Assembly: GCA_036279355.1 (NCBI GenBank)
Contig: DASUJH010000049.1
Location: 1 to 64,000 of the forward strand
Reading direction: 5' to 3'
Source of the DNA: Gemmatimonadales bacterium
GTDB lineage: Bacteria; Gemmatimonadota; Gemmatimonadetes; Gemmatimonadales; GWC2-71-9
DNA: 64,000 nt
This document shows, in pieces, positions 1-64,000 of this stretch. Under the pieces are notes generated by a model. That model saw only the letters and a program-made list of their open reading frames with translations, was not told the DNA's origin and ran no database searches. The translations under genes and the position numbers were made by a program. The first letter of the stretch is position 1; every line of letters begins with the position of its first letter.

Positions 1-6
1 GTAGCT

Positions 7-24
7 GCCCGCCCGTCCGCCTAC
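7..24. repeat. Edge fragment of the 8-bp-period repeat family
   Basis: Two C-rich units (GCCCGCCC, GTCCGCCT) followed by AC. The last ten bases, GTCCGCCTAC, are identical to the end of the right arm of the complete palindromic copy near 46243. The TAG stop of the leftward membrane protein gene lies inside the CTA of this unit, just as in that copy. The rest of the element, if any, is outside the window. Confidence 0.55.
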
Positions 25-509
25 CTCCAGATCGCCCCCGCCACCAATGCGAGCAGCCCCAGCGCACCCCAGATCGCACCGGCCACTCGCTGGCGGCCGC
101 GCAGCTCATCGAAGTAGTCGGCCGATGCTTCGGCGTCGAGCCGGGCGAGCCGTGCGGCGGTCGGCACGGAGACGAAGAGCGTGAGCACGGCCGCGAGAAT
201 GCCGGCCACCTGCATCACGAGCAGCCACGCGTTGAGCCCGGCCTGCGCGCCGATCGGCGCGCCGCCCAGGTCCGCGCCGCCCAGCCCGCCGCCGCCCACA
301 CCGAGCGTGAGCACAAGGCCCGCGACCACGGTGACGATCGCCGCCGGCCCGATCACCAGCCGATACACCGCCGAATGCGCCCGCACCACCGCGGCGAGCC
401 GGGCGCGGTCTTCGTTTCGCGCGGCGATCGAGCTCACCATCACGCCGAACCCGCCACCGATCCAGAGGGTGAAACCGAGCAGGTGCAGGAAGAGCCAGAG
501 GCGCGTCAC
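21..509 (-). CDS. Small integral membrane protein (four predicted TM segments)
   Basis: A 162-residue hydrophobic protein that begins TRLWLFLHLLGFTLWIGGGFG, with hydrophobic segments near residues 2-24, 45-70, 85-112 and 138-160. The pattern (early His, W-I-G-G) resembles the CopD/DUF2269-like group of small membrane proteins, but I cannot name it firmly. The GTG start at 509 was chosen because it overlaps the TGA stop of the DUF2203 gene as GTGA, which implies translational coupling. Upstream in-frame residues are Arg/Ala-rich shadow sequence. The stop codon lies within a repeat unit at the window edge, so the C-terminus may have been shaped by that element. Function unknown. Confidence 0.7.
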   Translation of the reverse strand: MTRLWLFLHLLGFTLWIGGGFGVMVSSIAARNEDRARLAAVVRAHSAVYRLVIGPAAIVTVVAGLVLTLGVGGGGLGGADLGGAPIGAQAGLNAWLLVMQVAGILAAVLTLFVSVPTAARLARLDAEASADYFDELRGRQRVAGAIWGALGLLALVAGAIWR

Positions 510-922
510 CCCGGACGCTCCGAGAGAATGGCGCCGTCGATCGGCTGGCGCCCGTCGAACCCGGCGCCCAACTCGTGCCAGTGGCTGATGCGCTCCTCGC
601 CCAGCCGCCAGCAGAGAAAGATCGGGCGGTCGTCGCGCAGCGAATGAAAGTCCACCAGCCCCGCGTCGAACCCCTTGAACACGCAGCCCACCCGTTCCAG
701 CTCCTGCAGGTAGCCGTTGATCCGTCCGGCGTGCGTGGTCACGTCGTCGCGCGCGGCGGCCAGCTCGCCGGTCTCGCCCCAATCCGCGCGCGCGCCGCCG
801 GTGAGCAGCTCGTAGCGGCTCACCGCCCGCCGCCAAAGCGGATACTCGGCCTGCAGGTCTTCCACGATCCGTCGCACCAGCGGCAGGGTGCGCTCGGCCT
901 CGGCCAGCGTAAAGAGCTTCAC
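506..922 (-). CDS. DUF2203 family protein
   Basis: A 138-residue soluble protein matching the DUF2203 family over its full length. It starts FTLAEAERTLPLV, has a middle motif ELERVGCVFKGFDAGLVDF, and ends with LCWRLGEERISHWHELGAGF followed by GRQPI. These are the conserved motifs of the family, whose biochemical role is not established. The conserved Cys, Trp, His and Glu residues suggest a metal or small-ligand site, but that is inference. It is the first gene of a coupled pair with the downstream membrane protein (GTGA overlap). Confidence 0.85.
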   Translation of the reverse strand: MKLFTLAEAERTLPLVRRIVEDLQAEYPLWRRAVSRYELLTGGARADWGETGELAAARDDVTTHAGRINGYLQELERVGCVFKGFDAGLVDFHSLRDDRPIFLCWRLGEERISHWHELGAGFDGRQPIDGAILSERPG

Positions 923-932
923 GGGCGGCGCT

Positions 933-1340
933 TCACTTGTAGATGATGTTGACGCCCGCCACCTGCTCGGGATGGCTGATGAAGCCGATCACGCAGTGCT
1001 GGCCGTCGACCACGGTGATGGTGGGGCGGAGGTGGGACTCGTTGGGGTCGAGATCCATGCGCACCTCGAATCCCTCCAGCTCCTGGTCCGGCCCGACCAC
1101 GGGCGAGTTGGTGCGCATCAGCGAATCGGCGCGGGTGTGCCAGGGATGCTTGCCCTCGGCGAGGCAGCGCGTGACGAGGTCGCGATCGCTCAGGACCCCG
1201 AGCAGCCGGCGCGTGCGGTGATCGTCGACCACCGGCACCACCGAGATGTTGCGGGTCTTGAACATGATGGCGACTTCGCTGGCCATCGCGCCGGCGACGG
1301 CGACCTGCGGATCGGAAACCATGACTTCGCGGGCGCGCAC
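933..1340 (-). CDS. Tandem CBS-domain protein
   Basis: A 135-residue protein made almost only of a CBS pair. CBS1 spans about residues 4-60 (REVMVSDPQVAV, then VVPVVDD, LLGVLSDRDL) and CBS2 about 72-133 (LMRTNSPVVGPDQEL, then TITVVDGQHCVIGFIS). Such proteins bind adenine nucleotides and act as energy or ligand sensors, usually regulating a partner that is not evident here. CBS2 lacks the usual SxxD-type end and closes on HPEQVAG, so one nucleotide site may be degenerate. A GTG start at 1340 was used; an ATG seven codons in is an alternative. It lies 11 bases from the DUF2203 gene and may be cotranscribed with it. Confidence 0.8.
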   Translation of the reverse strand: MRAREVMVSDPQVAVAGAMASEVAIMFKTRNISVVPVVDDHRTRRLLGVLSDRDLVTRCLAEGKHPWHTRADSLMRTNSPVVGPDQELEGFEVRMDLDPNESHLRPTITVVDGQHCVIGFISHPEQVAGVNIIYK

Positions 1341-1392
1341 GCCGGCTCCAGGGCAAGTGTGAATTGGGAATTAGCGCATGCCCGGGGGTCGG

Positions 1393-2247
1393 TCAAGAGC
1401 GCCGCGCGCGGAGCGCGTCGCATCCGGCGAGCGCCGCCGCCGTCGCGCGGTAGCCTTCTTCGGCGTACGCGGCTGCGCGCTCCACGCGAAACGTCGCCTC
1501 CCGCTCGACGCACGGGCGCACGTAGACCAGCGGCGGCCGCCCCGGCGTCGCGCGCCAGAGCGCCAGCTCGCACCGCGTCACCTGCGCCATCAGAATGCCG
1601 GTGGCCGCGTCGTGCTGCGCGATGAGCGGGGGACGAGGCCGCGCGCCGCCCGAGTCCGCCTCATCGAACCCAGGCCCGATGTCGACCGCGACCGCGACGT
1701 CGGCCGCGATCCCTTCGGCCGCCGCGAACGGCACCACACCGCGCAGGCCGCCGTCGGCGTAGCGCCGGCCGCCGAGGGTGACGGGCGGATAGTAGACCGG
1801 CAGCGCGCACGACGCCCAGAGCGCGTCGACGAGCGGCATCGCGCGCCCGCCCGCGCCGAACGTCACCAGCGCGCCCGAATCGAGATCGACCGCGGTCACC
1901 GCAAGCGGCAGCGTGAGCTGGTCGAACGAGCGTGCCGGCACGAGCGCTTCGATCGCGCGGCGAAGCGGTGCGCCCTGAAGCAGCGAGCGCAGCCGGAGCC
2001 CGGCCCACGGCGCGAGCGGCGCGCGCACGATGCCCATCGCACCCACTTCGCCGATGCGGGCGAGGATGGCATCGGGCGACATTCCCGCAGCGTAGCAGGC
2101 GCCCATCACGCCGCCCATCGACGTGCCCACGAGGTGCGCCGGCTCGAGCCCCAGCTCGGCGAGCGCGCGCAGCGCGCCCACGTGCGCCGCCGCCTTGGCG
2201 CCGCCGCCGCTCAGGAGCAGCAGCACCCGCGGGCCGTCCGGCGTCAC
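1393..2247 (-). CDS. Patatin-like phospholipase
   Basis: A 284-residue patatin/RssA-type serine hydrolase expected to cleave acyl groups from lipids with a Ser-Asp dyad. The oxyanion-hole glycine stretch SGGGAKAAAHVGAL is near residues 13-26, the nucleophile motif GTSMG has Ser near 43, and the catalytic Asp of DGG is near 165. The oxyanion motif ends in Ala rather than the usual Gly (GGGAKA). No signal peptide is seen, so it is probably cytoplasmic. The GTG at 2247 overlaps the TGA of the upstream thioesterase (GTGA). An ATG at 2298 would add 17 Arg/Ala-rich residues and overlap that gene by 55 bases, so it is less likely. Confidence 0.85.
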   Translation of the reverse strand: MTPDGPRVLLLLSGGGAKAAAHVGALRALAELGLEPAHLVGTSMGGVMGACYAAGMSPDAILARIGEVGAMGIVRAPLAPWAGLRLRSLLQGAPLRRAIEALVPARSFDQLTLPLAVTAVDLDSGALVTFGAGGRAMPLVDALWASCALPVYYPPVTLGGRRYADGGLRGVVPFAAAEGIAADVAVAVDIGPGFDEADSGGARPRPPLIAQHDAATGILMAQVTRCELALWRATPGRPPLVYVRPCVEREATFRVERAAAYAEEGYRATAAALAGCDALRARRS

Positions 2248-2687
2248 TCCTTCTTCATCCGCGCGCGATGCGCCTCGGCGCGCGCGTACCGCGCGCATTC
2301 CTCCTCGGTCTCCGGAATGAGCCGCGGCACGCGCCTCGGCTTTCCGAGCGGATCGATGGCGACGAACACCACGTGCGCCGAGTGGGTATGCCGCCGCTCG
2401 CCGGTGCTCACCTCTTCGGAATACACCTCGACCGAAATGTCCATCGATGAGTTGCCGACGAAGTCCACCGTCGCGATGCAGGTGACGAGCGCTCCCACCG
2501 GAATCCGTTCGCGGAAGTCGACCCGATCGATGCTCGCCGTCACCGCCGGCCCCGCGGCGTGCCTGATCGCCGCCACCGCGGCCGCCTGGTCCACAAGCGA
2601 CATCAGGTCGCCGCCGAAAAGGTCGCCCAGGGCGTTCTGCATGTTGGGCATGACGAACGTAGTGATTTCGCCGCGGGAGTAGGACAT
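2244..2687 (-). CDS. Acyl-CoA thioesterase (hotdog fold)
   Basis: A 147-residue single-hotdog acyl-CoA hydrolase of the YciA/BFIT type, which releases free fatty acid and CoA. Diagnostic features are NALGDLFGGDLMSLVDQAAAVAA near residues 18-40 (catalytic Asp after the GG) and the strands VDFRERIPVGALVTC and TGERRHTHSAHVVFVAID. A charged C-terminal tail ends in KKE. It is cytoplasmic and active as an oligomer in known relatives. The ATG at 2687 was chosen; an in-frame ATG at 2711 would add MAYPPSRP and almost touch the NAD synthetase stop. It is coupled to the following patatin gene, so both may serve lipid turnover. Confidence 0.88.
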   Translation of the reverse strand: MSYSRGEITTFVMPNMQNALGDLFGGDLMSLVDQAAAVAAIRHAAGPAVTASIDRVDFRERIPVGALVTCIATVDFVGNSSMDISVEVYSEEVSTGERRHTHSAHVVFVAIDPLGKPRRVPRLIPETEEECARYARAEAHRARMKKE

Positions 2688-2716
2688 CGGGCGGGAAGGT
2701 GGATAGGCCATTTCCG

Positions 2717-4543
2717 CTAGTAGTCGACCGGCCTCAGGTAAAACTCCCCGATGGCCGTCTGGGTCAACATTGCCACCGTCGGCAAGCGCCGCTTCCAATG
2801 CGTCGACTCGAGCCTCCGGCGCACCAGCTCCACTTCCTCCGCCGAATAGCCGAGTGCCACGACTTCCGCCGGGCGATAGCCGAACAGCAGCCAATGGAGA
2901 ATCCCGTCGGCCTTGAGATACGAGATGCCGAAGTCGCCCTCGTCGGTCTGGCCGCGGATCAGGTCCGCGCTCGCCGGCTTCGAGACGATCACATCCGGCA
3001 CGCCCATGTGGCGCGCGAGCGCCCAGACCTGCGTCTTGAAGAGATCGCCGATCGGGTTTACCGGCGGTGAATCGTCGGCGTGCCAGGTGAAATATCCGAA
3101 GAGCCGCTCGGTCTTGTTCCCCGTCCCGAGCGGCAGCGCGCGGTGCGCGGCCGAGAGATCGAAGAGCGCGATCATCCGCGCCCGGGCCATGATGTTTCCC
3201 TTGCGCGCCGGATCGACGTCGCCGCCGCTCGCGCCCTCGGCACACCCGACCGCGGCCACCATCCCGTCCACCGCCGCCGTGATGTCGACGGTCTCGTGCG
3301 CAATGCCGAGCGCGTCAATCACGAGCTGCGCGTGCGCCAGACTCTCGGGGCTCGACGTCCGATACGGCATTCTTACGCCGAGCACATTCTCCGCTCCAAG
3401 CGCCTCCGCCGCGAGATAAGCCACGAGCGAGCTGTCCACCCCACCCGAGAGTCCGATCACCACTTTCTCGAACCCCCGCCGCCGCTGCACTTCGTCGCGG
3501 ATGAACTCGACGAGCCAGCGCTGGGTGAGAAAGGGATCGATGGCGAGCGGGCGGTCGGGCGGTCGGGAGGTCAGGCGGTCAAGTACCGCGGAACCCGTTG
3601 GAGCGACCGTCCGCCGGTCCGCCTGTCCGTCCACCGGAGCGCCCGTCCTCTTGTCCGCTCGTCCGCCTGTCCGCCCGTCCGCCTGTCCGCCCACCAAGTG
3701 CGGCCACCGCATCTCCAGATCCGAGAGCAGCGGCATCTCCGCGCGGGCGCGGGTGATCTCGTCGAAATCGAGCACCGCCGGCACCAGCGCGGCCTCGAAG
3801 ATCGGACCCTCGGCCAGGAGATCGCCGCGCGGGCCCGCCACGAGCGAACCGCCGGCGAACGCCTTGCCGCCCTCGAACCCGACCAACTGTGCCAGCGCCA
3901 CGTACACCCCATGCTCGCCGGCCATGTCCTGCATGATGCGCTCCCAGCGAAGCACGCTCGTGGGACGGCTCTCGCCCTCTACCGGGTGGATGCCGCGCGC
4001 GGGGCTCGCACTCGGCACGAGGATGAGCTGGGCACCGTCGAGCGCCGCGAGCGTGCCGGAGATCGAGTGCCACGCATCCTCGCACACGAGCATGGCCGCG
4101 CGTCCCCACCGGGTGTCGAACGCCTCGATCGTGCGCCCCGGCTCGACGAACCGCTCCTCGTCGAACACGCCGTAGGCCGGAAGAAACACTTTGCGGTGCA
4201 CGTGCCGGATGCCCGCCGCGGCGCCGCCGAGCGTGGCATAGAGGGCGGAGTTGTGCAGGCGGCTCTCGTGCACTTCGTAGAAGCCGATCGCGATGTCGAC
4301 CGGCGCCGCTCCCGATGCGCGATGCACCCGCGTGAGATCCTCGTACAGGCGCTCGGCCGGGACCGCCAGCTCGCGCACGCCGCCCTCGAGGAAATAGCCG
4401 GTGAGCGCCGCCTCGGGCGCCACCAAGAGGTCGGGCGGAACGGGTCCCGCCGCAGCGTCGCGCAGCACGCGGCCGAGCGCCTCGAGGTTTTCCTCGTATG
4501 CGCCTTTGCGCGGCCGGAGCTGTGCGATGGCGAGAGAGAGCAT
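2717..4543 (-). CDS. nadE: Glutamine-dependent NAD+ synthetase with in-frame repeat insertion
   Basis: A 608-residue two-domain enzyme that amidates deamido-NAD with glutamine and ATP. The N-terminal nitrilase-type glutaminase has the triad Glu44 (APEAALTGYF), Lys118 (HRKVFLPAYG) and Cys154 (LVCEDAWHS). The synthetase domain carries the PP-loop SGGVDS (366-371), KGNIMARARM (448-457) and GTGNKTE (473-479). Between the domains, residues about 285-333 are low-complexity Gly/Arg/Asp/Thr sequence encoded entirely by a palindromic 8-bp repeat element, and they look like an insertion in a tolerant linker. All catalytic motifs are intact. The ATG at 4543 starts directly at the nitrilase first strand (LSLAIAQLRP). 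It is divergent from the phosphatase gene. Confidence 0.93.
   Translation of the reverse strand: MLSLAIAQLRPRKGAYEENLEALGRVLRDAAAGPVPPDLLVAPEAALTGYFLEGGVRELAVPAERLYEDLTRVHRASGAAPVDIAIGFYEVHESRLHNSALYATLGGAAAGIRHVHRKVFLPAYGVFDEERFVEPGRTIEAFDTRWGRAAMLVCEDAWHSISGTLAALDGAQLILVPSASPARGIHPVEGESRPTSVLRWERIMQDMAGEHGVYVALAQLVGFEGGKAFAGGSLVAGPRGDLLAEGPIFEAALVPAVLDFDEITRARAEMPLLSDLEMRWPHLVGGQADGRTGGRADKRTGAPVDGQADRRTVAPTGSAVLDRLTSRPPDRPLAIDPFLTQRWLVEFIRDEVQRRRGFEKVVIGLSGGVDSSLVAYLAAEALGAENVLGVRMPYRTSSPESLAHAQLVIDALGIAHETVDITAAVDGMVAAVGCAEGASGGDVDPARKGNIMARARMIALFDLSAAHRALPLGTGNKTERLFGYFTWHADDSPPVNPIGDLFKTQVWALARHMGVPDVIVSKPASADLIRGQTDEGDFGISYLKADGILHWLLFGYRPAEVVALGYSAEEVELVRRRLESTHWKRRLPTVAMLTQTAIGEFYLRPVDY
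3547..3692. repeat. Palindromic 8-bp-period element inside nadE
   Basis: The left arm (3547-3580) is four degenerate G-rich units of the form GGGCGGTC or AGGCGGTC. After a 24-base unrelated centre, the right arm (3605-3692) is a longer run of C-rich units such as GTCCGCCT and GTCCGCCC, the reverse complement of the same motif. The element is open in the nadE frame and encodes about 49 residues between the two catalytic domains. It has the same inverted-arm layout as the copies near 46.2 and 55.5 kb. Confidence 0.8.
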
Positions 4544-4607
4544 CTGCCGAAGAAGATAATCGCGACCCCTGCCCGTCACCGCCGGACCGGTGTAGGATGC
4601 AGCCACC

Positions 4608-5078
4608 GTGTCAACCGATCCCCTGAGCGCGCTCGCCGCCGTTCCCAACGCCTGCCAAGCACTGCCCGGCGTCATCACAGGCGGCCAACCGCGGGCCGAG
4701 CAGCTCGCCGCGTTCAAGGCGGCCGGTGGCGCCCTGGTGCTGGACATCCGCGACCCCGCCGAGCCGCGCCCCATGGATGAGCCCGCGACGGCGCGGGAGC
4801 TTGGGCTCGAGTACGTAGCGGTGCCGGTGAGTGCCGCCACCCTGTCCGACGCCACGCTGGAACGAATTCGGGATGTTCTCCGTACGGCCGAGGGCCGCAC
4901 CGCGTTCTTTCATTGCGCCAGCGGAAACCGGGTCGGCGCCGCACTGATTCCGCATCTCGTGCTGGATCAAGGCATCCCCGAAGAGGACGCCGTAAGCACG
5001 GCTGTCCGGGTCGGCCTCCGCAGCCCGGAGCTCAGAGACTGGGCGCTCGACTACATCCGCCGGCAGCGAAACCCATGA
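4608..5078 (+). CDS. DUF442-type protein tyrosine phosphatase-like protein
   Basis: A 156-residue protein of the beta-lactamase-hydrolase-like (DUF442/TIGR01244) phosphatase group. The P-loop is HCASGNRVG near residues 102-110, fitting HCxxGxR with a nucleophilic Cys. An upstream Asp-bearing segment (LDIRDPAEPRP) and the N-terminal motif GVITGGQP are typical of the group. Related proteins dephosphorylate tyrosine or small phosphoesters, or act next to sulfur-metabolism genes; no such partner is adjacent. A GTG start at 4608 is used. It is divergent from nadE with 64 bases between, and sits 22 bases before the M13 peptidase gene. Confidence 0.78.
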   Translation: MSTDPLSALAAVPNACQALPGVITGGQPRAEQLAAFKAAGGALVLDIRDPAEPRPMDEPATARELGLEYVAVPVSAATLSDATLERIRDVLRTAEGRTAFFHCASGNRVGAALIPHLVLDQGIPEEDAVSTAVRVGLRSPELRDWALDYIRRQRNP

Positions 5079-5100
5079 CTGGAGCACCCCGGGAGACCTG

Positions 5101-7140
5101 ATGCGCCGTCCGCTTCTCACCCCTGCCCTGGCGCTCGCGGCCGCACTCGCCGCCGCACCCACCGCCGTAAGCGCCCAGCAGACCAAGCCGCTCGACCCCG
5201 CCAACATGGACACCACCTGCGCCGCGTGCACCGACTTCTTCACCTACGCCGACGGCGGGTGGCTCAAGCGGACGGAAATTCCGGGCGACCAGCCGGCCTG
5301 GGGCAGCTTCAATGAGCTGCAGGAGAACAACTACGCGGCGCTCAAAGGCGTGTTGACCGATGCCGCCGCCAACGCGCGCACCACGCGCGACCCCGGCCTC
5401 CGCAAGTTGGGGAGCTTCTACGGCGCCTGCATGGACTCGACGGCCATCGAGGCCGCGGGTGCTCGGCCGCTCGCGGCGGGTTTCCGGCGCATCGCCGCGG
5501 TGCACGACCGGCGCGGGCTTGAGCGCGAGATCGCGCGGCTCCAGCGCATCGGGGTGCGCGTCGCATTCAGCTTCAGCTCGGGGCAGGACGCCAAGAACAG
5601 CGACCGCGTCATCGCGCAGGCCTATCAAGGCGGCCTCGGCCTCCCGGACCGCGACTACTACACCGGCGAAGACTCGGCGTCGCGCGCGCTGGTGGCGCAG
5701 TACCAGGAGCACATCACCCGGATGTTCCGCCTCCTGGGCGACGACGAAGCCACGGCGGCGCGGGGCGCCCGGGCGGTGCTCGCGATCGAAACTCCGCTCG
5801 CCCGCGCCTCCATGACCAGGGTGGAGCGCCGCGACCCGAACGCCATCTACCACCTCACGACGGCATCCGACCTCGCGCGCATGACGCCGCACATCGCCTG
5901 GCCGGCCTACTTCAGCCAGGTCGGCCTCGGCGCCGCGCCGGCGGAGATCAACGTGGGGCAGCCCGTGTTTCTCGGCACGCTCGATTCGTTGATCGCACAC
6001 GCGCCCCTCGACCAGTGGCGGAGCTATCTCCGCTGGCACCTGCTGAGCAGCCGCGCCGCCGCGCTCAGCTCGCCCTTCGTGGCCGAAGACTTTCACTTCC
6101 GGTCGACGGTGCTCCGCGGCATCACCGAGATGCGGCCCCGCTGGAAGCGCTGCATCGCCGCCACCGACGGCAAGCTGGGCGAGATCCTGGGCCAGGCCTA
6201 CGTCAAGAAGTACTTCACGCCCGAGGCCAAGGCGCGTGCGCTCGAGATGGTGCGCAACATCCAGGCGGAGTTCCGCAACCGGCTGGACCAGCTCACCTGG
6301 ATGACCGACGCCACGAAGGCCAAGGCCTACGCCAAGCTCGACGCGATCATCAACAAGATCGGCTACCCCGACCACTGGCGGGATTACTCCACGCTCGCCG
6401 TCGGGACCGACTCCTACGCCGGCAACCTCGACCGCGCCGATGCGTTCGAGTTCCGGCGCGAGCTCGCCAAGATCGGCAAGCCGGTGGACCGCACCGAGTG
6501 GGGCATGACGCCGCCGACGGTGAACGCGTACTACTACCCGCCGATCAACGAGGTGGTCTTCCCGGCGGGCATCATGCAGCCGCCGTTCTTCGATCCCAAT
6601 GCGGACGACGCGGTGAACTACGGCGGGATGGGGTCCGTCATCGGCCACGAGCTGACCCACGGCTTCGACGACGAGGGCCGGCAGTACGACGCGCAGGGCA
6701 ATCTGAGCGGCTGGTGGTCGGACGCCGACAACGACGCATTCAACGCGCGCGCCCAGGTGGTGCGCCGGCAGTTCGACGGCTACGTCGCCGTGGACACCAT
6801 CCATGTAAACGGCCAGCTCACTCTGGGCGAGAACCTCGCCGACCTGGGCGGGCTCACGATCGCGTATGCCGCGTACCAGCGCTCACTGCATGGGAAGGAG
6901 CCCGCGCCCATCGATGGCTTCACCGGGCCCCAGCGGTTCTTCCTCGCGTGGGCGCAGATCTGGCGCGGCAAGTATCGTCCGGAATATGCGCAGCTCCTCG
7001 CCCGCACCGATCCGCACGCCCCGCCCAAGTACCGTGCGAACGGTCCACTCTCGAACATGCCGGAGTTCGCGAAGGCGTTCGGCTGCAAGGCGGGGGACCC
7101 GATGGTGCGGCCGGACAGCGTGCGGGCGCAGGTCTGGTAG
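5101..7140 (+). CDS. pepO: Secreted M13 family zinc metallopeptidase (PepO/neprilysin-like)
   Basis: A 679-residue endopeptidase with a Sec signal peptide (MRRPLLTPALALAAALAAAP, cleavage after SAQ near residue 27). The zinc site is complete: H516-E-L-T-H520 plus the glutamate of ENLADLGG (Glu577), with NAYYYPPINEVVFPAG upstream as the family substrate-binding strand. The C-terminus has the conserved NGPLSNMPEFAKAFGCKAGDP. M13 enzymes cleave small peptides outside the cytoplasm. The length is normal for the family and no lipobox is seen, so it is probably periplasmic or released. A 15-bp hairpin follows the stop. Confidence 0.95.
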   Translation: MRRPLLTPALALAAALAAAPTAVSAQQTKPLDPANMDTTCAACTDFFTYADGGWLKRTEIPGDQPAWGSFNELQENNYAALKGVLTDAAANARTTRDPGLRKLGSFYGACMDSTAIEAAGARPLAAGFRRIAAVHDRRGLEREIARLQRIGVRVAFSFSSGQDAKNSDRVIAQAYQGGLGLPDRDYYTGEDSASRALVAQYQEHITRMFRLLGDDEATAARGARAVLAIETPLARASMTRVERRDPNAIYHLTTASDLARMTPHIAWPAYFSQVGLGAAPAEINVGQPVFLGTLDSLIAHAPLDQWRSYLRWHLLSSRAAALSSPFVAEDFHFRSTVLRGITEMRPRWKRCIAATDGKLGEILGQAYVKKYFTPEAKARALEMVRNIQAEFRNRLDQLTWMTDATKAKAYAKLDAIINKIGYPDHWRDYSTLAVGTDSYAGNLDRADAFEFRRELAKIGKPVDRTEWGMTPPTVNAYYYPPINEVVFPAGIMQPPFFDPNADDAVNYGGMGSVIGHELTHGFDDEGRQYDAQGNLSGWWSDADNDAFNARAQVVRRQFDGYVAVDTIHVNGQLTLGENLADLGGLTIAYAAYQRSLHGKEPAPIDGFTGPQRFFLAWAQIWRGKYRPEYAQLLARTDPHAPPKYRANGPLSNMPEFAKAFGCKAGDPMVRPDSVRAQVW

Positions 7141-7145
7141 ACAGA

Positions 7146-7180
7146 GCGCCGGCGCCGTCAACTGATGACGGCGCCGGCGC
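7146..7180. terminator. Strong GC hairpin between convergent genes
   Basis: A perfect 15-bp stem (GCGCCGGCGCCGTCA with its complement) closes a 5-base loop, six bases after the M13 peptidase stop and 31 bases from the stop of the convergent DUF4384 gene. There is no T-run on either strand, so it is a hairpin that could block or stabilise transcripts from both sides rather than a textbook intrinsic terminator. Confidence 0.6.
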
Positions 7181-7210
7181 CATGACCTGGGCAAAACGGC
7201 GGCTGGCGCT

Positions 7211-8836
7211 TTAGCGCCTCGGTGATGCCCGGCGGCCTCCGCCACCGCCGGCAGGGCCGCGAGGCGCGGACATGTGTATCTCCGGCCCTGCGCGGCGCCC
7301 AGGATCCATCTGCGGCCGAGCCTCGGGGCGCGGCTCCATCCGGCGGGGCGACTCCATCCGCGGCGCCGAAGGCGCGGGCCGCTCGATGGGCCGAGGCTCC
7401 GCCGAGCGCGGCTCGCGGGCTCGGGGTTCGGCCGGGCGTGCCTCGACGGGGCGGCGCTCCGGCGTGTGCGGCTGGTAGACGCGCGGCAGCTCGTATCCGT
7501 CCGCGCTCCCGTCGTCACGCACGTCGCCGTCATCGCCGATGTCGGCGTTGGCGCGGCGGCCGCGCGGGGCCAGACCCATCTCTTGCTGCTCGTGGGGTAT
7601 CGAGAACCCGCTGGAGCCGTCGCCATCATCATTGAGCCGGCGCGGCTCGCCGACGGGACCCCGCGCACGCGCCGGCGAACCGACGCGAACCGGCAGCGGC
7701 GCCGACCCGGCGGACGTGGGCGCGGGAGCCGGCGCCGGCACCCGTCCGCTTTGGACCCGCTGTCCATCAGGTGCCCGCACAGGCGCTGGCCCGGTGGCGT
7801 TCCGGCGGCGCCCGCCGGCGCGCGTCGGTGTCATGTCGAGCGAGCGCGGCTCGTTCGAGCGTCGCGCCGTGGTCCGACCGCCGAGGAACGTCGACCCGCC
7901 GGAATAGCTCGAGCCGATGAGCCGCCCCGGCCCGTAATCGTGGCCGAAGAGATAGCTCGAGCTTGCGAGCGAGACGCCCGGATCACGCCGGCGCCAGGGC
8001 GGATTGAAGAAGCCGCCCCGCGGCCCGCCGAAAACGTACGGCGGCCGGAACACGTGCGGGTTGCGGAAATGCGGATGGAAGAAGAAGGGCGACGGCGAAA
8101 AGAAGCCGGGGAAGAACGGGTTGAAGAACGGATCGAAGAAGAACGGATCGTAGAAGAACCGGCGGTGCGGGTGCCCGAAGTTGATCGCGACCGCGATGCT
8201 CGTGCCGAACGGCGCGTACCCGCAGTTCCAGTAGCCGAAGCAGCCCAGCCCGTACGACGGGTACAGGTAGGTGGACCCGTAGTAGTTGTCGCCGTACATC
8301 TGGTCGTACGCCACGCGGTCGTAGACGTCGTAACGCATGAGGTCGTAGTCATAGTCGCGCGTGGCGATGCGGCGGACGAAGTCGTTGATGTCCGCCTCGA
8401 CATCATTGCCGATCCGTACGTCGTTGAGCGCCCGGAAGTCCCAATGGTCGCCCGCCACGAATTCGGTGAACTGGAACGGATCGGGCGAGACCGCCGCGTA
8501 CACCGCGCCCTGCCCCGAGCCGGCATCCACCCGGAACGCCTGGCGGTCGCCGCGGCCCTTGACCTCGAACTTGTCGCCGCCGCGGACGAAGTTGTCGTCG
8601 CCCGGATCGAGCGGAAAGAGCACCCGGAGCCGCCCGTCGGTATCCACCCGCAGCACGACGACGTATCCGTCGTCGCGGGTGCGGACCTGAACTTTCACCT
8701 CATCGCCACGCACGTACCTGGCGTCATCGCTGAGCCAGAGGCGGATGGCCGGATCGTCGGCGCGCGCGGCCGGAGAGGCCGGCGCAGCGGCCGGACCGGC
8801 CAGCAAGGCGAGTGGGACCAACAGGGCGGAGATCAT
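7211..8836 (-). CDS. Secreted DUF4384 protein with aromatic and Pro/Arg-rich low-complexity tail
   Basis: 541 residues. A signal peptide (MISALLVPLALLAGPAAA) precedes a DUF4384-type beta domain at about residues 28-120 (AIRLWLSDDARYVRGDEVKV; VLRVDTDGRLRVLFPLDPGD). Next come a Tyr/Asp-rich region (about 155-205) and a stretch of Phe/Pro/His repeats around 225-265 (DPFFFDPFFNPFFPGFF). The rest is basic, disordered Pro/Arg/Glu-rich sequence to the end. DUF4384 is found in surface and stress-associated proteins of unclear role. The ATG at 8836 follows a good GGAGG site. The tail suggests an envelope-bound or aggregation-prone protein; function unknown. Confidence 0.8.
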   Translation of the reverse strand: MISALLVPLALLAGPAAAPASPAARADDPAIRLWLSDDARYVRGDEVKVQVRTRDDGYVVVLRVDTDGRLRVLFPLDPGDDNFVRGGDKFEVKGRGDRQAFRVDAGSGQGAVYAAVSPDPFQFTEFVAGDHWDFRALNDVRIGNDVEADINDFVRRIATRDYDYDLMRYDVYDRVAYDQMYGDNYYGSTYLYPSYGLGCFGYWNCGYAPFGTSIAVAINFGHPHRRFFYDPFFFDPFFNPFFPGFFSPSPFFFHPHFRNPHVFRPPYVFGGPRGGFFNPPWRRRDPGVSLASSSYLFGHDYGPGRLIGSSYSGGSTFLGGRTTARRSNEPRSLDMTPTRAGGRRRNATGPAPVRAPDGQRVQSGRVPAPAPAPTSAGSAPLPVRVGSPARARGPVGEPRRLNDDGDGSSGFSIPHEQQEMGLAPRGRRANADIGDDGDVRDDGSADGYELPRVYQPHTPERRPVEARPAEPRAREPRSAEPRPIERPAPSAPRMESPRRMEPRPEARPQMDPGRRAGPEIHMSAPRGPAGGGGGRRASPRR

Positions 8837-8909
8837 GGGTACCTCCGGGAAATCTCTACCATATCGCGATTTATCCGGACCGGGGGCCGCCCGCAAGGGC
8901 AATTGGATT

Positions 8910-9317
8910 TCATGACCCCTGGCCCGCCGGGGAACGGTGCCAGTACATCCGCATCTCGCTCACCTTTTCGCCGTTCGTCTCACAGAACATCGCCCCGCGG
9001 GCGTCGACCCATTCGCCGGTCCTGCGGCGGCGGAACACGCACCTGAACTCCGCCGAGAACCAGGGGCCTACGCTGAAGATTTCGCCCGACGAGAAGCTGA
9101 TTTCCGACTGGTGCAGCGGTACGTCCTGCCAGTACGACCGAATGGCCTCCGATCCGTTAAGTGGTGACGAGAATGGGGTTTCGATGAACACGGCCTGGGA
9201 GGCGAAGACCGACATCAGAAGTTCGGTGTCGCCGCTGCTCCACCCCCGCCCGAAGGTGTCGACCAGGGCGCGGCCGAGCGAGCGGGTCGCGTCGGAAGCT
9301 TCGGCTGACGTGGGCAT
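8910..9317 (-). CDS. NTF2-like / SnoaL-fold protein
   Basis: A 135-residue protein with the NTF2-like cone-fold pattern: a helix followed by GRGWSSGDTELLMSVFASQAVFIETPF, then GSEAIRSYWQDV, and the closing strands FSAEFRCVFRRR and KVSEMRMYWHR. These folds serve as small-molecule isomerases, cyclases or binding domains, and neither substrate nor catalytic pair can be told here. No signal peptide. It stands alone between the DUF4384 gene and the ABC operon. Function unknown beyond the fold. Confidence 0.7.
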   Translation of the reverse strand: MPTSAEASDATRSLGRALVDTFGRGWSSGDTELLMSVFASQAVFIETPFSSPLNGSEAIRSYWQDVPLHQSEISFSSGEIFSVGPWFSAEFRCVFRRRRTGEWVDARGAMFCETNGEKVSEMRMYWHRSPAGQGS

Positions 9318-9341
9318 GGCCGAAACTTACAGCCGCCCCGT

Positions 9342-10808
9342 TCAGCGTGCCCGCGTGTAGGTCTCGAAGAAGCCGCTGCCCGAGTCTGCAACTGCCCGGC
9401 CGGCCACCGTTCCGGAAAGGGTGAACCGGCCGCGCATCTGCACGAAGGCGCGCCCTATGCCCTCCGCGCGCATGGGCGACGCCAGCGCGCTCTCGACGTC
9501 CACCTTGACCATCACGGTGTCGGCTTCACGCGCGGCGAGCAGCTCGAACCGCTTGGGCGCCGCGACGCCTGCGAGCCCCGAAGCGGGCTCGGCGCCCTCG
9601 TACAGTATCCGCCGGAACCGCAGCACCTGCCGCACGCCGAGCGAATCCACCAGGGTCAGAAAGAAGGGCGCGCCGGATTCGGCGCTGCCGGGCGCACGCA
9701 CCCCGCCATAGAGAATGCTGGCCCATCGACCCGTGGCGGCACCCCACTCCCAGGTCACATCGCGCCAGACGCCCCAGTTGTGGTCGTGGTACGCTGGCGC
9801 GCCTGCAACCGCGGTGCAGCGCGTGGCCACGCAGACCCGACCCGCCGCGGTGGCCGCGAGCGCCGGCACCACGTAGCCGGAGAGGAATTCGTCGGATCGG
9901 AGCTCGACCGGTGGGAAGTAGCGGCGGGCGACCGGATGGATCTCGAGCTCGAGCAGCACCCTGCCGGCTTGTCCGGCGGCGTTCGCCTCGATGTGATAGA
10001 CGCCATCCCGCTGCCGCACGCTGCTCGTGCCCAGGCGGAGGTCGGCCGCGGCCGTGTCCAGGGCGATCGCCGCAGGAGGAATGCGAGCGGTGAAGCGCTG
10101 ATACTCGCCGGCGGGCGTGTGATGGGTGATGAGCAACTGCCCGCCCCAGGGCCCCGCCGGCACTTCACCGCCGACGAGAAACGTGACGTACCACCACTCG
10201 CGCGGGCCGGCGACGACGTTGAAGTAATCCCACTCGGCCCAAGTGGAATCGGGCATCGCCGGCAGATGAAACCGGTCCAGCTCGTCATAGAGCTGTTGCG
10301 CGGTGGGCGCGACGTACTCCGAGTCCGCGGGCGAATCGGTCCAGGTGCCGGCGAGAAGATCGAGCCGGGTGCCCACGGCGCGGGCGCGGCTGGGGATCTC
10401 GCCGCCCGCGCGTACCGCAAGCACGCGCGGCAAGTCCGGATGCACGGCGCCCACCCCGGCTCGCGCCACGTAGAGCAGCTTGTTCTCGATGGCGGGAGAG
10501 ACCGCGCGAACAATGCCCGCATGCCGCGGTCCGCCAAGAAATTGCCGGGTGAGGAACCGCGCGCGGTCGATGCCGAAGAACATCCCGCCGACGCCGCCGG
10601 TCCGCATCGCCTCGACGTCGATCCCCTGGGGGAGCACAGTGACCTCGCCGCCGCCGACGAGCGCCACGTCACGCGACTGCTCGAGCATCGCCTCGCCCAC
10701 CGACAGCAGCACGATCATCACGCCGACGCCGAGCGAGAAGCCCGCGAGGAGGAAGAGGGAGCGGAGCTTGCGCACACGGAGATGGCGCAAGGCGAGCGTC
10801 AGGATCAT
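9342..10808 (-). CDS. Membrane-anchored AttH/CrtC-like protein fused to an ABC-permease N-terminus
   Basis: 488 residues. The first ~100 resemble the start of a MacB/FtsX-type permease (LALRHLRVRKLRSLFLLAGF, one TM at about 15-38, then periplasmic VALVGGGEVTVLPQGI), but no further permease TM bundle follows. The remainder matches the AttH/hydroxyneurosporene-synthase lipocalin-like family: EWWYVTFLVGG near residue 200 and AYHDHNWGVWRDVTWEWG near 345, the two hallmark motifs. AttH proteins normally are separate secreted proteins encoded next to ABC genes; here the domain appears tethered to the outer face of the membrane. The ATG overlaps the ATPase stop (ATGA). Substrate unknown. Confidence 0.8.
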   Translation of the reverse strand: MILTLALRHLRVRKLRSLFLLAGFSLGVGVMIVLLSVGEAMLEQSRDVALVGGGEVTVLPQGIDVEAMRTGGVGGMFFGIDRARFLTRQFLGGPRHAGIVRAVSPAIENKLLYVARAGVGAVHPDLPRVLAVRAGGEIPSRARAVGTRLDLLAGTWTDSPADSEYVAPTAQQLYDELDRFHLPAMPDSTWAEWDYFNVVAGPREWWYVTFLVGGEVPAGPWGGQLLITHHTPAGEYQRFTARIPPAAIALDTAAADLRLGTSSVRQRDGVYHIEANAAGQAGRVLLELEIHPVARRYFPPVELRSDEFLSGYVVPALAATAAGRVCVATRCTAVAGAPAYHDHNWGVWRDVTWEWGAATGRWASILYGGVRAPGSAESGAPFFLTLVDSLGVRQVLRFRRILYEGAEPASGLAGVAAPKRFELLAAREADTVMVKVDVESALASPMRAEGIGRAFVQMRGRFTLSGTVAGRAVADSGSGFFETYTRAR

Positions 10809-11473
10809 TTCACGATTCGCCCGTCGAGCATGTGAACCACTCGCCCGGCCTCGGCCGCGAGCCGCTCGTCGTGGGTCACGACCACGAGCGTGGCGCCGTC
10901 GGCGTTGAGGCGGCGGAAGAGGGCGAGCAGTTCCTGGCCGGTGGCGGCGTCCAGCTCGCCGGTGGGCTCGTCCGCCAGGATGAGTGCGGGCCGGTTGGCG
11001 AGCGCGCGCGCCACGGCGACCCGCTGCATTTCCCCGCCCGAGAGCTGGGTGGCGCGATGGTCTGCCCGCTCGGCGAGCCCCACGTACTCCAGCAGCTCGA
11101 GCGCGCGCCGCCGCCGCTCCGCCCGTGCGACGCCCGCCTCGGCCATGGGCAGCTCGACGTTTTCGCGCGCGGTGAGCACCGGCAGCAAGTGGAAGCGCTG
11201 GAACACGAACCCGAGCTGGTGCAGCCGGAGGCGCGTGAGCTCGCGGTCGGAGAGCGTATCGAACCGGGTGCCGCGAAGCTCGACCCAGCCGGACGACGCG
11301 GCGTCGATGCCGCCCAGGAGCTGCAACAGCGTGGACTTCCCGCTGCCTGACGGGCCGGCGATCGCCACGTATTCGCCGGGTTCGACCGCGAGGCTCACGC
11401 CGCGGAGCGCGTGCACCGTCTGCCCGTTCATCGGGTAGTCCTTTCGCAGCTCGCAACCGACGAGCAGGGTCAT
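10805..11473 (-). CDS. ABC transporter ATP-binding protein (LolD/MacB type)
   Basis: A 222-residue ATPase with Walker A GPSGSGKST (residues about 40-48), Q-loop FQRFHLLP, signature LSGGEMQRVAVARAL, Walker B LILADEPTGELD and H-loop VVTHD. It belongs to the LolD/MacB/FtsE class, which powers FtsX-type permeases that extract lipoproteins or export compounds rather than import solutes. Its start overlaps the stop of the upstream permease (ATGA), and its stop overlaps the AttH-fusion start, so all four operon genes are translationally coupled. It very likely energises the two permeases encoded upstream. Confidence 0.93.
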   Translation of the reverse strand: MTLLVGCELRKDYPMNGQTVHALRGVSLAVEPGEYVAIAGPSGSGKSTLLQLLGGIDAASSGWVELRGTRFDTLSDRELTRLRLHQLGFVFQRFHLLPVLTARENVELPMAEAGVARAERRRRALELLEYVGLAERADHRATQLSGGEMQRVAVARALANRPALILADEPTGELDAATGQELLALFRRLNADGATLVVVTHDERLAAEAGRVVHMLDGRIVK

Positions 11474-12684
11474 GGGGCCTCCGCGCGGAGCGTCGCCGCG
11501 ATGGGCGCGGCGGCGGCGAGCCAGGCGGGGTAGAGGCCCGCGAGCGAGCCGGCAAGGACCAGCGCGATACCCGCGCGCGCGAGCGCGTGCGGTTCGGGTA
11601 CGAAGAACGAGATCGCCGCCGGGAGGCCCGGGAAGCTGGTGAGGATTCCGTCCAGATAATGCGCGGTGACTACGCCGAGGAGCACGCCCAGCGCGCCGCC
11701 CAGAAGCGTGAGCGTGGCGCCTTCGCCGAGCACCTGGCGCACCACGTGGGCCCGGCTCACGCCGATGGCGCGGAGGGTGGCGATCTCGCCCAGGCGTTCG
11801 TTCACCGTGATGGTGAGCAGCGTCCCGATGAGCAGCACCGCGACCAGCAGACTGATGGCGCCGAGGATGTAGGCAAGCTGGCGGAAGTAGGTGAGACGCC
11901 CGCGAAACTCCTCGACCAGCTGGGCCACGCTGTTCACCTCGAGCCGCGGAAACCGGGCACGGAGCCGCGCCGCAACGGCGGGCACGCTCGCGCCGTCGCG
12001 CACCCGGACGACGATCGCCGACGCCCGCGCCTCGGCCGCGCCGCCCGCGGCGCCGCCCGCAGGATCGGTTATCCGCTGCATCAGCAGCAGCGTCAAGCCC
12101 ACCGAGCGCTGCCCACGATAGTCATAGAGCCAGCGCACGATGCCGCGCACGGCGAGCGGGCGATTCACTCCGGCGTGCGCCATCTGCGGGTCGAGGCGGC
12201 CGGCGATGCGCACCGTGTCGCCCAACGCCGCGTGGATGGCACGGGCCGCGGGCTCGCTCAGGAGGATACCCGTCGTATCACCTGCCGTGAGATCGCGGCC
12301 CCGGAGCAGTGTGTAGAGCGACTGCGCGGCCGGGTCCACGCCGTAGCCGAAGAGGGTGGCGAGCGAATCGCGAGTCCGGGCGTAGAGCGACGCGCCGAGC
12401 ATCCCGCCCGCCTGCGCGACGTCGGGATCGGCGCGGAGTGCCGCGACGACGCGATCGGCATTCGAGAGCGTCGCTTCGGTGTCGAACGGGAGCGTGCCCT
12501 TGGGGCTGATGCGGATCTGGAAACCGCGCCCGAGCAGGAGCCGCTCGAAGGAGCGCTCGATCCCGCCGCTCAACAGCACCATGTCGAGCAGCATTGCCGA
12601 CGCGACGGCGATGCCGGCGATGGAGAGCGCGGAACGCAGCGGGTGCCGCCGCAGGTTGCGCCACCCGGCGCCGAGGCCGGTCAC
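11470..12684 (-). CDS. FtsX-like ABC transporter permease
   Basis: About 404 residues from the GTG at 12684, which overlaps the preceding gene's TGA as GTGA. An ATG at 12729 would add 15 residues. The N-terminal segment GWRNLRRHPLRSALSIAGIAVASAMLLDM is the first TM of the MacB/LolC-E type. A large extracytoplasmic region (about 45-255) follows, then three TM segments near 270-300, 320-345 and 370-395, with the conserved EIATLRAIGVSRAHVVRQVLGEGA between them. This matches the FtsX domain architecture. It pairs with the downstream ATPase and the upstream permease. Confidence 0.88.
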   Translation of the reverse strand: MTGLGAGWRNLRRHPLRSALSIAGIAVASAMLLDMVLLSGGIERSFERLLLGRGFQIRISPKGTLPFDTEATLSNADRVVAALRADPDVAQAGGMLGASLYARTRDSLATLFGYGVDPAAQSLYTLLRGRDLTAGDTTGILLSEPAARAIHAALGDTVRIAGRLDPQMAHAGVNRPLAVRGIVRWLYDYRGQRSVGLTLLLMQRITDPAGGAAGGAAEARASAIVVRVRDGASVPAVAARLRARFPRLEVNSVAQLVEEFRGRLTYFRQLAYILGAISLLVAVLLIGTLLTITVNERLGEIATLRAIGVSRAHVVRQVLGEGATLTLLGGALGVLLGVVTAHYLDGILTSFPGLPAAISFFVPEPHALARAGIALVLAGSLAGLYPAWLAAAAPIAATLRAEAP

Positions 12685-13571
12685 CCGCGCCCCCACAGCA
12701 CGAGCGGCCGCGTGCGCACGAGGCGCCATGCCGCGATGGCGCCCGCCCCGAGGCCGAGCGCCAGCGAGAGCGCCACGCCGAAGGCTACGATGCCCGGTGT
12801 CACGAGCGAGAACGTGAGCGTCGTATCGAAGAAGCGGCGGTAGTAGGCGTTGGTCGCGGCGCCGGCCACGTACGCGAAGGCCACGCCCACGAGCGAGCCC
12901 AGCACCGCGATGGCGGCGGCCTCGATGAGGAGCGCCGCGAAGATCGTGCGCCGCCGGACGCCCACGAACCGCATGACCGCCGCGTCGAGCCGGCGCTCCT
13001 CGACTTTGAGCAGCATGATGCAGAGCAGGAAGACCGCGCCCGCGGCTGTCGTGATGACGGCGATGGCGCGGTGGAACCGGCTCACGACGAGAAAGGTCTC
13101 GGAGCTCTCGCTCGCGATTTGGGCGGACGGATAGGCGCGGAATCCGAACGCGGCGCGGTTGAGCAACGCGGCGGCGCGCGCGGGCGTCACACCCGAGTCG
13201 AGCGCGACGCCGAACCGGTCCACCCGATCCGGCGCGCCCAGGAGCCGGGCGAGGGCGGGCAGGTGCAGGCGCAGATGGCGCTCGCGGCGGGTGATGGTGG
13301 ACGGGTCCGCGGCGGGCTCGTACACGGCGGCGACCACCGCATGCATCCGGAGCGAATCAGGCGTGGGGCCCAGGCGCAGCGTATCACCCACCCGAAGGCC
13401 CAAGTCTTGCGCGAGCGACCGCTCGACCGCCACACCTGGAAGCTGGGCCGCCGCCGTCACGGGCGCCATCCACGCGAAAAGAATCGCCGCAACGATGAGA
13501 AAGGGCGGCCGGCGCTCACGCGGAGGGTTGGCGCGGCGGGACTGGGGGCGGCGGCGGGCTGTTCGGAGCAC
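12681..13571 (-). CDS. FtsX-like ABC transporter permease (start uncertain)
   Basis: About 296 residues. An N-terminal hydrophobic segment (FLIVAAILFAWMAPVTAAAQLPG) precedes an extracytoplasmic region with GLRVGDTLRLGPTPDS, then three TM segments with ERRLDAAVMRFVGVRRRTIFAALLIEA between the first two, typical of FtsX domains. It is shorter than its partner, with a reduced periplasmic part. The reading frame is open to 13634 and overlaps the divergent dehydrogenase start, so the GTG at 13571 is a compromise that leaves about 60 bases for divergent promoters. It is the first gene of the ABC/AttH operon. Confidence 0.75.
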   Translation of the reverse strand: MLRTARRRPQSRRANPPRERRPPFLIVAAILFAWMAPVTAAAQLPGVAVERSLAQDLGLRVGDTLRLGPTPDSLRMHAVVAAVYEPAADPSTITRRERHLRLHLPALARLLGAPDRVDRFGVALDSGVTPARAAALLNRAAFGFRAYPSAQIASESSETFLVVSRFHRAIAVITTAAGAVFLLCIMLLKVEERRLDAAVMRFVGVRRRTIFAALLIEAAAIAVLGSLVGVAFAYVAGAATNAYYRRFFDTTLTFSLVTPGIVAFGVALSLALGLGAGAIAAWRLVRTRPLVLWGRG

Positions 13572-13632
13572 GGGAGCTGGTCTGTAACGTCCTACAACGT
13601 CACGCGTTATCCACCCTCTGCATGGGGGCGGC

Positions 13633-14643
13633 ATGGCAGGAGAAGAGCCACCGCGCGTCGCTGTGATCGGCGCGGGCCACCGCGGGCGCGGCTGGGCCGC
13701 GCTGGCGCTGAGCCGCGGGTGGCCGGTGTCGCTCTACGACCCCGAGTCCGCGCTGCTGCAAAAGGCGTGGAACGAGGTGGGCGACCGCATCCGCCGGCTC
13801 ACCGATCTCGGCCGGGCGGACCCGCTGGTGGCCGCCGGCGCGGTGGCCACGATGCGGGTGGGCCGGAGTCTGCTCCACGCCGTGGGCGACGCCGACTGGG
13901 TGCTCGACGTGATGCCCCTTGACCTGCCGGCCAAGCAGCGACTCCTGGAGCAGATCGAGCAGGTGGCGCCGCAGTCGGCGATCACGGTGAGCCACACGAG
14001 CACCATGTCCGCCAGCGCGCTCTGCGGCCGGCTCCGGCGGCCGGGGCACTTCCTGGTGGCCTATTCGATGGATCCCGTCGAGTTGATCCCGCTGGTCGAG
14101 GTCATCCCCGGCCCGCTCACCGATCCGTTCTGCACGGTCAAGGTTCAACGCTGGCTCGACTCGCTCGACCGCCGGACGGTGTTGCTCAAGCGCGAGGTGC
14201 CGGGCACGGCGACGATGCGGATCGCGGCCGCGGTCTGGCGCGAGTGCATTGGGCTCGTGCTCGACGGCGTGATGGAGCTGGAAGACGTGGATCGGCTGGT
14301 TTCGCTCGGGCCGGCGCTCGCGTGGGCCGTGGGCGGCCCGTACCTCTCGCAGGTGATGAACGCGGGATCGCGCGGGCCGGGGATCTTCATGAACGAGATG
14401 CTCCAGGTGCACGAGGAGCTGTGGGGCAAGCTCGCGAGCTGGCGCCACCTCTCGACCGAAGATCGGCAGCGGCTCATCAAGATGGTCGAGCGGACCTATG
14501 CCGGCGAGCCGGCGGAGATGCGCCAGCAGCGCGACCGGTTCATCGCGCGCCTGCTGGACGCGATGGAGCGCTCGCAGGGCGCGGCGGCTCCGCTCGAAGC
14601 AGAGGAGTTTCCTCCGTTGGCGGACTCGGAGCCGGTGCGCTGA
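13633..14643 (+). CDS. 3-hydroxyacyl-CoA dehydrogenase family protein
   Basis: A 336-residue NAD-dependent dehydrogenase with the Rossmann motif [14 protein letters not shown] (residues 9-22), [10 protein letters not shown] and the substrate-site region around residue 125-150. The C-terminal helical domain includes [17 protein letters not shown], as in L-gulonate 3-dehydrogenase/lambda-crystallin and 3-hydroxybutyryl-CoA dehydrogenases. The usual catalytic His of HFFNP is replaced by the segment [19 protein letters not shown], where VELIPLVE is conserved but the His is not apparent, so the substrate cannot be named. Its 3' end overlaps the convergent recQ gene by about 104 bases. Confidence 0.8.
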
Positions 14644-16726
14644 CGATTCCGAGCACCGCGTCTCCGTAGGCCTCGAGTTTCATCGGACCAACCCCCTTCA
14701 CCGCCAGCAGCGCTGGTCTCGTTTCCGGACGCGCGGACGCGATGGCCTCCAGCGCCCGGTCGGCGAAGACGACGTACGGCGGCACGCCGCGCGCCCGCGC
14801 CTCAGCCGTACGCCAGGCCTTGAGCCGCGCGACCAGATCAGGGTCGGGTGCGGCGGAAGGCGGATCGGAGCTGGCAGGCGCTGTAGCGAAGCCGGCCGAC
14901 GATCTGCCGGACGTGGCACGGGATGTTTTCGCCGCTGTGCGCGACGGCAACGGCAGCTCCGGCCGCACGGCGCCGAGCGCCACTTCGCGCCCCTCCGGCG
15001 TGAGCGCGAGCACGCTCATTCCCGGCCGGCCGCCTTCGAGTCCCCGCCGCTCGAGCAAACCCACGTCGGCCAACATGCTCAGCAGCTCCTTCACCTCGTC
15101 GAGCCGCATCGAGTCGAGCCGGCCATAAGTCGGGATTCGGTCGAGCCCGCGGCTCACGACCTCGCGCGTGCGGCTCCCGATGAGCATCTGCGCGATCCGC
15201 TCCACCCCGAAGCGGCCCGAGAGACGGCCCACGCCCGAGAGCGCGATGCGCACCCGCTCGTACTCCAGGTCGGTGAGCGGCCGGCCGGCCGCGCGATGCC
15301 AGCCCAGGCAGATGTCGCAGGTGCCGCAGCGAGGCGCCGCGCCACCTCGCGCGGCGCCCGCGAAGTAGTCGTAGATGAAGCGCGTACGGCAGACTCGGCC
15401 GAACGCGTAGCGGAGCATGGTATCGAGCCGCTCGCGGTCGCGCTCCGCCTTGGCGTGCTGCTGTGCCAGATCCACCGGCAAGTCGCCCTCGCCCGGCCGG
15501 CGCCCGCGCGCATCGGCGAGGCGCCGGAGCAACCGCGCGGCTCCGGCCGCGGCCATACGAGCGAGCGCGTCGCCACCGGTGCGGCGCTCGATCTCCTCGT
15601 CGGTGGTGTCGGCGGCGAGCCAGCTCCACACCTCGCGCAGCACCGCGGGCGACGGATTGGCCCCCGCAAGAAAGAACTCCTGGGTGCGCACGTCGGCCGG
15701 CGAGAAGAGCAGCGTGCAGCGCGAGGGAAGACCGTCGCGGCCCGCGCGCCCGGCCTCCTGGTAATAGGCCTCGATGCTGCCGGGCACATCGGCGTGGACC
15801 ACGAAGCGGAGGTCCGCCTTGTCGATGCCCATGCCGAATGCATTGCTCGCCGCCACGACGTCGAGCCGGCCGTGGCGGAAATCCTCCTGCACGCGGGTCC
15901 GCTCTTCGTCCGGCAGACCCGCGTGGTATCGGCCGGCGCGGAGGCCGAGGCTTTCGAGAAATTCGGCCCACCGCTCCACGTTCTTGCGGGTGGCGGCATA
16001 GAGGAGACCCGGCGTGCCGACCGCATCGAGGAGCCGGCGGATGGCGGCCGATTTGTCCGCCCAGGTGCGGCAGCTCTCGACGGCGAGCGTGAGGTTGGGC
16101 CGCTCGAAGCCGGTGACCAGCTCGACCGGCCGCTCGAGTCCAAGCTGCTCTGCGATATCCGCGCGGACGGCCGGCGTCGCCGTGGCAGTGAACGCCGCCG
16201 CCGCGACGCCGAGCTCGGACTTGAGGCCGGCGAGGCGGCGGTAGTCCGGACGAAAATCGTGACCCCACTGGCTGATGCAGTGCGCCTCGTCGACGACGAG
16301 CCGCGCGGGACGAGCGCGCGCGAGCGCCGCCCTGAACGACGGGCTGCCGAGCCGCTCGGGGGCGACGTACACGAGCCGGAGGCGACCGCCGGCCAGCGCC
16401 TGCTCGGCCGCGTCGCGCTCGGCGGGTGCCAGGCCGGAATGCACCGCGGCCGCGCCGATGCCGTGCACACGGAGGCGATCCACCTGGTCCTTCATCAGGG
16501 CGATGAGCGGCGAGATGACCACCGTGGTGCCGTCGAGCAGTAGCGCGGGAAGCTGGAAGCAGAGCGACTTGCCGGCCCCGGTGGGCATCACCGCGACGAG
16601 ATCGCGCCCTTCGAGCACCGCCTCGGCGGCCTCACGCTGGCCGGGGCGGAAGCTGGCGAGGCCGAATTGCTCGGAGAGCGCCCGAGTGAGCGGATCGGCG
16701 CAAATGCGAGATTGGGGTGACGCCAT
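14540..16726 (-). CDS. recQ: ATP-dependent DNA helicase RecQ
   Basis: A 728-residue 3'-5' helicase acting in recombination and fork repair. It has motif 0/[22 protein letters not shown] then [12 protein letters not shown] ([19 protein letters not shown]), TATATP, and motif [12 protein letters not shown]. The RQC zinc site has four Cys (VCRT, then CGTCDIC, about residues 425-455), followed by a winged-helix region. The C-terminal HRDC domain (about 625-700) ends with [16 protein letters not shown]. The ATG at 16726 was chosen over 16765 because the helicase domain then starts normally. A Pro-rich tail overlaps the convergent dehydrogenase gene. Confidence 0.95.
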
Positions 16727-16833
16727 GCCGAAACGTAACGGATCGGCCGGCGCCCGGCGGATCATTCGCGCGCGAGCAGGAGCCCGCGTGGCGAGAGCGT
16801 CACCGGGCCGAGATAGTCACCGTGACGAGAGCG

Positions 16834-17439
16834 TCACCGCGAGTAGTACTCGATGACGAGCGGCAACGCGCAGACGATGGGCACCTGATCGGCCGACGGC
16901 AGCTCTCTCAAACGGACGCGGAAGGCCTCGGGCTCGACCTCGAGATAGCCGGGCGGCTTGCCCCCGGCGCGAGTGGCATCCACGATCTGCGGAATGCCGC
17001 GACTCCGCTCCGCCACCGAGACCACGTCGCCCGGCCGCACCTCGTAGGCTGGCACGCTCGTCCGCCGGCCATTCACCAGAATGTGTCCATGGCGCACGTA
17101 CTGGCGCGCGGCGAAGACGGTGCGGGCAAAGCCGGCGCGGAGCACCACCGCATCGAGCCGGGTCTCGAGCAGCTGCACCAGCGTGCCGGCCGTGTTGCCC
17201 GGAATGGCCGCGGCACGGATGAAATAGTTCCGAAGCTGGCGCTCGCCGATGTTGTACTGGGCGCGGAGCCGCTGCTTCTCCAGGAGCTGGCGCTTGTAGT
17301 TCGACTGCTTGCCGGGCCGGCGACTCTGGCCGTGCTGGCCCGGGGGGTAGGGTCGCCGGTCGAGGTACTTGGCCGACTTGGGCGTGAGCGTGATGCCGAG
17401 CCGGCGCGCGATCTTGATCTTGGGTCCGTTGAGGTCCAT
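16834..17439 (-). CDS. rpsD: 30S ribosomal protein S4
   Basis: A 201-residue protein aligned end to end with bacterial uS4. The N-terminal region includes GPKIKIARRLGI and RRPYPPGQHGQSRRPGKQSNY. The S4 RNA-binding motif ETRLDAVVLRAGFARTVFAARQYVRHGHILVNG lies near residues 91-123, and the C-terminus ends VIEYYSR. It organises the 5' domain of 16S rRNA and takes part in translational fidelity. The zinc-binding Cys residues of the C+ paralogue type are absent. It stands outside any ribosomal protein operon, between recQ and mntH. Confidence 0.97.
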   Translation of the reverse strand: MDLNGPKIKIARRLGITLTPKSAKYLDRRPYPPGQHGQSRRPGKQSNYKRQLLEKQRLRAQYNIGERQLRNYFIRAAAIPGNTAGTLVQLLETRLDAVVLRAGFARTVFAARQYVRHGHILVNGRRTSVPAYEVRPGDVVSVAERSRGIPQIVDATRAGGKPPGYLEVEPEAFRVRLRELPSADQVPIVCALPLVIEYYSR

Positions 17440-17509
17440 GGGCGCGAGGTTACCGGTCGCGGCACAGCGGAGCGGTGATGCGCGTCACGTGCGGCGGATC
17501 ACGGACCGC

Positions 17510-18865
17510 TCAGCCCAGCCAGGACCGCAACGTCTGGAGAATCAGCCAGCCGTTGAGCGCCGCGATCGCCACCGCGACCGCCCAGGCCGAGGCGCGGAGC
17601 AACGGCCCGTTGGCAAAGCCGCCCATCTTACGCTTGTCGCTGGTGAACTTCACCAGGGGAATCACCGCGAACGAGAGCTGCAAGCTCAGAATCACCTGGC
17701 TCAGGATGAGCAGCGCACCGGTGCCGCGCTCGCCGTAGAGCGCGGTCACGATCACCGCCGGCACGATGGCGATGAGCCGGGTGATGAGCCGGCGGAGCCA
17801 GGGCGGCAGCCGGATGTCGAGGAAACCTTCCATCACGATCTGCCCCGCGAGCGTGCCCGTGATCGTGGAGTTCTGCCCCGAGGCGAGAAGTGCGATGGCA
17901 AAGAGCCCGCTCGCAAGCGTGGTACCCAGCAGCGGCGTGAGTAGATGATAGGCGTTGCCGATGTCGGCCACGTCCTGGTGGCCGGTCAGATGGAACGTCG
18001 CCGCGGCGAGAATGAGGATCGCCGCGTTGATGCAGAAGGCGAAGAGCAGCGCCAGCGTCGAATCCAGCGTCGCAAAGCGGATGGCCTCGCGCCGCGCGGC
18101 GGGCTCGGGCGCCACGGCGCGGGTCTGCACGATCGACGAGTGCAGGTAAAGGTTGTGGGGCATCACGGTGGCACCCAGGATGCCGATCGCGATGTAGAGC
18201 ATCGCCGGATCGGTGACGATCCGCGTGGTCGGCACGAGGCCGGCGGCAACCGCCGCGAGCGCGGGGCGCGCGAGCGCCAGCTCGACGGCAAAGCAGAGCC
18301 CGATCGTGGCCACCAGCGCGATGACGAACGCCTCGAGCCAGCGGAAGCCGCGGTGCTGCAAGAGAAGGATGAGCAGCACGTCGAGCGCGGTGAGGCACAC
18401 GCCCCATATGAGCGGAATCCCGAAGAGCAGGTTGAGCGCGATCGCGGAGCCGATCACCTCGGCCAGGTCGCAGGCGGCGATTGCAATCTCGCAGAGCACC
18501 CAGAGCATGAAGCTCACGGGGCGGGAGTAGTCGTCGCGACAGGCCTGCGCCAGATCGCGCCCGGTCACTAACCCGAGCTTCAAGGCGAGCGCCTGGAGCA
18601 GGATCGCCATCAGATTGGAGAGCAGGATCACGCTGAGAAGCGTGTAGCCGAACCCGGCGCCGCCGGCGAGATCGGTGGCCCAGTTGCCCGGGTCCATGTA
18701 GCCCACCGCCACCATGTAGCCCGGGCCGGCAAAGGCGAGCGCCTTGCGCCAGAACGCGATGCCCTTGGGCACCTCCACGGTGCCGTGCGATTCGGGCAGG
18801 CTCTTGGTGTGGCGCGGATAGCGCCAGCCTGCCGCGTCGGGCGGGCGGGCCGTGGTCGCGGTCAT
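17510..18865 (-). CDS. mntH: NRAMP divalent metal (Mn2+/Fe2+) transporter MntH
   Basis: A 451-residue proton-coupled metal importer with about eleven TM segments. The metal-site motifs are present: DPGNWATD in TM1 (near residues 58-65) and [10 protein letters not shown] in TM6. A polar N-terminal tail of about 35 residues precedes TM1. The ATG at 18865 overlaps the stop of the upstream mntR gene (ATGA), so transporter and repressor are cotranscribed and coupled. Regulation is expected through the palindrome in front of mntR. A second, wrecked NRAMP gene lies near 44.3 kb. Confidence 0.95.
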
Positions 18866-19572
18866 CGGGAGTCGGGTGCCGATTCCCGCGTCGGTTCGAC
18901 AGGCGAGCAGTAGAGCGCGCGCCCCAGCTCGTGGCCGATCACGCGCTCGATGCCGTCCACGTTGAGCGTGATGGGGCCGTCGAACGGCTGCCGATCCACA
19001 ACGGTCACCGACGCGCCGGGCTGGAGACCGATGGAAGCGAGATAGCGGAGCCGGTCGGGCCAGCGGACGTCGACGCGGCGAAGCTCGACCGTGTCTCCCG
19101 CCGGCACGTCGGCGAGCGGAATGCCGACCAGCTCGTCGACCGAGCCGTCGGGTGCCGGGATCGGGTCGCCGTGGGGATCCGCGCCGGGGTTGCCGAGCGC
19201 GGCGGCCATGCGCTCGACGAGCGTGTCGGACACCGAATGCTCGAGGCGCTCGGCCTCGTCGTGCACCGTGTCCCAGGAGTATCCGAGAAAGCCGACGAGG
19301 TAGGCCTCGATGAGCCGATGGCGGCGCACCATGCGGAGCGCGGCGCGGCGGCCTTCGGGGGTGAGCTGGACGCCCTTGTAAGGCAGGTGCTCGAGCAGCC
19401 CCTGCTCCGAGAGGCGCTTCACCATCCCGCTCACGGAAGGTGCGGAGAGCTCGAGGAGGTGCGCGATATCGCTGGTAGACGCGGGCTGCCCCTCGGGCGA
19501 GAGCCGGTAGATGGCCTTGAGGTAGTCCTCGACCGATCGGGTCAGGGTATCGGAGCCGGCGAGTGCGTTCAT
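18862..19572 (-). CDS. mntR: DtxR/MntR family metal-dependent repressor
   Basis: A 236-residue regulator with all three domains of the long DtxR type. The winged helix-turn-helix is at about residues 10-75 ([34 protein letters not shown]). The dimerisation and metal-binding domain runs to about 140 ([16 protein letters not shown], then [13 protein letters not shown]), and an FeoA/SH3-like C-terminal domain is at about 150-225. With bound Mn2+ or Fe2+ it should repress its own operon, including mntH. The promoter and a perfect palindrome lie directly upstream. The ATG at 19572 starts 13 bases from the palindrome. Confidence 0.93.
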
Positions 19573-19584
19573 GCGAATCCAATA

Positions 19585-19600
19585 ATTAGGCCAGCCTAAT
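19585..19600. promoter_or_regulatory. MntR/DtxR-type operator
   Basis: A perfect palindrome ATTAGGC-CA-GCCTAAT (7-bp arms, 2-base centre). It closely resembles the TTAGG...CCTAA core bound by DtxR/IdeR-class repressors. It sits between the -10 box and the mntR start codon and overlaps the -10 box by two bases, so a bound repressor would block its own operon. Confidence 0.82.
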
Positions 19601-19627
19601 AATAGAATGTGCGCGTGCTTAGGTCAA
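19599..19627 (-). promoter_or_regulatory. mntRH promoter
   Basis: On the minus strand, TTGACC (19627-19622), a 17-base spacer and TATTAT (19604-19599) form a near-consensus housekeeping promoter. The start of transcription would fall inside or just past the operator palindrome, about 20 bases from the mntR ATG. Confidence 0.75.
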
Positions 19628-19656
19628 CGTGACGGCAAGGGTCACGCCGGGGACGA

Positions 19657-20244
19657 CTACTCGGCGAGCGTGCGGGAGAGGAGTCCCAGTATCCGGTGGG
19701 TCATGCCCCAGACGACGAGGTCATCGACCAGATAGGCCGGGACCACGCGGCGGGTGCCGCGGATGGCAACTTCGGTCTCGCGCATCGCATCCGGTGCGAA
19801 GAGCCGGCCGAGCTCAATCCAGTGGGCCGAGGCGACCTCGCCGTTCGGTGTGAGGGGCAGGCGGCGGTCGAGCGCGAAGACGAATGGGCGAACGGCAATG
19901 GGCGGGAGCGTAGGCGTCATGGGCGCGATGTCGTCCAGCCGGCCGAGCGGGCGGGCGGAGTCGAGCGCGAGACCCACCTCTTCCCTCGTCTCGCGCATTG
20001 CCGTGCGGAGCAGGTCGGCGTCGGCGGCGCTCCGCCGACCTCCGGGCAGACCCACCTGACCGGACCAGGGATCGCCCTCGCGCTCCGCGCGGCGGATGAG
20101 CAGCAGCGAGACCGGCCCGGGTACGAGCACGAGTGCCACCGCCGCCCACAGCGCACCGGAATCGGTGGCCTCGTGCGGCGCGTGCTGCGCGAGACGATCA
20201 GCGATCCCGGCGAACGGCTCGCTCAGTGGCTGTGTGAATGGCAC
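19657..20244 (-). CDS. Nudix hydrolase, CoA pyrophosphatase-like
   Basis: A 195-residue protein with a complete Nudix box (GRRSAADADLLRTAMRETREEVGL, residues about 68-91; key Glu residues in REXXEE). Just before it stands the segment LLLIRRAEREGDPWSGQVGLPGG, the UPF0035 pattern of CoA diphosphatases (NudL/YeaB), which split CoA into phosphopantetheine and 3',5'-ADP. Assignment to CoA is by this motif only. The start at 20244 overlaps the FmdB-like gene upstream by 22 bases, so the two are probably cotranscribed. Confidence 0.85.
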   Translation of the reverse strand: MPFTQPLSEPFAGIADRLAQHAPHEATDSGALWAAVALVLVPGPVSLLLIRRAEREGDPWSGQVGLPGGRRSAADADLLRTAMRETREEVGLALDSARPLGRLDDIAPMTPTLPPIAVRPFVFALDRRLPLTPNGEVASAHWIELGRLFAPDAMRETEVAIRGTRRVVPAYLVDDLVVWGMTHRILGLLSRTLAE

Positions 20245-20450
20245 GCGCCGCCGCAGCAGCCGCCGCCGGGCGGCGGACCGAGCTTGCTGAAATCGGCCGC
20301 TTTGCCGGCCGATGCGGGCGGTGCAGGGAGCGACATGAGGCGCTCGACCTTGCGGCCGTCACAGCTCGGGCAGGCGACGTTGGTGTCGGTGCGAACCAGT
20401 CGCTCGAACTCGGCGCCGCAGGCGGCGCAGCGGAAATCGTAGATGGGCAT
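20223..20450 (-). CDS. FmdB/CxxC_CxxC family zinc-ribbon protein
   Basis: A 75-residue protein opening MPIYDFRCAACGAEFERLV, with a second CPSC pair at about residues 27-30, giving the four-Cys zinc ribbon of the FmdB putative regulatory family. The tail GGGCCGGACHSHSH adds a Cys/His-rich C-terminus that may bind metal. The role is unknown; such genes are common and often sit with unrelated neighbours. It is upstream of, and overlaps, the Nudix gene. Confidence 0.85.
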   Translation of the reverse strand: MPIYDFRCAACGAEFERLVRTDTNVACPSCDGRKVERLMSLPAPPASAGKAADFSKLGPPPGGGCCGGACHSHSH

Positions 20451-20465
20451 GGGGAAATAATAGAC

Positions 20466-20491
20466 GGGCGGACAGGCGGACGGGCGGACAG
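20466..20491. repeat. Single-arm copy of the 8-bp-period repeat
   Basis: Three direct units GGGCGGAC, AGGCGGAC, GGGCGGAC plus AG lie between the start of the FmdB-like gene and the stop of the upstream hydrolase. No matching inverted arm is seen nearby, so this is either a degraded half or the ancestral simple form of the palindromic elements. Confidence 0.65.
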
Positions 20492-20510
20492 ATGCTTCCG
20501 ACGCGGGCGG

Positions 20511-21347
20511 CTAGAGCAGGTGGCGGCTGAGCCAGGAGACCGTCTCCGTCATCACGAGATCGAGCGCCGGCGTCGAGCCGCGCCAGGGGTGCGCGGCGCC
20601 GAAGGTGTGCGCGGCGCCCTCGACGGGGACGAAGCGGGCGGCAGGTTGCGCGCGTGCGAGGCGCTCGGCCTCGATAAATGGGACCGATGGATCGTCGGTG
20701 CCGTGGATGAGGAGCCAGGGCGCCGTGATTTGCGCGGCGGCGGCGACAATGTCGAGCGCGCCGTGCGCATGGCGCTCGACATCGTCCAGCACGTCGAGAT
20801 AGAGCGGCAGCACCTGGCCGGTGCGGCTGTTGATGACGTCGAGTCGCCCGGCCGCGCGCCACTGGTCGAGTTCCGCGCGATCGGTCCACCGCTCCACGGT
20901 CGAGATCGCGGCCCAGGTGACGAGCGCGCGCACCCGTGCGTCGCGCGCGGCGGTGAGAATGGCCGCGCCGCCCCCGCGGGAGTGGCCCACGAGCCCGATG
21001 CGCGTGGGCGGCGCGATGTCGAAGGCGCCGGCCGCGAGCCCGCCGAGCACCGCGGCTACATCGGCCTGCTCGGCGGAGAAGGTGTTGTGGCCGAAGCGCT
21101 CGGGCCAGACGAACTCGCCGCTATCGTCGACGCCGCTGCCGCTCGGATTGAGCGACACCGCGGTGAATCCCGCGGCGGCGAGGCGCTCGCCGAGCGGCGG
21201 GAACATGCCCCAATCCTTGAAGCCCTTGAACCCGGGGATCACGACCACCGCCGCACGGGGCGATGCGCGCCCGCCGGCGCGCACGTCGATCAGGATCTCG
21301 CCGAGGGCGCCGGGAAGCGTGTGCCGGGTGAGCGTGGGCGTGGCCAT
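20511..21347 (-). CDS. Alpha/beta hydrolase (dienelactone hydrolase-like)
   Basis: A 278-residue protein with the nucleophile elbow GHSRGG (Ser123), an acid residue in HGTDDPSVP (Asp218 or Asp219), and a His in GAAHTFG (His247), the complete triad order of alpha/beta hydrolases. The region VVVIPGFKGFKDWGMFPPLGERLA supplies the oxyanion hole. The FKDWG...GHSRGG layout is like prolyl-oligopeptidase/DLH-type cytoplasmic esterases. No signal peptide. The ATG at 21347 follows a short gap after the LD-carboxypeptidase gene on the same strand. Confidence 0.83.
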   Translation of the reverse strand: MATPTLTRHTLPGALGEILIDVRAGGRASPRAAVVVIPGFKGFKDWGMFPPLGERLAAAGFTAVSLNPSGSGVDDSGEFVWPERFGHNTFSAEQADVAAVLGGLAAGAFDIAPPTRIGLVGHSRGGGAAILTAARDARVRALVTWAAISTVERWTDRAELDQWRAAGRLDVINSRTGQVLPLYLDVLDDVERHAHGALDIVAAAAQITAPWLLIHGTDDPSVPFIEAERLARAQPAARFVPVEGAAHTFGAAHPWRGSTPALDLVMTETVSWLSRHLL

Positions 21348-21375
21348 GCATCGAATGTACCGGTGCGGTGCGGGC

Positions 21376-22335
21376 TCAGGCCACCGCGGGGTCGAGCAGC
21401 GCGAGCTCGCCGGCATCGGCATCGAGCCGCGCGCGCACGCCGAGCGGGAGGGTCCACTGCTCGTCCATGTGTCCGATGGGAAATCCGCGTGCGACGGGCA
21501 CCCCGAGCGGCGCCAGATAGTGCTCGAGCACATCGTCGAGATCGAGGCCGCCATCGGAAGCGCGAGGCATTTCGGTGAACTGTCCCACGACCACACCTGC
21601 CACGCCGGCGAGCACGCCCGCAAGCCGCAGATGCGAGAGCATGCGGTCGATGCGGTACAGCTCCTCGCCCACGTCCTCCAGGAACAGGAGCGCGCCGGCG
21701 AGATCGGGAAACCAGCGGGTGCCGACGAGACACTGGAGCAGCGAAAGATTGCCGCCCGCGAGCGGGCCCTCGGCGCGGCCCCCGCGAAGCGTGGCGATGC
21801 GCGGCGCGCGGGGCGCCAGCACGTCGGGCGGGGGCGGGACGCGCTCCAGCCGGCCGGCCGGCTCCGCCGAGCCGAGCACGCGCTCGAAGTGGCGGCGGGT
21901 GAACGCGCCGAGCGGCTGGCGCGCGGTGGGGCCGTGAAAGGCGACGACGCGGGTCTCGCCGGTGATGGCATTGAGCAACACGCTCACGTCGGAAAACCCG
22001 ACGACCGGCTTGGGCCGCCGCGCGAGCGCTGCGAAATCGACGCCGTCCAGAATGCGGGTGAGTCCATAGCCGCCGCGAAGGCACCAGACGGCGTCGATCG
22101 AACCGTCGCCGAGCGCGGCGTTGAGATCGGCCAGCCGCTCGGCGTCGGTGCCCGCGAGGTAACCGTGCCGGCGGGCAGCGTTGGGCCCTGGCACCGGCTC
22201 GTAGCCCAATGCGCGGCAGAGCTCGGCTGCGCGAGCGTGATCGTCGCGCTCGGGGAGCGGCCCCGAGGGTGCGATGAGCGCGACGCGGCACCCCGCGGCG
22301 AGGCGCGGCGGACGGATGACGGCTTTTGACCCCAT
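21376..22335 (-). CDS. ldcA: LD-carboxypeptidase (peptidase family S66)
   Basis: A 319-residue enzyme of the LdcA/MccF family, which trims the terminal D-Ala from peptidoglycan tetrapeptides or cleaves related amide bonds. The N-terminal part has VALIAPSGPLPERDD and AVWCLRGGYGLTRIL. The Ser nucleophile is in VVGFSDVSVLL, a candidate Glu lies in the region LFLEDVGEELYRIDRML, and the catalytic His is in FPIGHMDEQWTLPLG. The ATG at 22335 is preceded by GGAG at a 5-base distance, which favours it over the GTG at 22341. No signal peptide, consistent with cytoplasmic recycling of wall peptides. Confidence 0.9.
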   Translation of the reverse strand: MGSKAVIRPPRLAAGCRVALIAPSGPLPERDDHARAAELCRALGYEPVPGPNAARRHGYLAGTDAERLADLNAALGDGSIDAVWCLRGGYGLTRILDGVDFAALARRPKPVVGFSDVSVLLNAITGETRVVAFHGPTARQPLGAFTRRHFERVLGSAEPAGRLERVPPPPDVLAPRAPRIATLRGGRAEGPLAGGNLSLLQCLVGTRWFPDLAGALLFLEDVGEELYRIDRMLSHLRLAGVLAGVAGVVVGQFTEMPRASDGGLDLDDVLEHYLAPLGVPVARGFPIGHMDEQWTLPLGVRARLDADAGELALLDPAVA

Positions 22336-22383
22336 CCTCACTCCGAGGTTAACTTTGCCGGCGCCTCAACAGGGAGAGCGGCA

Positions 22384-22947
22384 GTGCGCGCTTCGCAGCC
22401 CGCGATGCTCGCCGCCGGTCGCGTGATTGCGGAGGCGCGGGAGGTCATGGTCTCGCAGTGGGCCGATTGGCTCGGCGACCGACTTACCGCAACCACCGCG
22501 ATCCCGCGTGCGACAGTCGAGCAGGAATTCCGCCTCATCATAAATACGATGAACGAAATGGTCGGCCCCCTCCGGCGGGAGGTCAAGGCCGTCTGGATTC
22601 ACGTGTGCGAGCACTACGGCCGGGTGGCGTCGGCCCGCGGCCTTGCCGCCGGCGAAGTGGTGGAGGAGTTGCAGTATCTGCGCGAGCTTCTGATCCGCCA
22701 CCTCGGCGCCACTTTCGCGCTCATGCGCGGGCGTCAGTCGATGGCGATCATGCTGCGGCTCAACCGCGTGATCGATAGGGGCATCGCCGTCGCGGTGGTG
22801 GGCTACACCGACGCCCTCATCGCCACCCTCTTCGCCCAGAACGGCGTGCCGGGACCCAACGCCGAGTACGACGCCGCCGAAGTGAGCCGTCAGCTCCGCG
22901 CGCTCGAGCACGAGCTGGCCGCCGTCTCGCAGCACCGGCGGCGCTGA
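22384..22947 (+). CDS. RsbRD N-terminal-like helical protein
   Basis: A 187-residue, mostly helical protein without catalytic motifs. The patterns WADWLGDRLTA, EEFxxII-like VEQEFRLIINTM, and ELQYLRELLIRHL followed by a long helix resemble the RsbRD N-terminal domain found in stressosome proteins and some sensor kinases. Here it is not fused to a STAS or kinase domain. A ligand-sensing or protein-interaction role is inference. It is divergent from ldcA (48 bases between starts) and precedes a glycosyltransferase gene by 33 bases. Confidence 0.5.
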   Translation: MRASQPAMLAAGRVIAEAREVMVSQWADWLGDRLTATTAIPRATVEQEFRLIINTMNEMVGPLRREVKAVWIHVCEHYGRVASARGLAAGEVVEELQYLRELLIRHLGATFALMRGRQSMAIMLRLNRVIDRGIAVAVVGYTDALIATLFAQNGVPGPNAEYDAAEVSRQLRALEHELAAVSQHRRR

Positions 22948-22980
22948 CCCCGCCGTTCGGAATAAGGCTCTCCGGCCCGC

Positions 22981-24144
22981 ATGACGTTTCCGCAGCTCTG
23001 GCCGGCCCTGCCATGGCTGGTCCCCTACTTCACGCTGCCCCGGCTGGCCCGCGGCACGCCCGATCTCTCGAATGCGCCGCCCGGTTCGGGGCGCACGGTG
23101 AGCATCGTCATACCGGCGCGCGACGAGTCCGCCACGCTCGAGACGGTTCTCCGCTCGCTGCTCGCGAGCGAGTACCCCAAGCTCGAGATCATCGTGGTGG
23201 ACGACCGATCGAGTGACGACACCGCCGCGATTGCGGAGCGGATCGCCGGCGGCGATCCTCGCGTCCGCCTCGTGCGGGGCGCGGAGCTGCCGGCGGGATG
23301 GTTCGGCAAGCCGTGGGCGTGCGTGCAGGGCTATCGCGCGGCCGCCGGCGAGCTGGTCGCCTTCACCGACGCGGACACCCGGCACGAGCCCGATTTCCTG
23401 GGGCACGCCGTGGGCGCGCTCGAGGCCGAGCGGGCCGATCTCGTCACCGTGGCCGCACACCAGCGGTGCGACACGTTCTGGGAGCGGGTCGTGATGCCTC
23501 AAATCTGGCTGCTGCTCGGCCTCCGATACAATCCGGAGCGGGTGAACCGGGCCACGCGCGCGCGCGACGTGATCGCCAACGGGCAGTTCCTGCTGGTGAC
23601 CCGCGCGGGCTACGAGGCCGCCGGCACCCACCAGTCGGTGCGCGGCGAGGTGGCCGAAGACGTGGCGCTGGCGCAGGAGTTCCTCCGGCACGGCCGCAAG
23701 CTGCATCTTGCCTATGCGGGGCGGCTCATCGAGACCCGCATGTATCGCGGGCTCGCGCACCTGATCGAAGGCTGGTCGAAGAACTTCTACCTGGGCGGCC
23801 GGCGCAGCTTTCCCGAGGAGCCGGTGCTGCGCGCGCTCATGCCGTGGCTGCTGGCCGGCGTGATGGGGTTCTGGCTGGCGCCGGTGGTGGTCGCCCTCTG
23901 TTGGGCGCTCGGGGGATCGGTGGGTGGGCTCGGACCGGCCGCGCTCGCGGCGGCCGCGCTCACCGCCGGGTTCTGGGCACTCATGTCGTTCGGGATGGGA
24001 ATCCCGCCGATCTACGGACTCGCGTATCCGCTGGGTGCGGCGATGGTGCTCTACATCGCGGCCCGCTCCACCTGGCGCGGCGCGCGCCACGTGGAGTGGA
24101 AGGGCCGCGTCTACCGGACCGACGCGGATTCGGGCGCGGCCTAG
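22981..24144 (+). CDS. Family 2 glycosyltransferase, membrane-associated
   Basis: A 387-residue GT-A fold transferase. SIVIPARDESATLETVL (41-57), the nucleotide-binding DDRSSDD (74-80) and the metal-binding DADT (D130, D132) are in place, followed by the acceptor region with EDVALAQEFLRHGRK. Three to four C-terminal TM segments (about 285-365) anchor it. The layout matches CrtQ-like and hopene-associated HpnB-type GT2 enzymes, but no carotenoid or hopanoid gene is adjacent. Its TAG stop lies in a CTAG shared with the stop of the convergent secreted-protein gene. Confidence 0.85.
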   Translation: MTFPQLWPALPWLVPYFTLPRLARGTPDLSNAPPGSGRTVSIVIPARDESATLETVLRSLLASEYPKLEIIVVDDRSSDDTAAIAERIAGGDPRVRLVRGAELPAGWFGKPWACVQGYRAAAGELVAFTDADTRHEPDFLGHAVGALEAERADLVTVAAHQRCDTFWERVVMPQIWLLLGLRYNPERVNRATRARDVIANGQFLLVTRAGYEAAGTHQSVRGEVAEDVALAQEFLRHGRKLHLAYAGRLIETRMYRGLAHLIEGWSKNFYLGGRRSFPEEPVLRALMPWLLAGVMGFWLAPVVVALCWALGGSVGGLGPAALAAAALTAGFWALMSFGMGIPPIYGLAYPLGAAMVLYIAARSTWRGARHVEWKGRVYRTDADSGAA

Positions 24145-24827
24145 CGCCCGCGGACTCGCTCGAACGAGAGCTGCTGAGATGGAATCCCGCCGCCCATGAG
24201 GCGTCCGGTCGAGTCCACCTTGAGCCGATAGTCCACCGAGCCGATCGCGAGGCTTACCGAGTCGGCACCGAGCCGGGTGATCGTGGCGGGGACGGTCTGG
24301 CCCCCGTACTGCTCGTGGCTTCGGCTCAGGTTGAAGAGCGGCACCTTCACGGTGCCAGTCCCGAGCGTGGCGCTCCGCCGCAGCGTCTGCTCCAGCAATC
24401 CGAACGACAGGTTGAGGTACGGCATCGCGCCCGCCTCGGTGCCGATGATGCGGGTCTGCAGGCCGCCCGGGCTCGCATCGTCCACGGCGACGCTGTCACC
24501 CTTGAAGATGACGCGGGTGCGCTGCTCGATGGGGGCGCGCTCCCGCGGGCTCGGCGCCTTCGCGCCCACCGTCACCTCGACCAGCGGCAGGGTGGCGTCG
24601 GGCGCGACCACGGCGCGGTATCGCTCCGAGGTGCCGGTCTTGGAGTGGGCGAGGCTCAGCTCGCCGTGAATTTCGGTGGCGGTGCGGGAGACCTGCTCGG
24701 TGGCCACCGTGTCGGCGCCGTGGCGGATGACGAAGGTGGCGGTCTCGGGGTCGGGCGCCGGGGCCTGGGCGCGCGCCGCGACGGGCAGGCCGGCCGCGAG
24801 CAGGCAGGCGAAGAGTGTGCGTGTCAT
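24141..24827 (-). CDS. Secreted protein of unknown function
   Basis: A 228-residue protein with a signal peptide (MTRTLFACLLAAGLPVAARA, cleavage near residue 21). The mature part is beta-rich, with repeated strand patterns such as ATFVIRHGADTVATEQV and SVDYRLKVDSTGRLMGG, and no Cys. The ending YRLKVDSTGRLMGGGIPSQ looks like the DUF6134/heme-like secreted beta-barrel group, but I do not recognise it with confidence. The ATG at 24827 was chosen at the signal peptide. It is convergent with the glycosyltransferase gene and upstream-divergent from the methyltransferase module. Confidence 0.65.
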   Translation of the reverse strand: MTRTLFACLLAAGLPVAARAQAPAPDPETATFVIRHGADTVATEQVSRTATEIHGELSLAHSKTGTSERYRAVVAPDATLPLVEVTVGAKAPSPRERAPIEQRTRVIFKGDSVAVDDASPGGLQTRIIGTEAGAMPYLNLSFGLLEQTLRRSATLGTGTVKVPLFNLSRSHEQYGGQTVPATITRLGADSVSLAIGSVDYRLKVDSTGRLMGGGIPSQQLSFERVRGR

Positions 24828-24925
24828 AGGACTGGGATGGTAGCGCGGTTGCGGGGCCGGTCGCAACCCGGACGGCTCTACTTATTCGGCCACGGCCCGC
24901 GCGCGATTGGTGCCGACGCCGCCCG

Positions 24926-27900
24926 GTGCAACCGCGATCGTGGGGCTCCCCGGAGCGGAGCCGCCGTCGCGTGGGTCTCGAGTCGGTCCTCACCTCGCTC
25001 AAGCGGCTGGACGACTTGCCCCGCCTCATCTCGGCGCTGGGCCACGAAGCGCGGTGGGAGCCCGCGCCCGAGGGCGCGTGGCAGGAAGGAGCCTGGCCCG
25101 AAAGGCTGGTGATCCGCGCCGCGCTCGTCGGGCGCGCGGGCGAGCTGCCGTGGTATGGCATCGAGGCGCGCGATGCGCCGCGCGCCGCGCGTGCGGTGGC
25201 GCGGCGGCTCGCGGGTTGGGGCCGCACGGGCGGCGTGCTGGCCATCGCGCCCGCGGCGCGAGAGCTCGCCGCGGCCGTGGCGTTCGGGGACATCCCCCAC
25301 GTCGCGTGCAGCCTCGATGCGCCCGAGGGCCTCGGCCTCGCGTGCCTCGAGCGGCTTCGGCGTGGGCCCGATGACGGCGGTGTGCGCGGGGCGCTGGCCG
25401 CCGCCGCGCACGCCGCCGAGGCGCTAGCGGGCGAGGCGGTGGGGCGGCGGTTCTTCCGTGCGTTCCGCGCCACGCTCGAGCGGATGGCCGCGGCACTGCC
25501 CGCTCCCTGCCCTGCCGAAGACCGCCACAACCTGGCGCTGCTGCAGCTCACCCGCGTGCTCTTCCTCTATCTCGTGCAGAGCAAAGGGTGGCTCGACGGG
25601 CAGCCGGACTTTCTCGCTCGGCAGGTGGACCGCTGCCTGAGCCGCGGGCGGCGGATCGAGCGCGATCTCCTGAGGCCGCTCTTCTTCGGCACGCTCAATC
25701 GCCCGATGGCGGAGCGGTCCCGCCTTCCGCGCGGGTTCGGCCGCGTGCCCTTCCTCAACGGCGGACTCTTCGAGCCGCACCCCCTCGAGCGGCACTGGCC
25801 GGTCGCGCTGCCGAGCGCCATCTGGCGCGATGCGTTCGACGACCTGTTCGAGCGGTTCCGGTTTGCGGCGGGCGAAACCGGCCGTCCGGGCGTGATCGCG
25901 CCCGACATGCTGGGGCGGGTGTTCGAGGGCGTGATGGAGCCGGCGGCGCGGAGCCGGAGCGGCACGTTCTACACTCCCGCCGCGCTGGTGCGAAGCTTGG
26001 TGCGTGCCGGGCTCGTGGCGTTGCTGGCCGAGCGGCTTCGCTGCGCGGCGCCGCGGGCGGAACGGCATCTCGATGAACGAAGCTCGGCGGCGCGGCAGGC
26101 CCTGCACCACGTCACGCTGCTCGACCCCGCGGTAGGGTCCGGCGCCTTTCTCCTCGGCGCGCTCGATCTCCTGGCGACGCTCGCTGCTGGAGACCGTTCC
26201 GTCTGGCGGGCGCGGCGCCGGGTGCTGCGCCGCTCGCTCTACGGCGTCGACCTCAATCCCGCAGCGGTGCGGCTCACCGAGCTCAGGCTCTGGCTCGCGG
26301 TCATCGCCGACGATCCTGCGGACGCTCCCGAGCGCATCGAGCCACTTCCCAATCTCGATTGTCTCGTGCGTCAGGGCGACAGCTTGATCGATCCACTCGG
26401 CGCCGGCGCCGGCGGCGCGGTCACGCGGGAGGCCTCGGCCGCGCTCGCGCGGCTGCGCCATCGGCTCGTCGCGGCGAGCGGTCGCGAAAAGCGCGAGCTC
26501 GCGCGCGAGCATCGGCGGGCTGAGTCACGCGCGTTCGCGGATTCGCTCACGGCGGCGGAGGCGCGGCTCGCGGCTCGCATCCGCCGGTGCATCGAGGAGG
26601 GCCGGGGCTGCACGCTCTTTGGTGAGCGGCGGGGGCTCGATACCGCGCTCCGCAGCGAGCTTGACGGGCTCAGATCCGAGCGGCGCGCGCTCCGGCTCGT
26701 GCGGCGCCGCTTCGAGCGCGAGGGCGAGCTCCCCTGGTTCCACTACGAGAGCCACTTCGCCGACGTCTTTGCTGCGGGCGGCTTCGACGTCGTGGTCGGC
26801 AATCCGCCGTGGGTCCGGGCCGAGCGCATCGCGCCGGAGCAGCGGGCCCGGCTTGCGGCGCGCTATCGCTGGTGGCGCTCGGGCGTGTCGCGCGGGTTCG
26901 CAAACCGGCCGGACCTCTCGCTTGCGTTTGTCGAGCGGAGTTGGGAGCTGGCCCGGCCGGGCGGCGCGCTCGCGTTGCTGGTGCCGGCCAAGCTCGCGAC
27001 GGCGGCATACGGCACGCGGGCCCGCCATGCGCTCGCCACCTCGGCCACGCTGCACGCGGTGGCCGATTTTACCGGCCGGGCCGAAGCGGCATTCGAGGCC
27101 ACGGTGTATCCGATGGCGTTGGTCGCGACCAAGTCGGCGCCGCCGCCCGGCCACTGCGTGCGCGCGGTGCTCGCTGCGCACGAGGCGCCGGAGGCGCCGC
27201 AGGCGACGCTTGCGGGCGGCGCGCCGTGGGTGTTGGCCCGCGGGCCGGACCAAGCCGCGTTGCAAGCCATCCGCGCCGCGCATCCTCGCCTCGGCGATCG
27301 GCTCGGCTGCCATCTTGGAGTCAAGACCGGCGCCAACGCGGTATTCCTCAACCCGCGGGCACCGATCGAGCCCGAGCTGCTTCGCTGGGCCGTTCGAGGG
27401 CGCGACCTGGCACCGTTTCGCGCGGGGCGGCACGCGCGCCTGCTCTGGCCCTGCGACCAAGCGGGCGGCGCGCTCGGCGCCCTCCCCTGCCTCGCACACG
27501 CGTACCTGTCCGCCCATGAGAAACGGCTCCGCGCGCGCACGGACTACGCCGGCGGCCCCGCCTGGACGCTCTTCCGCACGGCGCCGGCCACCGCGCGGTG
27601 CCGGATCGTCTGGGCCGACCTCGCGCGCCGGCTCACGGCAGCGCCGCTGCTTGCTCCAGACACCGAAGATCAGATCCCGCTCAACACCTGCTACGTGGCG
27701 CCCGCGCCCGATCCGCTCGCCACGCTCGCCGTGGCCGCATGGCTCAACTGCACCTGGGTTCGCGCGGTCGCACGGCTCGGCGCGAGTGCCGCATCCGGCG
27801 GATTCGCGCGCTTCAGCGCGGGGGTGGTGGCCGCGTTGCCGCTGCCCGACGCCGTGCTCCCCGACGCCGACCTCGCCGCGCTCGCCCGTGACGCGTGCAC

Positions 27901-28018
27901 CGGCCGGCGCATTCAGGGCGACATCGATGACATCACCGCCCGCCATCTCGATCTCACGCCCGCCCTCCGCCGCGCGCTTGCCCTGGTGGATGGCGTCGGC
28001 GCCGACGATCGTCGCTGA
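24926..28018 (+). CDS. Eco57I-type N6-adenine DNA methyltransferase, large
   Basis: A 1030-residue protein expected to methylate adenine in DNA. The N-terminal ~340 residues form an unassigned domain (IRAALVGRAGELPWYGIEARD; a helical run with RVLFLYLVQSKGWL, then GRVPFLNGGLF). The methylase core starts at FYTPAALVRSLV (about 347), with motif I DPAVGSGAF (Asp400) and catalytic NPPW (626-629). A C-terminal target-recognition-like region follows. The NGGLF and FYTP motifs are typical of Eco57I/BREX PglX/DISARM DrmMI relatives. No nuclease motif is evident. GTG 24926 is the longest start; GTG 24971 is plausible. Its stop overlaps the helicase gene by 29 bases. Confidence 0.85.
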   Translation: MQPRSWGSPERSRRRVGLESVLTSLKRLDDLPRLISALGHEARWEPAPEGAWQEGAWPERLVIRAALVGRAGELPWYGIEARDAPRAARAVARRLAGWGRTGGVLAIAPAARELAAAVAFGDIPHVACSLDAPEGLGLACLERLRRGPDDGGVRGALAAAAHAAEALAGEAVGRRFFRAFRATLERMAAALPAPCPAEDRHNLALLQLTRVLFLYLVQSKGWLDGQPDFLARQVDRCLSRGRRIERDLLRPLFFGTLNRPMAERSRLPRGFGRVPFLNGGLFEPHPLERHWPVALPSAIWRDAFDDLFERFRFAAGETGRPGVIAPDMLGRVFEGVMEPAARSRSGTFYTPAALVRSLVRAGLVALLAERLRCAAPRAERHLDERSSAARQALHHVTLLDPAVGSGAFLLGALDLLATLAAGDRSVWRARRRVLRRSLYGVDLNPAAVRLTELRLWLAVIADDPADAPERIEPLPNLDCLVRQGDSLIDPLGAGAGGAVTREASAALARLRHRLVAASGREKRELAREHRRAESRAFADSLTAAEARLAARIRRCIEEGRGCTLFGERRGLDTALRSELDGLRSERRALRLVRRRFEREGELPWFHYESHFADVFAAGGFDVVVGNPPWVRAERIAPEQRARLAARYRWWRSGVSRGFANRPDLSLAFVERSWELARPGGALALLVPAKLATAAYGTRARHALATSATLHAVADFTGRAEAAFEATVYPMALVATKSAPPPGHCVRAVLAAHEAPEAPQATLAGGAPWVLARGPDQAALQAIRAAHPRLGDRLGCHLGVKTGANAVFLNPRAPIEPELLRWAVRGRDLAPFRAGRHARLLWPCDQAGGALGALPCLAHAYLSAHEKRLRARTDYAGGPAWTLFRTAPATARCRIVWADLARRLTAAPLLAPDTEDQIPLNTCYVAPAPDPLATLAVAAWLNCTWVRAVARLGASAASGGFARFSAGVVAALPLPDAVLPDADLAALARDACTGRRIQGDIDDITARHLDLTPALRRALALVDGVGADDRR

Positions 28019-30341
28019 GTCGCTGGCCGCGGTGCCGGAGCCGCTCGCCACCGCACTCGAGGCCGGGCCGGCGGCCCCGGCGCGCGAGGTGGTCTCGGCG
28101 CTTGCGCGGAGCCTGGCACCCGCCGAAGCGGACGTCGGGGCACCCGCATGGCTCTGGCCCGAGCACCACCGGACATTGCGGCGCGTAGTCGCTGCCGTCC
28201 GTCGCCATCACGGCTGCATGCTGGCGGACCCGGTCGGGAGCGGCAAGACGTACGTGGCGCTCGCCGCGGCCGCGGCGCTCGGCGGCGGGCGTCCGGCGTG
28301 TTGCATCGTGCCCGCCGCGCTCGTGACCCAGTGGTGCAGGACGGCCCGGCGGCTGGGCGTGCCCGCCGTCGTCTGGTCGCACGAGCGGGTGAGCCGCGGG
28401 GGGCTACCTTGCGGCGCCATGGGACTCGTCGTGATCGATGAGTCGCACCACTACCGCAACCCCGACACGCGGCGCTACCGCGCGCTCGCGCCCTGGCTCG
28501 TGCGGCGCCGCGCGCTGTTGCTCACGGCGACGCCGACGGTGAACCGGCTGAGCGACGTCACGCACCAGCTTCGCCTGGTCGTGCGAGATGACGCGCTGGC
28601 TGTGCACGGCGTACCGTCACTCACGGCGATGCTCGATCAGGGCCCGCGCGGGCACCGCGTCCGCGCTCACGCCGGGGCATCGGGCGGCCGCGGCACATCC
28701 GGCACGACTTCGCCGGCGCACGCGGCACTCGGCCACGTCATCTTCACCCGCACGCTCACACGCGAGGAAGGACACCCGCGCCCTGCCGCTCTGGAGCGCG
28801 CCGTTCCGCTCGATGATGGGGACATGACCGCTGTCCTCCCACTGCTCAGCGAGCTGGATCGACTGCAACTGGCCGCAAACCCCGCCGTCGCCGGGCTCCT
28901 ACGCGGCGTGTTCTGGCACGCCGGCGCGTCGAGCCCGGCCGCGCTGCTCGCGGCACTCCGCCGCTATCGGCGCCTGCTGCTCCACGCGCGCGACGCCGAG
29001 CGCGCCGGCCTCAAGCCCGCGCGTGCCGAGCTGCTGCGCATGACGGGCGGCCTCGGCGAGCAACTGCTGCTCTGGGAGATGCTGGGTTCGACTGACGGCA
29101 GCGCCACCGGCGGACTCGCGCCCGGCGAGATCGCGCTCGACGATCTCGCACCGCTCGAGGTGCTGCTGTCGCGCGCGGCAGCGGCGGCCGACGCGCCGGA
29201 CGGCAAGGTGGCCAAGCTCGCCGAGCTCCTCGATGACGACCGCCCCACGCTCGTCTTCGCCGCCGCGCGCGGCACGGTGCGCCACCTGCGCGACCACCTT
29301 GCCGCCCGGCCGATCGCCTGGTGCACCGGCGCGGCCGCCGGTATCGGCCGGCTGCACGCGCCGCGGGACGCGGTGCTTGGGTGGTTCGCGCGGCGACAGG
29401 AGACGGATCGAAACCGGTCGCACATTCCGCTCGAGCTTGCGCCGCTGCATCTCGTCGCCACCGACGTACTCGCGGAAGGGCTCGACCTGCGCCGCGCCGC
29501 GCGGGTGGTGCACTACGACCTGGCATGGACGCCGGCGCGGCTGGCGCAGCGCGAAGGCCGGGCCCGCCGCGCGGCGTCGGCGCACGCCGAGGTCGAGCTG
29601 GTCCGGTTCCACCCAGCGCCGGCGGTCGAATCGCGGCTCAGGCAGCTCGCGGTCCTCGCGGCCAAGGATGCGCTTCCCGCCCAGGTGGGGCTCGGCTCCG
29701 CCGGCCGGCGCGCCTGGCAGTGGCGGGCCGACATCGCGGATCGATTCGCCGGCGGACCCGCTTCGGCCGGTGTGGCTGCGGTGCGGAGCGACGCGGCGGG
29801 CGTCCTCGCCGGATTCGCGCTGTCCATCGTGCCGGGGTCCGGGGAAGAGCCGGCGCTGGTCGGCACCTGGCTCCTCTGGCGCGACGCCCGCGGGCGCGTC
29901 ACACAGGATCCGGATCTCATCGCGGCGCGCCTCGACGCCGCGGCGACCCTGCCCGACGCGCCCGCGCCCGATCGCGCAGCCGTGACTCGCGCGCTCGACG
30001 CGCTCGGCCCGCCAATCCGCGACCGCATCCGCGCCGTCCGCACCGCGTACTGGGACGCGCCGACGCCCACGCCGTGCGCCCGCCGGCTGGTGGCGCGATT
30101 GCACGCGCTCACCCGGGCGGCGGCGCGGCGGCGCGATGCCGGAACGCTCGCGCGGCTCGAGCGCGCGCTGGACTTCGCCGCCGGCGGGCACACCGCAGGC
30201 GAGGCAATGATGATCGAGCAGATTGCCCGCGCCACGGACGCCGAGTTGCTCGCCGGGCTCGGCCGCCTGCCCCTGCCGGCCGGGCGCGGGGACGCCCTGC
30301 GGCCCACGCTCACCGGACTGGTGTTCTTCCGCCCGCCGTGA
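27990..30341 (+). CDS. SNF2/SF2-type helicase partner of the methyltransferase
   Basis: A 783-residue ATPase with Walker A GSGKT (83-87; DPVGSGKTYVAL), DESHHYRN (D150), TATPTVNRLSD, and a C-terminal RecA domain ending TDVLAEGLDLRRA and motif VI QREGRARR (about 520-527). This is a SNF2/RapA-like double-stranded DNA translocase layout. The ~240 residues after the motor are of unknown fold and show no nuclease motif. The ATG lies inside the end of the methyltransferase gene, so the two are cotranscribed and coupled. DISARM class 1 also pairs a SNF2 helicase (DrmD) with an adenine methylase (DrmMI), but its other genes are absent here. Confidence 0.83.
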   Translation: MASAPTIVAESLAAVPEPLATALEAGPAAPAREVVSALARSLAPAEADVGAPAWLWPEHHRTLRRVVAAVRRHHGCMLADPVGSGKTYVALAAAAALGGGRPACCIVPAALVTQWCRTARRLGVPAVVWSHERVSRGGLPCGAMGLVVIDESHHYRNPDTRRYRALAPWLVRRRALLLTATPTVNRLSDVTHQLRLVVRDDALAVHGVPSLTAMLDQGPRGHRVRAHAGASGGRGTSGTTSPAHAALGHVIFTRTLTREEGHPRPAALERAVPLDDGDMTAVLPLLSELDRLQLAANPAVAGLLRGVFWHAGASSPAALLAALRRYRRLLLHARDAERAGLKPARAELLRMTGGLGEQLLLWEMLGSTDGSATGGLAPGEIALDDLAPLEVLLSRAAAAADAPDGKVAKLAELLDDDRPTLVFAAARGTVRHLRDHLAARPIAWCTGAAAGIGRLHAPRDAVLGWFARRQETDRNRSHIPLELAPLHLVATDVLAEGLDLRRAARVVHYDLAWTPARLAQREGRARRAASAHAEVELVRFHPAPAVESRLRQLAVLAAKDALPAQVGLGSAGRRAWQWRADIADRFAGGPASAGVAAVRSDAAGVLAGFALSIVPGSGEEPALVGTWLLWRDARGRVTQDPDLIAARLDAAATLPDAPAPDRAAVTRALDALGPPIRDRIRAVRTAYWDAPTPTPCARRLVARLHALTRAAARRRDAGTLARLERALDFAAGGHTAGEAMMIEQIARATDAELLAGLGRLPLPAGRGDALRPTLTGLVFFRPP

Positions 30342-30523
30342 CGTGCACCCCGCACAGTGCGCTCGGCCCCGTCAATCAGCCCCGCGGCCGCGGCTCCAGC
30401 GTGACCGGGCGCACCGAAGCGAGCCTGCACGGGGGGGAGATTGCCCCTTTCGCCCGGCGGCGCGGCGGGGCGCATCGGCATCGCAGCGGGCCCGAGCTGA
30501 GCAATGGGAAAGCGAGGCAGTTA

Positions 30524-31675
30524 ATGCTGGCGATGACCTACCGAGGACCCAATAAGGTCCGCGTCGACCGGAAGCCGGAGCCGCGGATCGAGCACCCCAA
30601 CGACGCCGTGCTTCGCGTCACCCGCGCGGCGATCTGCGGCTCCGACCTGCATCTCTTCCACGGATTCATCCCCGACACCCGGGTCGGCACCACGTTCGGG
30701 CACGAGATTACCGGAGTGGTCGAGGAGGTTGGACCGTCGGTCGAGCGGCTCAAGCGGGGAGATCGCGTCGTCGTCCCCTTCAACATCTCCTGCGGCACCT
30801 GCTTCTTCTGCGAGCGCGGGCTCTACGGCAACTGCGAGAACACCAATCCGAATGCGGGCATCGCCTCGGGAGTGTTCGGCTACTCGCACACCACGGGGGG
30901 CTACGACGGCGGCCAGGCCGAGTACGTCCGGGTCCCCTTTGCCGACGTCGGCCCGATGAAGATCCCCGACGACATGACCGAGGAGGACGTGCTCTTCCTG
31001 AGCGACATCTTCCCCACCGGCTATCAGGCGGCGGAAATGGGCGAGATCGGCGAGGGAGACACTGTGGTCGTCTTCGGTTGCGGCCCGGTGGGTCTCTTCG
31101 CGGCCAAGAGTGCGTGGCTCATGGGCGCCGGGCGGGTGATCGCGGTGGATCATGTCAACTACCGGCTCGAGTTCATGCGGCAGTTCACCGGCGCGGAGAC
31201 GATCAATTTCAAGGAAGTGGACGACATCATCCTCACGCTCAAGCGGATGACCGACGGCCGGGGGCCGGACGTCTGTATCGACGCCGTGGGGCTCGAGGCG
31301 GACGGCTCGCGTTATCAGACGCTGCTCGGCGTCAAGCTCAAGCTGCAGGCAGGCGCGGCGACCGCCATCGTGTGGGCAATCGACGCGGTACGGAAGGGCG
31401 GGAACGTGGTAATCATGGGCGTGTACGGGCCGCCCTGGGACCTGATCCCAATCGGCACCGCGATGAACAAGGGGCTCACGCTCCGGATGAACCAGGCGAA
31501 CGTCAAGCGGTACATGCCCCATCTTCTGGAGCACATCCGGTCCGGCCGCGTGGACGCCAAGAGCATCATCACGCACCGTTTTCCGCTCGAAGGAGTGGCG
31601 GATGCGTACCATATTTTTGCCAGCAAACTCGACGGCTGCGTGAAGGCCGTCCTCATGCCGGAGGCGCGATCATGA
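30524..31675 (+). CDS. Zinc-dependent alcohol dehydrogenase (MDR family)
   Basis: A 383-residue medium-chain dehydrogenase. The catalytic zinc site is C-G-S-D in AAICGSDLHLFHG plus GHEITGVVEEVG. The structural zinc site is CGTCFFCERGLYGNC (four Cys). The NAD-binding motif is VVVFGCGPVGLFAAKSA. The closest families are glutathione-independent formaldehyde dehydrogenase and threonine-dehydrogenase-like enzymes; substrate undetermined. The ATG at 30524 was chosen, with a second ATG three codons later. The stop overlaps the start of the following small gene (ATGA), so the pair is coupled. About 180 bases of leader separate it from the helicase gene. Confidence 0.88.
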   Translation: MLAMTYRGPNKVRVDRKPEPRIEHPNDAVLRVTRAAICGSDLHLFHGFIPDTRVGTTFGHEITGVVEEVGPSVERLKRGDRVVVPFNISCGTCFFCERGLYGNCENTNPNAGIASGVFGYSHTTGGYDGGQAEYVRVPFADVGPMKIPDDMTEEDVLFLSDIFPTGYQAAEMGEIGEGDTVVVFGCGPVGLFAAKSAWLMGAGRVIAVDHVNYRLEFMRQFTGAETINFKEVDDIILTLKRMTDGRGPDVCIDAVGLEADGSRYQTLLGVKLKLQAGAATAIVWAIDAVRKGGNVVIMGVYGPPWDLIPIGTAMNKGLTLRMNQANVKRYMPHLLEHIRSGRVDAKSIITHRFPLEGVADAYHIFASKLDGCVKAVLMPEARS

Positions 31676-32166
31676 CCGCACAATCCACGATCTCGCGGGA
31701 GAATCCCGGACTCGGCGCGGACCTCGACGCCAGCAAGCGCCCCGGTATTCCGAAGGAGCGCCAGCCGCCGAGCCCGGCCGAGGGCGCGCACTGGACCGAG
31801 CCGGCGCAGCAGACGCCGACGGTACCGATCCAGAAGCGCGTCGGCCTCACGCACCTGACGCCGGTGTTCGGCACGATGCAACCGCCGCACGGGCTGAGCG
31901 GCGTGCTCAGGAAGGCCGCGTACAAGATCCCCGAGCACCGCGCGCCACACTGGCTGCTACTCCTCGTGGCGGATCGGGTCGACGTGGTCGAGAGCGGTGT
32001 CGCCGACTTCGCCAGGCGGCGCCCCGGGGCCGTCGTCACCGCCGGGCTCGCGGCGCTGCTGCTCATCGGTGCAGCGGCCAGCAACGGGCGCTCTGGCGCG
32101 GCGCGGGCGGATCGCCTGAATCGCCGCTGGCCGGATCGGCGCCGCAGCGGCAGCCGAGCCCGGTAG
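31672..32166 (+). CDS. Uncharacterised partner protein of the alcohol dehydrogenase, one TM segment
   Basis: A 164-residue protein. A polar, Pro-rich N-terminal half leads to a compact motif region GLTHLTPVFGTMQPPHGLSG, then AAYKIPEHRAPHWLLLLVADRVDVVES (about residues 60-118). One TM segment follows (about 128-146), then a basic tail. I have seen comparable proteins beside Zn-alcohol dehydrogenases, but no function is known to me. Translational coupling (ATGA) with the dehydrogenase argues for a joint role, perhaps membrane recruitment; that is inference. Confidence 0.7.
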   Translation: MTAQSTISRENPGLGADLDASKRPGIPKERQPPSPAEGAHWTEPAQQTPTVPIQKRVGLTHLTPVFGTMQPPHGLSGVLRKAAYKIPEHRAPHWLLLLVADRVDVVESGVADFARRRPGAVVTAGLAALLLIGAAASNGRSGAARADRLNRRWPDRRRSGSRAR

Positions 32167-32214
32167 GCCGGGGAGCGCGGATCGATTCGCGCGGACCTCG
32201 CGGGCAACCCCGGC

Positions 32215-33045
32215 GTGATCCTCCCGCCGATGCCGTGGCGGCTCCGGTCGCGCGGGGTCGTGCTGGTGACGTTTCACTGGGTCGAGACTCGGCGGGCGCG
32301 GGCCTTTGTCCCTCCCGGCATGCGGATTCTTTCGCTGCGGCCGGGGCGGACCGTGGGCGCGCTGTTCCTGGCGAATTACGGCCCCGGCTCCGACCTCGAG
32401 TACAGTGAGCTCATCGCGAGCGCGGCAACGGTGCTCTACCGCGCGCGGCCCGCGGCGTGGGTCGCTGCGCTGCTCGTGGACCAGCCGGCGTCGGTGATCG
32501 GTGGACGGGAATTATTGGGTGCGCCCAAGTACTTCGCGCCCTTTACCCGCACCGCCGGAGCGCGGCAAGGCGTCACCGTAGGCACGCAGGAGGATCCGAT
32601 CTGTGGGATCGAGTACGACCGCCCGCACTGGCTCTGGCACCAGCGGATACGGATAGCGGCGCTCCACCGGGATGTGCGGGATGGTCCGGGTGCTCCAGCT
32701 TCGAGCGCGCCATTGTCCGCCACGCTCAGCACCGAGGGCCCCGGCGCCGCCGCGCTCGCCCCGGATGCGCTCGTCGTTGCCCATGCCAGCGAGCTCCGCG
32801 GCCGCATCGGATGGACCCGCGCCGCCGTCAACATCCCCGCCACGAGTCCGCTCAGCCCCCTCGGGCTCGGCGCGCCGTTCCTAACGCTCGCCGGCCGGGA
32901 CGTGGACCTGGTCCTCGGCCAGGCGGCCGAGCCCGTCCGTTGCGACCGGCCATCCGCTTCGCCGCGGCCCCCGCCGCAAGACCGAGCGCAGCCGCGCCCA
33001 CTGCCGACTCCCAGGGAAGCACCCGCGCGATCTCCCTCAGCGTGA
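32215..33045 (+). CDS. Acetoacetate decarboxylase-like protein
   Basis: A 276-residue protein with the ADC-superfamily core: EYSELIASAATVLYR, then GGRELLGAPKYFAPF near residues 95-110, where the Lys of APK aligns with the Schiff-base lysine region of acetoacetate decarboxylase. The second Lys of the classical pair is Tyr here. Many ADC-like proteins are hydratase/aldolase or of unknown activity rather than true decarboxylases. The last ~60 residues are Pro/Arg-rich and overlap the convergent SDR gene by 194 bases, so the true C-terminus may be poorly conserved. GTG start at 32215. Confidence 0.6.
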   Translation: MILPPMPWRLRSRGVVLVTFHWVETRRARAFVPPGMRILSLRPGRTVGALFLANYGPGSDLEYSELIASAATVLYRARPAAWVAALLVDQPASVIGGRELLGAPKYFAPFTRTAGARQGVTVGTQEDPICGIEYDRPHWLWHQRIRIAALHRDVRDGPGAPASSAPLSATLSTEGPGAAALAPDALVVAHASELRGRIGWTRAAVNIPATSPLSPLGLGAPFLTLAGRDVDLVLGQAAEPVRCDRPSASPRPPPQDRAQPRPLPTPREAPARSPSA

Positions 33046-33931
33046 TGCCGCGCCATCCGCGTTCCGCCCAGCCATCGCGCACCCGCGGCACGTCGTCCAT
33101 CGGCCGGTCGAGATTGTCGCCGCGGTCGGGAATGTCGCTCAATGTGAACCCGGCGGTGTGGTGGAGAAACCAGTCGCCGGCGCGCGCGGGGAGCTTGGCC
33201 ACGCCGCGATAGAAATAGCCGAACGCGCCGAGAAACCGCTCGGCGGCGGGTTTCTCGGCGAGCCGCGCGATAGCGCGGGCGGCGATCAAGGGATCTGTAA
33301 CCGGCGGCGGCGGCTTGGGCACCGTGCCGAACTTGCCGCGGGAATGCCGGTAGATGGGCGTGTCGAGTTGGGGGAGATAGAGCGTCGAGACATGGACGTC
33401 GGTGCCCCAGAGCTCGGCGCGCAGCGTCTGACTGAACCCGTCGAGCGCCGCCTTGGACGCCGCGTACGCGCTGAACCAGGCCGCGCCGCGTTTGGCTACG
33501 ATCGAAGAAATCTGGATGATGTTGCCCGAGCCCTGCCGGAGCATCGGCTCGAGGGCGCACTGCGTGCCGTTGATGTAGCCGACCAGATTCACGTCGAAGA
33601 GCCGCCGGTACTCGTCCAGCGTCAGGTCCTGCACGCGGCCCTGGATGAAGACCGCCGCGTTGTTCACCCAGGTGTCGATCGCGCCGAAGCGCTCGACGGC
33701 GGCGCGCGCCACCGCGCGGAGGTCGGCCTCGCGCGTCACGTCGCCCGGCACGGGCAGCGCCTTGCCGCCGTCCACCTCGATCTGGCGCGCGAGGCCCGCG
33801 AGCGCCTCGGCTCGGCGCGCGGTCAACACGACGCGCGCCCCGCGCGCCGCGAGGTGCTGTGCCGTGCAGCGTCCGATGCCGCTGGACGCACCGGTGATCA
33901 CCACAGTCTGCTGCGCGAGCGGCCGCGGCAT
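32852..33931 (-). CDS. Short-chain dehydrogenase/reductase
   Basis: A 359-residue SDR with TGASSGIG at residues 13-20, NNAAVF near 90, a catalytic Ser in IIQISSIVAKRG and Tyr-Lys in SAYAASKAAL. The extension after residue ~230 (FYRGVAKLPARAGDWFLHH, then GWRGITLREIARVLPWE) is typical of the longer membrane-associated SDR group found with putative oxidoreductases. It ends in a basic tail encoded in the overlap with the convergent ADC-like gene. Substrate unknown. A 197-base gap to the HAD phosphatase start holds nothing I recognise. Confidence 0.85.
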   Translation of the reverse strand: MPRPLAQQTVVITGASSGIGRCTAQHLAARGARVVLTARRAEALAGLARQIEVDGGKALPVPGDVTREADLRAVARAAVERFGAIDTWVNNAAVFIQGRVQDLTLDEYRRLFDVNLVGYINGTQCALEPMLRQGSGNIIQISSIVAKRGAAWFSAYAASKAALDGFSQTLRAELWGTDVHVSTLYLPQLDTPIYRHSRGKFGTVPKPPPPVTDPLIAARAIARLAEKPAAERFLGAFGYFYRGVAKLPARAGDWFLHHTAGFTLSDIPDRGDNLDRPMDDVPRVRDGWAERGWRGITLREIARVLPWESAVGAAALGLAAGAAAKRMAGRNGRARPPGRGPGPRPGRRALGTARRARGG

Positions 33932-34128
33932 CTACGTGTCCCGAACCGGGCGCCAGGCGCCGTCGCCGTCCGTCGTCATCGGTTCCCCCATGTGCCGGCC
34001 TGCCATTTGCTCCCAGAGGAGCGGCCCGCATCGATAGCGCGCGCGGCGGGGAGACTGCGGTGACGCGACGCACGGACCGGGAGGCCGCCGCGCTGGAGCC
34101 CGCGTCCGGGCGCCGCTACGTTCCGCCC

Positions 34129-34785
34129 ATGCCGAGCATCCGCACCGTGCTGTTCGACCTGGATGGCACCCTCATCGATTCGATCCGGCTCATCCTCGAC
34201 AGCTATCACCACACCCTCGCCGAGCACGGCCTCCCCCCGCGCGACGACAGGGAGTGGCTCAAGCTCGTGGGGACGCCGCTCTCGTCGCAGTTCGCCGAGT
34301 GGAAGGACGATGCCGGCCGGCTCGAGGCGCTCATCGCCACCTACCGGGCGTACAACCTCGCGAACCACGATCGCATGGTGCGGGTGTATCCGGGCGTGGT
34401 GGACGCGGTGCGCGAAATCAAGGCGAGCGGATGCCAGACCGGTCTCGTCACCAGCAAGGCGCGCGCGGGCGCGCTCCGGGGCCTCCGTCTCGTGGGACTG
34501 GAAGCGCTGATGGACGTGCTGGTGTGCTGCGACGAGGTGGTGAACCCGAAGCCGCACCCCGAACCGGTCGAGCGCGCCGTCGCGTTGCTCGGAGCCGCGC
34601 CCGCCGAAACCGTGTACGTGGGCGACAGCATCCACGACATGCGCTCGGGGCGTGCGGCAGGGGTGCGGACGGCGGCCGCGCTCTGGGGGCCGTTCGGCCG
34701 GGAGCACCTCGAGGCGGCGGAACCCGATTTCTGGCTGGAAACGCCACGCGACCTGGTGCGGCTGGTGCAAGATCCGATGCGATAG
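34129..34785 (+). CDS. HAD-superfamily phosphatase (PpaX/Gph-like)
   Basis: A 218-residue HAD subfamily IA hydrolase. Motif I is FDLDGTLIDS (9-18), motif II is the Thr-Ser of TGLVTSKAR, motif III includes Lys of NPKPHPEPV and motif IV is VGDSIHDMRSG. The cap insertion is helical and of the size of pyrophosphatase PpaX and phosphoglycolate phosphatases. The ATG at 34129 was chosen over the upstream frame start at 34060 because the extra residues are Arg/Ala-rich. A cytoplasmic housekeeping role is likely; substrate not determinable. Confidence 0.83.
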   Translation: MPSIRTVLFDLDGTLIDSIRLILDSYHHTLAEHGLPPRDDREWLKLVGTPLSSQFAEWKDDAGRLEALIATYRAYNLANHDRMVRVYPGVVDAVREIKASGCQTGLVTSKARAGALRGLRLVGLEALMDVLVCCDEVVNPKPHPEPVERAVALLGAAPAETVYVGDSIHDMRSGRAAGVRTAAALWGPFGREHLEAAEPDFWLETPRDLVRLVQDPMR

Positions 34786-34862
34786 TTACTGAGCGGGGCC
34801 GCGGCGTGGGCGGCGTGGACCGGTTGGAACGAGGTGGGGCGGCGAATGATAGACGAGGAAAG

Positions 34863-34935
34863 CTGGGGCGGCTGGGGTCGAACCAGCAACCTCCCGGTTA
34901 ACAGCCGGGCGCTCTGCCGATTGAGCTACACCCCA
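34863..34935 (-). tRNA. tRNA-Asn (GTT)
   Basis: A 73-base cloverleaf read on the minus strand. The acceptor TGGGGTG pairs with CGCCCCA, with one T-G pair. The D stem is GCTC/GAGC, the anticodon stem CCCGG/CCGGG with loop CTGTTAA (anticodon GTT), and the T stem GCTGG/CCAGC with loop TTCGACC. The discriminator base is G. The 3' CCA is not encoded. Confidence 0.95.
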
Positions 34936-34980
34936 GGGAAATCGGCATGAAATGTCAGACCCACGCATAAACGGTCAGGC

Positions 34981-35009
34981 AGGTTATCAGTGGCCGCAGC
35001 CCCGGTCAA
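34981..35009 (-). promoter_or_regulatory. Probable tRNA-Asn promoter
   Basis: On the minus strand, TTGACC (35009-35004), a 17-base spacer and TAACCT (34986-34981), with the tRNA 5' end about 45 bases downstream. It has the same -35 sequence and spacing as the mntRH promoter. Confidence 0.55.
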
Positions 35010-35049
35010 GAGCGCGCGGCACGCCGAGCGCAGCGCGCTCGTTCTCGGC

Positions 35050-35093
35050 TTGACCGTGTCGTCGGAGACCACTAGCCTAGGCTCTGCTAGCCT
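35050..35093 (+). promoter_or_regulatory. Probable cox operon promoter with overlapping palindrome
   Basis: TTGACC (35050-35055), a 17-base spacer and TAGCCT (35073-35078) form a promoter 84 bases before coxS. A perfect 10-bp palindrome AGCCTAGGCT (35074-35083) overlaps the -10 box, and CTAGCCT occurs twice (35072-35078 and 35087-35093), 15 bases apart. The position suits a repressor operator; no regulator gene is identified next to it. Confidence 0.5.
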
Positions 35094-35161
35094 GTACTCC
35101 GCCATTCCGAAGTTTCCGTGGCCCTCGCGCTCGGGCGTCTGAGCGGAAGGAGACCCGCCGC

Positions 35162-35719
<558 letters not shown>

Positions 35720-35729
35720 GGAGATACCC

Positions 35730-38120
35730 ATGGCAACGCTCTTCGGCTCCGGCATCAAGCGGCGCGAGGATCCCCGGCTCATCACCGGCGCAGCGACGTA
35801 CACCGACGACGTGAAGCTCCCGGGGCTCACCTACGCGGCGCTCCTCCGCAGTCCCTACGCCCACGCGAAAATCACCCGGCTCGACGTGTCGGCGGCGCGC
35901 AAGGCGCCCGGCGTCGTCGCGGTGTACACCGGCGCCGACATCAAGGACCGCGTAGCCCCGGTGCCCTGCGCCTGGAATCCGCCCAACTGCGACCTCAAGA
36001 CTCCGCCCCATCCGCTCCTCGCCTGGGACAAGGTGCGCTACGTGGGCGACGGCGTGGCGCTCGTCGTGGCCGAGTCGCGCGCCGCGGCGCGGGATGCGCT
36101 CGATCTGATCGAGGCGGACTACGACCCGCTCCCCGCCGGCGTGGACCCGGAGAAGATGGCGCAGCGCGGCGCACCGCAGCTCCACGCCGAGGTCCCCAAC
36201 AACATCGGCTTCACGTGGGTGGTGTCGGGCGGCGACGCGGCCAAGGCGTTCAACGAGGCGCCGGTCAAGGTGAGCCAGCGCATCGTCCAGCAGCGGCTCG
36301 CGCCGACCGCGATCGAATGCCGCGCGGCCGTGGCGAGCTACAACAAGGGCTCGGGCCAGCTCACACTCTGGGTCACGAGCCAGAACCCGCACATCCACCG
36401 CTTCCTCTGCTCGGTCATGCTGCAGATCCCCGAGCACCGCATCCGGGTGATCGCGCCGGAGGTGGGCGGCGCTTTCGGCAGCAAGATCCCGGCGTACGCC
36501 GACGAGGCGCTCGCCTGTGTGGCCTCGATGGACCTGGGCCGGCCGGTCAAGTGGACGGAGGATCGGTCGGAGAACTACAAGGTCACCATTCACGGCCGCG
36601 ACCACGTCGAGCACGTCGAGATGTGCGGCACGCGGGACGGCAAGATCACCGGCCTCCGCACGCGGGTGTACGCCGGCCTCGGCGCCTACGCGTCGACCGG
36701 CGGCCCGGGCATCCCGACGATCCTGCACGGCCTGGTCTACTCGGGGGCGTACACCATCCCCAACATCCACGGCACGGTGTACGGCGTGTACACCAACGGC
36801 GTGCCGGTGGATGCCTATCGCGGCGCGGGGCGGCCGGAGGCGGCGTATCTCGTCGAGCGCCTGGTCGACCTCTTCGCGCGCGAGATCGGGATGGATCCGG
36901 TCGAGGTGCGGCGCAGGAATTTCATCGGGCACGAGAAGTTCCCCTACACCACGGCCACGGGTCTCACCTACGACTCGGGCAACTACGAGCCGGCGCTCGA
37001 CAAGGCGCTCGGCATGATCGACTACAAGCAGTTCCGCGCCGACCAGGCCGAGGCCCGGAAGCGGGATCGCTATCTCGGCATCGGGGTCGTGAGCTACATC
37101 GAGATCTGCGGCCTCGGGCCGTCGCAGGTGGCCGGCGCGGTCGGCTTTGGCGGCGGACTCTACGACTCGGCCATCGTGCGCGTGTATCCCACCGGCGTCG
37201 TCCGGGTGTACATCGGCGCGTCGCCGCACGGCCAAGGCGAGGAAACCACGTTCGCCCAGATCGTGGCGGACGAGTTCGGCTATCCGGTCGAGAACGTCGA
37301 GATCCTTCACGGCGACACCGACAACACGGCCCAGGGCTGGGGCACGTACGGCAGCCGCAGCACCGCGGTCTGCGGCTCGGCGGTGAAGGTGGCGGCGGGC
37401 AAGGTGCGCGAGAAGGCCAGGAAGATCGCGGCGCACCTCATGGAGGCCAACGAGGCCGACGTCGAGTGGAAGGACGGCAAGTTCTCGGTGAAGGGCTCGC
37501 CCGATCAGGGCAAGACGTTCGCCGAGGTGGCGCTCATGGCCAACGTCGCGTGGAACATGCCGCCGGGTGTCGAGCCCGGGCTCGAGGCGAGCGCGTTCTT
37601 CGATCCGAGCAACTTCGTCTATCCATTCGGCACGCACGTCTGCACGGTGGACGTGAACCCCGACACCGGTGAAGTGCGCATCCTGCGCTACATCGCGGTG
37701 GACGACTGCGGGCCGCGGATCAACCCGACGATCGTCGACGGCCAGGTGCACGGTGGGGTCGTCCAGGGCATCGGCGAAGCGATGCAGGAGATCGTCATTT
37801 ACGACGAGGACGGCCAGCTCGCGAGCGGCACCATGATGGACTACGCCGTCCCGCGCGCGAGCCAGATGCCGCACATCGAGACCGACCACACCGTGACGCC
37901 ATCGCCGGTGAATCCGCTGGGTGTGAAGGGCGTCGGCGAGGCGGGTACGATCGCCTCGGCGGCCGCGGTGGTGGGTGCGGTGTGCGATGCGCTGGCGCCG
38001 CTCGGCATTCGACATATCGACAAGCCGCTCACTCCCGCTCGCGTATGGGCTGCGATTCAGGCGGCGAAGGGCGGGAACGGCGGCAGGGGCGGCAACGGCG
38101 GTAAGGAGGTGGGGCGATGA
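35730..38120 (+). CDS. coxL: Form II CO dehydrogenase-type large (Mo-cofactor) subunit
   Basis: A 796-residue molybdopterin-cytosine-dinucleotide subunit. The active-site loop reads AYRGAGR (362-368), the signature of form II (putative) CoxL, not the AYxCSFR of genuine aerobic CO dehydrogenase. The conserved Mo-site glutamate lies in KGVGEAGTI (Glu737). GGAFGSK (near 250) and [14 protein letters not shown] are further cofactor-binding motifs. Form II enzymes have been linked to CO oxidation in some bacteria and to other hydroxylations in others, so the substrate is open. A Gly-rich C-terminal tail is encoded by a purine-rich tract that also supplies the coxM ribosome site. Confidence 0.93.
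38067..38113 (+). repeat. Purine-rich GGNGG tract at the coxL/coxM junction
   Basis: Imperfect repeats of GGCGGNA/GGGGCGGC encode the Gly/Asn/Lys tail of CoxL and end in AAGGAGG, the ribosome-binding site for coxM 8 bases ahead of its ATG. The composition is like simple-sequence drift and is unlike the 8-bp-period family found elsewhere. Confidence 0.5.
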
Positions 38121-38974
38121 TTCCGGCGGCGTTCGAGTACGTACGGGCGGCGTCGCTGCGCGATGCGCTGACCGCGCTGGCGGCGGAGGACGGGACAAAG
38201 GTGCTGGCGGGCGGGCACAGTCTGCTGCCGATGATGAAGTTCCGGCTGGCCCAGCCGGGGCGGCTGGTCGATATCGCGCATCTCGGCGAGCTGCGCGGCG
38301 TCACGGAGCACCGGCGGGGAGCGCGAATCGGCGCTGCTACGACATACCGGGATCTGCTCGACTCCGACCTGCTGCGCGAGCGGTTTCCGATCATCGCCGA
38401 GGCCACGAAGTCGATCGGTGACGTGCAGGTGCGGAACCGCGGCACCGTTGGCGGGAGCCTGGCGCACGCCGATCCGGCGTCGGACATGCCGGCGGTGATG
38501 CTGGCGCTCGACGCCACGTTCACGCTCCGGTCGAAGAGCGGCCGGCGCTCGGTCAAGGCGCGCGAATTCTTCAAGGGGCCGTTCTCGACGGACCTGAAGG
38601 AGAACGAGCTGCTCATCGACATCGTGCTTCCGCCGCTGCCGAAAGGCGCCGGCACCGCATACGTGAGCTTCGACCAGGCCGCGTCGGGGTACGCGATCGC
38701 GGCGGCGGCGGCCGTGGTGGCGCTCTCGCGCAAGACGGTGAAGCAGGCGGCCGTGGCGCTCACCGGCCTGGCCGACGTTGCCCGGATGGTGAGCGCAGCG
38801 GACCAGCTCGTCGGCACCAAGGGCGAGCCCGACGCGATCCGCAAGGTGGCGGCCGCCGCGCCCGAGGGCGTCGAGATCAACGGCGACATCCACGCACCGG
38901 CCGAGTATCGGCGGCACTTGGTTACGGTGGCGGTGCGCGACGCGGTCACCAAGGCGCTCGAGCGGGCGCGCTAA
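38117..38974 (+). CDS. coxM: CO dehydrogenase-type medium (FAD) subunit
   Basis: A 285-residue FAD-binding subunit of the molybdenum hydroxylase. FAD contacts are AGGHSLLPMMK (about residues 33-43) and the RNRGTVGGSLAHADPASD loop (about 108-125), followed by the CO-dehydrogenase flavoprotein C-terminal domain. It hands electrons to the respiratory chain or another acceptor. The start overlaps the coxL stop (ATGA) and has a strong AAGGAGG site. The gene order S-L-M is that of form II clusters. Confidence 0.94.
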   Translation: MIPAAFEYVRAASLRDALTALAAEDGTKVLAGGHSLLPMMKFRLAQPGRLVDIAHLGELRGVTEHRRGARIGAATTYRDLLDSDLLRERFPIIAEATKSIGDVQVRNRGTVGGSLAHADPASDMPAVMLALDATFTLRSKSGRRSVKAREFFKGPFSTDLKENELLIDIVLPPLPKGAGTAYVSFDQAASGYAIAAAAAVVALSRKTVKQAAVALTGLADVARMVSAADQLVGTKGEPDAIRKVAAAAPEGVEINGDIHAPAEYRRHLVTVAVRDAVTKALERAR

Positions 38975-38997
38975 CGAACGCGGGCGTTTACGCGGTC

Positions 38998-39675
38998 GTG
39001 CTCGCCGCGGGGCGGGGCGAGCGATTCGCCGGCGCAGCGCCCGCCGCCGGCGCGCAGCACGCGCCGGACGACAAACTCGCGGCGCCGCTCCGCGGGCGGC
39101 CTCTCCTGGCCCACGCGCTCGACGGCGTGCGCCGTGCCCGCGAGGCGGGCGCGCTCGCCGGCGGGTGCGTGGTCGTTCCCGCGCTCGGCGCGGCCGATAC
39201 GCGTGGCGGCGGCGCCGAGCGCGCCCATGCCAAGCGCGCCGAGCTCGCCCGCGCAGCAGGCCTCGCGCCGGTCGAGAACCCCGATCCGTCCGCGGGGCTC
39301 GGCAGCTCGCTCCGCGTGGGGCTCGCATGGCTCGCGCGCACCATCGAGCCCGCCGGGCCCGCGGCGGCCGTCGTTTTTCTCGGTGACCAGCCGTCGGTGC
39401 GCGCGGACGTGGTGGCGCCGCTGGTCGATGCGTGGGGTCAGGGCCGCACACTCGCGGTGCGGCCGCGCTATGCCGATGCGCCAGACGAGCCGGGCCACCC
39501 GATGCTGGTCGACCGCTCGCTCTGGCCGCTTGCCTATGCGCTCGCGGGTGACGCGGGACTCGGCCCATTGCTCGCCGCGCGGGGGATACTGGTAAAGGTG
39601 GTGGACGTCGCCGGCCGGAACCCGGACATCGACACCCCGGCGGACCTGCTCAACCTCGAGGATCCTGGATCATGA
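38998..39675 (+). CDS. MocA-like nucleotidyltransferase (Mo-cofactor cytidylyl transfer)
   Basis: A 225-residue GT-A fold nucleotidyltransferase. The N-terminal loop LAAGRGERF and the Lys of DDKLAAPLRGRPLL bind the nucleotide. LGDQPSVRADV and PDIDTPADLLNL are the later conserved blocks of MocA/MobA-like enzymes. In cox and xdh clusters this protein makes molybdopterin cytosine dinucleotide from CTP. The GTG at 38998 starts just after the first strand (the upstream in-frame triplets read YAVV), so the true start may be a non-standard codon closer to the coxM stop. Coupled to coxG (ATGA). Confidence 0.82.
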   Translation: MLAAGRGERFAGAAPAAGAQHAPDDKLAAPLRGRPLLAHALDGVRRAREAGALAGGCVVVPALGAADTRGGGAERAHAKRAELARAAGLAPVENPDPSAGLGSSLRVGLAWLARTIEPAGPAAAVVFLGDQPSVRADVVAPLVDAWGQGRTLAVRPRYADAPDEPGHPMLVDRSLWPLAYALAGDAGLGPLLAARGILVKVVDVAGRNPDIDTPADLLNLEDPGS

Positions 39676-40133
39676 AGCTGCAGTTCTCGGGCGCTCCGGA
39701 GATCGCGACCACTCGCCAGCACCTCTGGCAGCGCATGATGGACCCGCAGTTCGTGGCGGCCTCCGCGCCCGGGGTCGAATCGGTCGAGACGATAGATCCG
39801 ACACACTTCAAGGTCGTCTCCGCGTTCGGCGTGGGCGCGATCAAGGTCCGCTTCCGGCTCGACGTGGAGCTGTTCGACGTCGTCGAGAAGGAGAGCGCCA
39901 AGATGCGCGCGCGCGGCAAGGCGCCGGGGTCCAACGTGGACGTGGTGGCGGGGATGGCCATCCGCGAGCTCGGCCCCAATCGCATGCAGCTCGAGTGGAC
40001 CGCGGACAGCGACGTGAGCGGCACCATCGCGAGCGTCGGCGCGCGGTTGCTCGAGGGTACGGCACGCAAGCTGACCGAGCAGTTCTGGACCGACTTTGCC
40101 CGTCGGGTCCAGGCGGAATCCCCCGCGGCATAA
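39672..40133 (+). CDS. coxG: CoxG-type SRPBCC protein
   Basis: A 153-residue START/SRPBCC-fold protein that opens MKLQFSGAPEIATTRQHLWQ and has DPQFVAASAPGVESVE, the typical carbon-monoxide-dehydrogenase subunit G pattern. CoxG tethers the enzyme to the membrane or delivers a lipid quinone in studied systems. The usual C-terminal hydrophobic helix is missing; the protein ends at QAESPAA, so it may be soluble. Start overlaps the MocA-like gene stop. Confidence 0.85.
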   Translation: MKLQFSGAPEIATTRQHLWQRMMDPQFVAASAPGVESVETIDPTHFKVVSAFGVGAIKVRFRLDVELFDVVEKESAKMRARGKAPGSNVDVVAGMAIRELGPNRMQLEWTADSDVSGTIASVGARLLEGTARKLTEQFWTDFARRVQAESPAA

Positions 40134-40135
40134 CG

Positions 40136-41218
40136 TTGCGGGCAGCACGTCTCACCGCCGTCGAGCTTGGCGCCATGCAGCCGCTCGAGCTCGACGGCGC
40201 CGTGTTGCTGGCCCCGGTGCGGGTCCCGGCGGGCACGCTGCCCAAGGGGCGCCGCCTCGACGCGGCCGGCGCCGCCGCGCTCATCGACGCGGCACGTGCC
40301 GGGGGTATCGCGCGCGCCGTACGCCTCGCGTGGCCCGATCCGGACGATCTGCACGAAGACGAAGCGGCCGAGCGGCTGGCGCTCGCGGCGGGCGGCGGGG
40401 GCATCGAGCTCAAACCGCCGCGTCAGAGCCGGCTCGACCTCGCGGCGGCGTGGGATGGCGTAGTGCGCGTGCGCGCCGGCGCGCTCCATCGGGTGAACGC
40501 GATCGATCCGCTCGAGGTGTTCACTCTCTACCAGGGCCAGTCGGTCGCGCGCGGGCAGGTGGTCTGCTCGGTCAAGGTGGCGCCGCACCTGGTGCCGGGG
40601 CGCGCGGTCGACGCGGGCGTAGCGATCGCGCGCGAGGAAGGCCCGCTGGTCGAGGTGCGGCCGTTTCGCCCGATGGAGGTCGGCGCCATCGCCGCCGAGG
40701 AGGCGATCACACCCGATGCGATCGAGCGGTTCGAGGCGGGGGCGCGAGCCAAGGTCGAGGCGCTCGGGTCCACGTTCAGCGGCACCATTGCCGTGCCCGA
40801 CGGCGACCCGGCCCGCGCACGGGCGGGCGCACGGGCGGCGCTCATCATGCTCACGCTGGAGCGGCGGCTGCCCGTGGTACTCGTGGGCGGCGTGTCGGCC
40901 GGCGACCCGTTGTCTCCGTTCATCGCGGCGCTCGCTTCACTCGGCGGCGCGATGGTGCGGCGCGGCGTGCCGGCGCACCCCGGATCGATGATCTGGCTCG
41001 CGCGATTGAACGACACGCAGATCCTCGGCCTCCCCCAATGCGGCATGTTTACCATGGCCACCGCGGCCGATCTCGTGCTGCCGCGGCTTCTCACCGGCGA
41101 AATCCTCACGGCCGAGAGTCTGGCCGATCTGGGCCACGGCGGCCTGCTCTCGCGCGACATGCGCTTCCGCTTTCCGGCGTACGCCCGCGATCTCGCGTCG
41201 CCCTCGGGAGAGGCGTGA
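40136..41218 (+). CDS. Molybdopterin-binding (MoaB/Mog-like domain) protein of the cox cluster
   Basis: About 360 residues. The N-terminal half (VELGAMQPLELDGAVLLAPVRVPAGTLPKGRRL) is MoeA-like. The C-terminal part (KVAPHLVPGRAVD; VVLVGGVSAGDPLSPFIAALASLGGAMVRRG; GSMIWLARLNDTQILGLPQCGM) is the MoCF-biosynthesis fold that binds molybdopterin. Such proteins accompany cox/xdh genes and probably help in Mo insertion or cofactor maturation. The start is uncertain: TTG at 40136 follows the coxG stop directly, and GTG at 40160 or ATG at 40175 are alternatives. Confidence 0.75.
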   Translation: MRAARLTAVELGAMQPLELDGAVLLAPVRVPAGTLPKGRRLDAAGAAALIDAARAGGIARAVRLAWPDPDDLHEDEAAERLALAAGGGGIELKPPRQSRLDLAAAWDGVVRVRAGALHRVNAIDPLEVFTLYQGQSVARGQVVCSVKVAPHLVPGRAVDAGVAIAREEGPLVEVRPFRPMEVGAIAAEEAITPDAIERFEAGARAKVEALGSTFSGTIAVPDGDPARARAGARAALIMLTLERRLPVVLVGGVSAGDPLSPFIAALASLGGAMVRRGVPAHPGSMIWLARLNDTQILGLPQCGMFTMATAADLVLPRLLTGEILTAESLADLGHGGLLSRDMRFRFPAYARDLASPSGEA

Positions 41219-41233
41219 CAATGGAGAGCCGAG

Positions 41234-42202
41234 ATGGGTGAGCGCCGCAATACGGATGGCCGTGACGCCGCGAGCGACGGCGCCAAGGGGCCGATGACCA
41301 TCGACCAGTTGCAGGCCGCCTTCGCCGCGCACGGCTACGTCGCCGACCGCGACCTCGCCACCGCGATCTTCCTGGCACTCGCGCTCGAGCGCCCGCTCCT
41401 GCTCGAAGGCGAAGCGGGCGTCGGCAAGACCGCCGTGGCGCAGACGCTGGCCCTGGCGCTCGGCGCCGAGCTGATCCGGCTGCAATGCTACGAGGGGATC
41501 GACATCGGCACCGCGGTGTACGAGTGGGACTACCCGCGGCAGATGCTCGAGATCCGCCTGCTCGAGGCGCGGGGCGAGGCCAAGTCGGCGGGGACGCGCA
41601 ACATTTTCAGCGAGGAGTTCCTCATCCGCCGCCCCCTGCTCCGCGCGCTCGAGCCGCACGCGGTGCCGCCGGTGCTGCTCATCGACGAGGTCGACCGCGC
41701 GGACGAGGAGTTCGAGGCGTTTCTGCTGGAGCTCTTGAGCGACTTCGCGGTGACGATTCCCGAAATCGGCACCATCGCGGCCTCACGCCCGCCGCGCGTC
41801 ATCCTCACGAGCAACCGCACACGCGAGGTGCACGACGCACTGAAGCGGCGCTGTCTCTATCACTGGATCGATTATCCCACCGCCGAGCGCGAGCGGGCCA
41901 TTCTGCACGCGCGCCTGCCGCGGGTGCCGGAGCAGCTCGCGGCGGAGGTCGTCGCCTTCGTGCAGCGGCTCCGCACCGCCGATCTCACGAAGGTGCCCGG
42001 CATCGCGGAGACGCTCGACTGGGCGGCCGCGCTCACCGCGCTCGATGCCCGGCGGCTCGAGCCGGCCGAGGTCGAGCAGACCCTCGGCGTCCTGCTCAAG
42101 TATCAGGAGGACGTGAGTGCGATGCGGGGCGGTGCCGCGCGGACGATGCTGGCGGAGACGCAGGTGAGCACGCCGAGCGCCTCGAGGGAGTCGATGCGGT
42201 AG
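41234..42202 (+). CDS. coxD: MoxR-type AAA+ ATPase CoxD
   Basis: A 322-residue AAA+ ATPase with Walker A GEAGVGKT (59-66), Walker B LLIDEVDRAD and sensor 1 ILTSNRTREVHDALKRRC. It is of the CoxD branch of MoxR proteins, which in Oligotropha-type clusters assists assembly of the Cu/S-Mo centre together with the VWA protein CoxE. Presence in a form II cluster suggests a more general metal-insertion role. The last 100 bases overlap the opposite-strand HAD gene, which separates coxD from coxE. Confidence 0.92.
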   Translation: MGERRNTDGRDAASDGAKGPMTIDQLQAAFAAHGYVADRDLATAIFLALALERPLLLEGEAGVGKTAVAQTLALALGAELIRLQCYEGIDIGTAVYEWDYPRQMLEIRLLEARGEAKSAGTRNIFSEEFLIRRPLLRALEPHAVPPVLLIDEVDRADEEFEAFLLELLSDFAVTIPEIGTIAASRPPRVILTSNRTREVHDALKRRCLYHWIDYPTAERERAILHARLPRVPEQLAAEVVAFVQRLRTADLTKVPGIAETLDWAAALTALDARRLEPAEVEQTLGVLLKYQEDVSAMRGGAARTMLAETQVSTPSASRESMR

Positions 42203-42774
42203 TCGGCCGCGGCAAGCTGGTCCGGACTGTACGTGCCGACGAGCGCAATCACCACCATGCCGCCCGCGCGCGCAGCTTCGACGCCGGGCGGCGCGTCCTC
42301 GATCACGACGCAGGCGGAAGCCGGCACCCCGAGCCGCTCGGCCGCGCGGAGGTAGCCTTCGGGGCTCGGCTTGCCGTGGCGCACGTCGTCCGCGCTCACG
42401 AGCACGGCGGGCAGCGGCAGCCCCGCGGCGCAGAGTCTGCGCCGCGCGCTCGTGGCGGAGCCCGAGGTCACCACGGCCCAGGTGCCGGGCGGAAGCGATC
42501 TGACGAGCGCGGCGGCGCCGGGCACCGCGTCGAGCACCGGATCGCTCTCGACCACCTGCTCGCGGAAGCGCGCGACCTCGGCCTCGGCGTTGAGCCGGGG
42601 TGCCGCGAGGCGGATCGTCTCGAGCGCGCGCCGGCCGTGGCAGACGCGGAGGAACGGCGCCGGATCGAGCCCGCGCCCAGCGGCCCACTCGCGCCACTGG
42701 CGCTCGATGTACGCGGTGGAATCCACCAGCACCCCATCGAGGTCGAAGAGCACCGCCGAACATTCGATTCGCAT
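42103..42774 (-). CDS. HAD-IA phosphatase (beta-phosphoglucomutase-like), opposite strand in the cox cluster
   Basis: A 223-residue HAD hydrolase. FDLDGVLVDS (10-19) is motif I, TSGSATSARRRL motif II, Lys in HGKPSPEGYLRAA motif III, and IEDAPPGVEAARAGG motif IV. The VxVxxGxxP-like segment DPVLDAVPGAAALVRSL fits sugar-phosphate phosphatases or phosphomutases. It is transcribed against the cox genes and converges on coxD with a 100-base overlap; its start is 11 bases from the divergent coxE start. A metabolite-repair role is a guess. Length is normal. Confidence 0.85.
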   Translation of the reverse strand: MRIECSAVLFDLDGVLVDSTAYIERQWREWAAGRGLDPAPFLRVCHGRRALETIRLAAPRLNAEAEVARFREQVVESDPVLDAVPGAAALVRSLPPGTWAVVTSGSATSARRRLCAAGLPLPAVLVSADDVRHGKPSPEGYLRAAERLGVPASACVVIEDAPPGVEAARAGGMVVIALVGTYSPDQLAAADYRIDSLEALGVLTCVSASIVRAAPPRIALTSS

Positions 42775-42784
42775 AGCTTTCGGT

Positions 42785-43906
42785 ATGCCTCGCGATCTCG
42801 CCGACAACGCCGCCTTCTTCGGCCGGCTGCTCCGCCGCGCCGGCCTCGCTGTGGATCCCGACCAGAGTCGCCAATTCGTCCGGGCCATGTTGCTCGTCGG
42901 CCTGGATCGAAAACGGGACATCAAGGCGGCTGGGCGCGCGGTGTTCGCGCGCCGCAGCGAGGAGCGTGCCACGTACGACACGGCGTTCGAGCTGTTCTGG
43001 CGCCGCATGACGGACCCAGGCGGGGCCGGCAGTGCGCTGCCGAAGATCCGCCAGGGAGAGGCGCGGGAGACCGGCATCGACCTCGCGGGTGGCGAGGAGA
43101 GTGACACGGTCGAGCTCGTGGCGCCCGCCTCGGTACGCGCGCCGAGCGCGCGCGAGCAGCTCCGCGGCGCCGACTTCGCGAGCCTCACGGCGGACGAGGC
43201 GCGGGATGCGATGGCGATGGTCGCGGCGCTCCGTCCGCGGCTCCCACGCCGGCGCGCGAGGCGGAGCCGGGTCGCGGCACGTGGACACCGGCCGGCCGCG
43301 CGCCTCATGCTCCGGCGAAGCCTCGCCGCCGGCGGCGAAGCGCTCGCGTGGCGCTGGCTCCGCCGCCGCACCCGCCCGCGGCCGATCGTGCTCATCTGCG
43401 ACGTCAGCGGATCGATGGAGCGCTACAGCCGGTTCGTGCTGCGGTTCGCGCACGCGTTGCAGCGCACCGGCGCGCCGGTCGAGGTGTTCGTCTTAGGCAC
43501 CCGGCTCACGCGCATTACCCGGCAGCTCCGGGTGCGGAGTCCCGACCTGGCCCTCCGCCGCGTGGCCGACCGCGTGATCGATTGGAGCGGCGGCACCCGG
43601 ATCGGCGAGAGTCTGCGGACGCTCAATCGCGCGTGGGTGCGGCGGACGATCCGGAGCGGCGCCGTGGTGCTCATCGTGTCGGACGGCTGGGAGCGCGGCG
43701 ACGTGGACCTGCTCGCGCGCGAGATGGCGACGCTCCGTCGATCATGTCACCGATTGCTTTGGCTCGATCCGCTGGCGAGCCGTCCGGGGTTCGAGCCGGC
43801 GACGGCGGGGCTGCGCGCCGCGCTGCCGCACGTCGACGCGCTGGTGCCGTGCGCGTCGGTGGCATCGCTGGAAATGCTGGCGGAGCGGCTGCGGGCGATT
43901 CAATGA
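42785..43906 (+). CDS. coxE: VWA-domain protein CoxE
   Basis: A 373-residue von Willebrand A protein. The MIDAS residues are in DVSGSMERYS (D206-x-S-x-S), the Thr of GGTRIG and the Asp of SDGWERGD. The N-terminal half (FFGRLLRRAGLAVDPDQSRQF; FELFWRRM) is the CoxE-specific helical region. It works with the MoxR ATPase CoxD as a metallochaperone pair. The ATG at 42785 was taken because the longer frame upstream is antisense to the HAD gene. It must have its own promoter or be read through that gene. Confidence 0.9.
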   Translation: MPRDLADNAAFFGRLLRRAGLAVDPDQSRQFVRAMLLVGLDRKRDIKAAGRAVFARRSEERATYDTAFELFWRRMTDPGGAGSALPKIRQGEARETGIDLAGGEESDTVELVAPASVRAPSAREQLRGADFASLTADEARDAMAMVAALRPRLPRRRARRSRVAARGHRPAARLMLRRSLAAGGEALAWRWLRRRTRPRPIVLICDVSGSMERYSRFVLRFAHALQRTGAPVEVFVLGTRLTRITRQLRVRSPDLALRRVADRVIDWSGGTRIGESLRTLNRAWVRRTIRSGAVVLIVSDGWERGDVDLLAREMATLRRSCHRLLWLDPLASRPGFEPATAGLRAALPHVDALVPCASVASLEMLAERLRAIQ

Positions 43907-43924
43907 GCGTCAGACCGAGGGCGA

Positions 43925-44722
43925 TTACCTGAACCAGGCAATCACCAGGCCTATGGTGGCTCCGAAGATCGCGAGCGTGGTGAGCCAGCCAAGGACGTTC
44001 ATCGCCCTTCCGTTCACGTGCCGGCCCATTATGGCACGGCTGTTCGTCATCCGCATGATCAGCAACATCAGCGGGGGCGTCGAGAATCCCTGGACGATGC
44101 GATAACGGCCACCACCAACGACAGCGACTCCCGGTCGAACCGCAGCGTTGGCACCAGCGTTCCTCGCAGCGTGCTCGCGAGATCGGGTTTGGCGAGGATG
44201 GCCGAGCCGATGTACGCCAAGAGCGCGAGGGCGAGCCACCGGAAGATGTTCCGGATCAGGACGTACGATCCCCACAGCTGCAAGACCAGAATGACCAGTG
44301 CAATGGCAAATACGATCCATGGGGTCGGAAGCCGGAACGAGCAGGTTAAATGCTGCGGCCATCCCTCCGAGATCAGCGCCGGCTTCGATGGTATTCCCAA
44401 TCACCGCCCCGATCAAAGCCGTATAGAGGACCCAGCGTGGGTAGTGGCGGCGGATCACCGCGAACAGCCCTTCACCGGCAACCTGCCCCAGCTTCGCCGA
44501 GAGATAGACCACCGCGAACATCATGGGAAAGATCGCGGGCGCGATCCATAAGAACGTCGGGCCCAGCTTGGCCCCGACCGTAGCGTAGGTCCCGATTGCC
44601 GATGGGTCGTCGTCCGCGGCCCCGGTAATGAGCCCAAGACCCAGCACCTGCAAGGCTCGGCGCGGCGGGCTGGAGCGGGAGGTTCGTCTCGTAGATGAGG
44701 AAGCGCCATCCCGAACGGACAT
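43925..44722 (-). pseudogene. Broken NRAMP-family metal transporter
   Basis: The N-terminal part reads in one frame from 44722 (LITGAADDDPSAIGTYATVGA, TM1 region; RRHYPRWVLYTALIGAVIGN) to about 44340. The next TM segments (PWIVFAIALVILVLQLWGSY; WLALALLAYIGSAILAKPD) continue in a second frame to about 44110. The C-terminal TM (PPLMLLIMRMTNSRAIMG; VNVLGWLTT-like) is back in the first frame. About 200 codons between the second and third blocks are missing. At least one frameshift and one large deletion make this a decayed gene. It is a different NRAMP branch from the intact mntH. Confidence 0.8.
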
Positions 44723-44960
44723 CGGTCAGGCTTCGCGACGCCAAATGTCCGAGCTGCTCGTTTCGATCGAGGGGGAACTCATTCTGACCTCAGTGGTCCT
44801 GACTGACGGAAGCGAGCAAGAGCGAAGCGCTCACGCGCCCGACGGCTACGTACCGCAATCGCAGGTTGACGCTCGGTGACCAGCATCACCGGCGAGGTCG
44901 GGTGGAATACGCCCGCCGGGGTCGGTAGCTTTTCAAGCATCCTTGCACCCGGACCACGCT

Positions 44961-45119
44961 GTGCGCCACGAGTTCACCGCCGTCTACGAGCGCGAGAACG
45001 TATGGGTGATCGCCTACTGTCCCGAGGTGCCAGACGCCAACACGATTGCCTGCAGCCGATGTTCAAGTCGTTTGATCGGCACACATGACACCCATCGTGA
45101 GCTGATTCACCATGCGTGA
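44961..45119 (+). pseudogene. HicB-like antitoxin remnant
   Basis: A GTG-started 52-codon frame begins RHEFTAVYERENVWVIAYCPEVPDAN, the first two strands of HicB-type antitoxin folds (EFTAVxExEDxWxVAYCPExPGAN). The rest of the family (G-x-T-x-E-E helix) is absent; the frame continues with unrelated residues and ends inside the start of the XdhC gene. No HicA toxin is seen. About 240 bases upstream, back to the broken NRAMP gene, show nothing recognisable. Confidence 0.5.
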
Positions 45120-46161
45120 CCTCCTCACCGACTACGATCGCTTCGCCGCCGCCGGCCGCCCGTTCGGCCGCGCGGTGGTGACCCGTGTCTGGGGCTCGGC
45201 GCCGCGCGCCGCGGGCGCCTGCCTGCTCGCCTCGGCCGACGGACAGATCGCGGGATCGGTCTCCGGTGGCTGCGTCGAATCCGCCACCGCGCTCGAGGTG
45301 GCGGCCGCCATCGAGCGCGGCACACCCAAGCTCGTGACCTACGGCGTGAGCGACGAGCGCGCGTGGGAAGTGGGACTCGCGTGCGGCGGCACGATCAGCG
45401 TGCTGGTGGAGCCGAGCGTGCGCCCCGAGGTGGCAGCGGCAGCGCAAGGTGCGGGCGGGGTCGTGATCGCCACGGTGGTCGAGGGCGCGGGGACGGGGAC
45501 GTCGCTCGTCGTGCGCGACGACGGCAGACTCGAGGGCAACCTGACCGACGGCATCGACCGCGAGGCCGTGCGCCTCGCCGCGCAGGACGCGCTCGCGCGC
45601 GAAGCGAGCGCCACGATCGAGCTGCCGGCGCCGGGCGGCACCGCACGGATTTTTCTGGAAGTTTTTCCCCGAAGCCCCAAGCTCGTGATCTTCGGCGGGG
45701 TGCACATCGCCGCGGCGCTGGTGCCGCTCGCCAAGGCGCTCGGTTACTCCACCGTGGTGGCCGATGGCCGCGAGGCGTTCCTCGGCCGAGATCGATTCCC
45801 CGACGCCGACGAGCTGGTGCTCGCGTGGCCCGCGGAGGCGTTCGCGCGGATCGGGCTCGACCGCGCCACCTACGTGTGCGTCCTCTCGCACGACCCCAAG
45901 TTCGACGAGCCGGCCCTCGAAACGGCGCTCCGCTCGGACGCCGCGTACGTCGGCGCCATCGGATCGGCCAAGACGCAAAAGGCCCGGCGCGAGCGGCTCG
46001 CCGCCGCGGGCATCACCAACCAGCAGCTCGCACGTCTGCACGGGCCGATCGGTCTGGACCTGGGCGGACGGCAACCGGCGGAGACGGCGCTCGCAATTCT
46101 GGCTGAGATGACGGCGGTGAGGTATGGCGGACAGGCGGTCAGGCGGACCGGCGGTCAGTAG
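45112..46161 (+). CDS. xdhC: XdhC/CoxI family Mo-hydroxylase maturation protein
   Basis: A 349-residue protein with the XdhC-CoxI N-terminal domain (RAVVTRVWGSAPRAAGACLLAS; GSVSGGCVESATALEVA) and a Rossmann C-terminal domain (KLVIFGGVHIAAALVPLAKALG; AAYVGAIGSAKTQKARRERL; GPIGLDLGGRQPAETALAILAEM). XdhC binds molybdopterin and helps sulfurate and insert it. The natural C-terminus is about residue 337; the last dozen residues (YGGQAVRRTGGQ) and the stop are encoded by the palindromic repeat element. It closes the cox cluster. Confidence 0.9.
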   Translation: MRDLLTDYDRFAAAGRPFGRAVVTRVWGSAPRAAGACLLASADGQIAGSVSGGCVESATALEVAAAIERGTPKLVTYGVSDERAWEVGLACGGTISVLVEPSVRPEVAAAAQGAGGVVIATVVEGAGTGTSLVVRDDGRLEGNLTDGIDREAVRLAAQDALAREASATIELPAPGGTARIFLEVFPRSPKLVIFGGVHIAAALVPLAKALGYSTVVADGREAFLGRDRFPDADELVLAWPAEAFARIGLDRATYVCVLSHDPKFDEPALETALRSDAAYVGAIGSAKTQKARRERLAAAGITNQQLARLHGPIGLDLGGRQPAETALAILAEMTAVRYGGQAVRRTGGQ

Positions 46162-46243
46162 GCAACGCGGGAGCGGTCCGGCCCCCTCCGCGAACTCGTC
46201 AGCCGTTCCGACCGCCTGACCGCCTGACCGTCTGTCCGCCTAC
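46126..46243. repeat. Palindromic 8-bp-period element spanning two convergent gene ends
   Basis: The left arm (46126-46157) has units GGCGGACA, GGCGGTCA, GGCGGACC, GGCGGTCA and then GTAGGC. After a 52-base centre, the right arm (46210-46243) is GACCGCCT, GACCGCCT, GACCGTCT, GTCCGCCT, AC, nearly the reverse complement. The XdhC stop TAG (46159-46161) is in the left arm edge and the convergent lipoprotein stop (46242-46240) is in the right arm edge. The transcript could fold into a long hairpin. Confidence 0.85.
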
Positions 46244-47319
46244 TCGTCGCAGACCGGGACGGCTTCCTTGTTCGCAGTCCGGCTATCGGCCGCGCTCGCC
46301 GGCTTTTCCTTTACCTCGCCGGCCCAGATCACGCAGCTGTGCCCCGGCCACTCATCGTAGGTGGCCTCGGCCGACCAGCCCTGTGCGTCGGCCGAGAGGA
46401 TGCGGAGCATGACCCCGGGATGCCAGGCGTAGTGGAGCGACATCGGGTCGATGCGGATGGCGTAGATGCCCTGCATGGCGTGGTGGGCGCGCTGTGACAG
46501 CACGAGCTTCACGAGGTCGTGCCGCATGAGCGTCGCCGCGCCGCGCGCGAGACTCGCCCGGGCCGAGTCGCGCAGGAGCAGCTCGGGATAGGCGACCCAG
46601 TGGCCGGGGCTGCCGGTGGCCGGGCTGCAGTTGGCCACGCCGGCCTTGCCGTCATCCACGCGGCCGGCGGCGGCGCCCGAATGCGGCACCGCGCCCATGT
46701 ACATCGTGCAGACCCGATCGGGCTGCGCGGTGTCGCGCGCGACGGCGGCCCAGCCCCACTTCGAGGCCCAGATCATGTTCACGCTCGCGCCGGGTTCGGG
46801 CGCGTAGCCCAGGCTCTCCGGGTCGGCGGTGTAGGTGCGCCCAATGGCAAAGAGCCCCGCCTCGAGCGAGCGAAGGTGCAGCAGCGTCGAGTGGAGGTCG
46901 GCCGGTGGCAGCGTCTGAAGTCCGCGGCCGCGCCGCGAGCGCGCGGCGCGCGAGGACGGCGGCGGCGGATCGGCCGGATCGGCCGAAGTGCGTGACGAGC
47001 GATGGCTCGCCGCGCGAAGGGCAAAATGGGGCGCCGCATCGGTGCTGGAGTGGGCCGACGCATCGTTCCACACCGAGGGGTCCACGGCGGCCATCGCCAG
47101 CTGGGTCGAGTCCGCCGCCGGCGGGGCCAGGTCCCGTGCGGCAGCCGAGGGCGGCCCGCCAAACCAGCCGGCATCGAGCGAGCGCGGCTCGCCGCCGCAG
47201 GCGACGAGCACGGTGGCACTCACCGCGCCAAGCACCGCCACGAGGCGGCGGACGCGCCACGTTTGCGGGCCGCGCGCATACCGCTCGATCTCGGGGACGA
47301 ATCGCTCGCCGACCGCCAT
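46240..47319 (-). CDS. Predicted lipoprotein, unknown function
   Basis: A 359-residue protein. A cytoplasmic-looking start (AVGERFVPEIERYARG, then RRVRR) precedes a hydrophobic stretch with a lipobox-like LVAC (Cys near 41). A Pro/Ser/Arg-rich linker follows (about 55-125), then a globular domain: LHLRSLEAGLFAIGRTYTAD, MYMGAVPHSG, EWPGHSCVIWAGEV. Two or more Cys occur in the globular part. I do not recognise the domain. The ATG at 47319 was preferred to 47340. Divergent from the kinase gene (180 bases); its stop lies in the repeat element. Confidence 0.65.
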   Translation of the reverse strand: MAVGERFVPEIERYARGPQTWRVRRLVAVLGAVSATVLVACGGEPRSLDAGWFGGPPSAAARDLAPPAADSTQLAMAAVDPSVWNDASAHSSTDAAPHFALRAASHRSSRTSADPADPPPPSSRAARSRRGRGLQTLPPADLHSTLLHLRSLEAGLFAIGRTYTADPESLGYAPEPGASVNMIWASKWGWAAVARDTAQPDRVCTMYMGAVPHSGAAAGRVDDGKAGVANCSPATGSPGHWVAYPELLLRDSARASLARGAATLMRHDLVKLVLSQRAHHAMQGIYAIRIDPMSLHYAWHPGVMLRILSADAQGWSAEATYDEWPGHSCVIWAGEVKEKPASAADSRTANKEAVPVCDE

Positions 47320-47468
47320 ACCGGACCGCCTCCGTCTCACGCAACCGTGGGAGTTGAAAGTTCATCCTACATCCCGAATACGGTCCGCGCCAGACGGCCC
47401 GGTGTCGAGTTTCCGCCACAGGAGAACTCGGCCGCCGCGACCTGCGGCCGATGGGCTATCGCCATGCT

Positions 47469-47474
47469 ATTATA
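47469..47474 (+). promoter_or_regulatory. Possible -10 box of the Ser/Thr kinase gene
   Basis: TATTAT, 25 bases before the GTG start, is the only AT-rich hexamer in a very G+C-rich gap between divergent genes. No convincing -35 hexamer is found at 16-18 bases, so the assignment is weak. Confidence 0.35.
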
Positions 47475-47499
47475 GAACGTTCCCGCATCCGAGGCCGTA

Positions 47500-50046
47500 G
47501 TGAGCGACGCGCTCGTCAGCGATACCATCGAGCGACTCCGTCTGACGCTGGCTGACCGATACGCGGTCGACCGGGAGGTCGGCCGCGGCGGCATGGCCAC
47601 GGTCTTCCTCGCCCACGATCTCCGCCACGACCGCCGGGTGGCGATCAAGGTCCTGCGTCCCGAGCTTTCCGCGTCCCTCGGGGCCGGGCGGTTCCACCGC
47701 GAGATCGAGATCGCCGCCCGCTTGCAGCATCCGAACGTCCTGGCGCTCTACGACTCGGGCGATGCGGACGGCCTGCTCTACTACGTCATGCCGTTCGTCG
47801 AGGGCGAGTCGCTCCGAGACCGGGTGGACCGGGAGAAGCAGCTCCCGCTCGAGGACGCCATCCGGCTCATCCGCGAGGCGGCCGACGCGCTGGGCTACGC
47901 CCACGCCCACGACATCATCCATCGCGACATCAAGCCCGAAAACATCCTGCTCTCCGACGGCCACGCGCTGGTGGCCGACTTCGGCATCGCACGCGCGGTG
48001 ACCGCCGCGGGCGGCCAGAAGCTCACCGAGACGGGGATGGCGGTGGGCACGCCGTACTACATGAGCCCTGAGCAGGGGATGGGCACCGACCAGGTGGACG
48101 CCCGGAGCGACGTGTACAGCCTGGGCTGCGTGCTCTATGAGCTGCTCGCGGGCCAGCCGCCGTTCACGGGCCCGAACCCGATGGCGGTGCTCGCCCGCCA
48201 TTCGCTCGAGGCGGTGCCGAGCCTGCAGATCGTGCGGCAGACGGTGCCGGACGAGGTCGAGGCGATCATCGTGAAGGCGCTGGAGAAGACGCCGGCGGAC
48301 CGATTCCGCAGCATGCAGGAGTTCTCCGAGTCGCTGCGCGACGCGGACTACTCCCGGGTCACCCGGCGCACGACGGCGCGGATGATCCCGACCGTCGAGC
48401 TGCCCGTCACGAAGCCGCCGGAGCGACGCCGGGTCACGCCGCTCCGCATCGCGCTCGCCGCGCTGGTGGTGGCACTCCTGGCTGGCGGCGGATACGCGGC
48501 CTTGCGCGCGCGTCACGCCGCGGCGGCCGCACCGGCGGCGCCGGCGCTCGATCCCAATCGCATTGCGGTGCTCTACTTCCACGACCAGAGCGGCACCGAC
48601 TCGCTCCAGTACCTGGCCGACGGCCTCACGGACGCGCTCATCCACGAGCTGAGTCAGGTGAAAGTGCTCCGGGTCATCTCGCGGAACGGCGTTGCGCCCT
48701 ACCGAAAGGCCGACGTGGCGCCGGACAGCATCGCGCGGGCGCTCAAAGTGGGGACGATCGTCTCGGGAACGGTGGCGCAGTCGGCCGGACGGCTCCGGGT
48801 GAACGTGGCGCTGGTGAATCCGGCGACGGGCGAAGAAATCGGAAGCAAGACGATCGAGCGGCCGCGGGCGGAGCTGTTCGCGCTGCAGGACGAGCTGTCG
48901 CGCGATGTCTCGCAATTCCTGAGGCAGCGGCTGGGCCGCGAAGTCGCCGCGCTCGAGAGCCGGGCCGGCACGCGTGACGTGGCCGCGTGGGAGCTGGTGC
49001 AGCAGGCGCAGCACCTCACCGACGCGGCCGATTCCCTGGCGGGCGCAGGCGACTCGGCGGCGACCGAAGACCGGTTGCGCCGCGCCGATTCGCTGCTCGC
49101 TCGCGCGCAAAGCGCCGACGAAAGCTGGATCACGCCGGTCGTGGCGCGCGGTTGGCTTGCGTACAAACATACCCGGCTCTCCGGCGCGATCGAGCGGACG
49201 TACTACGACACCTGGTTCACCCGCGGGCTGGATTTCGCTCAGCGCGCCCTCACGATGCAGCCGAAAGACGCGGACGCGCTCGAGCTCCGCGGCACGCTGC
49301 GCTATTGGCGCTGGATCCTGAACCTCGCCCCCGGCGCGGAGGCGGCCAAGCTGTTTTCCGACGCGGAGGCGGACTTCCGCGCCTCAGTGGCGGCGAATCC
49401 CGCGCAGGCCGGCGCCTGGAACGCGCTCAGCCATCTCCTCATGGCCAAGTCGGAGACGGCCGAAGGCAAGCTCGCGGCGCTCCGCGCGTACGAGGCGGAC
49501 CCGTATCTCACGAATGCGAACGCGACGGTGTGGCGGCTGTTCCAGGCATCGCTCGACCTCGAGGACGGCCCCGAGGCAAACCGCTGGTGCCAGGAAGGGC
49601 AGCGGCGCTTCCCGGGCGACGCCCGGTTCGCCGCGTGCCAGCTCTGGCTGTTTGCGCTCAAGGACACCCGCCCCGACATTCCGAAGGCGTGGAAGCTGGC
49701 GGACGAATACGTGCAGTTGAGCCCCGCCGATCTCAAGCCCTACCGGAAGCTCGAGGGAGGGATGCTGGTGGCCATCGCGCTCGCGCGCGCGGGCCTCGCC
49801 GACAGCGCGCGGGCCGTGGCCATCCATTCCCGTGGCGACGCCACGGTCGATCAGACCCGCGACCTCCTCTACATCGAGGCGATCGCCCGCAACATCCTGG
49901 GCGACCGGGACGACACGATCCGCCTGCTCCAGACCTGGGTGGCCACCAACCCCCAGCGGCAGGAATCGATCGCCAAGGACCAGTCCTGGTACTTCCGCAA
50001 CCTGGTGAACGACCCCAGGTACAAGGCGCTCGCGGGCGGAAGCTGA
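47500..50046 (+). CDS. Ser/Thr protein kinase with TolB/FlgO-like and TPR-like extracytoplasmic region
   Basis: An 848-residue Hanks-type kinase. The Gly loop GRGGMATVF is at 28-36, with Lys50, HRDIKPEN (Asp143) and DFG (160-162); GTPYYMSPEQ is intact, so it should be active. A single TM (about 314-335) is followed by DPNRIAVLYFHDQSGTDSLQYLADGLTDALIHELSQ, a TolB-N/FlgO-like domain (350-470), and a long helical TPR-like tail (about 490-845). This architecture is abundant in Gemmatimonadota. The substrate is unknown; the sensor part lies outside the membrane. Confidence 0.92.
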   Translation: MSDALVSDTIERLRLTLADRYAVDREVGRGGMATVFLAHDLRHDRRVAIKVLRPELSASLGAGRFHREIEIAARLQHPNVLALYDSGDADGLLYYVMPFVEGESLRDRVDREKQLPLEDAIRLIREAADALGYAHAHDIIHRDIKPENILLSDGHALVADFGIARAVTAAGGQKLTETGMAVGTPYYMSPEQGMGTDQVDARSDVYSLGCVLYELLAGQPPFTGPNPMAVLARHSLEAVPSLQIVRQTVPDEVEAIIVKALEKTPADRFRSMQEFSESLRDADYSRVTRRTTARMIPTVELPVTKPPERRRVTPLRIALAALVVALLAGGGYAALRARHAAAAAPAAPALDPNRIAVLYFHDQSGTDSLQYLADGLTDALIHELSQVKVLRVISRNGVAPYRKADVAPDSIARALKVGTIVSGTVAQSAGRLRVNVALVNPATGEEIGSKTIERPRAELFALQDELSRDVSQFLRQRLGREVAALESRAGTRDVAAWELVQQAQHLTDAADSLAGAGDSAATEDRLRRADSLLARAQSADESWITPVVARGWLAYKHTRLSGAIERTYYDTWFTRGLDFAQRALTMQPKDADALELRGTLRYWRWILNLAPGAEAAKLFSDAEADFRASVAANPAQAGAWNALSHLLMAKSETAEGKLAALRAYEADPYLTNANATVWRLFQASLDLEDGPEANRWCQEGQRRFPGDARFAACQLWLFALKDTRPDIPKAWKLADEYVQLSPADLKPYRKLEGGMLVAIALARAGLADSARAVAIHSRGDATVDQTRDLLYIEAIARNILGDRDDTIRLLQTWVATNPQRQESIAKDQSWYFRNLVNDPRYKALAGGS

Positions 50047-50111
50047 GGGAGGTCCCGGGCCGCGCACTGGCGCAAACCGCGCTCCGCGGCCATTTTCGGG
50101 CACCTCAAACG

Positions 50112-51398
50112 ATGGAATTCTCGATGCTCCGCCGCCTCTGGTTCGCCCCGGGTCTCCTGGTGCTCGGCCTCGCCGCATGCAGTGAAGGCGATCGGCCAGC
50201 GCCCACCGCGCCCGGCTCGCCCAACCTCCTCATCGCCGCCGGCACGACGCTCACCTGCGATGCCACGTTCAGATCGATCAAGAGCTTGGCGGGCAAGGAG
50301 TTCGTGACGCCCGAGCAGCAGACGGCGGGAGACATAATCAAGCGGATGCAGGCCGGGTTCGCGGCAAGCGGCAAGGCGGGGGCGACGGGCCCCGGGTTCG
50401 AGCTGCTGACACTCCTCGCGAACACGGTGGACGCGGGCCACCAGGCAGGCGGCACCGACCTCGGCTCGGACCTCGCCAACCAGACGCTTTCGTGCATGGA
50501 CGTCTCGATCACCCAGGCGATCGACTTCCGCACGCCGCTCGACCCGACCAAGGATGGCGCGTTCGAGGTGCGCGGAGCCACGGCGGTGCCGGTCGTAACA
50601 CGGCAGGGCGGCTCGGCGATCGGCATCAAGCCCGGTTCCAACAGCTCGTGGTCCGCGGCGCTCGGCGTATCGCAGGCGGTGATCTACGCCCAGCCGAACT
50701 CGGCGGTGGTGAACGGCATCATCGGCTCGGCGTTCGATTGGGCCACCGCCCCCCTCGTCACCACGCTGGCCAGCCGCACGCTGGTCCTCGGCATCTGCCA
50801 GGAAAGCTCGAAGTCGCTGTTGCAGGAAGACGCGGCTATCGTGCAGTTCGAAGATGCGGGCTTTCTCGAGACGACCCCCGACCAGAACGGGCGGAAGCTC
50901 TGCGGGACGACGCTCGGGGCCGCGGACGGCTTCTCGTCGCCGCTCGCCTTCCTGGGACGCATGCTCGCCCCCGAGCCGGCGTACGCCGCCGTGCTCAACC
51001 CGGGCGGCACCGGCGGACTGGGCAAGGGTTTCAGCACATTCGAGGTGGTGGACGCGGGCAACCTGCAGCTCGCCTACACCCAGGAGCCGGTGGATGGCAC
51101 GACGAGCACCAACTTTACGATCAAGCTCAAGGCCACAGCGTCGAACACCGGCGCGCCGATCGAGGGCGTAGTCGTCACGGTATCAGTGGCGGGAAACAAG
51201 GGGAGCTTCACGGTGATGCCCGCCACGCCCAGCGGAACGACGGGCACGGACGGCGTGGCCTCGATCACGCTGCAGATCGACAAGCCCGGCGGCTACACGC
51301 TCACGGGCACCACCACCGGCATCGTCAACGCGGGAAGCATTCGGAATTATCCGCCGGTAACGGCCACGTCGGACCTGTTCAACCTCCAGTTCCCCTGA
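50112..51398 (+). CDS. Lipoprotein with C-terminal Ig-like (Big_1) domain
   Basis: A 428-residue protein with a type II signal peptide and lipobox LAAC (Cys near 23). The central region (about 45-290) has no recognised fold; it includes TLTCDATFRSIKSLAGKEFV and several Cys. The C-terminal part (about 325-425; FTIKLKATASNTGAPIEGVVVTVSVAGNKG, then GTTGTDGVASITLQIDKPGGYTLTGT) is an invasin/Big_1-type immunoglobulin-like domain. It is probably an outer-membrane surface protein. ATG 50112 was used, with ATG 50124 possible. Follows the kinase gene by 65 bases. Confidence 0.78.
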   Translation: MEFSMLRRLWFAPGLLVLGLAACSEGDRPAPTAPGSPNLLIAAGTTLTCDATFRSIKSLAGKEFVTPEQQTAGDIIKRMQAGFAASGKAGATGPGFELLTLLANTVDAGHQAGGTDLGSDLANQTLSCMDVSITQAIDFRTPLDPTKDGAFEVRGATAVPVVTRQGGSAIGIKPGSNSSWSAALGVSQAVIYAQPNSAVVNGIIGSAFDWATAPLVTTLASRTLVLGICQESSKSLLQEDAAIVQFEDAGFLETTPDQNGRKLCGTTLGAADGFSSPLAFLGRMLAPEPAYAAVLNPGGTGGLGKGFSTFEVVDAGNLQLAYTQEPVDGTTSTNFTIKLKATASNTGAPIEGVVVTVSVAGNKGSFTVMPATPSGTTGTDGVASITLQIDKPGGYTLTGTTTGIVNAGSIRNYPPVTATSDLFNLQFP

Positions 51399-51438
51399 CC
51401 GACGCGCGCCGCCGGTGGCTGCGGCGAAGGGCGAAACG

Positions 51439-51467
51439 CGAAGGGCGGCCAACTGGGCCGCCCTTCG
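51439..51467. terminator. Bidirectional hairpin terminator
   Basis: A perfect 12-bp stem, CGAAGGGCGGCC with its complement, and loop AACTG sit between the convergent lipoprotein and argR genes. On the + strand it is followed by TCGTTCC, a weak T-rich run. It probably ends both transcripts. Confidence 0.7.
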
Positions 51468-51505
51468 TCGTTCCGGGTTCGGGCGCTCTGCGGCCGCGGC
51501 GGGCG

Positions 51506-51955
51506 TCAGCGGCCGGCGAGCCGCCGAACGTTCGAGGCCACGCGCCGCTGCGCCTTGGCATCCCCCACCGCGACAAAGATCGTGTCGTCGCCCGCGATGG
51601 TCCCCACCACCTCCGGCCACGCGAGCCGGTCCATCGCCACCGCGACCCGGTTGGCCTCGCCCGGCGCGGTGTGCACCACCAGCAGATTTTCCCCCACCGG
51701 ATCCACGGCAAGCGCGCCCTCGGCGATGCGTTGCTCGTCCGGGTCAGTTGCCGTCGCCGCGGCCCGCGCCGCGCGGCGGTAGGCGCCGTCCACCTTCACC
51801 AGCCGGAGCGACGCGATGTCCCGGCTCACGGACGACTGGGTGACGTCCCAGCCCTCCGCGTTCAGGATATCGGCCAGCTCCTCCTGCGTCGGCACGGCGC
51901 GGGTGCTGATGATCTCGAGGATGCGCAGGTGGCGCTTCCGTCGCTCGACGGTCAT
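51506..51955 (-). CDS. argR: Arginine repressor ArgR
   Basis: A 149-residue ArgR/AhrC protein. The N-terminal winged helix is RHLRILEIISTRAVPTQEELADIL followed by DVTQSSVSRDIASLRLVKV (about 8-56). The C-terminal hexamerisation and arginine-binding domain contains TAPGEANRVAVAMDR, WPEVVGTIAGDDTIFVAV (Asp pair in GDD). As the last gene of the operon it would be autoregulated with the pathway; the ARG-box-like palindrome at argG is its likely target. Its ATG overlaps the argH stop by one base (TGATG). Confidence 0.95.
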   Translation of the reverse strand: MTVERRKRHLRILEIISTRAVPTQEELADILNAEGWDVTQSSVSRDIASLRLVKVDGAYRRAARAAATATDPDEQRIAEGALAVDPVGENLLVVHTAPGEANRVAVAMDRLAWPEVVGTIAGDDTIFVAVGDAKAQRRVASNVRRLAGR

Positions 51956-53433
51956 CAAGCCCTCCGGGCGCGGCGCGCAAGCGCGGCGCCCGCGCGAGCA
52001 GGACGCCCGCGCGGCCGCACGCGGCCCGCGAGCCGCGCCATGGCCGCATCGAACTTGCGCCGCTCGCGCGCGCCCCACGCCCGCGCACGCCGGAGCCGCG
52101 CGCGCACGGCCGGCAGCGCCAGGTTGCCGAGCCCGCCGCTCGAGCGCCGCCGCGCGATGAGGCGCCGCGCGGGCGGCGCGGCAAATTCTTCGCCGCGCGC
52201 GAGCGCCGCCTTCACCTCGCGATAGGCCGCGCGAAACGGGCGCCCCGCCTCGACCCGGCGCATCACCTCGTCGGTGGCGAGCGCGCCGCCGTCGAGCGCC
52301 GCCGCCGCGCGCGCCCGGTCGACGCCGACGCGCGGCAGCGCCAGCGCCATCATGTCGAGCATCGCCTCCGCGCGGTCGAGGCCGCGCATGAGCGGCTCCT
52401 TCAGGAGCTGGAAGTCGCGGTGATAGCCACCGGGGAGGCGGGCCTTGAGCTGGAGCACGGCGACGAGATCGGCATCGAGCGCGGCGGCGCGGCCGCGGGT
52501 GAGCTCGAAGAGATCGGGGTTCCGTTTGTGCGGCATGATGCTCGAGCCGGTCGCCAATTCCGCCGGCAGCACCAGATACCCGAACTCCTCCGCGCTCGAG
52601 AGCACGAGGTCCTGCGCCAGCTTGCTCAGCTCGTGGCCGAGCTGGCTGCACCAGAAGAGCGCGGCGGCCTCGAGTTTGCCGCGGCCGTTCTGCGTCGCGG
52701 TGACGGCGTGGTCCACGCTGCCGAAGCCCAGCGCGCGTGCGGTGGCTTCGCGCCGGAGCGGAAGCGGCACGCCGTAACCCGCCGCACTGCCGAGCGGCGA
52801 GCGGTCCACCGCGGTCCAGAGCGCGGGCAGCGCTTCGGCCGTGTCGAGAAGACCCTCGGCGTAGCCCAGCGCCCACGCGCCCACGGACGACGGCATCGCG
52901 CGGCGCTGATGGGTGTAGCCCGGCCAGAGCACGGCGCGGTGCCGTGCGGCAAAGTCGACCAGCGCCTGAGCAAGGTCGAGCGCCGCCGAGTGCAGCGTGA
53001 GCAGGCGGTCCTTGAGATAAAGCCGGAGGTCGCAGGCGATCTGGTCGTTGCGCGAGCGGCCGGTGTGGAGCCGCTCGCCCGCGCCGGGCGCGCGGCGGGT
53101 GAGCCAGTCTTCGACCGCCGTGTGGACATCCTCGTGCGCGGGGCCAACTGCGAGCCTGCCGCGCTCCGCCGCGGTGAGTGCGGCGCGGAGCCCTGCGCGG
53201 AGGCGGCGCGCGTCCGCGTCGGAGATGATGCGCGAGGCGCGGAGTCCCTCGACGTGACCGAGGCTGCCGAGGAGGTCCCAGCGAAGCAGGCGCGCATCCC
53301 AGACGCGGTCTTCGTCCGCGGTGTAGGAGAGCACGCGGACTGCGAGCCCGGAGCCGGCGCCGTCGCCACCCCAGAGCGTCCGCGCCCGCCTTCGCGTTGC
53401 TGGCGCGCGCCGCGCGGCCCGCGCGCGCCGCAT
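51955..53433 (-). CDS. argH: Argininosuccinate lyase
   Basis: A 492-residue fumarase/aspartase-superfamily enzyme that splits argininosuccinate to arginine and fumarate. The signature GSSIMPHKRNPD is complete, with HTGRSRNDQIACDLRLYLKD and the region HEDVHTAVEDWL present. About 25 extra Arg/Ala-rich residues precede the family start, and a basic tail of 60 residues follows it, so both ends are longer than usual. The start at 53433 is in a TGATG junction with the upstream deacylase stop. Confidence 0.94.
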   Translation of the reverse strand: MRRARAARRAPATRRRARTLWGGDGAGSGLAVRVLSYTADEDRVWDARLLRWDLLGSLGHVEGLRASRIISDADARRLRAGLRAALTAAERGRLAVGPAHEDVHTAVEDWLTRRAPGAGERLHTGRSRNDQIACDLRLYLKDRLLTLHSAALDLAQALVDFAARHRAVLWPGYTHQRRAMPSSVGAWALGYAEGLLDTAEALPALWTAVDRSPLGSAAGYGVPLPLRREATARALGFGSVDHAVTATQNGRGKLEAAALFWCSQLGHELSKLAQDLVLSSAEEFGYLVLPAELATGSSIMPHKRNPDLFELTRGRAAALDADLVAVLQLKARLPGGYHRDFQLLKEPLMRGLDRAEAMLDMMALALPRVGVDRARAAAALDGGALATDEVMRRVEAGRPFRAAYREVKAALARGEEFAAPPARRLIARRRSSGGLGNLALPAVRARLRRARAWGARERRKFDAAMARLAGRVRPRGRPARAGAALARRARRA

Positions 53434-54515
53434 CAGCCGGTGCCCTCCAGATATGCCCGCGCCACCGCGGCGTAGAACGCGCGCGCCTCGGTCACCTCGG
53501 GCAGGTCCACGTACTCGTCGGGCGTGTGCGAGCGGCGACTCGTGCCGGGGCCGCACTTGACGGCGTCGGCGTGACGGACGAAGACCCAGTCGGAGCAGGT
53601 CGGACTGCCGAACCGCCGGCCCTGGGGCCGCACCCGCTCGGCCGCCGCGAGGAGGCGCGAGCCCGCCGGCGTTTCGCACGGCACCAGCCGCTCCGAGGTC
53701 ACCACCACCTCCGATTCGAGCGCGCCCCGCATCCGCTCGGCCAGCTCGGCATGGGTCCAGGCGGGCGTGCTCCGCACGTCGAGCACCGCGCGCGCGGTGG
53801 GCGGAGTGACGTTCCGGCTCACACCGGCCTCGAGCATCGTGGGCGTGGCGCTAGCGACACCGAGGGTGGCATGCGCGCGATCGTCGAAGAGCCGGTCGAG
53901 CCGGATGAGGTCGCGCGCGAGGGCAAGCGCGGCGTTGGTGAACGCGCCGCCGGCTCCATCGTCGCCCGCGTACCCCGCGTGGCGCTGGTCGCCACGCGCG
54001 ACGAGATCCACCATCATGAGCCCGCGCTGCGCCACGGCGATGTCGAGGTTGGTGGGCTCGCCCACGATTGCCGCGTCGATGCTGCCGGTGCGCCCGACGG
54101 CCTGCTCCATCGACGTGTGCCTGGTCTCCTCGCCGTAGCCCAGAATCACGAGCAGCCGGCCGGCCGCTGGAGCGGGCCCCGCGGCGAGATCGCGCGCGGC
54201 AAAGAGCATGGCGGCCACCGACGCCTTGGCGTCGCCCGAGCCGCGGCCGTAGAGACGCTCGCCCTCGACGGTCGGGACGAACGGATCGCGGGTCCAGCTG
54301 GCGCCGGGCGGTACGGTATCGAGGTGGGAGACGAACGCGAGGGTCGGCCCGGGCGCGCGGCCGCGCACGTCGATGCGCACCGACGTCTCGTCGCGCACCG
54401 CGTCCAGTCCCCAGCCGCACGCGGTGCGCTCGATGAAGCCGGCTATCGCCTCCTCGGTGCCGCTCACCGAGGGAATCGCCACCAGCTCCGCGAGCAGGGC
54501 GATCTCATCCCGCAA
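53433..54515 (-). CDS. argE: M20 metallopeptidase, N-acyl-ornithine/citrulline deacylase
   Basis: A 360-residue di-metal deacylase. HLDTVP near residue 64-69, GRGSGDAKASVAAM (metal-binding Asp), GYGEETRHTS (catalytic Glu pair) and the C-terminal GPGTSRRSHTPDEYV (His ligand) are all present. The position after argF' and before argH fits removal of the acyl group from N-acyl-citrulline, the step required when the transcarbamylase acts on acylated ornithine. It could equally act on acyl-ornithine or be LysK-like. Overlaps argB by 11 bases. Confidence 0.85.
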   Translation of the reverse strand: MRDEIALLAELVAIPSVSGTEEAIAGFIERTACGWGLDAVRDETSVRIDVRGRAPGPTLAFVSHLDTVPPGASWTRDPFVPTVEGERLYGRGSGDAKASVAAMLFAARDLAAGPAPAAGRLLVILGYGEETRHTSMEQAVGRTGSIDAAIVGEPTNLDIAVAQRGLMMVDLVARGDQRHAGYAGDDGAGGAFTNAALALARDLIRLDRLFDDRAHATLGVASATPTMLEAGVSRNVTPPTARAVLDVRSTPAWTHAELAERMRGALESEVVVTSERLVPCETPAGSRLLAAAERVRPQGRRFGSPTCSDWVFVRHADAVKCGPGTSRRSHTPDEYVDLPEVTEARAFYAAVARAYLEGTG

Positions 54516-55440
54516 GGTCCACCCCGATGTACGTCGCCTTCTCCTTGCGGCCCACGATCATCGTGCCGCAGCCGGCGCCGGTAAATACCTCGAGCAGGAG
54601 CGCGTCGGGCGCGCGGCCGTTCACGATGTGGGTGCGCTCGACGCCGCTCGTCGCGGCGCGGATGCACGCCTCCACCTTGGGCCGCATGCCGCCCGCGAGC
54701 GCGCCGCTCGCCATGAGCCCGGCGAGATCGTCGGGATCGGCGAAGGTGACGAGGGTGGAGGGATCGTTCCGGTCGCGCAGCACGCCGGGGGCGCCGGTGA
54801 GAAAGATGAGCTTCTGCGCGCCGAGCGCCACGGCGAGCGCCTCGGCCACGGTGTCGCCGTTCACGTTGTACACCGCGCCGTCCTCGTCTCCCGCAAGGCA
54901 GGCGACCACGGGGACGAACCGCGCGCCCATGAGCGTCGTGAGGATGCGCGGGTCCACCCGATCGATGTCGCCCACGTGGCCGTAGTCCACCTCGCGCGAG
55001 CGGCCATCGTCGTCCACCGCCGCGACGCGCGGCCGGCGGTGCGCGGTGATGAGATCGGCGTCGACGCCCGAGAGCCCGACCGCCTGCACCCGGTGCGCGC
55101 GGAGCGCGGCGAGGAGATCGACGTTGAGCGAGCCCGCGTACACCATCTTGGCCACCTCGAGCGCCGCGTCGTCGGTGACGCGGCGTCCGGCCACCATCAC
55201 GGGCTCGTGGCCGAGCCTCCGGCTCAGCGCGGTGGCCTGCGGGCCCCCGCCGTGCACCACGACGATCCGGATGCTGAGCGACGAGAGCAGGGCGAGCTGC
55301 GCCGAGACCTGGTCGCGCACGCCGGGATCGCCCAGCACGTCGCCGCCCAGCTTCACGACGAACACCTGGTCGCGGTACGCGCGGACATAGTTGAGGGCGC
55401 CCTTGAGGCCGGCGATGCCCTTCGTGGTATCGATGGTCAT
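54505..55440 (-). CDS. argB: N-acetylglutamate (N-acylglutamate) kinase
   Basis: A 311-residue amino-acid kinase. VFVVKLGGDVL (27-37), VVVHGGGPQATALSRRLG, the substrate residues around RVTDD, NVNGDTVAEALAVALGA, and KLIFLTGAPGV are the conserved blocks. The G-G-M-R-P-K-V-E block phosphate clamp is present. It lacks an N-terminal arginine-sensing helix of the hexameric feedback-inhibited class, so it may be insensitive to arginine; this is inference. The start at 55440 lies 15 bases from the repeat element that separates it from argF'. Confidence 0.93.
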   Translation of the reverse strand: MTIDTTKGIAGLKGALNYVRAYRDQVFVVKLGGDVLGDPGVRDQVSAQLALLSSLSIRIVVVHGGGPQATALSRRLGHEPVMVAGRRVTDDAALEVAKMVYAGSLNVDLLAALRAHRVQAVGLSGVDADLITAHRRPRVAAVDDDGRSREVDYGHVGDIDRVDPRILTTLMGARFVPVVACLAGDEDGAVYNVNGDTVAEALAVALGAQKLIFLTGAPGVLRDRNDPSTLVTFADPDDLAGLMASGALAGGMRPKVEACIRAATSGVERTHIVNGRAPDALLLEVFTGAGCGTMIVGRKEKATYIGVDLAG

Positions 55441-55455
55441 TCGGGCTCCGTGATG

Positions 55456-55544
55456 GGGCGGACAGGCGGTCGGGCGGTCGGGCGGTCGCTGACTCCGATG
55501 CGGTGGATCACCGACTGCCGGACCGCCCGACCGCCGGTCCGTCC
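55456..55544. repeat. Palindromic 8-bp-period element between argF' and argB
   Basis: The left arm (55456-55487) has four units GGGCGGAC, AGGCGGTC, GGGCGGTC, GGGCGGTC. The centre is 25 bases. The right arm (55513-55544) is GACTGCCG, GACCGCCC, GACCGCCG, GTCCGTCC. The right arm and part of the centre encode the last ~11 residues and stop of argF'. Within the operon mRNA it would form a large hairpin just before argB. Confidence 0.85.
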
Positions 55545-56551
55545 CCTATCAGCTCCAGCAACAACGCCCGCTGTACGTGCAGGCGGTTCTCCGCCTCGTC
55601 GATCACCGCGGAGTTGGGGCCGTCGAGGACGGCGTCGTCGATCTCCACGTTGCGGCGGACCGGCAGGCAGTGCATCACGATCCCGCGGCCGCCGCGGGTG
55701 GAGCGCAGGCGGCTCTCGGTGACTCGCCAGTCGCGGAGCGACGCGCGGAGTGCCTGCTCTTCGGCGGGATGGCCGAACAGCTTCACCGAGCCCCACGACT
55801 TGGCGTACACCGCGTCGGCGCCGACCAGTGCCTCGTCCGGGTCATTGATGATGTGCACGAACTCGCCGCCGCGTTCCTGCGCGATGCGGCGAACGAGCGC
55901 GGTGTCCTCCGGGTCCAGCTCGTAACCGTCGGGCCGCGCTATCACGACCTCCATGCCGAGCCACGCGGCGGCGATGGCGGCGCTGGCGGGCACGGCGGTG
56001 GGAAGCGCCTTCGGGTGCCAGGCCCAGGTGAGCACGAAGCGCTTGCCCTCGGTGGTGCCGAGGCGCTCGCGCAGCGTGAGTGCGTCGGCCACGCCCTGAC
56101 AGGGATGGCGGCGGCTTGACTCGAGGTTGATGACGGGCACATCGGCGTAGCGGGCGAAGTCCCGGATCACGGCATCCCGCCGGGCGACCGACCAGTCGCC
56201 GCCGCGGGGAAAGGAGCGGACGGCGAGCGCGTCGGCGTAGCGGCTCAGCACGCGCGCCGCCTCGGCGATGTGCTCGACGGTGGCGCCGTCCATCACGGCG
56301 CCCGGCTCCGTCTCGAGGCTCCAGCTCCCCTTCCCCGGCTCGAGCACCATGGCATGGCCGCCGTGCAGGAACATCGCGGCCTCGAAGCTGGCGCGGGTAC
56401 GGAGGCTCGGGTCGAGGAAGATCATCGCCAGGAGCTTGCGCTCGAGCCCGCCCGTGATCTCGCCGCGCTTCACGCGTGCGGCGAGGGCGAGAAGCGCGTC
56501 GATCGCCTCGGGGCTCCAGTCCTCCATGGCGAGGAAGTCGCGCTTGGTCAC
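55508..56551 (-). CDS. argF: N-acylornithine carbamoyltransferase (argF' type)
   Basis: A 347-residue transcarbamylase. SLRTR (49-53) binds carbamoyl phosphate, and HCLPVRRNVEIDD, then EAENRLHVQRALL, is the signature of the acetyl/succinyl-ornithine branch rather than classical ArgF. At the specificity-determining position (MDGATVEHIAE) it has Val92, where acetylornithine enzymes have Glu and the Bacteroides succinylornithine enzyme has Pro. Together with LPTAVPAS and DGYELDP this leans to succinylornithine. The C-terminal GDGPAVGRSGSR comes from the repeat element. GTG start overlaps argD stop (GTGA). Confidence 0.9.
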   Translation of the reverse strand: MTKRDFLAMEDWSPEAIDALLALAARVKRGEITGGLERKLLAMIFLDPSLRTRASFEAAMFLHGGHAMVLEPGKGSWSLETEPGAVMDGATVEHIAEAARVLSRYADALAVRSFPRGGDWSVARRDAVIRDFARYADVPVINLESSRRHPCQGVADALTLRERLGTTEGKRFVLTWAWHPKALPTAVPASAAIAAAWLGMEVVIARPDGYELDPEDTALVRRIAQERGGEFVHIINDPDEALVGADAVYAKSWGSVKLFGHPAEEQALRASLRDWRVTESRLRSTRGGRGIVMHCLPVRRNVEIDDAVLDGPNSAVIDEAENRLHVQRALLLELIGDGPAVGRSGSR

Positions 56552-57753
56552 GAGGAGGTCGGTGCGGGCGCGGGGGTGGCGGGGGCGGCGCCCGGTGCCG
56601 AGATCGAGTCGGCGCTTGTGCTGAGCACGTCTCCCAGCGCGGCGAGCAGCAGCGCGGCCTCGTCGCGCGTGAACGAAAGCGGCGGCATGAGGCGCAGGAC
56701 TTCGGGGTCGGTCGCCGTGCCGGTGAGGACCCGGTGCGCGAACAGTGCGCGCTGCACCGGCTGCGCCGGCCGGCCGAGCCTCAAGCCCAGGAGCAGCCCG
56801 CGCCCCGTCACCGCGGGAACGCCGAGCGCCAGCGCGCCGCGGCGGATCTCCTCGCCCACGTCCAGCGCGTTTTCGATGAGCCGCTCGCGATCGATCACCT
56901 CGAGTGTCGCGAGCGCGGCGGCGCACGGCACCGGGCCGCCGCCGAACGTGCTGCCCAAATCGCCGGGCGCCACCCGCTCGCCGACGGCGCCGCTCACGAG
57001 CACGGCGCCGATCGGAAGCCCAGAGCCCAGGCCCTTGGCGAGTGTGAGCAGGTCGGGGGTAACGCCGTAGGCTTCCGCCGCGGTGAATGCGCCCGAGCGG
57101 CCGACGCCGCATTGAATTTCGTCGAAGATGAGGAGCGCGCCGTGCGCGTCGCACGCGGCGCGCGCGGCTTCGAGAAACTCGAGCGAGCAGTCGCGCGCGC
57201 CGGCCATGCCCTGCACCGGCTCCACGATCAGCGCGGCGACGGTCTCGTCCACCGAAGGCTCGAGCGCCGCCACGTCGTCGAACGGCACCTTGCGCGAGAG
57301 CGGCACGCCGGCGCGGCGCGCGCCGTCCTCGTAGCGGGCGCCGTCGGTCACCGCGAGCAACGCCGCGGTGCGGCCGTGCCAGCCGCCGCGCACCGAGACG
57401 ACGGCCTGCCGGCCGGTGTGGCGCCGGGCGATGCCGAGGGCGTTCTCGTTGGCTTCCGCGCCGGAGTTGCAGAAGAAGAGGCGCGCATCATTCAGCGGCA
57501 CGCGCGCGGCGAGCGCGGCCGCCAGGCGCTCGCGGTTGGGATACGGGAGCGCGGTCGAATAGAAGAGAAGCGTCGCGGCCTGCTCGGCAATGGCGCGCAC
57601 CACGTGCGGGTGCGAGTGGCCGGTCGCGGCGACGGCGTGGCCGCCGTAGGCGTCGAGCCACTCGTTGCCGTCGGCGTCGACGAGCCAGGAGCCGCGGCCG
57701 GAGACCGGCTGGAGCGGCATCGGCGCGTAGCCGGGGAGCAGGGCGCTCAGCAC
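56548..57753 (-). CDS. argD: N-acylornithine aminotransferase
   Basis: A 401-residue class III PLP aminotransferase. CNSGAEANENALGIARRHTGR (PLP phosphate), VEPVQGMAGARD, IFDEIQCGVGRSG and the Schiff-base Lys in TLAKGLGSGLPIGAVL are all present. It converts N-acyl-glutamate semialdehyde to N-acylornithine. The last ~25 residues are Ala/Pro/Ser-rich and dispensable in appearance. The start overlaps the argC stop by seven bases. Confidence 0.93.
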   Translation of the reverse strand: MLSALLPGYAPMPLQPVSGRGSWLVDADGNEWLDAYGGHAVAATGHSHPHVVRAIAEQAATLLFYSTALPYPNRERLAAALAARVPLNDARLFFCNSGAEANENALGIARRHTGRQAVVSVRGGWHGRTAALLAVTDGARYEDGARRAGVPLSRKVPFDDVAALEPSVDETVAALIVEPVQGMAGARDCSLEFLEAARAACDAHGALLIFDEIQCGVGRSGAFTAAEAYGVTPDLLTLAKGLGSGLPIGAVLVSGAVGERVAPGDLGSTFGGGPVPCAAALATLEVIDRERLIENALDVGEEIRRGALALGVPAVTGRGLLLGLRLGRPAQPVQRALFAHRVLTGTATDPEVLRLMPPLSFTRDEAALLLAALGDVLSTSADSISAPGAAPATPAPAPTSS

Positions 57754-58835
57754 GGAAAGATTCCTCCGCCGAGCAGTCCGGCCGTCTCCGGCAATGCCAG
57801 TGCCAGATTCATCGCCTGCAGCGCCTGGCCGCCGGCGCCCTTCACCAGGTTGTCGATCGCGACCATCACCTGAATCTCCCGGCGGTCGGGTGACTCGGCG
57901 ACGTGGATCAGCGCGTAGTTGGTGCCCACCGCGTGGGTGAGCTCGGGTGGCTGGTCGAGCAGGCGCACGAAGGGGCGGCCGGCGTAGGCCCGGGCGAATA
58001 GCTCGGCGGCGCTCGCGTCGGCGTGCCCGGCGTCGGCGTGCCCGGCGTCGGCGGCGCCGGCTGCGGCGGTCCGTGCGGCGTCGCCGAGATCGCGCCAGGC
58101 GTGCAGCGTGAGATAGATGCCGCGCACGAACGGGCCCGAGTGGGTCATGAGGCGCGCGTCGGCGTCAGCGCGGCCGGTCCACTCGCGCCAGCGGAGCAGC
58201 ACCTCGGCCTCGTGCCGGTGTCCCAGCACCGAGTAGGCGAAGAGATTGTGCGCCCGCATCGGATGATGCGTCGTGGCCTTGGGCTGCACGCCCGCGCCGC
58301 TCGAGCCGGTGACAGCAAAGAGCGCGGGCGGCGCCGCGAGCGGCACGCCCGCAAGCGGAAAGAGCGCCAGCGCCGCGGCCGTCGCAAAGCAACCGGGCGC
58401 CGCGATCGCGCGCGCACCGCGGAGCCGCTCGCCCAGCACGTCCGCCAAGCCGTAGGTGAAGCAGGGTGCCAACCCGGGCGCCGCGTGCCGCCCATAGAAC
58501 CGCTCGTAGAGCTTCATGTCCGCCACGCGGAAATCGGCCGCGAGATCCACCACCAGGCCGGGCCCGGCATCGAGCACCTCGCCCGCGATGCGCGACGACT
58601 CGCCGTGCTCGAGGCAAAGGAAGACGACGTCGCGTTGACTCGCCGCCTCGGCGGCCTCGAGCCCCGCGAACCGCGCGTCGGTGCGCGTCGCAAGCGCCGG
58701 ATGCGCATCCGCGATGGGTCGTCCGGCCTGGCTCCGACTGGTGGCGAGACACTCCGTCACGGCAGGATGGTCGAGGATCAGGCGCAGCAGCTCTCCGCCG
58801 ACGTAGCCGGCCGCACCGATCACCGCGACTTTCAT
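57747..58835 (-). CDS. argC: N-acyl-gamma-glutamyl-phosphate reductase
   Basis: A 362-residue Rossmann reductase. VAVIGAAGYVGGELLRLI (4-21) binds NADP. The catalytic Cys lies in APGCFATAAALALFPLA, of the GCFAT form seen in Bacteroidetes-type ArgC rather than GCYPT, and the His is in TTHHPMRAHN. A small insertion near residue 265 (AGHADAGHADA) is encoded by a 15-bp tandem repeat. The ATG at 58835 was chosen; upstream residues are non-conserved and overlap the next gene. Overlaps the P-loop protein gene by four bases. Confidence 0.93.
   Translation of the reverse strand: MKVAVIGAAGYVGGELLRLILDHPAVTECLATSRSQAGRPIADAHPALATRTDARFAGLEAAEAASQRDVVFLCLEHGESSRIAGEVLDAGPGLVVDLAADFRVADMKLYERFYGRHAAPGLAPCFTYGLADVLGERLRGARAIAAPGCFATAAALALFPLAGVPLAAPPALFAVTGSSGAGVQPKATTHHPMRAHNLFAYSVLGHRHEAEVLLRWREWTGRADADARLMTHSGPFVRGIYLTLHAWRDLGDAARTAAAGAADAGHADAGHADASAAELFARAYAGRPFVRLLDQPPELTHAVGTNYALIHVAESPDRREIQVMVAIDNLVKGAGGQALQAMNLALALPETAGLLGGGIFPC
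58015..58050 (+). repeat. 15-bp tandem repeat in argC
   Basis: The unit GCGTCGGCGTGCCCG occurs twice, followed by a partial third (GCGTCG). It encodes a repeating Asp-Ala-Gly-His-Ala on the minus strand in a surface loop of ArgC. The period keeps the frame, so copy-number change would be tolerated. Confidence 0.7.
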
Positions 58836-59950
58836 CGCGCCGCAGGCGCGCCAGAGGCGGTTAGGGCGGGAGAGGCGGTCACGTCCTCCCCTGCCGTCCA
58901 CTTGCTCACCGCTTGTCTCACCGTCGCCACCAGCGCGTCCGCCTCGCGCCGCGCGTTGTGCGCGGCGACTCCCAGCTCGGCCGTCACGTACACCTTACCG
59001 ACTTCGTTGTCCGTCGCGGGCCCCGTAATCGCTGTCACCTGGAGACCGTACTCCCTGCTCATCAACTCCACCGCTCCCCAACACGCCACCGGATCCGGTG
59101 CCGCCATGACGTACGCCGCGCCGACAGCGGTCAGCTCCCGGTCGCTCAGAATGTCCTGCACTCCGTACTCGCCCAGGATGCCGTCGCCCAGCTCGGCCAC
59201 GATCAGGTCGGGGTGATGGGTGGCGAGCCGGTTGAAGATGCCCTTGGCCGTCGTCACGGTGACGCCCGCGTGCGTGCTCGCGATGCCGATGTCGTTGAAG
59301 GTGAGCGCCGCGACGGCGCCGGCATCCTGCATCGAGAGCGCATCGCGCATGAGCGAGACGCCGGTGAGCTTGGCGGCGGCGACGCGGAGCCCCGCGCGCG
59401 TGAGCCCGCGCACCAGCTCCGTCGCCGCCACCGTCTTGCCGGCGTTCATGCAGGTGCCCGCGACGTACACGACGGGCACGTTGCACTCGAGCCGATCGGC
59501 GGGCGGCACCGCGAGGTCGCGGATGTGCGCCGGCCGGCCCACCCGGTCGCCCAGGGCGGGAAAGGTGAGCACCGCGCCCAGCACTTCGGCGCGGAACGGC
59601 GGGCCGATCTCCGGGTTCACCGAGGTACAGCGGCCGAGGATGCCGCCCAGGTTCAGCACGTCGATCGTGTCGCCCACGGCGATGGTAGAAGGAACGACCC
59701 CGGCGTATCCGCGCAGCGCTCGGCGGGTGCCGAGCGTGCCGGCCAGGACGTCGCCGGCGCGGAGCGAAAGCATGCGGCCGGTCACGTCCTCGACGGTGTT
59801 GTACGTCGACTTGTCCTCCAGGATCCGCGCAGCGAGCACATAGCCCTCGGCCGCGATGATCTGGTCGCCCACGATCACTTCCGGCGCCAGGTGCGCGTTG
59901 CGGGTGGAGGACGCGATGCGGGTGAGCCGCACCCGCGTGGTGACGACCAT
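58832..59950 (-). CDS. P-loop NTPase-like protein of the arginine operon, function unknown
   Basis: 372 residues. The N-terminal ~145 are beta-rich (ILEDKSTYNTVEDVTGRML; VVPSTIAVGDTIDVLNLGGILGR). The C-terminal domain has AGTCMNAGKTVAATELVRGL (P-loop-like, about 167-186), then LRVAAAKLTGVSLMRDALSM and DLIVAELGDGILGEYGVQDIL. This resembles the dethiobiotin-synthetase/CobQ class and, loosely, the P-loop of DUF1611 proteins. It lies between argG and argC with 4-base and 1-base junctions, so it belongs to the pathway operon. With no argA or argJ in the window, a role in acyl-glutamate supply is a hypothesis only. Confidence 0.65.
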   Translation of the reverse strand: MVVTTRVRLTRIASSTRNAHLAPEVIVGDQIIAAEGYVLAARILEDKSTYNTVEDVTGRMLSLRAGDVLAGTLGTRRALRGYAGVVPSTIAVGDTIDVLNLGGILGRCTSVNPEIGPPFRAEVLGAVLTFPALGDRVGRPAHIRDLAVPPADRLECNVPVVYVAGTCMNAGKTVAATELVRGLTRAGLRVAAAKLTGVSLMRDALSMQDAGAVAALTFNDIGIASTHAGVTVTTAKGIFNRLATHHPDLIVAELGDGILGEYGVQDILSDRELTAVGAAYVMAAPDPVACWGAVELMSREYGLQVTAITGPATDNEVGKVYVTAELGVAAHNARREADALVATVRQAVSKWTAGEDVTASPALTASGAPAAR

Positions 59951-59951
59951 G

Positions 59952-61163
59952 TCAGCTCCTTTGCGCGTCTGCGTGCGCGTTCGCGCGCGCGGCGAGCAGC
60001 GAGGGGATGGCGGCGACGCGCGCGAAGGCGCGGGCCTCGTCGCCGGTCCAGAGCCGGTGCTCCTCGCCGTAGGTGGCGACCGAGCGGTCCAGCATCGAGT
60101 GAGGGCTGCGGGCGCCCACGACGTGGAAGCGGCCGGGCGCGAGCCGCACGCGGGTTTCGCCGGCCACGCGCGACTGCGAGCTCGTGATCAGTGCTTCGAT
60201 GTCGCGCAGCGCCGGGTCGAAGTACTGGCCCTCGTGCAGCCGGTCGCCGTAGAAGCGGGCGAGGTGGTCCTTCCAGAAGCTCTGCCAGCGGGTGAGCACG
60301 AGCTTCTCGAGCTCGCGGTGCGCGCCGATCAGCACGAGCGCCGCGCCCGCCTCGAACCCGATGCGTCCCTTGATGCCGAGCGCCGTTTCGCCCACGTGGA
60401 TGCCGCGGCCGATGCCGTAGGCGTGGGTGAGCTCGCCGAGCCGCTCGACCAGCGCGGCGCCGGCCAGCGGCTCGCCGCCGAGCGCGCACGGAAGCCCGGC
60501 GCTCCAGGTGAGGACGATCTCGCGCGCGGGCGGCGCGTCAGCGGGCGGCTCGAGCAATTCGTCGGGTGGGCCGGCCCAGGTGTCGTGGGTCCAGCCACCG
60601 CCCCAGGTGGTGCCCCAGAGCCCGCGATTGATGGAATAGGCGCCCGCTTTCTCGGGGACGGGGAGCCCGCGCGCCTCGAGATACGCGATGGCGCGGTCGC
60701 GGGTGAGACCGAGGTCGCGGATGGGGGTGACGATCTCGAGCTCGGGCGCCAGCACGCGGAGCGCCACGTCGAAGCGCACCTGGTCGTTGCCCGCGCCGGT
60801 CGAACCGTGGGCCACGGCACGCGCGCCGATGCTCCGCGCCACCTCGGCCACGGAGAGCGCCTGCTGGGTTCGCTCCGCCGCCACGCTCAAGGGGTAAACC
60901 TCGCCCCGCAGCACGTTGCCCTGGACGAGGAAGCGGACGAAGCGGTCGAACACCTCGACGCGCGCATCCACCTCGTGGTGCCGCGCGGCGCCGACGGCGT
61001 GGGCCTGCGCCGCGATGGCGGCGCGCTCCGCCGGGGTGGCGCCGCCGGTGTGCACGTAGACGGTGTGCACGGTCCAGCCGTCTTCGGCGAGGCGGGGGAC
61101 GCAGAAGCTGGTGTCGAGGCCGCCGGAGAAGGCGAGGGCGATGGCGCCGCGGGCGGATTGCAT
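59952..61163 (-). CDS. argG: Argininosuccinate synthase
   Basis: A 403-residue ATP-dependent ligase joining citrulline and aspartate. The pyrophosphatase loop SGGLDTS (14-20), AHGSTGAGNDQVRFDVAL, EKAGAYSINRGLWG and the C-terminal GEYDP-like region (HEGQYFDPALRDIEAL) are present. It is the first gene of the operon. The ATG at 61163 is immediately preceded by an ARG-box-like palindrome, with no ribosome-binding site, which suggests a leaderless transcript or an unusual start. The C-terminus (ANAHADAQRS) is short and variable. Confidence 0.94.
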   Translation of the reverse strand: MQSARGAIALAFSGGLDTSFCVPRLAEDGWTVHTVYVHTGGATPAERAAIAAQAHAVGAARHHEVDARVEVFDRFVRFLVQGNVLRGEVYPLSVAAERTQQALSVAEVARSIGARAVAHGSTGAGNDQVRFDVALRVLAPELEIVTPIRDLGLTRDRAIAYLEARGLPVPEKAGAYSINRGLWGTTWGGGWTHDTWAGPPDELLEPPADAPPAREIVLTWSAGLPCALGGEPLAGAALVERLGELTHAYGIGRGIHVGETALGIKGRIGFEAGAALVLIGAHRELEKLVLTRWQSFWKDHLARFYGDRLHEGQYFDPALRDIEALITSSQSRVAGETRVRLAPGRFHVVGARSPHSMLDRSVATYGEEHRLWTGDEARAFARVAAIPSLLAARANAHADAQRS

Positions 61164-61180
61164 AGTGCATAATCATGCAA
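61158..61180. promoter_or_regulatory. ARG-box-like operator at the argG start
   Basis: The palindrome TGCAT-AATC-ATGCA (61166-61179) lies 2 bases before the argG ATG, and a further TTGCAT (61158-61163) overlaps the start codon. TGCAT half-sites are used in ARG boxes of several phyla, and argR is in the same operon. On the minus strand GATTAT inside the palindrome could serve as a -10 box with transcription starting at the ATG. Confidence 0.6.
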
Positions 61181-61375
61181 CGCCTTTGCCGGGTGCGCAA
61201 GACACGCCGCGGACGCGCGCGGCCCCGGCCCGGCCCACACGAGCCGGGTGCTTGCATGTGCCGTCCCCCTCCGCAATGTTGCAACCCGTGTCCGCCGGAA
61301 GGCGGAGCCGACCAACGCCTTCATATCTCCGCCCCGCGCGCCCATGCCGCGCGAGACCGCGGGGAGAGCGATCAT

Positions 61376-64000
61376 ATGGACCCGACACGGCCCGCTCACG
61401 CCGAGGTGTGGCCTTCCGGCCAGACCCGTGTGCTCGAGCTCATGGTACAGGACGCCGAACTGGCGGATGTGCTGACCGCGTTGCTGGAGCTGGTCGAACG
61501 CCAGTCCGGCTCCGGCCTGCTCACCTCCATTCTGCTGCTCGATCCGGACGGCCGGCACCTGCGCCACGGTGCGGCGCCGAGCCTGCCGCAGGCATACAAC
61601 GAGGCGATCGATGGCCTGACGGTCGGGCCCTCGGCCGCATCCTGCGGCACGGCCGCATTCCTCAAGCAGCCGGTCTACGTCACCCACATCGCCACCGACC
61701 CGCGGTGGTCCGACTTCCGGGCGCTCGCGGCCGAGCACGGGCTTCGGGCCTGCTGGTCCATCCCGATCCTCTCGCGGAAGGGCGAGGTGCTGGGCACCTT
61801 TGCGCTGTACTACCGTGAGGCCCGCGACCTGGCCGCGGAGGACGAACGGCTCATCGCATTCGCGATCCGTACCGCCGCCATCGCGATCGAGCGGGAGCGC
61901 GCCGAGCTGGCGCTCCGGGAGAGCGCGGAGCGGCTTGGCCTGGCGCTCGAGATCGGCCGGCTCGGCTCGTTCGACTACGAGCCGGCCACCGGCGCACTCA
62001 TCTTCTCCGACACCTGCAGGGCGCAATTCGGGCTCGCGGCGGACGCGGCGGTCTCGCTCGATCTGATCGTCGGCATGGTCCACCCCGACGATCGCGAGCA
62101 GATGACGGGGGGTGTGGAGGCTGCCTTCGCGGGGCGGGGCGAATGCGAATCGGAGTACCGCATCTTCCGCCCCGACGGGAACCTCCACTGGATCCACGCG
62201 CGCGCGCGGGTGGTGGAGGCGGCCGGCAAGGCACCGCGCCTAGTCGGAGTCAAGGTCAATGTCACGGCGCAGAAGCGGCTCGAGCTCGCGCAGCGGCGAC
62301 TGCTCGAGTGCAGCCGGGGGGAACGCTCGCGTTTCTTCCCGAGTCTCGTGTGCGCGCTCGCCGAGACCCTGGGCGTGCGCGCGGCGCTGGTCGCAGAGGC
62401 GGTGAGCGGCACGCCGCTCAGGGAACGCGTCCTCGCCCTCTGGGACGCCGGCGCGCCGGCCGAGCCGTTCGAGTACGACGTGGTCGGAACCGTGTGCCAG
62501 GACGTGATCGCGCACGGCATGCAGTTCGTGCGGAGCGGCGTGAACGAGCGCTTTCCGGGCTCGCGCTGGATCGCCGAGCGCGGCATCACCGCCTACATGG
62601 GCACGCGCCTGTGCGCATCCGACGGCCGGGTATTGGGGCTCCTGATCGCGATGCACGACCGCGCCATCGACGAGACCGGCCGTCCCGAGGCCCTGCTCCA
62701 GCTCTTTGCGGGGCACGCCGAGGCGGAGCTCGAGCGGGTGCAGCGCGAGGCCGCCCTCGCCGAAAGCGAGGCCCGCCTCCGCGCCATGGCCGAATCGTCG
62801 CCGCTCGGCATCTTCGTGATGGACGCTTCAGGCGATTGCACCTACGTCAATGCGACGTATCAGCGCATTTCCGGACTCACGATGGACGAGGCACGCGGGA
62901 AAGGCTGGAGCGGCGCCATCCACCCGGACGACCGCGAGCGGGTCTTTGGGACGTGGTACGAGACGGCCGGACGCGGGCAGCCGTTCGAAAGCGAGCACCG
63001 CTTCTGTCCCGCGGGCGGCGAAACCGTGTGGACGCGGGTCAACGCGGCGCCGATCCTGAGCGGCGGCGCGCTCGCGGGCTTCGTCGGTACGGTCGAAGAC
63101 ATCACCCACCGCCGGCACACCGAGGAGCGGCTGCGGCAGGCCGATCGGATGGAGGCGGTGGGCCAGCTCGCCGGCGGGATCGCGCACGAAGCCAACAACC
63201 AGATGAGCGTCGTGCTCGGCTGCGCCGAGTTTCTGCTCAGCCGTGACGACCTGCCGGAGCCGGTGCGGGAGGAGGTGGAGCACATGCGCAAGGCAGCCGA
63301 GCGGACGGCGGGCGTCACGGCGCAGCTCCTCGCCTTCAGCCGCCGCCAGGTGCTCCAGCCGCAGACACTCGACCTTGTCGCACTGGTGAAGGGGCTCGCG
63401 CCGATCCTGCAGCGGACGCTTGGCGAGCACGCGGCGCTCGTGCTCGAGCTGGGTGGCGCGCCGGTCGCCATCAAGGCCGATCCGGGCCGGCTCGAGCAGG
63501 TGCTGCTGAACCTCACGCTCAACGCGCGCGACGCGATGGCCGAGTCGCCGGCTGAGGGGCGGCGGCACCGGCTCACCATCGTGGCCGGGGCGGTCGAGCT
63601 GTCGGCTGCGGACGTGGCCCGGATGCAGGGAATGAGGGCGCCACCGGGCCCGTACGCGGCGCTCGTCGTGACCGACACCGGTGCGGGTATGGAGCCGGAG
63701 ACGCTGAGCCACGCGTTCGAGCCGTTCTTCACGACCAAGGGCGTCGGCCACGGCAGCGGGCTCGGCCTCGCCACCGTGTACGGGATCGTGAAACAGAGCG
63801 GCGGGTACGTCTCGGTGTGCAGCGAGCCGGGCCGGGGAACGACGTTCGCGATCTACCTGCCGCTCACGGCGGAGGCGGCGGCGCCGGTGCCGGCCACCGC
63901 TCCGGCCGGGCCGGACCACCGGGGCGACGTGGCGCTCGTGGTGGAGGACGATCCCCTGGTGCGGCAGATCGTGCGCAGGGCGCTTGCCGAGCGGGGCTAT
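61376..64000 (+). CDS. Hybrid sensor histidine kinase (GAF-PAS-GAF-PAS-HisKA-HATPase-REC), 3' truncated by window edge
   Basis: At least 875 residues with no stop before the edge. GAF at about 20-165 (EVLGTFALYYREARDLAAEDERLIAFA); PAS at about 180-300 (LEIGRLGSFDYEP; VHPDDREQ; ITAQKRLE-like end); a second GAF-like region (about 300-455); PAS at about 465-585 (AIHPDDRERVF; GTVEDITHRR). The phosphoacceptor is His604 in GGIAHEANNQMSVVLG. The ATPase has NLTLNARDAM, DTGAGM, FEPFFTTKGVGHGSGLGLATVYG. A receiver domain begins ALVVEDDPLVRQIV. No TM segment, so it is cytoplasmic. Confidence 0.92.
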   Translation, partial: MDPTRPAHAEVWPSGQTRVLELMVQDAELADVLTALLELVERQSGSGLLTSILLLDPDGRHLRHGAAPSLPQAYNEAIDGLTVGPSAASCGTAAFLKQPVYVTHIATDPRWSDFRALAAEHGLRACWSIPILSRKGEVLGTFALYYREARDLAAEDERLIAFAIRTAAIAIERERAELALRESAERLGLALEIGRLGSFDYEPATGALIFSDTCRAQFGLAADAAVSLDLIVGMVHPDDREQMTGGVEAAFAGRGECESEYRIFRPDGNLHWIHARARVVEAAGKAPRLVGVKVNVTAQKRLELAQRRLLECSRGERSRFFPSLVCALAETLGVRAALVAEAVSGTPLRERVLALWDAGAPAEPFEYDVVGTVCQDVIAHGMQFVRSGVNERFPGSRWIAERGITAYMGTRLCASDGRVLGLLIAMHDRAIDETGRPEALLQLFAGHAEAELERVQREAALAESEARLRAMAESSPLGIFVMDASGDCTYVNATYQRISGLTMDEARGKGWSGAIHPDDRERVFGTWYETAGRGQPFESEHRFCPAGGETVWTRVNAAPILSGGALAGFVGTVEDITHRRHTEERLRQADRMEAVGQLAGGIAHEANNQMSVVLGCAEFLLSRDDLPEPVREEVEHMRKAAERTAGVTAQLLAFSRRQVLQPQTLDLVALVKGLAPILQRTLGEHAALVLELGGAPVAIKADPGRLEQVLLNLTLNARDAMAESPAEGRRHRLTIVAGAVELSAADVARMQGMRAPPGPYAALVVTDTGAGMEPETLSHAFEPFFTTKGVGHGSGLGLATVYGIVKQSGGYVSVCSEPGRGTTFAIYLPLTAEAAAPVPATAPAGPDHRGDVALVVEDDPLVRQIVRRALAERGY

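Follow-up and report, generated by a model that had tools for sequence, protein, structure and literature searches.

The window, by which we mean the whole 64,000-nt stretch of DNA analyzed here, has a GC content of approximately 0.71 and derives from a 3.25 Mb genome. It carries two genes on the same strand whose ORFs share 29 bp, the first for an N6-adenine methyltransferase (MTase) and the second for an SNF2-family helicase. A preliminary description had read them as an Eco57I-type MTase and a 783-residue SNF2-like helicase overlapping by 29 bases, and the positions, overlap, and families were borne out, with Pfam matches to Eco57I (9.4e-23) and N6_Mtase (9.2e-11) for the MTase and to SNF2-rel_dom (1.7e-10) and Helicase_C (3.3e-10) for the helicase. 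Taking the first GTG (24926) as the start gives an MTase of 1030 residues (24926–28018, forward strand); conservation in relatives favors the GTG at 24971 as the true start, giving 1015 residues. The features of the locus are as follows:

21376–22335, reverse strand: LD-carboxypeptidase (S66), recurrent upstream flank
22981–24144, forward strand: family-2 glycosyltransferase, recurrent upstream flank (Pfam)
24971–28018, forward strand: Eco57I-class N6-adenine MTase, 1015 residues from the GTG at 24971 (Pfam Eco57I, 24-member alignment, AlphaFold2)
24971–25420, forward strand: MTase N-terminal part, residues 1–150, at the position of the MmeI nuclease domain and without a conserved catalytic residue
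25421–25900, forward strand: MTase helical spacer, MmeI_hel-like, residues ~151–310 (profile matches, AlphaFold2)
25901–27130, forward strand: catalytic MTase domain, residues ~311–720, with FYTP, DPAVGSGAF, GVD, and NPPW in invariant columns
27218–27895, forward strand: target-recognition domain, residues ~750–975, M.BseCI/CamA-like, well conserved within the phylum
27990–30341, forward strand: SNF2-family helicase, 783 residues (Pfam, alignment)
28137–29639, forward strand: helicase motor, residues ~50–550, with all motifs (alignment, profile)
29640–30338, forward strand: helicase C-terminal region, residues ~551–783, poorly conserved, no nuclease signature
34060–34785, forward strand: HAD phosphatase, recurrent downstream flank (31 loci, also in family f9)

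In an alignment of 24 relatives, the TP of FYTP, DPAxGSGAF, GVD, and NPPW of the MTase and GxGK, DExH, TD..EG, and QRxGRxxR of the helicase were invariant or nearly so, in agreement with the earlier reading of catalytic motifs in the former and a full set of motor motifs in the latter. The dN/dS values of the closest pairs were 0.13 to 0.26 for the MTase and 0.20 to 0.33 for the helicase, the larger dS values being near saturation. Because the motifs are nearly invariant in 24 relatives and dN/dS lies between 0.13 and 0.33, the pair is not a chance arrangement; judged from their sequences, both genes are under purifying selection.

The profiles matched by the MTase (Eco57I, DrmMI, type IIG, and PglX, from Pfam, PADLOC, and NCBIfam) are all broad, as are those matched by the helicase (SNF2, DrmD, DpdE, and PLD anti-phage helicases), and against NCBIfam every match of either protein fell far under the curated cut-off. 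The AlphaFold2 model of the MTase had a pTM of 0.75, with pLDDT below 50 at residues 1–150 and no resolved fold for residues 1–152. Its closest fold match was DNA-bound CamA (TMt 0.73), followed by M.BseCI, PglX, and MmeI, all of which are enzymes that both recognize and methylate DNA. MmeI_hel was matched in 10 of 24 MTase members, and the match to MmeI begins at profile position 197. MTase residues 1–340 and the helicase after residue 530 had previously been left unassigned; this description still holds for MTase residues 1–150, but residues ~150–310 form an MmeI-type helical spacer. The nearest solved sequence relative of the helicase is RapA, and the AlphaFold2 helicase model was poor (pLDDT 58) and uninformative outside the motor.

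The preliminary description had also seen no nuclease motif in either protein, and residue conservation upheld this: the alignment of relatives contained no conserved D, E, K, H, N, or Q in MTase residues 1–150 and no conserved catalytic-type residue after helicase residue 560. A phospholipase D-type (PLD) nuclease profile built from relatives had no match anywhere in the window. A nuclease concealed in the MTase N-terminus or the helicase C-terminus was thus rejected for want of conserved catalytic residues and PLD similarity.

Distribution and inheritance of the gene pair

The MTase profile matched 143 of the 159 high-quality genomes of Gemmatimonadales, representing 55 of 57 sampled genera, and an MTase search across the phylum gave matches in 215 of 395 genomes. 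The gene is single-copy in each genome, except for copies split over contig pieces. A helicase search found matches in 136 of 151 relatives, although the weaker matches, those in family f2, might represent different SNF2 proteins. At the search level used, the f1 genomes that lack the MTase gave no helicase match either. The pair is missing from approximately 10% of the high-quality genomes of the order and is therefore not essential. Genomes of the order without the MTase include several reduced ones of 1.8 to 2.4 Mb. Of 161 genomes surveyed from the order, 25 carry photosynthetic reaction-centre genes, in family f2, and their carriers include reduced genomes (2.1–2.3 Mb) without the pair (G227 and G288). 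In one relative (G112, genus g47, a single 4.72-Mb contig), PufM is identical over 252 residues to chain M of PDB 7o0u, the Gemmatimonas phototrophica complex, and the order was inferred from this match to be Gemmatimonadales. One genome that is 97% complete (G065, C1:35644-36675) retains only an N-terminal fragment of the MTase with no helicase match, possibly a loss of the pair in progress.

The 61 loci examined came from five families within the class, with one f5 fragment in addition, and 59 of them contained both genes. The helicase followed the MTase on the same strand in 58 of these 59, separated at most by the PLD remnant that some f4 loci carry, so that the adjacency noted in the window is a recurrent one. 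The sole locus of a different kind (L164, G105:C3:25000-44000) has 11.9 kb inserted between the two genes. Genes for an LD-carboxypeptidase, an alpha/beta hydrolase, a GT2 glycosyltransferase, and Nramp/DtxR-type proteins recur upstream across families, and a HAD phosphatase and a sigma/anti-sigma-like cluster recur downstream; the HAD gene lies downstream of the pair even in f9, outside the order. Elsewhere in the window, a ribosomal protein S4 gene (16834–17439, reverse strand), possibly a second copy, lies beside Nramp/DtxR-type genes and away from any ribosomal operon seen. A single tRNA-Asn gene (34862–34935, reverse strand) and a molybdenum hydroxylase cluster of the CO/xanthine dehydrogenase type (35162–42202, forward strand; large subunit, 35730–38120) are also present.

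In an unrooted MTase tree, each family formed one clade (SH-aLRT 98–100), the rows of the phylum formed one clade (100), and the labels required only seven changes, the smallest number possible; on these grounds, the sequences indicate that the pair is vertically inherited. The congruent tree and the synteny rule out order-wide spread by many transfers. The idea of a variable anti-phage element in a defense-island-like setting consequently had to be abandoned: the pair is instead near-universal, single-copy, vertically inherited, and fixed in place among housekeeping genes.

Compared with the nuclease-bearing relatives, the phylum shows a much better conserved target-recognition domain. At catalytic-domain identities of 0.45 to 0.55, the identity of this domain was 0.37 within the phylum versus 0.23 among nuclease-bearing relatives, and at catalytic-domain identities of 0.55 to 0.65 the values were 0.50 versus 0.29. 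Restriction MTases usually diversify in this domain. The specificity of the MTase thus looks to have been held within the phylum; the recognition domain is conserved, not invariant, and there may be several target motifs.

Relatives outside the phylum and the PLD nuclease domain

A scan of IMG/VR with the MTase profile yielded 26 loci, at 23 of which a related SNF2 helicase was also encoded. Of those helicases, 22 were approximately 1060 to 1280 residues long with a PLD-type N-terminal leader, and all four examined with Pfam matched PLDc_2 (4e-9 to 3e-12). A PLD-helicase also adjoins the MTase in four genome loci from other phyla (Fibrobacterota and Actinomycetota). Together, L214–L238 from IMG/VR and L254–L256 and L258 represent a widespread two-gene system of PLD-SNF2 helicase and type IIG-like MTase with very varied GC, which PADLOC covers piecemeal as C3a139 and REase_MTase_IIG. 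At the 23rd IMG/VR locus (L213, IMGVR_UViG_3300003315_000001), on a contig classed as viral, the MTase groups with Gemmatimonadales and the helicase, only 520 residues long, has no PLD; this is probably a bacterial chromosome fragment, or else a truncated copy. At E 1e-90, the MTase was found in none of 249 Pseudomonadota and one of 247 Actinomycetota genomes sampled. Plasmid and phage collections gave only partial, ~30% identical, type IIG-like matches, and a contig scan with a single helicase sequence returned only generic SNF2 helicases, mostly adjoining DISARM-like MTases.

DISARM itself offers one explanation of the pair, namely that DrmMI and DrmD are left over from a class 1 locus. DrmMI is indeed the top PADLOC match of the MTase, and DrmD is the top NCBIfam match for those helicases examined from f3, f4, and f9, but the DrmD scores were only 57 to 162 bits (57 for the window helicase) against a cut-off of 610. 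The PLD-helicase/MTase relatives scored far higher, at up to 351 versus ~163 bits for the helicase and up to 487 versus 141 bits for the MTase. Moreover, the gene order is opposite to that of the DISARM-like loci, and the MTases of DISARM stand apart as a separate, long-branched clade, which makes such a derivation highly improbable. The helicase tree places DISARM among the rows of the phylum, a placement that carries a long-branch warning and was given no weight.

The helicases of f1 to f3 have a leader of approximately 40 to 100 residues ahead of motif I with no PLD, and the PLD profile found no such domain in the loci of the order examined. By contrast, four genomes of family f4 have a separate ORF of 176 to 186 residues between the MTase and the helicase, and in a fifth f4 locus (L193) the remnant is fused to the helicase. 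The four ORFs were the top matches to the PLD profile among 6733 ORFs from all loci (E 7.8e-7, 2.3e-5, 0.055, and 1.1), and a profile-profile comparison of the five f4 remnants with PLD gave 97.5% and E 7e-12 over 174 columns. At the catalytic places, however, PDF replaces HxK, and mostly G(A/P)xYF replaces GSxN; HxKxY and GSxN are present in 22 of 22 PLD leaders of outside relatives versus 0 of 11 f4/f9 remnants. By its sequence, then, the f4 ORF is a decayed, catalytically dead PLD. The f9 helicase has a leader of approximately 180 to 210 residues without PLD motifs, which matched the f4 remnant weakly (E 0.009) and PLD not at all in profile comparison. With an unrooted tree, the chief argument for loss rather than gain of PLD is the dead f4 remnant.

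Since the relatives that resemble the presumed ancestor carry a nuclease, the pair could also still restrict DNA with the help of a nuclease acting in trans, its gene lying at another place in the genome. The PLD-free state of the examined loci of the order speaks against it, as does the dead PLD kept between the f4 genes, where cleavage has already been lost; in addition, DrmA was found in just 9 of 161 genomes of the order and is absent from the genome of the window. We regard this arrangement as very unlikely.

Proposed origin and present function

We consider it probable (roughly 60%) that the pair is the domesticated descendant of a restriction-modification-like system: cleavage was lost, and what remains throughout the lineage is an MTase that marks DNA, together with the DNA translocase. 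The evolutionary side of this reading is well supported, and for the present function we infer an epigenetic mark or non-cutting exclusion. The ancestor would have been a fusion of PLD nuclease and SNF2 helicase encoded with a type IIG-like adenine MTase. The PLD active site would have been lost in the ancestry of the lineage of the phylum and the domain later deleted. What remained, the MTase and the translocase without its nuclease, would have been passed on vertically and come to form a core locus of the Gemmatimonadales chromosome.

As an enzyme of this family, the MTase is expected to flip out an adenine within an asymmetric site and methylate it. It would then modify a single asymmetric motif, conserved for the most part, throughout the genome, as orphan MTases such as CamA do, and related species would share the motif because the recognition domain is conserved. 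The overlapping genes and their joint absence suggest that the two proteins work together. More speculatively, the helicase would translocate on double-stranded DNA at or near target sites and displace or reposition bound proteins; it might be drawn to sites that are unmethylated or hemimethylated, or open occupied DNA to the MTase. On this view, the pair would serve chiefly to set an epigenetic mark, together with a remodeling motor, and not to cleave DNA.

The main rival to the epigenetic reading is defense without cutting, in which the MTase guards self DNA and the translocase recognizes incoming DNA that is unmodified and blocks its replication or transcription in the manner of BREX exclusion. 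Descent from a restriction-like system, the active sites apparently kept in both enzymes, and the fold and profile similarity of the MTase to PglX/BrxX would all suit such a role. Defense genes, however, tend to be patchily distributed and to diversify in their specificity, whereas this locus is near-universal, single-copy, and fixed, its recognition domain is conserved, and no other BREX or DISARM gene is nearby; we judge this rival unlikely, though less so than the other alternatives. Of the anti-phage or epigenetic module originally proposed, the epigenetic half fits better, and a sporadic anti-phage role fits poorly with a fixed core locus descended from a PLD system.

A further-reaching possibility, which we raise tentatively and at somewhat less than even odds, is that domestication at the base of the lineage of the phylum gave the order a core epigenetic apparatus for writing methylation and for remodeling proteins bound to DNA. 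As part of it, and just as tentatively, the writer and its SNF2 partner might be likened to a chromatin writer plus SNF2 remodeler, of which they would be a bacterial counterpart.

Orphan MTases are thought to derive from restriction systems minus the nuclease, yet the stages in between have seldom been observed. In this case three states coexist: PLD is intact in outside relatives, a dead remnant in f4, and missing in Gemmatimonadales. If our reading is correct, the pair would also write an order-wide adenine methylation mark in a little-studied phylum.

Comparison with known systems

The literature searched held no description of this MTase-helicase module, in keeping with the earlier suggestion that it might be undescribed, although its parts are of known kinds. 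What appears new is a core, nuclease-free pair with its motor kept and its decay series visible.

Membership in DISARM, BREX, or Hma was rejected on scores and missing partner genes, and the neighborhood scan confirmed the noted absence of other DISARM and BREX genes. Class 1 DISARM (DrmMI, DrmD) likewise places an SNF2 helicase beside an adenine MTase and is matched weakly by profiles; however, the neighborhood of the pair contained no drmA, drmB, or drmC, and the pair has the opposite gene order and belongs to a separate clade. BREX shares an N6-MTase whose fold matches, PglX/BrxX, but PglX scored 52 bits against a cut-off of 900, and neither BrxC nor PglZ was a neighbor. MTase-helicase systems centered on a DUF499 ATPase have been described, and BR MTases belong to the type-3 BREX class with DUF1156 (PMC12839542). 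The BR system (Hma) also combines an N6-MTase with a helicase, but the DUF499 ATPase was not found in the window scan and does not recur beside the pair in relatives.

Type IIL MmeI has the same arrangement of spacer, MTase, and recognition domain, but it has an active N-terminal nuclease, whereas the window MTase has no detectable nuclease and its helicase is a separate gene. The pairs of PLD(HKD)-SNF2 and type IIG-like MTase (C3a139 'HKD+Snf2' and REase_MTase_IIG, related to NCBIfam NF042964) have homologous shared domains in adjacent genes, a feature also found in the window. They differ in bearing an N-terminal PLD with HxK and GSxN, which is lacking in the window and in f1 to f3 and dead in f4, in usually placing the helicase before the MTase, and in their occurrence on scattered IMG/VR contigs (GC 0.31–0.61) instead of at a fixed chromosomal locus.

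CamA, the orphan MTase of Clostridioides difficile, is the best fold match, a single MTase with its own recognition domain that is conserved across its lineage. To our knowledge, CamA (~577 residues, without the N-terminal 150) has no SNF2 partner gene, and the orphan MTases Dam, CcrM, and CamA are not known to have an ATP-driven motor; a motor kept with the MTase sets the window pair apart from them. With orphan MTases it shares intact active-site motifs, no cognate nuclease gene at the pair, and lineage-wide conservation with vertical inheritance.
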